22,129 nt of DNA from a virus (IMGVR_UViG_3300009156_000091:1-22129); one strand, 5' to 3'; positions 1 through 22,129 are shown, counted from the stretch's first letter. Notes: a model not told the origin generated them from the letters alone. Program-made: numbers and translations.

Positions 1-953
1 ACGTCAAGCAGCGGCCGCCTGAGCTTCGCAGAGACGTTCTTGGCGACGCGACCGCGCGCGGCCATCAACAAGAAGGCATAGGTGATCCCAAACCGCGCCA
101 GGTCCTCCACCACGTTGGACGTGGGATGGACGATCTTCTCGTACACCTCATAGATCCCAGTGCCGCCTTCGATGGCTTGGCGGGCGGCGATTTCGATGGG
201 ATCTTGGCGGACGATCGAGGTGGTGGTACTACCGGTCCCGGTGATTTTAATGGTGACCTTGTTGCAATAGTTGTCTTTGTCCTCCGTGACTCTGACCTCC
301 TCCGGCTCCGCGTTGATCAAGGGGAATGGGGCGGGCCGAAGATCCAGGCGCCGGAAGGAGATGCTTTTGTCCGACCCGACTTCCAGAGCCCCACCGCCCG
401 CACTCGCAATGTCCCTGAGATATTCAGACGCGCGCACGTGATCGGCATCCGCCAACAGAATCGTCGGCCCCTCATCGATGACGCCTTGGGTGAAGCCTTC
501 GTCATCGAGGCTGGCATCCACGATCCCGGCCCTGATGAAGTTGCCGGCGCTCGCGTTAGCGTAATTCGATGTGACGAGGCGCCGCTCCATGTCGCCTTCC
601 CAGCCGACGCAGTCCAGCTGGTAACTCTTGACGGCCTCATCCTGGGGAGCGGTCAAATCCACGCTCTGGATCTTGCCTGCGAAGATCAACTTGGCGCGGT
701 CGACAAACTTGATCACCTGCCCTGCTTGGGGGACGTAGGTGGGGTTCAGCAGCGTGCAGTTCATCGTGCTCTTGCCGTTCAGGACCATATCGCAGGACAG
801 CGATCCCACTTGGACGCTGGGCACCACGTCGCTCTGATTCACGATCCGGTCGATGGTGATCCAATAGGTGTTGACGGGCGGCGACGGCTCCGCGAGCTCA
901 TCGTTGGCGTCGAGGACCGGCAGCTCACCGACTGGATTGAATCCGATAGGCAT
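1..953 (-). CDS. Tail hub/baseplate-like protein, partial (3' end outside window)
   Basis: The frame opens at ATG 953 and stays open for 317 codons to the window edge with no stop, so the C-terminus is missing. The start overlaps the upstream stop by one base (TAATG). After an acidic, proline-rich leader, residues about 45-125 read like the first beta domain of gp27/gpD-type hub proteins: a short strand, then PQAGQVIKF and LIFAGKIQSV, then DCVGWEGDMERRLV. That is the usual pattern of a coordinate-frame strand, an 'ifaG-I' strand and a 'v-c-Dy--l--r' strand. Residues about 160-215 fit a second domain (DHVRASEYLRDIASAGGGAL). Its place after the tape measure and minor tail genes agrees with a hub at the tail tip. 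Family assignment comes from pattern memory and is moderate; that it is a real phage tail gene is well supported by frame and context. Confidence 0.75.
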   Translation of the reverse strand, partial: MPIGFNPVGELPVLDANDELAEPSPPVNTYWITIDRIVNQSDVVPSVQVGSLSCDMVLNGKSTMNCTLLNPTYVPQAGQVIKFVDRAKLIFAGKIQSVDLTAPQDEAVKSYQLDCVGWEGDMERRLVTSNYANASAGNFIRAGIVDASLDDEGFTQGVIDEGPTILLADADHVRASEYLRDIASAGGGALEVGSDKSISFRRLDLRPAPFPLINAEPEEVRVTEDKDNYCNKVTIKITGTGSTTTSIVRQDPIEIAARQAIEGGTGIYEVYEKIVHPTSNVVEDLARFGITYAFLLMAARGRVAKNVSAKLRRPLLD

Positions 954-1570
954 TAGGCGTTTTGACTCCAGGAGACCAGCTGCCAGACCGCGCCGACATA
1001 GGGCGCGCGCACATACGTCACCACATCATTCTGGGTGGGCGTGATGTTGCTCCCGCCCGGATGCCGGATGGGCGTGCCGTGAACCAGCGTGGTTTGGCCG
1101 TTCATGAACAGAATCACGATCTCGTGGCCAAACACCCAATCATCAAAATCGGTGATGAGTGTCGCGTTCGTGTTGTTGCAGATGAAGACGGTGCCTGAGC
1201 GGACCGATGGCGTCACGTCCCCATCCGCAAACGTGTCGACCCCGTTGGCGTTTGCCCCCATCGGGACCAGGGCTTGATGAATCAACTTCCGGCCTGGCCC
1301 CAGATACAACTTCTGGCCGCCTGCGCTGGAATCCAACACCAGATACCGCGTCAGCGCATCCGGGGATCCGTAGCTCAGTTGGCCCAAGCCGTACTCCCAA
1401 TAGGGTCCCCACTTGATGGCGTAGTAACACCAGGCCCCATCGGCATACTGATCACGGAAGCGCAGGCAATCGCCGCTGACGATCCCGCCCAGCGAGATGA
1501 TCGCGTGGCCTTCCGTGAGGCTCTGCTCCTCCACCTGGAAGGACAGGAGGCAAAACCGGTTCCCGCTCAT
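953..1570 (-). CDS. Minor tail/fibre-like protein, copy 2 of a tandem pair
   Basis: 205 residues. The start ATG overlaps the upstream stop as ATGA (1570-1567) and the stop overlaps the hub start. The N-terminal half carries the phage minor-tail pattern CYYAIKWGPYWEYGLGQL followed by LTRYLVLDSSAGG. Many phages have this small beta domain with 'CYY-I-----WE-GLG' and 'LsRd-vl-Ss'. The C-terminal half (DGDVTPSVRSGTVFICNN, then TTLVHGTPIRHPGGSNITP) resembles a beta-rich module found at the ends of tail fibres and spikes. It is colinear with the next gene upstream along its whole length, so the two are paralogues. This copy has drifted more in its N-terminal part, where the TSTTGTGT motif of the other copy has become QSLTEGHA. 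It is probably a tail-tip accessory or host-contact protein; exact role unknown. Confidence 0.8.
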   Translation of the reverse strand: MSGNRFCLLSFQVEEQSLTEGHAIISLGGIVSGDCLRFRDQYADGAWCYYAIKWGPYWEYGLGQLSYGSPDALTRYLVLDSSAGGQKLYLGPGRKLIHQALVPMGANANGVDTFADGDVTPSVRSGTVFICNNTNATLITDFDDWVFGHEIVILFMNGQTTLVHGTPIRHPGGSNITPTQNDVVTYVRAPYVGAVWQLVSWSQNA

Positions 1571-2163
1571 GCATTCACCGAGCGGCCCGCCTCATACCAC
1601 GCCCCCGCCACGCGGACCAAGCGCATCATGTCGTTGGCCGTCCCGACAAAGTTGCTGCCCCCGGAGAGGCGCAGGCTGGCGCCGTGGACGATGGTCGTGT
1701 TGCTGTTGGTGAAATGGACAGTGATCTGTTGGCCGTCGATGCCGCCGTCAAAGAACGTGATGGAGGTGCTGCCCGTATTGGCGGCAATCCAGACGTTTCC
1801 CAAGCGCACGTCTGGCGTGGTGTCGCCATTGCCAAACTGTTGCGTGCCGTTGTTCAGGCAGGCTTCCGGCGGGATCGCATTGATGACGGTCTTGATCCCG
1901 GCGGCAAAGTTGACCAGGACCATCGACCCACCGCTGCCGTCGATCACCAGATCCCTAGACAATTGGTTGCTCGAATTGATCGTGCCTAGGCCATACTCGT
2001 AGGACGTGGGGTTGGCGTAGATGAAATAGTAACACCTGCCGCCGTTCCCAAACGCCGACAGAAACGTGCGGTAGGTGCTGCCGAGCGCGCCAGCCAATTG
2101 GACGGTGCCGGTGCCGGTCGTGGAGGTGGTCTCATAGACTCGGGGACTGAGGAAACGCGGCAT
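1567..2163 (-). CDS. Minor tail/fibre-like protein, copy 1 of a tandem pair
   Basis: 198 residues. The start ATG shares one base with the tape-measure stop (TGATG). The N-terminus RVYETTSTTGTGTVQLAGA, then CYYFIYANPTSYEYGLGTI and LSRDLVIDGSGGS, is the common form of a small beta domain found in many phage minor tail proteins. The C-terminal half (NGDTTPDVRLGNVWIAANTG, TTIVHGASLRLSGGSN, AGAWYEAGRS) is a fibre/spike-type beta module. It lies directly after the tape measure, where siphophages keep tail-tip genes. No signal peptide or membrane segment is seen, as expected for a virion part. Structural role is well supported; the exact function is not. Confidence 0.85.
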   Translation of the reverse strand: MPRFLSPRVYETTSTTGTGTVQLAGALGSTYRTFLSAFGNGGRCYYFIYANPTSYEYGLGTINSSNQLSRDLVIDGSGGSMVLVNFAAGIKTVINAIPPEACLNNGTQQFGNGDTTPDVRLGNVWIAANTGSTSITFFDGGIDGQQITVHFTNSNTTIVHGASLRLSGGSNFVGTANDMMRLVRVAGAWYEAGRSVNA

Positions 2164-4391
2164 CAGGCACCTGCTCCTTCCCAGCGCCAGGCTGACATCT
2201 GATGCCTCGTGGTCGCTCTGGCGATCTGCTTGCCATCGACATAGACTTTGGTGATGATGGGCCGATCCTCTCTGTCGCCAAACGGGTTGCCCTTGCCCAA
2301 CGGAATGACGGCCTCAGGTCCGGCTTCACCCAGCATGCCCAGCGTCGGGCCAGTGACGATCCCGCCCTTCGCAAACTTCACCGCCTTCAATGCCACAAGG
2401 GCCGCGCCAATCAGCACGACCCCAGAGAGGATGGCGCCTGCCCAGATGGCGCCGACGCCGGTGAACCCGAGGGCTGTGCCGATCGCTGAGAGCACTCCCA
2501 TGATGGCCTCGCCAACGGCAACAACAATCGTGACGAGCGTCGTGAACATCGTCGCCATGGCGGTTGTCACTGTGCCCCAGACGCCCACGACGAAGCCGGC
2601 CGCACTCGCCCAGACGCCAGCCACCCCAGTGGCGGTGACTTCATTGACGATCAACGTCTTGACTGCGGTCGCCACAGCAGACACGCCCATGTTGATGAAG
2701 CCTTGAATGATGGCGATCTGCGTCGACTCCCACGCGGCCTTGAGGTCGCCGCCTTTCACGATCATCGTGGCGATGCTGCTCGACCATGTGCTGACCATCT
2801 GGCCCATCGAAAACACGTTGCTGGCCTGCAGATCATTGAGCTGCTTCTCCCAGAACGTGGGGAATTCGTTGGCGGCCGCCATCTTTCGTGCGCGCTCCCG
2901 GTTGTCGATGTTCTCGAGAACCTGCGCCAGCTTTTCGGCATCTCTGATTTGATCGTTGGCAATTTTGCGCAGTTTCTCTGCCTCCGCTTCAATCGCGCCG
3001 ATCCGCACCCGCCGGCGCGCCTCAGCGGCACCAGAGAACAGAATCTCTTGCTCATAGGTCTGCTGCTGAATTTCTTCGAGGGCGGCATAGCGCTCGATCT
3101 CATCATCTAGGGCCGCCATCTCCTCGCCTTTGGTGGCCACGAACACCGCGGTCCCAGCTTGCAACCGCTGCGTCTCGCCTTGGACGCGCGCCACACTCAA
3201 CTGGGTTTCCAGCTGCGCAAGCTTGAGCGCCGATTCAGCCGCAAACTTGTCCCGCGCTTCGATGCTCTTGGCGTCGCTGCCATAGGCAGCCTTCTTCTCC
3301 TCGGCATACAGTTTGTAGTTCTCGATCTCCAGTTCGAGATTGCTGACCACATTGTCCGTGGAGGCCCGCACGATGTCAGCGCGCTCCTTGGCGATCTCCA
3401 GCTCTGTTTTCTGATAGAGGGCCTTGCGCTGGTCCTGGAGCGCTGCGTTGTAGGCCAGCTCCGCATCGCCGAGGGCCTTCGCGTCAGCAAACGATTGCTC
3501 GTTGAGTTTGAAGCGGGCGTCAAGCGCCGACTGGCGCGCGGCATTCATCTTGCCGCTGTCGACAAGTGGTGGCGCCTTGGGCTTTGACACCTTCGGCGCC
3601 TCACTGCCAGCCATCCCCAAAAACTCCCGCAGTTCTTTGAGGGCCTGCGACGCCCACGACAGCATGTTGACGAACAGCTCCGTGACCCATTGGATCGCCG
3701 GAGCGACCAGGGCGCCTAGGTTGCCAGCAAAAAACTTCCAGGCCATCGACAGATCATCCAAGGCATCATCCATCGCGGTCAGGGCCGCGATCTGATCGGC
3801 GGACAGCTGCCCCATCTTCTTGGCTTTTTCAGCGGCCTCATCCAGAGCTTTCGCGCCATCTTTCATGGCGGGGATCCAGGCCAACCCCGCCTTGCCGAGC
3901 AGGCTGCTCACGATGGCGGCCTTCTCGGTGCCGTCGGCAAACTGGGACACCGAATTCATCACCTTGCGAATCAGATCGTCGGTGTCAGTCACCTTCCTGA
4001 TGTCGATGCCCAGCTGCCGGAACCGATCTGCCGCCTCGCCGGTGCCGCTCTGGGCCTCCTCCAGATTCTTGGAGAGGGCCTTCATCATCTGCGTCATGTC
4101 CTGGCCGGACAGGCCGACGCGATTCATCGCCACTTCGTAGCCCTGGAGCGTGTCGGTGCTGATGCCGGTGATCTGGCTCAGCTGCTCCAGCTCCTCAGCG
4201 GCCTTGCCAGCCTGAATCGTCATGTAGACGATCGCCGTTCCCGCCGCGACGAAGGCGGCCGCCATGATCTTGCCGGCGTTCTTCATGGCGCTCGCGGCGC
4301 GAGTGCCGCCCTCGCCGATCTTCTGCAGCTCCTTGGACAGCTCGCTGGCGTCAGCGGCAATCTTGACGACGAGGGTGCCTATGTCCGCCAT
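2163..4391 (-). CDS. Tail tape measure protein
   Basis: 742 residues, starting immediately after the upstream stop. The order of regions is typical of tape measures: a short beta-like N-terminus (IGTLVVKIAADASELSKEL), a hydrophobic segment near residues 41-60, a region with the 'GISTDTLQGYEVAMNRVGLS' pattern common to tape measures, long charged coiled coils at about 280-520, a strongly hydrophobic stretch at about 566-672, and the conserved C-terminal motif GPTLGMLGEAGPEAVIPL at about 681-698. It would set tail length and occupy the tail lumen. At the usual rule of about 1.5 Angstrom per residue the tail would be near 110 nm (inference). It follows the G/T chaperone genes, its usual neighbours. 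No lysozyme or peptidase domain is recognised inside it. Confidence 0.96.
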   Translation of the reverse strand: MADIGTLVVKIAADASELSKELQKIGEGGTRAASAMKNAGKIMAAAFVAAGTAIVYMTIQAGKAAEELEQLSQITGISTDTLQGYEVAMNRVGLSGQDMTQMMKALSKNLEEAQSGTGEAADRFRQLGIDIRKVTDTDDLIRKVMNSVSQFADGTEKAAIVSSLLGKAGLAWIPAMKDGAKALDEAAEKAKKMGQLSADQIAALTAMDDALDDLSMAWKFFAGNLGALVAPAIQWVTELFVNMLSWASQALKELREFLGMAGSEAPKVSKPKAPPLVDSGKMNAARQSALDARFKLNEQSFADAKALGDAELAYNAALQDQRKALYQKTELEIAKERADIVRASTDNVVSNLELEIENYKLYAEEKKAAYGSDAKSIEARDKFAAESALKLAQLETQLSVARVQGETQRLQAGTAVFVATKGEEMAALDDEIERYAALEEIQQQTYEQEILFSGAAEARRRVRIGAIEAEAEKLRKIANDQIRDAEKLAQVLENIDNRERARKMAAANEFPTFWEKQLNDLQASNVFSMGQMVSTWSSSIATMIVKGGDLKAAWESTQIAIIQGFINMGVSAVATAVKTLIVNEVTATGVAGVWASAAGFVVGVWGTVTTAMATMFTTLVTIVVAVGEAIMGVLSAIGTALGFTGVGAIWAGAILSGVVLIGAALVALKAVKFAKGGIVTGPTLGMLGEAGPEAVIPLGKGNPFGDREDRPIITKVYVDGKQIARATTRHQMSAWRWEGAGA

Positions 4392-4694
4392 CTACACCGG
4401 TCCCTTCTGCTTGTTGGCCAGGCCTTGAAAGAAGGACAGGACCTGCTCACTTGAGATGCTCGTGCGCCTGCGCGTCTGAAACCTGGGCTTGAATTTGAGC
4501 CGGAAGTCGTCAATAGAAAACGACTGACCCTTCTTGGCGTTGACGTTCGCAATCGTCGACGCAATGATCGCCGCCTGCGTGTCAGTGCGCCAGGGCCCAA
4601 AGGGTTGCAGCTGATAAAACGCCATCCAGTCCACGAACTCATCGTTGCTCATCACCTCTTGCCATTCACCGATGGTGCGTCCGCCAAGCGCCAA
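4392..4694 (-). CDS. Tail assembly chaperone T domain (made mainly as G-T frameshift fusion)
   Basis: 100 residues if read from TTG 4694, but the frame is open upstream and continuous with the -1 frame of the G gene back to the slippery site at 4736-4742. Read through, it gives LEARPERRFWHELALALGG and then IGEWQEVMSNDEFVDWMAFY. The strings 'RFWHELALALG' and 'EF-dW-AfYqL-PFG' are characteristic of the lambda gpT/GP-G-T domain. Frameshifting would give a G-T fusion of about 238 residues (124 from G plus 114). The isolated TTG start has no visible Shine-Dalgarno sequence and lies 2 bases after the G stop, so the fusion is the more likely product. It would bind tail tube and tape measure during assembly and would not be in the finished virion. 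The tape-measure ATG follows the stop directly. Confidence 0.85.
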   Translation of the reverse strand: MALGGRTIGEWQEVMSNDEFVDWMAFYQLQPFGPWRTDTQAAIIASTIANVNAKKGQSFSIDDFRLKFKPRFQTRRRTSISSEQVLSFFQGLANKQKGPV

Positions 4695-4696
4695 TG

Positions 4697-5107
4697 CTAG
4701 TTCGTGCCAGAATCGACGCTCGGGACGCGCTTCAAGTTTTTTATTTTGTCCTCCAACTCCTGCGACCGCAAGCCGCTCAGGCGCTGGGCCACGTCAAACA
4801 GCCGATCCAACGCCGCGCCATTCTTTTCACCTAATGCCTCGATGTCCTCCTTGGTGAAGAGGAGGGTGCCGTTCGCATCGCAGAGCGACACCGCCAGCAG
4901 TGCCGCCCGCGTGTTGTCGTAGACGATCTCGACCTTGTCGCCGATCATCTTGTAGCGGGACCGCTCGAACTGGTCCCGCTGCCTGCCGGTCATGTTCCGC
5001 ACGTGGACGACGCCGCCCCACTCGGGGACGTCGACCGCTTCGATCGTGGCGTCCATCGCGGCGAGGATCTGGTCGCGCGTCAGTGGCGATTTGCCGTTGC
5101 CTTCCAT
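4697..5107 (-). CDS. Tail assembly chaperone G
   Basis: 136 residues, ATG at 5107 preceded by an AGGAGGAG Shine-Dalgarno sequence. The N-terminal region (LTRDQILAAMDATIEAVDVP, then EWGGVVHVRNMTGRQRDQFE) matches the phage tail chaperone pattern 'v-vpEWGG-v-vr-ltg-erd-fe'. It sits between the tail tube and the T/tape-measure genes, the usual gpG position. The last codons contain A AAA AAC in frame, where ribosomes can slip to make the G-T fusion. It should coat the tape measure and recruit tube subunits. Assignment by pattern and position. Confidence 0.88.
   Translation of the reverse strand: MEGNGKSPLTRDQILAAMDATIEAVDVPEWGGVVHVRNMTGRQRDQFERSRYKMIGDKVEIVYDNTRAALLAVSLCDANGTLLFTKEDIEALGEKNGAALDRLFDVAQRLSGLRSQELEDKIKNLKRVPSVDSGTN
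4736..4742 (-). other. Programmed -1 ribosomal frameshift site, A AAA AAC
   Basis: On the coding strand the zero-frame codons are ATA AAA AAC (4744-4736), giving the canonical X-XXY-YYZ heptamer A AAA AAC. It lies 12 codons before the G stop at 4699-4697. A -1 slip continues as CTT GAA GCG and stays open to the T stop at 4392. The peptide encoded across the shift region looks like conserved gpT sequence, which supports real translation of this frame. I did not identify a clear downstream stem or pseudoknot by eye. Confidence 0.87.
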
Positions 5108-5130
5108 GGGTGCTCTGCTCCTCCTTGATG

Positions 5131-5589
5131 TTATGGTGCCACAGTGATTGCCAGGGCGCCAGTGATCCTGAGTGTCATCTTGCTGCTCATCACGTCGTCA
5201 GTCGGAAACTCCTTTGGCAGCCCAGTCACATACGCCTGAAAGGCGATCGAGGCCACCTTGGCGTTGTTCGGGTTGGCGGGGCACACGATCTGATAGTCGC
5301 GCTTCGTGCGGGCCTGGAGATCCGCCCACAGCGCGGCGTGCGTCGTGTCGTCAGGCACCCAGTTCATGTCCACATCGATCGTGCCTGGATCAATGAGGCT
5401 CGGGATGAACTCGCGATAGTTGCCCGATGCTGCCGAGCTGTGGGTCGTCACATCGATGGTGCTCACCTCTGTGGACGGCCCGCTGATGTTCTTCACCTCA
5501 CCGAGGGTCGTGTAGGATGGCGTTGTTCCCGCCGTGGCCCCACTCCTCTTCAACAACGTTCCATAGGCAGGAATTGCTTGGCTTGACAT
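5131..5589 (-). CDS. Major tail tube protein
   Basis: 152 residues from ATG 5589, chosen because AAGGAGGAGAATC lies just before it; an upstream in-frame start at 5640 would add an arginine-rich leader overlapping the preceding gene. The N-terminus (YGTLLKRSG, then LGEVKNISGPSTEVSTIDVT) and the later FIPSLIDPGTIDVDMNW are typical of siphophage tail tube proteins, which begin with a 'G-v-sisgp--t---id-T' strand pattern. It lies between the tail-terminator-like gene and the G chaperone, the position of lambda V. Hexamers would stack to form the tail tube around the tape measure. No C-terminal Ig-like domain is present: the protein ends about 20 residues after the MTLRITG strand. Confidence 0.9.
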   Translation of the reverse strand: MSSQAIPAYGTLLKRSGATAGTTPSYTTLGEVKNISGPSTEVSTIDVTTHSSAASGNYREFIPSLIDPGTIDVDMNWVPDDTTHAALWADLQARTKRDYQIVCPANPNNAKVASIAFQAYVTGLPKEFPTDDVMSSKMTLRITGALAITVAP

Positions 5590-5608
5590 GATTCTCCTCC
5601 TTGTTGAG

Positions 5609-6055
5609 TTACGTCCACGGATTGCCTCGCGCGTGCTCATAGGTCACTTCGATCCGCACCCCGCGCGAGAGGTGGGGCGTCTCGGCGTCCACATCCAATC
5701 GAATGTACTCGGGCACGCTGGTCATGAGCGCCAGCTTGCCCCAGGTCTCATCGGCGCCGATGACCTGCTCGATCTCGGCGATGAAGCCGTTGAGGACCTC
5801 CCCGCCGCTCCGGGCGTCTGACTCCTCGTCGATCCCGGTGGCCACGACGATGAGCACTTCCAAGAGGCGGCGAATGCGCTCGTGGCTCGACTTCGTCAGC
5901 TCGGCTGCGCAGTCACCTTCGCGCACCAGGATCGTCGGCATCGTGCCCAGATCCATCCCGCTGGCCTGATGCCGCTGGACAGATTTGATGTTGGGGATCG
6001 TTGCCAGCGCGGCGGCGATCGCCTTGATGATCTGCTCTTGGAGCGAGTCGCTCAT
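5609..6055 (-). CDS. Tail terminator/completion protein (gpU-like)
   Basis: 148 residues. The start overlaps the upstream stop (ATGA, 6055-6052). The pattern is an N-terminal helix (QEQIIKAIAAALATIPNI), central strands (PTILVREGD; LLEVLIVVATG), a long helix (GGEVLNGFIAEIEQVIG) and a terminal strand ending VTYEHARGNPWT. That arrangement, including the closing 'v-Y-h-rgnP' string, is common in phage minor tail U/tail terminator proteins. It lies between the Z-like and tube genes, as in lambda Z-U-V. It would cap the growing tail tube and join it to the head. Called from fold pattern and gene order rather than a specific motif. Confidence 0.8.
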   Translation of the reverse strand: MSDSLQEQIIKAIAAALATIPNIKSVQRHQASGMDLGTMPTILVREGDCAAELTKSSHERIRRLLEVLIVVATGIDEESDARSGGEVLNGFIAEIEQVIGADETWGKLALMTSVPEYIRLDVDAETPHLSRGVRIEVTYEHARGNPWT

Positions 6056-6579
6056 ATCTTCTTCACCGTCCTCTTCAAGGCGTTGCTCATCGCCACCTCG
6101 ACGCCCTTCTGCCCGGCATGGGCCACCCTGACAAGGATCTGCGGTGCCTCTTGATTCACCAGCGTCTGGAAGTGAAGCCGCTTCGGGATCACCACCTGAG
6201 GCACCACGGCAAAGATCACGCCGCCCTTCGGGGAGCCTCTGCCCCGGCGCTTGAGGTAGAGCATCCCTGCGCTCGCGCGCGGTCTAATGGTCGCGCCCTT
6301 CTCGTGGACGTGGAGCAGGCTGCTGATCCCGATGTGGCCAGACAGATCTGCGTGGGTGTCGCCCTTCACGAAGGTGAACACGTTCCTGCCTTTGGAGAGT
6401 CGCCCCGAGGCGCGAATCCCCGGCGGGCCTTTCAACTGCTCGGTGATGAACTTCTTGCGCAGGCGCTTCAAGCCGCGGCCCAACTCCCGGCGCATGAACT
6501 GAAGTGACTTCTTGTCGGCCTCGCTCACGCCCCGCAAGAAGTCGGGCATGTTGACGATGCTCGCGCTGATGTTCATCAT
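6052..6579 (-). CDS. Tail completion protein (gpZ / HK97 gp10-like)
   Basis: 175 residues. The start overlaps the upstream stop (ATGA, 6579-6576); a second ATG follows at once, so the start is uncertain by one codon. The N-terminus is a basic, helical region (LGRGLKRLRKKFITEQLKG). The middle has LHVHEKGATIRPR and YLKRRG, and later VVIPKRLHFQ. The 'HE-Ga-I-p' string followed by a 'vPkR' strand is typical of HK97 gp10-like and minor tail Z proteins. It precedes the U-like gene as in lambda, and would act at the tail-to-head joint. Confidence 0.82.
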   Translation of the reverse strand: MMNISASIVNMPDFLRGVSEADKKSLQFMRRELGRGLKRLRKKFITEQLKGPPGIRASGRLSKGRNVFTFVKGDTHADLSGHIGISSLLHVHEKGATIRPRASAGMLYLKRRGRGSPKGGVIFAVVPQVVIPKRLHFQTLVNQEAPQILVRVAHAGQKGVEVAMSNALKRTVKKI

Positions 6580-6872
6580 AGTTCCCGCACCTTCATGAGC
6601 ACATCCTCTTGGAGGTGGTCGCTGTTGGACAAGTAGGCATCAAAGGTGATGCGATAATCCAAGCCGTGCTGCCCGTCCTTCACTTGAATCAACGTCTGCG
6701 TGCCGCTGATACTCGCCAGCGTGTTGCTGATCACCGAATTGTCCACCACCATGTCGGGATACCTGGTCGCATAGACGTTGCAGCTGAAGAGGTCGGCGCC
6801 AGGCGGCAGGCGCCCCTGCCATTCAATGGCGATGACGTGGGCTTCGGCGGGCTGCTTTTCAAATTTTTCCAT
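6576..6872 (-). CDS. Small phage structural protein, beta-rich, unassigned
   Basis: 98 residues from ATG 6872, chosen because GAGGGG lies 5-10 bases upstream and the longer in-frame leader (to 7016) overlaps the preceding gene with an unlikely Arg/His-rich composition. The pattern AIEWQGRLPPGADLFSC, then SGTQTLIQVKDGQHGLDYRI, then FDAYLSNSDHLQEDVLMKV suggests a small immunoglobulin-like beta sandwich. Similar short proteins are common in phage structural operons. It is the last gene of the block between the head-joining and tail-completion genes. It could be a small fibre-attachment or decoration protein; I do not recognise a named family. Confidence 0.75.
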   Translation of the reverse strand: MEKFEKQPAEAHVIAIEWQGRLPPGADLFSCNVYATRYPDMVVDNSVISNTLASISGTQTLIQVKDGQHGLDYRITFDAYLSNSDHLQEDVLMKVREL

Positions 6873-6880
6873 GTGGCCCC

Positions 6881-9800
6881 TCACGCTCGAAAGACATACT
6901 GCCGCGCCCGCGCGCGAATGATGACGACGTGCCCTGCTGCGGTGAAGATGTAGTGCCGGCACTTGGCCATGAAGATCCATTCTGGCGTGAGCCCGCCTGT
7001 CGTCAGGTCGCCACACAGGCGCCCCTGCCCGACGCTCCCGCCAGCTGAGACTGGCAACGCACTCGCAAAGATCCCGACCGCATGCCCGCCACTCGCAAGG
7101 CTGACTGCCCTATACGGATCAGGGAAGGTGCCCGTCAGCCGCGCCTGCTCCCGGCTCACACTTGTGAGGGATTTCCGCGTACCCAGCGCGCCGGCAGCCC
7201 ACGCGGTCGCCAGGATGGGTGAGGGTGGATAGACGGCGTGCAGATCCCCTCTGACCCGGACTGTCGCTAGGATCCGGCCCTGGACGGGCAGGAGCACACC
7301 GCCGGTGAAGGCCAGCACCGCCTGGGTATGGGGATGGCTCCGGCTGACGCTCACCAACACCACCTTGCCTGAGAGGATCGCGCTCAGGACCAGGCCTGAA
7401 CCTTGAATGGATGAGGCCGCATAAAACGTTGATGGCAAGGTCCCGACGACACGTGCTGGGTTGTGGCTCAGGCCCTCAAGGTCTTGGACAGTAGGTGGCG
7501 CGTTGGCAAGGATGCCACTTGCCTGCCCTGTGGACACACTCCGTCCGATGAGGCCCTGCTGCTGAGCAAGGCTGCCTCTGGCCACACCGGTCCCTATGAG
7601 AGGAGAGGCCGCCGCATAGGTTCGCACGGTGGCGCCGCGCGCTCGTGGTGCCGCCCGCAGGATGCCGCCTTGAATCTGGATAAAATTCGGCGGGCTGAAT
7701 CCCATCGGCGCGCACTGGACTGCGCCGATGTCTCGACTCACGCCAGAGAGCGGTGGCCGCTGAAGCAGCAGACCCCGGCTCTGCCCAGTCGCCAGGACAT
7801 AGCCCACCAATTGTTGCCTGGTGCCGAACGGTCCTGCCAAACGTCCCGGCGCACGCACTCGCCCTTGGAGGCCAATCTTGAGGACCGCATTGAAGAAGGG
7901 TTGCCCGGAGGCCCGCCCAGATCCGATGGTGGCGGCCACGTCGTGGCGGAGATGGATGCTGCCGATCGCGCGGGCTGGATCCCGACTGGGGGTCGCATAG
8001 TACAGCCCTTGGACGGGCAGACTTGACGACCGGCTGCTGAGGCGCACGATGCCCTGGATTGACACGCGCGGCCCGCCGCTGAATTGGAGTTGCCCTTGTG
8101 CGCGCGGGCTGGATCGCAGCCAGGCGTTTGCAATGATGACTTTCGGCCCGCCTGCAAACGACAGCGAGCCGGTGACGCGGCATGCTCCGCCTTTGAGCGG
8201 CCCCACCGCGTGGAGCGTTTCTGCCTTGCCCATCACACGGGGAGCAAAATGCCTGGCAGCAGAGGGCGCATATTGACTGGCCATCCCCAAGGTCGTGACG
8301 GTCCTTGCGCGACCGGACGCCAGCATCGGCGCGGTGTGGAACACGCGTTGGATCACGGCGCCAGGGAGCCGGCCAGACAATCGGATCGGCGTGCTGTAAT
8401 AGATGATGTCGAGGCTGCCCACGGTGATGACGCGCATGGCGGACCGACTGGGGCCAGGCGTCATCGTGGTGGTCGGTCCGCCCGCAAAGCGGAGCGCCGC
8501 GCCAAGGCGTGGATGCGCCATCACGACGCTCGCATCATAGCGGATATACAAGCGCCCGCTGGCGCGACCGGAGGCCCGCATCGGTCCGGCATAGTGATAG
8601 TTGGTGAACGACACACTTAGCGCCCGCGGGCTCATCGGATCCCGCCCCGTCAGCTGCGGCGTGTTGAGGTAGGAGGGATTGACCGCCGTGCCAAACTGGA
8701 CCGACAGCTGCCCGGTCGACAATGCCCAGCTCATCATGGTCGTTCCTCCGGTTGCCGCTTCGAAACTCATCGCGCCACTCTGGACCCCAGCAGCGCCGAT
8801 GTTCCAGAGGACCGTTTGCCCTGGTCCCACAGTGAGGGCAGGTGAGAGGTTGGCACTGAGGACGTCCAGGGCATACTGACCCGGCTGTGTGGGCACCCCC
8901 ACTCCCGCCGCAGGGCCATTGAAGTTGCCATAGGTCGGCGGCGTGAATGGGGCGGTGACGTGCACGCCGTTGATCTGTAATCCGCCCGCATGCCCGGATG
9001 CAATCGCGCCGTTGAAGGTAATAGTGACCAGAGCCGTCCCAGCAGGCGGATTCAGCATGAACCAGATCTGGCAGCCCAGGAAAGTCGGGTTGGCATTCGA
9101 GGTCGCGCAATTGCCGACAGGGGTCAGCGCCTGGCCGCCATACGTCACGCCGGTGGGCAGGAATTGGGTCGTGACGGTTTTGAACGTGACGAACACGGCC
9201 AAGCACCGCTGCGGGCCAAAGCCTGTGCAGGTGTGATTCCAGCTGATCACCGACACGTTGGACTTGACGCCGCTGGAGGATTTGTTCGCCAGATCAAAGA
9301 GGATGTTGCCTTGGAACGTGAGTTCGGTGCGCAAGGCCCCGGTGCCAAGGATCCGCCCGCCGCCAAGGTCAAACTTGAGCCCGAGCAACCCTTTGGCCAC
9401 GCTGATGTTGAGGCTGGGCGCTGCGCTCCACGGTGCTTTCAACAGTGCCGGGAGACTTCTGGCGGTGCTCCGCACCGGGGCTGGCGTCACGGCCAATCGG
9501 ACATTCAGCCCAGCTGTTGCCAAAGCCACGTCTCGACTGGGCGCAGCCACGTGCCTGGTCGTGACGACACTGGGCAGGACCCTTCCAATGGACCGGCTCT
9601 GGGCTTGTAGGGCAATGGAGCCTGAGCCAAACGTCATCGGTGCTGTGAGCCGAGCTGTCTCCAGGGTGCGTCCGCTGAGAGGCAGCTTGCTGTTTAATGA
9701 AGCAGTCAGGCGTCCAGCGACCCGCGCAGGCGTTGGGAGCCCATTCAACTTACTAGTGAGGAGTGCTCCAGGCTGGCGCCCTGAGGCAGTGCTCAGGCTC

Positions 9801-10759
9801 CCGCCCAAATCCTGGGTGCCGAATATCGTGAGAGCTGCGGTGGCCCGTCCCTCCGCCCGACTGGGCGTGGCATAACTGACCACATCAAGACTGGACGCAT
9901 CCGCCCGCCCGGTGGCCCGCGCTGGAGCAGGCACCATCGTTGCTGGTGGCGCAGGAAACGTGAGGGCAGATCCTGGCGCGGATCCGGTCGACCGGCTCAC
10001 GCCGCTCAAGGGCAAGAATGAGGCCAGGACCGCGCAGCTGAGGAGGCCCACCGCCCGCATGGGGCTGGCATAGTTGACCATGTCCAAACTGAGCGACACG
10101 CCCCGGCGCCCGCCCGGTTTGCTCGCCCCGCTCATCAAGGCTTTGGGCTGAAAATCGGCGGTGGCAATCCTGGTCCCGGTGCCCGCTGCGGATCCGGTGC
10201 GGAAGTGGACGTCAGACGTGGTGTTGCTGCCCGCTCCCACCCGGCCCCAGGCCACTTGGATGAAGAGATATTCGTTGTTGAGGACGAATGCGCCGGGGTT
10301 GAACGTCACCGTCACGGCCACGTCCGTGGACGTATTGATGGCGCCAGAGGTGGCGCTGGACTGAATGGCGCTGGTGATCTGCGTGGCCCCGCTGCCGTTC
10401 GCGTTCGGCCCCTTGAACAGGCGGACATGCAGCACGCCGGTCCCGCCCGCATTGGTCACGGACCGCATGGCGCCCGTCACTACCCAATTGGCGCTGGCAA
10501 AACTTCCGTTGTAGGTGTTCTGCGACCGCCAGCAATCGAACAGTGAGGTGTCTAGGGTGCCGTTGGGGTAGGTCGTGGCATCGAAAGTAGAGGCAGCCCG
10601 CTCCGCCGTGGCTCCAACCCCGGAGGCCCACTTGGAGCGGTTCGTGGTTCCGGTCGAAACAATCCAGCCTGCCGTGGTGGCCGCGGTGACGACAGACTCC
10701 GTGAGTTGCTGCCAATTGTCGATCCGGGCATCATTGAGGTAGAGGTTGATTGCGGCCAC
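6881..10759 (-). CDS. Giant repeat-rich phage surface protein (putative fibre/adhesin)
   Basis: 1292 residues, the largest gene here, from GTG 10759; an overlapping ATG at 10761 is in another frame and there is no strong Shine-Dalgarno sequence. Visible regions: an N-terminal beta sandwich (about 1-210); a first block of degenerate repeats of about 21 residues (about 221-482); a second beta domain (about 484-700) with the strings AVFVTFKTVT, GVTYGGQALTPVG and WFMLNPPAGTALVTITFNG, a pattern seen in many phage and bacterial surface proteins; a second repeat block (about 711-1255); and a C-terminal unit of three short basic beta strands (about 1264-1292). The repeats have a core like SRAxGRLxAxL followed by short hydrophobic strands. 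No signal peptide, transmembrane segment or enzyme motif is seen. I infer an elongated fibre or head/tail adornment. I do not recognise a named family for the repeats. Confidence 0.8.
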   Translation of the reverse strand: MAAINLYLNDARIDNWQQLTESVVTAATTAGWIVSTGTTNRSKWASGVGATAERAASTFDATTYPNGTLDTSLFDCWRSQNTYNGSFASANWVVTGAMRSVTNAGGTGVLHVRLFKGPNANGSGATQITSAIQSSATSGAINTSTDVAVTVTFNPGAFVLNNEYLFIQVAWGRVGAGSNTTSDVHFRTGSAAGTGTRIATADFQPKALMSGASKPGGRRGVSLSLDMVNYASPMRAVGLLSCAVLASFLPLSGVSRSTGSAPGSALTFPAPPATMVPAPARATGRADASSLDVVSYATPSRAEGRATAALTIFGTQDLGGSLSTASGRQPGALLTSKLNGLPTPARVAGRLTASLNSKLPLSGRTLETARLTAPMTFGSGSIALQAQSRSIGRVLPSVVTTRHVAAPSRDVALATAGLNVRLAVTPAPVRSTARSLPALLKAPWSAAPSLNISVAKGLLGLKFDLGGGRILGTGALRTELTFQGNILFDLANKSSSGVKSNVSVISWNHTCTGFGPQRCLAVFVTFKTVTTQFLPTGVTYGGQALTPVGNCATSNANPTFLGCQIWFMLNPPAGTALVTITFNGAIASGHAGGLQINGVHVTAPFTPPTYGNFNGPAAGVGVPTQPGQYALDVLSANLSPALTVGPGQTVLWNIGAAGVQSGAMSFEAATGGTTMMSWALSTGQLSVQFGTAVNPSYLNTPQLTGRDPMSPRALSVSFTNYHYAGPMRASGRASGRLYIRYDASVVMAHPRLGAALRFAGGPTTTMTPGPSRSAMRVITVGSLDIIYYSTPIRLSGRLPGAVIQRVFHTAPMLASGRARTVTTLGMASQYAPSAARHFAPRVMGKAETLHAVGPLKGGACRVTGSLSFAGGPKVIIANAWLRSSPRAQGQLQFSGGPRVSIQGIVRLSSRSSSLPVQGLYYATPSRDPARAIGSIHLRHDVAATIGSGRASGQPFFNAVLKIGLQGRVRAPGRLAGPFGTRQQLVGYVLATGQSRGLLLQRPPLSGVSRDIGAVQCAPMGFSPPNFIQIQGGILRAAPRARGATVRTYAAASPLIGTGVARGSLAQQQGLIGRSVSTGQASGILANAPPTVQDLEGLSHNPARVVGTLPSTFYAASSIQGSGLVLSAILSGKVVLVSVSRSHPHTQAVLAFTGGVLLPVQGRILATVRVRGDLHAVYPPSPILATAWAAGALGTRKSLTSVSREQARLTGTFPDPYRAVSLASGGHAVGIFASALPVSAGGSVGQGRLCGDLTTGGLTPEWIFMAKCRHYIFTAAGHVVIIRARARQYVFRA
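6995..8629 (-). repeat. Degenerate coding repeats of about 21 residues, block B (about 25 units)
   Basis: Protein-level repeats, residues about 711-1255 of the giant protein. Three sub-types recur: YYATP-type (YHYAGPMRASGRASGRL, IYYSTPIRLSGRLPGAV, LYYATPSRDPARAIGSI), FxGGP-type (LRFAGGPTTTMTPGP, LSFAGGPKVIIANAW, LQFSGGPRVSIQGIV, LAFTGGVLLPVQGRI) and PPLSG-type (RPPLSGVSRDIGAV). The same sub-types recur in block A, so the second beta domain interrupts a single repeat array. Confidence 0.75.
9314..10099 (-). repeat. Degenerate coding repeats of about 21 residues, block A (about 12 units)
   Basis: Protein-level repeats, residues about 221-482 of the giant protein. Example units: VNYASPMRAVGLLSCAVL, LPLSGVSRSTGSAPGSAL, SYATPSRAEGRATAAL, LPTPARVAGRLTASL, HVAAPSRDVALATAGL. 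The shared core is [PG]xxRxxGRxxAxL followed by a short beta-like stretch. DNA identity between units is low, so these are old, diverged repeats. Confidence 0.75.
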
Positions 10760-10774
10760 ATCTAACTCTGTTTC

Positions 10775-10806
10775 ATTCAGGGACCGCCGTGTGACGGCCC
10801 CTGAAT
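10775..10806. other. Intergenic hairpin between Gp80-like and giant gene
   Basis: ATTCAGGG (10775-10782) pairs with CCCTGAAT (10799-10806), and inside it GCCGT (10786-10790) pairs with ACGGC (10794-10798) around a GTG loop, with a 3-base bulge on one side. An outer inverted repeat, ATCTAAC (10760-10766) and GTTAGAT (10814-10820), brackets it. It fills the only sizeable spacer in the cassette. No U-tract follows it on the minus strand, so a simple intrinsic terminator is unlikely. It may instead be an attenuator, RNA-processing or mRNA-stability element that sets expression of the giant gene. Confidence 0.65.
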
Positions 10807-10814
10807 CAGGATGG

Positions 10815-11438
10815 TTAGATCTGCACTAGCAAGGCGTTGATCGCAAACTCCGGGGTGGCGTTCGTGGCCACGGTCACGACTTTGTAGGGCGCAAACAGGG
10901 CTGCCCCTCCCACCGTGATATTCACCGCCGCTCCTCCTGAGGACGTCGACAGCGTGAACACGTCCGCCGTCAGGCCGGTGGCCCGGACGAAGTAGGCGGT
11001 GTTCTCTGAGAGGCCAGTGGGCATGATCGCCCCTGGCGCCGCCATGACATACACCCGCTGATCTGCGACCAGGCCGTGCGCATAGCTGTCAATCGTGTCA
11101 TCGACGTTGCCCACTCCAAACAGCGGCACGTCTGTGTCCAACAATCCGATGGCATGAAGCACGCCTGCCGTGGCTGCGGAGAACACGCCAAAGCCGATTT
11201 GATCTTCATTGGCGCCGGTGTTCTGCGGAAAGGTCACCGCCGCGGTGTTCTTGACCTGGCGCCCGCCAGCTGGGCTGGTGGCTTCCGCTGCAGATTTGGT
11301 CCACGCGGGCCGTGTGCCATAGCCGGTGTAGGCGGCTTCTGTGATGGTCCCTGCCCGCCAGTCGGTGATGCCTTTGATGAGCCCAATGAATCCGCCCAGC
11401 TGACCCAGGCAGGTGTCTCGAAAGGACGTAGTGAACAT
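10815..11438 (-). CDS. Gp80-like phage tail fibre/decoration protein
   Basis: 207 residues from ATG 11438, with GAGGAGG just upstream. The layout resembles phage tail fibre proteins of the Gp80 type: an N-terminal helix (LGQLGGFIGLIKG), 'TITEAAYTGYGTRP' and 'VKNTAAVTFPQNTG-NEDQIGFGVF', then 'AGVLHAIGLLDTDVPL', and a closing strand 'FAINALLVQI'. A second small beta module is inserted at about residues 112-180 (DDTIDSYAHGLVADQRVYVM, LSENTAYFVRATG, DVFTLSTSSGGAAV), a pattern found as an insertion in many phage surface proteins. It belongs to the inserted surface cassette. The exact virion location is not known. Confidence 0.8.
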   Translation of the reverse strand: MFTTSFRDTCLGQLGGFIGLIKGITDWRAGTITEAAYTGYGTRPAWTKSAAEATSPAGGRQVKNTAAVTFPQNTGANEDQIGFGVFSAATAGVLHAIGLLDTDVPLFGVGNVDDTIDSYAHGLVADQRVYVMAAPGAIMPTGLSENTAYFVRATGLTADVFTLSTSSGGAAVNITVGGAALFAPYKVVTVATNATPEFAINALLVQI

Positions 11439-11466
11439 GATGGCTCCTCCTCGTTATGTTCTTGCG

Positions 11467-12702
11467 TTAGGGTGCGGCTCGAATAATCACCTTGCTGAAG
11501 GTGTCAGGCGGCGCTGCGCCTCCTTCCAATTCCACTGAAAACGCCCAGAGGTTGCGCTGCTTGGCTTGGGGGGTATTGGTCGTCAGATTCGTGCTGATGT
11601 CGATGTCGGTGCGATAGGTGCTGCCGCCGGTCATCGCCATCGCCGTGAGCCACATTTCCGGCACGTCATAATTATTGCCTGAGGCATTCTCTTTGTAGGC
11701 GTACAACCCGGTGGTTTGGCCTGGCGGTTGATCCGCCTCCGATTGCCCGACCACATAGCTTTGGGTCCGCCAGATGAATCGCGGGCCATAATGCGCCGCA
11801 TCATTGATGAAACTCCCGCCCATGATCATCGTCGTGTTCTGCGCGGGCGTGATGTCCATAGTGCCAATTTGCGTTCCATAGTTGGGCGGTTGCGCGGCAA
11901 TGTTGATCGCCCCGTCCACGTAGGCCACTGCGGACCATTTGAACCGGTTCAGCCGCAGGGCAAAGACGGCACTGTGCTTCCGGGTATAGGTCGTGTTGGC
12001 ATCCTGCGAGGATTGCTCGGTGAAGGTGTTGCTGGCCGCTCCCAGATTAAACGCCCGACACAGGCAATGCGCTTGATTCAGGCTGACGTTCGCGCAATTC
12101 AGGATGGAGGACCCTGGGGTGCTGGAGGAGGCTTCCCCTGAGCGGAGCAACCGGGACTGGCCATAATTCGTCTGATTGGTTTGCAGGATCTGCGCATAGC
12201 TGAACACCAACCAATTGTCCCCCGCCGTGGCCGGAGTGATGGTGATGGTCGCGCCATTGAGCGGCGTGGTCGAGAGGCTGCTATCGGTGCCGACTTCGTT
12301 GAATTTGTAATCCGTTCCATCAACAAAATCATCCGACAGTTTCAGCACCAGGGCGCCCAGGAAGTCCACCTTGCTGGTGATGCCGCCGGCGTTGTTGTAT
12401 TGCAGCTTTATATCTTCACCACCCACCGCCGTCCATTGGGTGAACCATTTATAGGTGCCCCAGACGTCCGCCACGCCAGGCTGAAAGTCCTGCAACGACT
12501 CATCAAAGACGGTGGAGCCGTGGAGTGCGCGGAGGGTCATGAGCCCGCTCGCTGTCCCAAACCGCGCCGTGATGTGGATCCAATAGGTTTTGCCCGCGGT
12601 CAAGCCGCTGATCGTGCTGCCCGGCACATCGGTGAAGCTGGTGTTGTTCGCATTGACCGGTAAGTCATTGCGCTCATTGAACACATAGGTGGCGGCAGGC
12701 AT
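11467..12702 (-). CDS. Beta-sandwich phage surface protein, unassigned
   Basis: 411 residues; its ATG follows the cupin-gene stop with no gap. Two stretches look like repeated jelly-roll domains: about 10-125 (NNTSFTDVPGSTISGLTAGK, YWIHITARFGTASG) and about 140-250 (LSTTPLNGATITITPATAGD, NWLVFSYAQIL). A longer C-terminal part is rich in Thr, Asn and aromatic residues and ends with WAFSVELEGGA. The 'T-f-dvpG-t---t-g--y-i---a' pattern is common in phage and bacterial surface proteins. There is no signal peptide, membrane segment or catalytic motif that I recognise. In context it is likely a virion adornment or glycan-binding protein. Confidence 0.75.
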   Translation of the reverse strand: MPAATYVFNERNDLPVNANNTSFTDVPGSTISGLTAGKTYWIHITARFGTASGLMTLRALHGSTVFDESLQDFQPGVADVWGTYKWFTQWTAVGGEDIKLQYNNAGGITSKVDFLGALVLKLSDDFVDGTDYKFNEVGTDSSLSTTPLNGATITITPATAGDNWLVFSYAQILQTNQTNYGQSRLLRSGEASSSTPGSSILNCANVSLNQAHCLCRAFNLGAASNTFTEQSSQDANTTYTRKHSAVFALRLNRFKWSAVAYVDGAINIAAQPPNYGTQIGTMDITPAQNTTMIMGGSFINDAAHYGPRFIWRTQSYVVGQSEADQPPGQTTGLYAYKENASGNNYDVPEMWLTAMAMTGGSTYRTDIDISTNLTTNTPQAKQRNLWAFSVELEGGAAPPDTFSKVIIRAAP

Positions 12703-13053
12703 CTAAGTCTCCCTCAGTGGATCAATCACGTTCGCCCCCAGGCTGCTGCGCATCGTGTCACCGGAGGAGGTGCCATCGAATGGAAAGAGACACAGCCAAT
12801 CGGTCCCGTCCTCCAGGGCTTCCAGTTCATGCTCATGGTCTTTGTCGACCAGAATAAAATTGGGCGCCTCAATCTCCAGCGCCTTCCCTGCCACCGTCAG
12901 GCGCATCGCCCCGGCGCCAAGGTACGACACATGATGGACATCGTGCTTGTGCAGCGGGATCCGCTCGCCTTGTTTCAATCCCATATACGATTGCACATGC
13001 AGATCGCCTATCGGTCCGACATAGCGCCCCTGATGGCCGGGTCTGCGGCTCAT
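12703..13053 (-). CDS. Small single-domain cupin protein
   Basis: 116 residues; the start overlaps the pectate-lyase stop as ATGA, with AGGAGTG upstream. The cupin core is clear: GERIPLHKHDVHHVSYLGAG with H35 and H37, then a long strand-rich stretch (MRLTVAGKALEIEAPNFILV) and a second motif VDKDHEHELEALED with H73 and H75. The normal Glu ligand of motif 1 seems to be replaced by His 40 or 41. A metal site is plausible. Cupins include sugar isomerases, lyases, oxygenases and non-enzymatic binders, so the function cannot be read directly. Its coupling to the pectate-lyase gene suggests carbohydrate binding or processing, or folding help for the lyase (inference). Confidence 0.8.
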   Translation of the reverse strand: MSRRPGHQGRYVGPIGDLHVQSYMGLKQGERIPLHKHDVHHVSYLGAGAMRLTVAGKALEIEAPNFILVDKDHEHELEALEDGTDWLCLFPFDGTSSGDTMRSSLGANVIDPLRET

Positions 13054-14882
13054 GAGATGGTCACTCCTGTCGGCGGCGCCGGAGGCGTTACGTCACCCCC
13101 GCCACTCGGTGGAGCCGCGCCGTCTCCTGCCAGTTCGTTGATGTACTGCTCCAGGTTCGTATAACCTGAACCGTCAGCCGCTAGCTGCGGTCCGGGGTTG
13201 CCGGTGGGACTGAGGCCGTGAGCGGTCGCCCAAGCATCGGGGATGCCATCATGGTCCGTATCGGTTGGCGCCACCCCTGCCGTCAATGTTGGATACACCG
13301 GCCCGATGAATGTCCCATTGGGCGGGGTGCCGCTGTAGGAGGCGCTGCCGCCGACGCTCCCCGCACGGTTCTGGATCTCGGTCACCAGGCGCGTGTCCAC
13401 GGCATCGCGGATGCTCACAAAGGCGCCGTTGCGAAACACCCGCGAAGGACCGACGGTGGCCAGCACCGTGGCGAGGACTTGCGACCCAGGAGTGGTCGTG
13501 ACGGCGGCATAGGCGGGAATGCTGTAGGGGGTCAAGGCTCTGAAGGGCGTGGCGTCATAATTGGGCCACTTCGCCCAGAGGGTGCTGCCGCTGGCCCCGT
13601 TGTCAGCGCGGTTGATGAACCCCCGCCCGCTCGGCACCCCGAACCCGTCCATGGGGCCAAGGATCGGCAGCGGATCCGCCGCTCGATAGGTATTGTCGGC
13701 CATATACAGCTTCACGCATTCTGAGACCCAGCCACAACCATCGGAGTTGTTGAAACGATCAAACCGCTCGCTCCAGTAGCAGCCGACAATGTTGACCTCG
13801 AACCCTGCCGTGTTCGGCCAGCCGAGAGCCGCCTTATAGCGATCCCGCTCGAATTGCGTATAGAACGGGACGGTGAACACGCTGGGGCCGCCATCGCTCG
13901 ACCAGTTGTGAATGATATTGTTGCGGAAGTCGTAGCGCATCATGGGGCCAGTCGCATCGGGCACGCCGGTGCTGCCCCCGTAAGACCAGGGCGTGGCCAA
14001 TGGTTGCCGTGACCCGCTCTGGGTCCACACACAATGATGGCAGGTCACGGTTTTCATCGTGCCGTAATAGGGTTCATGGCCTGCGATCCCGCCGCAGCTG
14101 TGCGAGAGCCATGGGGCCTTTTGGATATTGCCGTTGCTGTCGGTGGCGATGCTGTGGCCGATGTTCAGCCCCTCCGCGGCAATGCACCATTGCTGGGTCA
14201 CATTCCAGGCGTTCTCGCCTACATCCATGTTCTGATCAGAGGACCATTGCGCATCGCAGTGATCGAGCATGATGTTGTAGGCCACATCAAACACTCGCAT
14301 GGAGGAGATTTGCGAACCGGTCCCGCTCGATGGATTGTTGACCGTGATCTGGGAGCTGGAGTCAACGGACGTGATGGTGGTCCCTAACGGGAAAAACGGG
14401 CTGTAGTGGAACTGCATCCCGACGCGGAAATTGCCGGTGCCTTGGGCGATAGAGGAGACGATGCGCGACCCCGCGGACACATTGCCGGTGCAGACATAGT
14501 ATGGCCCATAGGTCAGCAAGGCATTGGTGTCCCGGCCAGTCGACGGGCTGATCGCGTCGACGCCAGGGCGGATACGGATGAACCGGATGATCACATCGTG
14601 GGTGCTGATGCGCAGGTTGTAGTTCTTGAGTTGGATGCCCATGCCTGGGGCCGTCTGCCCCGCAATGGTGATGTAGGGCTCCTTGATGGTGATGTTGTTG
14701 GTCAGCGGGATCGTCCCGTCCACGCGAAACACGATGTTGCGAGGGCCGGGCCGCTCGACCCCATAGCGAAACGTCCCGACGCTGCCATCATCCGTGAGTT
14801 TGGTGACCTCGTAGACCGCGCCTCCGCGCCCACCGACGCTGTTGGCTCCATACCCTTCAGCCGTTGGAAATGATTTGGGCAT
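13050..14882 (-). CDS. Pectate-lyase-like (PL1-type) depolymerase, putative virion enzyme
   Basis: 610 residues, ATG 14882 with AGGAGG upstream. The N-terminus FPTAEGYGANSVGGRGGAVY, then GPRNIVFRVDGTIPL, YITIAGQTAPGMGIQLKNY and VIIRFIRIRPG, is the classic opening of a PL1-type parallel beta-helix lyase; NIMLDHCDAQWSSDQN at about 203-218 is the usual core motif. A foreign-looking beta module of about 67 residues (about 128-194) interrupts the helix before that motif. Near the C-terminus DTDHDGIPDAW (541-551) is a thrombospondin-3/dockerin-like calcium-binding repeat. The protein ends with PPAPPTGVTIS, which looks like the first strand of a fibronectin-III domain cut short. There is no signal peptide, in keeping with a virion protein. 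It probably cleaves uronic-acid polysaccharide of a host capsule or matrix; the substrate is not readable from sequence. Confidence 0.9.
   Translation of the reverse strand: MPKSFPTAEGYGANSVGGRGGAVYEVTKLTDDGSVGTFRYGVERPGPRNIVFRVDGTIPLTNNITIKEPYITIAGQTAPGMGIQLKNYNLRISTHDVIIRFIRIRPGVDAISPSTGRDTNALLTYGPYYVCTGNVSAGSRIVSSIAQGTGNFRVGMQFHYSPFFPLGTTITSVDSSSQITVNNPSSGTGSQISSMRVFDVAYNIMLDHCDAQWSSDQNMDVGENAWNVTQQWCIAAEGLNIGHSIATDSNGNIQKAPWLSHSCGGIAGHEPYYGTMKTVTCHHCVWTQSGSRQPLATPWSYGGSTGVPDATGPMMRYDFRNNIIHNWSSDGGPSVFTVPFYTQFERDRYKAALGWPNTAGFEVNIVGCYWSERFDRFNNSDGCGWVSECVKLYMADNTYRAADPLPILGPMDGFGVPSGRGFINRADNGASGSTLWAKWPNYDATPFRALTPYSIPAYAAVTTTPGSQVLATVLATVGPSRVFRNGAFVSIRDAVDTRLVTEIQNRAGSVGGSASYSGTPPNGTFIGPVYPTLTAGVAPTDTDHDGIPDAWATAHGLSPTGNPGPQLAADGSGYTNLEQYINELAGDGAAPPSGGGDVTPPAPPTGVTIS
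14301..14501 (-). other. Beta module inserted within the lyase catalytic domain
   Basis: Residues about 128-194 of the lyase. The insert reads VCTGNVSAGSRIVSSI, then VGMQFHYSPFFPLGTTITSV and SSSQITVNNPSSGTG, a 'GS-vvs-i----vGm-v----ip-GttI-svds-t-iTl--p' pattern found as an insertion in many phage tail proteins. It separates GRDTNALLTYGP from RVFDVAYNIMLDHC, which are close together in ordinary PL1 enzymes. Confidence 0.65.
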
Positions 14883-14883
14883 C

Positions 14884-15444
14884 TCAACATCCTCCTAGCG
14901 CATCTTTTTCAGTCATCACATCCGCCTGCTGCGCCGGTTTCCCGACCAGGGCGCACAAGCCTTTTTTCATTCTGTCCCGTTGCTGCACCAGCAAGGACAC
15001 GCTGGCTTCGAGGAGGTCCACGCGGGCTTTCAGCGCATTGATCTCGGCAATAATTTCCGTGTGGTCATCCGTGGGCGGAATCGTGGTCAGGAAAGTTTTT
15101 TCGACACAGTTCGAACCGGCGGATTCATTGCCAGAGGTGTCAAACGCGCTGATCTTATAGGCCACCTTGGCGGTGCCATCGGGGATCGTGGCATCGGTGT
15201 AACTGGTCACCGTTTTGCCCACCGTCTTCAGCGCCCCGGTGTTGGCGAAGGCCGCGCAACTCGTGAGGCTCCGGTACACTTTGTAGCCCGCCAGATCCGG
15301 CGCGGGGTTGGGGTTCCAACTCACCGTGGCGGAGAGCGCCCCGGAGGCCGAGCGGTACACGAACAGCGCCGCAAGGATCAGCACCAGCACGGCCACGCCA
15401 ATCCAGAATCGAGTGATGGGGGTCAAGACCGGCAGCGGTTTCAT
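14884..15444 (-). CDS. Membrane-anchored fibronectin-III protein with coiled coil
   Basis: 186 residues; the start overlaps the upstream stop as ATGA. A short N-terminus is followed by one transmembrane helix (about 13-30, FWIGVAVLVLILAALFVY). Next is a fibronectin-III domain (about 36-121: ATVSWNPNPAPDLAGYKVY, VAYKISAFDTSGNESAGSN) and a predicted coiled coil (about 127-160: IIAEINALKARVDLLEASVS). The domain would face the periplasm or cell exterior if the N-terminus is inside. A membrane helix is unusual in a virion gene block. It could act in the infected cell (lysis, superinfection exclusion or assembly) or be cleaved. It ends next to the pectate-lyase ribosome-binding site, so the two are probably co-translated. 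Confidence 0.8.
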   Translation of the reverse strand: MKPLPVLTPITRFWIGVAVLVLILAALFVYRSASGALSATVSWNPNPAPDLAGYKVYRSLTSCAAFANTGALKTVGKTVTSYTDATIPDGTAKVAYKISAFDTSGNESAGSNCVEKTFLTTIPPTDDHTEIIAEINALKARVDLLEASVSLLVQQRDRMKKGLCALVGKPAQQADVMTEKDALGGC

Positions 15445-15713
15445 TTGAGCAACAAGCCTCCTTGGACCAGCAGGCTGGATTCATTGCTTTGCGCACTTTC
15501 ATTGTTGGACGTGTCGTAGGCCGTCATCCTCACGAAATTCGTCACCCACGGCACCACCTGCGAGGTCAGCCGGTACCAATTTCTGCAGGGCACTGGAATG
15601 TCGATCATCCTGGTGACGTCATACGCTTGGGCTCCGGTGCGGTAGTAAATCCGATAGCCCGCCACATCACTGTCAGGGCTGAACGCCCAGCTGACCACCG
15701 GTTGCAATCCCAT
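15441..15713 (-). CDS. Single fibronectin-III domain protein
   Basis: 90 residues from ATG 15713, chosen because it shares one base with the upstream stop (TGATG) and has GAGGCGG a few bases before it; an in-frame GTG at 15737 would lie inside the upstream gene. Almost the whole protein is one fibronectin-III domain: PVVSWAFSPDSDVAGYRIYY at the start and VRMTAYDTSNNESAQSNES near the end. No anchor or signal peptide is seen. It is the first gene of the inserted cassette and resembles the FnIII domain of the next gene. It is probably a virion surface decoration or sugar-binding part. Confidence 0.82.
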   Translation of the reverse strand: MGLQPVVSWAFSPDSDVAGYRIYYRTGAQAYDVTRMIDIPVPCRNWYRLTSQVVPWVTNFVRMTAYDTSNNESAQSNESSLLVQGGLLLK

Positions 15714-16060
15714 CAGGCCACCGCCTCTAAGTGCCACATGCCGATGCCGTCACCCGGCACGCCATGGTCGCGCTCAGGATAAATCTTCGTGATCTTCAAC
15801 GCCGTCTCCACAGGATCGCACTCACCATTTAAGCGAAGGGCAATCGTGTCCACATTGACCGTCACGACTGGCATCCCTTCGTCAGGCGACTTGCTGATCC
15901 ACACTTCGTAGGTTTTGGTGAGAAAAGTTTGGTTGCCCAGGTTGTCCACACGGCGCATGGGATCGACCAGGGCCGTGATGGTTTTGGCGGCACCCAGCTT
16001 CGGCGTATACCGCACGGGCTCGCCGCCGAGGGCCTTGAGGATTTCGAGTGCCTGGGACAT
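15713..16060 (-). CDS. Head-tail joining protein (gpFII-like)
   Basis: 115 residues, ATG 16060 with GGGGAGCT upstream. The N-terminus MSQALEILKALGGEPVRYTP followed by KTITALVDPMR matches the gpFII-type opening ('f--l---lGepv-ytp--g-p--i-a-vd'). The C-terminal half with VNVDTIALRL, TALKITKIYP and GMWHLEAVA gives the expected strands. It follows the capsid and small basic-tail gene, as lambda FII follows E and FI. It would form the ring joining connector and tail. The usual next gene (Z) is displaced by about 9 kb. Confidence 0.82.
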   Translation of the reverse strand: MSQALEILKALGGEPVRYTPKLGAAKTITALVDPMRRVDNLGNQTFLTKTYEVWISKSPDEGMPVVTVNVDTIALRLNGECDPVETALKITKIYPERDHGVPGDGIGMWHLEAVA

Positions 16061-16069
16061 AGCTCCCCA

Positions 16070-16345
16070 CTAGGTGCGCCTGCGCCTGGGTCTGTCCGGC
16101 TGCTCCTCCGCCTCTGCTGCTGCCGCCGACAGCTCCTGCGGCTGGGCTGGCTGCGCTTCGACCTGTTGCGGAGGCGGTGTCGGCATCGATTCGACCGACA
16201 CCACCTCAACGCCTGGCAGGAGGACAGCCTTGTTCGTCTCGACCAGGAATTTGGCAAACCCCTTCTTGACGGTCAGCTCCTCGCCAGCATTCCGGGCCTG
16301 GCCCTGCTGATCAAAGAAGCCGCGCAATGCTTTGATGCGCACCAT
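16070..16345 (-). CDS. Small phage head protein with Pro/Gln-rich, Arg-tipped tail
   Basis: 91 residues from ATG 16345, chosen for the GAGGAGG sequence about 8 bases upstream; an in-frame ATG at 16405 would add 20 residues without a good ribosome-binding site. The first 45 residues (MVRIKALRGFFDQQGQARNA, then GFAKFLVETNKAVLL) match a common small phage protein with the pattern 'v-vl--fyd--g--r--Ge-l-v---A--li--gkA'. The rest is a low-complexity Pro/Gln/Ala/Glu linker ending in PRRRRT. It occupies the place of lambda FI between capsid and FII. It probably acts at the head; exact role unknown. Confidence 0.78.
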   Translation of the reverse strand: MVRIKALRGFFDQQGQARNAGEELTVKKGFAKFLVETNKAVLLPGVEVVSVESMPTPPPQQVEAQPAQPQELSAAAAEAEEQPDRPRRRRT

Positions 16346-16409
16346 CGTGGGGTCCTCCTCAAGCGGAACACCCTGGACCAATCCAGTGTTCTTCATCGTC
16401 AACATGACG

Positions 16410-18290
16410 TCAGCTCAAGCCGCTGCCAACCGAGAAGGCCTGCGGCAGCCGAAGCGCCACATCGCAGCTGTACATCGCGCGGATGCCGATGATCCCCGCC
16501 TGGAAGTTGGCGTACGGATTCACCTCGACTTCCAGCACGCCCCACTCCGCGACGATGACTTGTGCCCAATCGCCGAAGAGCATGTAGCCGGTGTTGACTT
16601 GATTCGACACGATGGCGGGAAAGCCGACCATCGCGCCAGTCCACACGTTGCCGGTCCACAATGGCGTGTCTGTGGATGTGAAGCGCGCCGTCGCCAATGC
16701 CTTAGCTGCCAACGCTGGCGTGGTGGCGTAGCCGCCGGCATCAGGCCGCGGCATGTTGGTGGCCGCCACGTCGGTTTGGAATTCCAGCACCTTCGCATAA
16801 TCCAAGGTGCCGCCGGCGACTGAGCCGATGCCCGCTGTGCCGATGATGCCCTGCGGCTCCGCGCCGCCTGCCCCGTGAATCACCGCCTTGTCAAGTGCCA
16901 GCGCGGTCACGGTGGCCAGATCGTTGGTGACGATCTCCTCGGCCCCCGGATTGCTCTGGAGCATCAGCTGGCGGCTGATCTCCGTGTAGGCCGCCACGGT
17001 GTTGGGCTGCAAGAGCACTTGCTCAAAGGTCTGTTGGCTCTCAGTCGCCGCAGTGGCTTCCGTCGCCAGCCAGTACGCCGTCGCGGCGGCGCTCTGCCTC
17101 GGGATCGCGACGTTGCCGACCATGCCGCCCAGGCGCCTGGCCCCCATCGCGAAGGCCACTGCGCGGTTGCGCAGCATGTCGATGAACCCTTGATTCGTGG
17201 TCTCGACGAGATAGCCGCCGCCGGTGGGCGCTGCCACCGTCAGATCGCGTCGGGCTCTGCGTCCGCGGTCTGTCTCAGCCGTCTCGCGCTCCAATACTTC
17301 ATACGGAATGAAGAAGCGCTGTGGGTCTGGCGGCTTGTTGAGGCGCTTCTGCACTTCGCGCGAGCACTCCAATTCATACGGCGCTTGCGTCCAGTTCTGC
17401 TGCGCGCAGGCTGCGATCGCGCGCATCCAGCTGAACCGATCGGTTTCCTTTTTGTTGAGGCCCAGCTTGGAGATGGACTGCGGGTTCGTCTTGCCGCGCT
17501 CCTCCACCACCTTGAGGATCTCCTCAGTGACATCTTCCACCGACAGCCCTTGGCCGATGAACATCGCCTGGAATTTTTCATCCAGCTTGTGGGTGCGGCA
17601 CAGGTTCTCGATGCACTTCACACGCCTGGCTTCCATCTCGGTCACGTTGAGCGGTCTGCCGTTGCCGTTTGACTCCACCACCACGGCCCCAGCAGCGGGT
17701 TTGGTTTCTTCTGGCATGGTTTCCTCCTTCGTATGTTGTTCAGCCGCAGGTGGCGGACTGTCATCAATCACTGCCTCACGAATCATGCGCACTTCATATT
17801 CGCGACCAATCCCGACAGACGGGTCTGCAGGGACCGTCACGACGGACGTTTCAAACGGCTCCCAATCGGTGACGCGAAACACCTCATCCTTCTTGTGCTC
17901 TTCGATCACGTTGATGCGGTAGGCGATGCTGACGTTGCGCAGCCCGCCTTCGATCATCTTCACGATCTCGTCGGCCCGCGGCGAATCGAACAGCTGCGCC
18001 TTGACCATCATGCGCGAATCTTCCAGCCAGGCTTTTTGGATCATCCCGATGGGATCGTTCATGTTGTGGTTGAAGAGCAGCGGCATGGCGCCAGATTTCG
18101 CACGCTCCAGTCTGACCGCCTTCACATCGTGCGACAAGACTTCAGTGCCGAACCAGCGCTCATACGGCGCCTCTGAACTAGCTGAGAAGGTCAGCGTCCT
18201 GGGCTTGCTGTCGACGCGCTCAAGGGTCATCTCAGGGATCGTCACGAAGCGTCGATAATGTTCTTTGCATTTGATGGTTTCTTGCGGCAT
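16410..18290 (-). CDS. Fused prohead protease (S78) and HK97-type major capsid protein
   Basis: 626 residues from ATG 18290, chosen because GGAGG lies 8 bases before it; an in-frame ATG at 18305 directly follows the portal stop but contains that same GGAGG inside its own codons. Residues about 30-165 are an HK97-family prohead protease: LLFNHN with likely catalytic H75, NVSIAY with S121, and WEPFETSVVTVPADP with E144 or E147 as third member. Residues about 200-350 form a charged helical linker of the delta/scaffold type. From about 350 onward is an HK97-fold capsid (GGGYLVETTNQGFIDMLRN, VAIPRQS, GAGGAEPQGIIG, MLFGDWAQVIVAEWGVLEV). Protease and capsid are usually separate genes; here one chain carries both, so the mature capsid must be released by self-cleavage (inference). 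Confidence 0.94.
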   Translation of the reverse strand: MPQETIKCKEHYRRFVTIPEMTLERVDSKPRTLTFSASSEAPYERWFGTEVLSHDVKAVRLERAKSGAMPLLFNHNMNDPIGMIQKAWLEDSRMMVKAQLFDSPRADEIVKMIEGGLRNVSIAYRINVIEEHKKDEVFRVTDWEPFETSVVTVPADPSVGIGREYEVRMIREAVIDDSPPPAAEQHTKEETMPEETKPAAGAVVVESNGNGRPLNVTEMEARRVKCIENLCRTHKLDEKFQAMFIGQGLSVEDVTEEILKVVEERGKTNPQSISKLGLNKKETDRFSWMRAIAACAQQNWTQAPYELECSREVQKRLNKPPDPQRFFIPYEVLERETAETDRGRRARRDLTVAAPTGGGYLVETTNQGFIDMLRNRAVAFAMGARRLGGMVGNVAIPRQSAAATAYWLATEATAATESQQTFEQVLLQPNTVAAYTEISRQLMLQSNPGAEEIVTNDLATVTALALDKAVIHGAGGAEPQGIIGTAGIGSVAGGTLDYAKVLEFQTDVAATNMPRPDAGGYATTPALAAKALATARFTSTDTPLWTGNVWTGAMVGFPAIVSNQVNTGYMLFGDWAQVIVAEWGVLEVEVNPYANFQAGIIGIRAMYSCDVALRLPQAFSVGSGLS

Positions 18291-18305
18291 ACCGCGGCCC
18301 TCCAT

Positions 18306-20009
18306 TTAACGATAGCGATACGTGCGGTGGTGATGGCCGTTGCTGTTCACCATCGCGTAGGCTACGGCTGCATCAGCTTCTTCTTCTTCGCCTTCTTCGT
18401 CGCCTTCTTCTTCGTTGCCATTGGCCGGCTCCTCCTCTGTTGGGGCATTCTCGGTGGCCCCTAATGTTTGCGGATTGCCAGACGGGGTCAGCTGGGGATC
18501 GGTGTCGAACACCAAGCCCTTCTCGTGCATCCAGGCCAGTTCTTCTTCACGCTCGGTGAGGATGTCCTCAAGATCGTCGCCGTTGCCGGTCTGCTCGATG
18601 ACGCGACTGACGGTCGTGAAGCCACACCGGATCGCGTCTTTGTAGGCCGCCACTTCTTTGGTGGGGTCCACCCAGTTCCAGCCGCGCGGTTTGAATCGCA
18701 CCGCCTCAAAGCGCTCAGGATCCAGGGCATACTCCTCGACGGTGATGCCGGGGATGGCGCCGCTCATCACGGCAAAGCTGAGCCACTCCCGATGGAGCGG
18801 TTCGCGGAAGGATCTGATGAACCACCGCTGGAGCATGCGCCACAGATCACGGTCATCGAGCAAGGCCAGGCGGCTGCTGCTGTAGTTGCTTTGGGAATAA
18901 TCGCGCGAGAGGGATTCGTAGGAGGCCCCGACGCCAGCCGCCACCTCCCTAAGCATCAAGCGCATGAAGGCATCCAGCTGGGCGTTCGGGCGGTTCGGTG
19001 CCGCGAAGGTGAATTTCTCCCCGGCATTCAAGCGCTGAATCACCGCCGGCGACAGCTCCTCCATCATCATCCCCGTCTGCGGCTGCTTCTCGCCGTAGGG
19101 GATGTCGGAGTTTGGCATTTCAATAAATCCCATGTAGCAGGCAGCCGCCCGCGCAGCGAGGATCTCCGACTCGCCCAAGCCGTCCATATCGTTGAGGCGG
19201 CGCATCGTCGCATGGAGCCACGGCACGCCACGCGTCTGCGGCCAGCGGTCGATGATGCGCAGATGAAAGATGTCGCTGGCAGGGACGCGCTCCACCGCCA
19301 TTTCACGCTGGTGCGTGAAGCGAATCTCCGTGGGGTGCATCGTGCGGATCCAGTAAGCGGTCGGGCGGAAGTAGTCGTCAATCTCGATGCCGAGGCGGCT
19401 GTTGTCCTGGCCAATCGCAGGGATGCCTTGGAAGTCGTCGGCGATGCGCTCGCTCTCGATCAGCTCCAGGCAGAGCGGCACGCGGGAGCCGTCCATCGTC
19501 TTGTAGTGTTTGCGGATGAAGATTTCGCCCGCCTCAAAGACCTGCCCCATGCACTGGCGCTCAAACTCGCAGAAGTGGAGTGCCCCGCCGATGTGGCACT
19601 GGGTCGCATCGCACCAGCGGAGCCAGGCCGCTTCGATGGCATCGTTGAGGGTGCTCTTCAAGGTGTAGCGGGTGGTTTGAATCCGGGCCTGCATGCCGAT
19701 CCCAGGGCCGACGACGTTGCTCTGGACAATGGTTTTGGCGCGCTTCGCGTAGGCAGAATCGCGGCAGGATTCGCGGGAGCGGTTGCGGATCTTCACCAGG
19801 CTGGTTGCCAGCTCGTGATCTTCCGAGGTGGTGCTCTGCCCCCAGGTGGCGTTGAGGCGTGAGGTCCTAGCGGCAGCGTACATCCGCATCGCCGCAGGCG
19901 GATAGGGCCGCGGGACCGGCGGCGGCTTGGCTTTCTTCTTTGGCTTCGTGGGCGGTGAGGCCTTCGGCCATAATTTAGCCAACCATTTGCGCGCCGGAAT
20001 AAAGCGCAT
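18306..20009 (-). CDS. Portal protein (lambda gpB family)
   Basis: 567 residues, ATG 20009 with AGGAGGGG just upstream, overlapping the stop codon of the adaptor gene. The sequence follows the lambda-type portal: a basic Pro-rich N-terminus, TSLVKIRNRSRESCRDSAYA with VVGPGIGMQ, ALHFCEFERQCMGQVFEAGE, LELIESERIADD, FHLRIIDRWPQTRGVPWLHA, and the conserved VGASYESLSRDYSQSNYSSS. The C-terminus is an acidic run of mostly Glu, encoded by a GAA/GAG-rich tract at about 18370-18430, then a His/Tyr/Arg tip. Twelve copies would form the DNA entry vertex. Downstream is the protease/capsid fusion, as expected. Confidence 0.95.
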   Translation of the reverse strand: MRFIPARKWLAKLWPKASPPTKPKKKAKPPPVPRPYPPAAMRMYAAARTSRLNATWGQSTTSEDHELATSLVKIRNRSRESCRDSAYAKRAKTIVQSNVVGPGIGMQARIQTTRYTLKSTLNDAIEAAWLRWCDATQCHIGGALHFCEFERQCMGQVFEAGEIFIRKHYKTMDGSRVPLCLELIESERIADDFQGIPAIGQDNSRLGIEIDDYFRPTAYWIRTMHPTEIRFTHQREMAVERVPASDIFHLRIIDRWPQTRGVPWLHATMRRLNDMDGLGESEILAARAAACYMGFIEMPNSDIPYGEKQPQTGMMMEELSPAVIQRLNAGEKFTFAAPNRPNAQLDAFMRLMLREVAAGVGASYESLSRDYSQSNYSSSRLALLDDRDLWRMLQRWFIRSFREPLHREWLSFAVMSGAIPGITVEEYALDPERFEAVRFKPRGWNWVDPTKEVAAYKDAIRCGFTTVSRVIEQTGNGDDLEDILTEREEELAWMHEKGLVFDTDPQLTPSGNPQTLGATENAPTEEEPANGNEEEGDEEGEEEEADAAVAYAMVNSNGHHHRTYRYR

Positions 20010-20016
20010 GCCCCTC

Positions 20017-20592
20017 CTAGATGTGCGGCATCAGTCTGACGTAAATCTTGCGCGGATCACCAGCGGGGTGATCGGGGCCGGTCGTCTGACCGGCCTCCTC
20101 CAACTTCCATTGATTCGTGCAGTAATCGACATAGGTGATCAAGTCGTCGACGTCATGCTGCGTGTAGACGCGGCCGTTCAACGAGACAGTCTTGCCAAGG
20201 CGGAAGTTGGCCAAGGCCTCCATCGCGTTGTCGTAATTCTTTTTGGCGGTGGTGCGCAGGTCCTGGGAGGAATCGATGACAGCGAGATTCGGCGTGACGG
20301 TCGTGGAGCCTCTGCCAACAGTCGTGCGCTGGCTGCCCAGCGTGATGTAGGCCTCCCATTTCCAGACGCCTGGGCGCATCGCACCAGATTGCGCGCCGGT
20401 GATGGTCGTGAGATAGCCCATCTGATCCGGCTGCGAAGTCAGATCAAGTTTGCCGTCGCCCTTCTCGCCCCGGAAGGCGTACGAGAGGGCCCAGCCGTCA
20501 GCAGATTTGTAGTCGGGAAATTCGCGCGTCCACTGGATTGTGTCCCCAGCGGTGATCTGAGCAGGCTCGTACTGTGGCACTTGCGGCGCCAT
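20017..20592 (-). CDS. Head-tail adaptor: beta domain plus gpW-like C-terminus
   Basis: 191 residues from ATG 20592, the only ATG after an in-frame stop at 20605-20607; no good Shine-Dalgarno sequence is visible. Residues about 12-102 look like a small beta domain (ITAGDTIQWTREFPDYKSAD, WALSYAFRG, PGVWKWEAYITLG, TVGRGSTTVTPNL). Residues about 115-165 (KNYDNAMEALANFRLGKTVS, then VYTQHDVDDLITYVDYC) resemble lambda gpW, the 68-residue connector protein. The gene sits immediately before the portal, which is the gpW position. It may join connector and tail. The extra N-terminal beta domain makes it about three times the length of gpW. Moderately sure of the family. Confidence 0.72.
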   Translation of the reverse strand: MAPQVPQYEPAQITAGDTIQWTREFPDYKSADGWALSYAFRGEKGDGKLDLTSQPDQMGYLTTITGAQSGAMRPGVWKWEAYITLGSQRTTVGRGSTTVTPNLAVIDSSQDLRTTAKKNYDNAMEALANFRLGKTVSLNGRVYTQHDVDDLITYVDYCTNQWKLEEAGQTTGPDHPAGDPRKIYVRLMPHI

Positions 20593-20630
20593 GTTGAGCC
20601 ACTGTCATACCGAATTTGGGGACAAGTGGG

Positions 20631-20660
20631 TAGGTCGGTTTGAGTCTGTTTAGGTAGGTT
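20631..20660 (+). repeat. Three 10-bp direct repeats, downstream cluster
   Basis: Three adjacent 10-mers on the plus strand: TAGGTCGGTT, TGAGTCTGTT and TAGGTAGGTT. They fit T[AG][GA]G[GT]N[ATG]GTT, the consensus shared with the cluster on the other side of the HTH gene. The spacing equals about one helical turn, as for sites bound by a small DNA-binding protein. Confidence 0.65.
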
Positions 20661-20678
20661 CTGCGCACAAAATGACGG

Positions 20679-20858
20679 TCAGGCGTTGGCTGTTGCTCCA
20701 AAACGCCTGAGTGCTTGCCCTGAAATGCGGTAGTGTCCTCCGATCGTTTTGATTGACTCCACCTTACCGTTGCGCGCCCAGATTTGGAGCGTGCGCACAC
20801 TCACAGATAGCAACTCTGCGACTTCATCCAGTCGATAATATTGCTTCGCATATCCCAT
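20679..20858 (-). CDS. Excisionase/MerR-type small HTH DNA-binding protein
   Basis: 59 residues from ATG 20858, with GGAGGTG 5-11 bases upstream. Residues about 7-48 are a winged-helix HTH_17/excisionase-like domain: YYRLDEVAELLSVSVRTLQI with W27, then GKVESIKTIGGHYRIS, the pattern 'y-t--EvA-lLgvs-rTv--w---G-l---r-gg--rip'. Such proteins act as phage excisionases or as small regulators. It lies between the adaptor gene and the membrane protein, where a phage would normally carry its terminase. Two clusters of three 10-bp repeats flank it and are candidate binding sites (inference). Confidence 0.85.
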   Translation of the reverse strand: MGYAKQYYRLDEVAELLSVSVRTLQIWARNGKVESIKTIGGHYRISGQALRRFGATANA

Positions 20859-20887
20859 GGGGCACCTCCAACATTATTGATGGAACA

Positions 20888-20917
20888 AACTACCTTGAAC
20901 TACCCCAAACTGCCCTA
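20888..20917 (-). repeat. Three 10-bp direct repeats, upstream cluster
   Basis: On the minus strand, reading 20917 to 20888: TAGGGCAGTT, TGGGGTAGTT and CAAGGTAGTT. They share the 10-bp unit of the downstream cluster but face the other way. They lie about 30-59 bases upstream of the HTH start codon, a suitable place for autoregulation by the HTH protein. Confidence 0.65.
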
Positions 20918-20934
20918 GACAAAATGCGATCCCA

Positions 20935-20986
20935 CCGATAAAATCGGAATCACCCCCACGGGGGATGGGGGGAAAGAAGTTTCTTT
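20935..20986. other. Three consecutive short palindromes after the membrane-protein gene
   Basis: CCGAT/ATCGG around AAA (20935-20947), CCCCC/GGGGG around AC (20953-20964), and AAAGAA/TTCTTT around GT (20973-20986). Loops of 2 bases are too tight for stable hairpins, so only the first is likely to fold well. No U-tract follows on either strand. This 137-base spacer is the largest in the window; I see no convincing promoter in it. Confidence 0.45.
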
Positions 20987-20995
20987 TTCTTCTCC

Positions 20996-22129
20996 TCATC
21001 TCGCCTCCGCCATCAGCGCTATTATAAATGTCCAGACGTTCATCGACGGGCTGCCGAACCAATGCTCCTTCTGCTCATTCGGCGGGTGATATTCGTGCAT
21101 GAAGGTGGCCGGGAAGTGGACCGCGGCGATCCCGGCCCACGTCAGCCCCACGAGGAATACCGCCTGCTGCGGCGGCATCCCATGGAAGTTGCGCCACAGG
21201 GCGTCACCAATGTAGAGGAGCAGCACGCCGAGGCCGATGAGCCCGTGCTCGATCAGCTGGTGGAAGTATTCGTTGTGCGCCGACGTGAACACATGCGGGT
21301 GGAGCGCATCCCCCATCCTGACCGTCTTCGCAAACCAGGTGCAGGTCCCGAAGCCGAAGAGCCACGCCTTCGGGCCGCGCGGCCACCACACCATTTTGAT
21401 CACATCGCGCCAGTAGGCCAAGCGCCCGCTGTCAAACCACGGCTCGCCTGGGTTGCCTTTAATGACCTGCCACCACGGCTTGTCGTTCCACTGATATTGG
21501 TCCTTCAACTCCTTGACGGTGTGCGTCTGCCAGGCGCCGCGGGCATCCCACGTCAGCTTGCCCACCAGCAACAGCCCAGCAGCCGCACTAATCGCAGCCA
21601 CCGTGGGATCTGCGAGGAGGAGGAGCAGGCCGAACACCACCGCCAGCCACCCGACGTGGCCGATGTTCGGGTGGTGCCACTTCTCCAACAGCGTGTTCGC
21701 ATGGTGGGGCAGGTAGCAGAGCACCCAGGCGAAGATCGCCCACCACTGCCCGAGCCACATCAGTCCGATGCAGCAGGCTTGCGCCAGCGCCGAGAACGCG
21801 AGCGTGTGGGTCCTGTTGCTCTGCCCGCACAGGTAGGGGTCGTGCTTCAGATCCTCATAGACGCCCCACATCCCAAACCACGACTGCGGCACGACGAAGC
21901 GATACGGGCGGCGCGACACGACGTACACCAGGCTCGGCGCATCGCGCGCCTCGGCGGTCACCACCATCGCCGGGTCGCGCTCGCCAAGCTTGAGCGGATC
22001 GCCGAGCGCGAGCGGCCGGCCGGTGACGGGCCCGACCAGCTTGAGCAGGCCGAAACCCGACGCGTGGTCGTAGCCGGCGAGCGTCGCCGGCACGGTGCGG
22101 CCGTCGGCGCCGGTGACCTGGATCGCCTC
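20996..22129 (-). CDS. Chimeric frame: S1C protease fragment joined to O-antigen ligase-like membrane protein (partial)
   Basis: The frame is open from the window edge to TGA at 20998-20996 (377 codons visible). The first 75 or so residues (22129 to about 21905: VTGADGRTVPATLAGYDHAS, GFGLLKLV, PAMVVTAEARDAPSLVYVVS) are part of a trypsin-like HtrA/S1C-type protease, strongly recalling alphaproteobacterial proteins. After RRP the text changes to RFVVPQSWFGMWGVYEDLKH, followed by hydrophobic helices, LFGFGTCTWFAK, and SAHNEYFHQLIEHGLIGLG (about 21230-21290), the motif of O-antigen ligase/polymerase (Wzy/WaaL-like) proteins. The GTG at 22093 is an internal codon of the protease frame, not a start. 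G+C also jumps across the junction. The membrane-protein part lacks its own start, so its true N-terminus is unknown. Confidence 0.8.
   Translation of the reverse strand, partial: EAIQVTGADGRTVPATLAGYDHASGFGLLKLVGPVTGRPLALGDPLKLGERDPAMVVTAEARDAPSLVYVVSRRPYRFVVPQSWFGMWGVYEDLKHDPYLCGQSNRTHTLAFSALAQACCIGLMWLGQWWAIFAWVLCYLPHHANTLLEKWHHPNIGHVGWLAVVFGLLLLLADPTVAAISAAAGLLLVGKLTWDARGAWQTHTVKELKDQYQWNDKPWWQVIKGNPGEPWFDSGRLAYWRDVIKMVWWPRGPKAWLFGFGTCTWFAKTVRMGDALHPHVFTSAHNEYFHQLIEHGLIGLGVLLLYIGDALWRNFHGMPPQQAVFLVGLTWAGIAAVHFPATFMHEYHPPNEQKEHWFGSPSMNVWTFIIALMAEAR
21895..21912. other. Probable chimeric junction (protease / membrane protein)
   Basis: Within about 20 bases the encoded protein switches family, from 'VYVVSRRP' of an S1C protease to 'RFVVPQSWFGMW' of a membrane protein. 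Composition switches as well: 46 of 60 bases are G or C at 21961-22020, well above the phage region. The join keeps the reading frame, which may be chance. Misassembly is the simplest explanation. Confidence 0.65.

Follow-up and report, generated by a model that had tools for sequence, protein, structure and literature searches.

The 1292-residue protein encoded on the minus strand of the window (6881-10759, GTG start), i.e. the whole virus record of 22,129 bases analysed here, is likely to serve as the rope in a beads-on-a-string fibre that a siphophage-like virion carries at its head-tail junction, with its C-terminus docked on an adaptor and gp80-like beads carried by about 40 repeat units. 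The portal, capsid/protease and other virion genes of the window are all encoded on one strand, and since a tape measure and tail genes are present, the phage was considered siphophage-like. Pfam and PHROGs gave no family for the protein at E<=1, and no match was found in PDB or, by tblastn, in the phage set. Two statements of an earlier sequence-only reading, that this is a phage structural protein and that its repeat could be assigned to no named family, were upheld. One further contig (L002) encodes an identical copy.

Repeats and domains of the 1292-residue protein

The repeats occupy two blocks, A (residues 206-480, positions 9320-10144, minus strand) and B (residues 716-1255, positions 6995-8614, minus strand). 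The self-autocorrelation of block B peaked at lag 20 (z 4.2 over shuffles), and width 20 was the best for a circular profile HMM of both blocks when compared with equally trained shuffles (z 12.1). Other widths gave z of 8.8 (width 10, a half-period signal), 7.2 (width 21), 2.6 (width 15) and 1.0 (width 23). The HMM parse assigned approximately 13 units of 20-24 residues to block A and approximately 27 units of about 20 residues to block B, i.e. about 40 in total. The sequence-only reading had counted about 37 repeats of about 21 residues and had called for a search for periodicity near this length. Such periodicity was found and the degenerate repeats are real, the best period being 20 residues and the number of units close to 40.

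Block A, when held out of the training, was still recognized by a width-21 HMM built from block B alone (z 11, log-likelihood gain of +16), hence both blocks carry the same repeat, as had been proposed. The width-20 HMM gave z 4.4 on the held-out block, yet its gain over background was slightly negative, which indicates that the units are very degenerate. The array is rich in Ala, Gly, Ser, Pro and Arg, and its repeats are weaker than those in most relatives (autocorrelation z 3.1-4.2). A common core, anticipated by the same reading, was also detected: the pattern [SAR]Rx(1-3)Gx[hydrophobic] occurred 9 times versus 3.3 ± 1.8 in shuffles. At the DNA level only one array, of two copies and 50 bp, was found. 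The low DNA identity between units noticed before was thereby confirmed, and the unlike DNA copies agree with the suggestion that the repeats are old and under selection, and not a product of slippage.

Between blocks A and B lie about 235 residues (481-715, positions 8615-9319, minus strand), in which autocorrelation showed no 20-residue period. This segment had no relative among the fetched loci and no Pfam or PHROG match; a resemblance to domains of L015 noticed by eye was not confirmed by comparison with the fetched loci. Since the two blocks share their repeat and relatives' arrays of the same kind are also broken by other domains, it is likely that one array was split by an inserted domain, in line with the original proposal.

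The N-terminal domain (residues 1-205, positions 10145-10759, minus strand) was modelled by AF2 with pLDDT 80 and pTM 0.80. Its top structural match was to residues 362-555 of PaL 8yzo (Z 12.5, rmsd 3.2, 162 aligned), which represent the C-terminal jelly-roll of CocE/PaL-type hydrolases; the possibility that the domain is an enzyme was rejected on these grounds and no catalytic activity is claimed. Carbohydrate-binding modules appeared lower in the match list, at Z 6-7, a range in which unrelated matches are common. The searches of the phage set and bacterial genomes with the N-domain and the proteins bearing it gave no confirmed relative. This jelly-roll is proposed to form the distal tip of the fibre. 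At the other end, the C-terminal segment (residues 1256-1292, positions 6884-6994, minus strand) consists of short basic/hydrophobic strands, and by eye similar ladders of about 10-residue units were seen at the C-termini of many relatives; we propose that it anchors the protein to the adaptor.

Bead and adaptor genes flanking the repeat protein

Both neighbours of the ORF belong to families known from fibre I of phage GP4. The downstream gene (6576-6872, minus strand, 98 aa) encodes a protein of the GP4 fibre-tail adaptor gp77 family (PF23148, 28.8 bits against a cutoff of 27, E 1.9e-6). The upstream gene (10815-11438, minus strand, 207 aa) encodes a bead of the GP4 fibre I protein gp80 family (PF23140, 35.1 bits, cutoff 27, E 1.9e-8), the match covering residues 28-102 only, and an iterated gp80 HMM whose seed left this bead out also retrieved it. 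Residues 121-185 of the bead form an extra segment, which may be inserted into the gp80 fold and matches Microbacterium phage proteins (about 41 % identity), some of them called minor tail protein.

Fibre I of GP4 is reportedly built of gp80 dimers that are joined through an elongated "rope" protein, and sits on a 15-fold adaptor, each fibre being said to contain five gp80 dimers. The PDB entry 8jou (GP4) contains 10 gp80 chains and 3 gp77 chains, and the gp77 family profile matched GP4 chain 8jou_D (E 0.009). The 10 and 3 chains are the numbers per fibre expected if the 15-fold adaptor bears five fibres. The 15:12 mismatch in GP4 has been described in the DEV paper (PMC10925440).

In GP4 relatives the gene placed between gp80 and gp77 encodes a period-20 protein. 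BcepIL02 gp56, annotated as virion-associated, demonstrated z 8.3, and JC1_54 gave z 4.9 at lag 22 and z 4.3 at lag 20. Parsing by eye yielded about 11 units in BcepIL02 gp56, close to the number of gp80 chains in 8jou (10), which may mean one unit for every bead subunit, or else for every dimer. A sequence search of the PDB set with BcepMigl gp57 as a query gave no rope chain, and the equivalence with GP4 is therefore based on gene position. The window thus shares with GP4 both partner families, each above the Pfam cutoff and adjoining the repeat gene, and with the relatives of GP4 an elongated protein of period 20 encoded between the two, the correspondence of units to beads being inferred. 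The two systems differ in that GP4 is a Ralstonia podophage whereas the window phage is siphophage-like, and the putative rope exceeds in length, about 4- to 5-fold, the ropes of 246-291 aa in Burkholderia relatives of GP4 and has the N-terminal jelly-roll and the mid-array domain.

Period-20 proteins beside beads in other phages

A tblastn search with BcepMigl gp80 gave 223 phage records, and 22 loci were examined. In 18 of the 22 phages the protein ranking first by lag-20 z adjoins the gp80-type bead directly (5.0 expected; not reached in any of 1e6 simulations), this probability being nominal since z was obtained from residue shuffles and the phages, which include close relatives (three Burkholderia and several Mycobacterium phages), are partly non-independent. 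A better calibration is provided by the other proteins: z of at least 2.9 at lag 20 was found for 16 of 22 bead neighbours and for none of 170 non-neighbours. The pooled spectrum of 17 bead-adjacent proteins peaked at lags 20, 40 and 60 (z 17.4, 12.0 and 10.3, respectively). The periodic neighbours include BcepIL02 gp56, POI1126 gp16, C72C1 CDS0008, GeneCoco gp33, Aegeus 25 and Kenna gp32. The neighbour in Luchador was weak (z 1.9), those in MW202796 and Mwe-JY26 had periods of 18 and 23, and no clear period-20 protein was seen beside the bead in ACP17, Rollin and Lietuvens. In mycobacteriophages, proteins annotated as minor tail or hypothetical protein showed clear 20-residue periods beside gp80-type beads (L047:6805-8391, L050:6715-9003 and L061:4789-5949).

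The N-domain itself is encoded at 40 IMG/VR loci. In nearly all these relatives the domain is followed by a long array that has a sequence flavour of its own and is often interrupted by other domains. In all 29 non-redundant relatives the top lag was near 20 or 40, and their pooled spectrum gave z 27.3 at lag 21 and z 21.2 at lag 42; the period of 20-21 residues is therefore kept among proteins whose repeat sequences differ wholly. The gene after the rope usually encodes a small Ig-like adaptor or a head-tail connector. The gp77 domain follows directly in several relatives, including L004, L024, L027, L032 and L033, and in L003 it is fused to a DUF4054 connector. The bead gene is sometimes located 3-4 kb away and in some loci none was found.

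Between bead and rope many relatives encode a small Cys-rich protein (L024:5402-5710, L017:2357-2635, L030:5354-5743 and similar) with a motif near CCRCGECC and a terminal CNVWPxHPxQIxDKPxCxY. The L024 copy had no Pfam match, and the gene is absent from the window. L011 encodes two repeat proteins of like flavour in tandem (1233-2852 and 3099-5957), only the second of which was found by the N-domain search.

The period followed the class of the bead in 20 of 20 loci: 20 residues for gp80-type beads, 21 for class A, 19 for B, 21 for C and 22 for D. This concordance is supportive and not a proof, because whole cassettes share ancestry and clade is confounded with class. The class A beads have relatives in gp127 and gp125 of the Milano garland, which are dimers of the fold through which an extended chain passes in A511 (PMC10811340). 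The pairwise HMM alignment of classes A, B and D to gp80 was unconvincing and they were treated as separate families; class C and L030/40 beads aligned better.

A comparable, "hallucinatory" module has been described for LSH1 gp34-gp36, in which a payload and a long sequence that resisted modelling by AlphaFold occur with a gp80-like dimer and a protein of Ig fold (PMC13243795). Its authors obtained poor beta-helix models for the region in question, doubted the helix and asked whether a repetitive motif was hidden there (PMC13243795). We took Slicko01 WGH49683 for the relative of LSH1 gp34 named there, judging by size and neighbours and not by alignment, and this protein showed lags of 20, 40 and 60 at z of about 8. 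The likeness to the window comprises the payload domain with a long unpredictable sequence, the gp80-like dimer protein, the Ig-fold protein and, in Slicko01, the period of 20, LSH1 being compared by its published description only. The payload is beta-helix lyase-like there and a jelly-roll in the window protein, and the LSH1 authors did not identify a repeat.

It is unlikely that the 20-residue units form the fibre by themselves, stacking as a beta-solenoid or a trimeric beta-fibre with no separate bead, as the sequence-only reading had suggested. The short alternating hydrophobic strands with small residues would suit such a structure, as would a solenoid turn near 20 residues, and the LSH1 beta-helix models, however poor, point the same way (PMC13243795). 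The ORF is, however, flanked by bead and adaptor genes, the period is shared by unrelated phages with the same bead family and differs with other families, and for these reasons a bead-binding string is preferred; the LSH1 authors themselves doubted the helix (PMC13243795). The AF2 monomer of block B had pLDDT 31 and no fold, which would count slightly against a solenoid, but the input was a single sequence, so the model discriminates neither way. The beta-solenoid proposal was not supported.

Another explanation, that the array is a flexible, little-constrained linker spacing the N-terminal and middle domains, with the repeats as remnants of duplication, is very unlikely. It would account for the strong degeneracy, the composition rich in Ala, Gly, Ser, Pro and Arg and the failure of AF2 to fold block B from a single sequence. 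Such a linker would not be expected to keep its period in relatives with wholly different repeats, nor to have one part predicted by the model of the other, as was found for blocks A and B; moreover, the period was absent from the 170 other proteins at the same loci.

The proposed fibre and its significance

According to the preferred reading, in which the protein is a bead-binding rope, its C-terminus would dock on a ring of the gp77-like adaptor, and each of the approximately 40 extended 20-residue units would grip the gp80-like bead encoded by the neighbouring gene, either a single subunit or a dimer. The N-terminal jelly-roll would be held outward together with the mid-array domain, as a payload that may bind surfaces. 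With approximately 6-6.6 nm per extended unit, the fibre might be roughly 250 nm long. The physical binding of beads to the rope, its orientation, stoichiometry and position on the virion, the length of the fibre and its adhesive function were all inferred from the repeats, the gene triad, its recurrence in other phages and the association of period with bead class, which were observed directly.

Bead-chain fibres on a 15-fold neck ring are known from cyanophage A-1(L), whose neck carries five of them (gp82-gp81-gp80) with about 16 beads per 100 nm (PMC10966104). A similar placement is proposed for the window phage. The A-1(L) beads differ in being trimers linked head-to-tail via their own hairpins, and no rope is described there. 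Threading of dimers has been documented in A511, where an extended chain passes through BW3/BW3TFN dimers, three of which are present at the baseplate, and is probable for the Milano garland gp125/gp127, also at the baseplate (PMC10811340). Threaded dimers and the class A beads of the window protein's relatives link these systems to the present one, although the window bead is gp80-type and not class A. Milano gp126, suggested as the string, showed no 20-residue period and was rejected as a period-20 string. Siting of the rope-bead fibre on the baseplate or tail tip, for which the A511 and Milano beads (PMC10811340) and the bead among tail genes in mycobacteriophage and Sporosarcina loci could speak, is highly improbable given that the window triad lies between capsid and tail genes and that L003 fuses its adaptor domain to a DUF4054 connector.

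Several other genes of the window were noted. Two adjacent genes (953-1570 and 1567-2163, minus strand) encode similar-looking beta-rich proteins, the latter matching the phage depolymerase C-terminal domain PF25692 just below the cutoff (23 versus 25 bits). Upstream of the bead gene, 13050-14882 (minus strand) encodes a pectate-lyase-like protein (phrog_27797, E 3.6e-24). The gene at 20996-22129 (minus strand), extending past the contig end, encodes a membrane protein with a motif, HNEYFHQLIEHGLIG, that by eye resembles O-antigen ligases/polymerases.

The same rope-bead design, mostly unannotated, most likely exists in many unrelated phages. With moderate confidence we extend this to a general string-bead fibre of many kinds of tailed phages, in which the bead family would set the repeat length (19, 20, 21 or 22), the fast-diverging, unannotated repeat proteins adjacent to beads, including mycobacteriophage minor tail proteins, would all be strings, and the number of units would fix both how many beads there are and how long the fibre is. 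Unannotated repeat proteins, a large class missed by standard homology and AlphaFold searches, would thereby receive a function, a candidate gene is suggested for the string of GP4-type fibres, and a possible answer is offered to what the LSH1 authors had asked about their module. A 20-residue periodicity beside a bead gene may serve as a search signature for such fibres and, if the number of repeats sets the number of beads, phages hold a readable ruler for fibre length.
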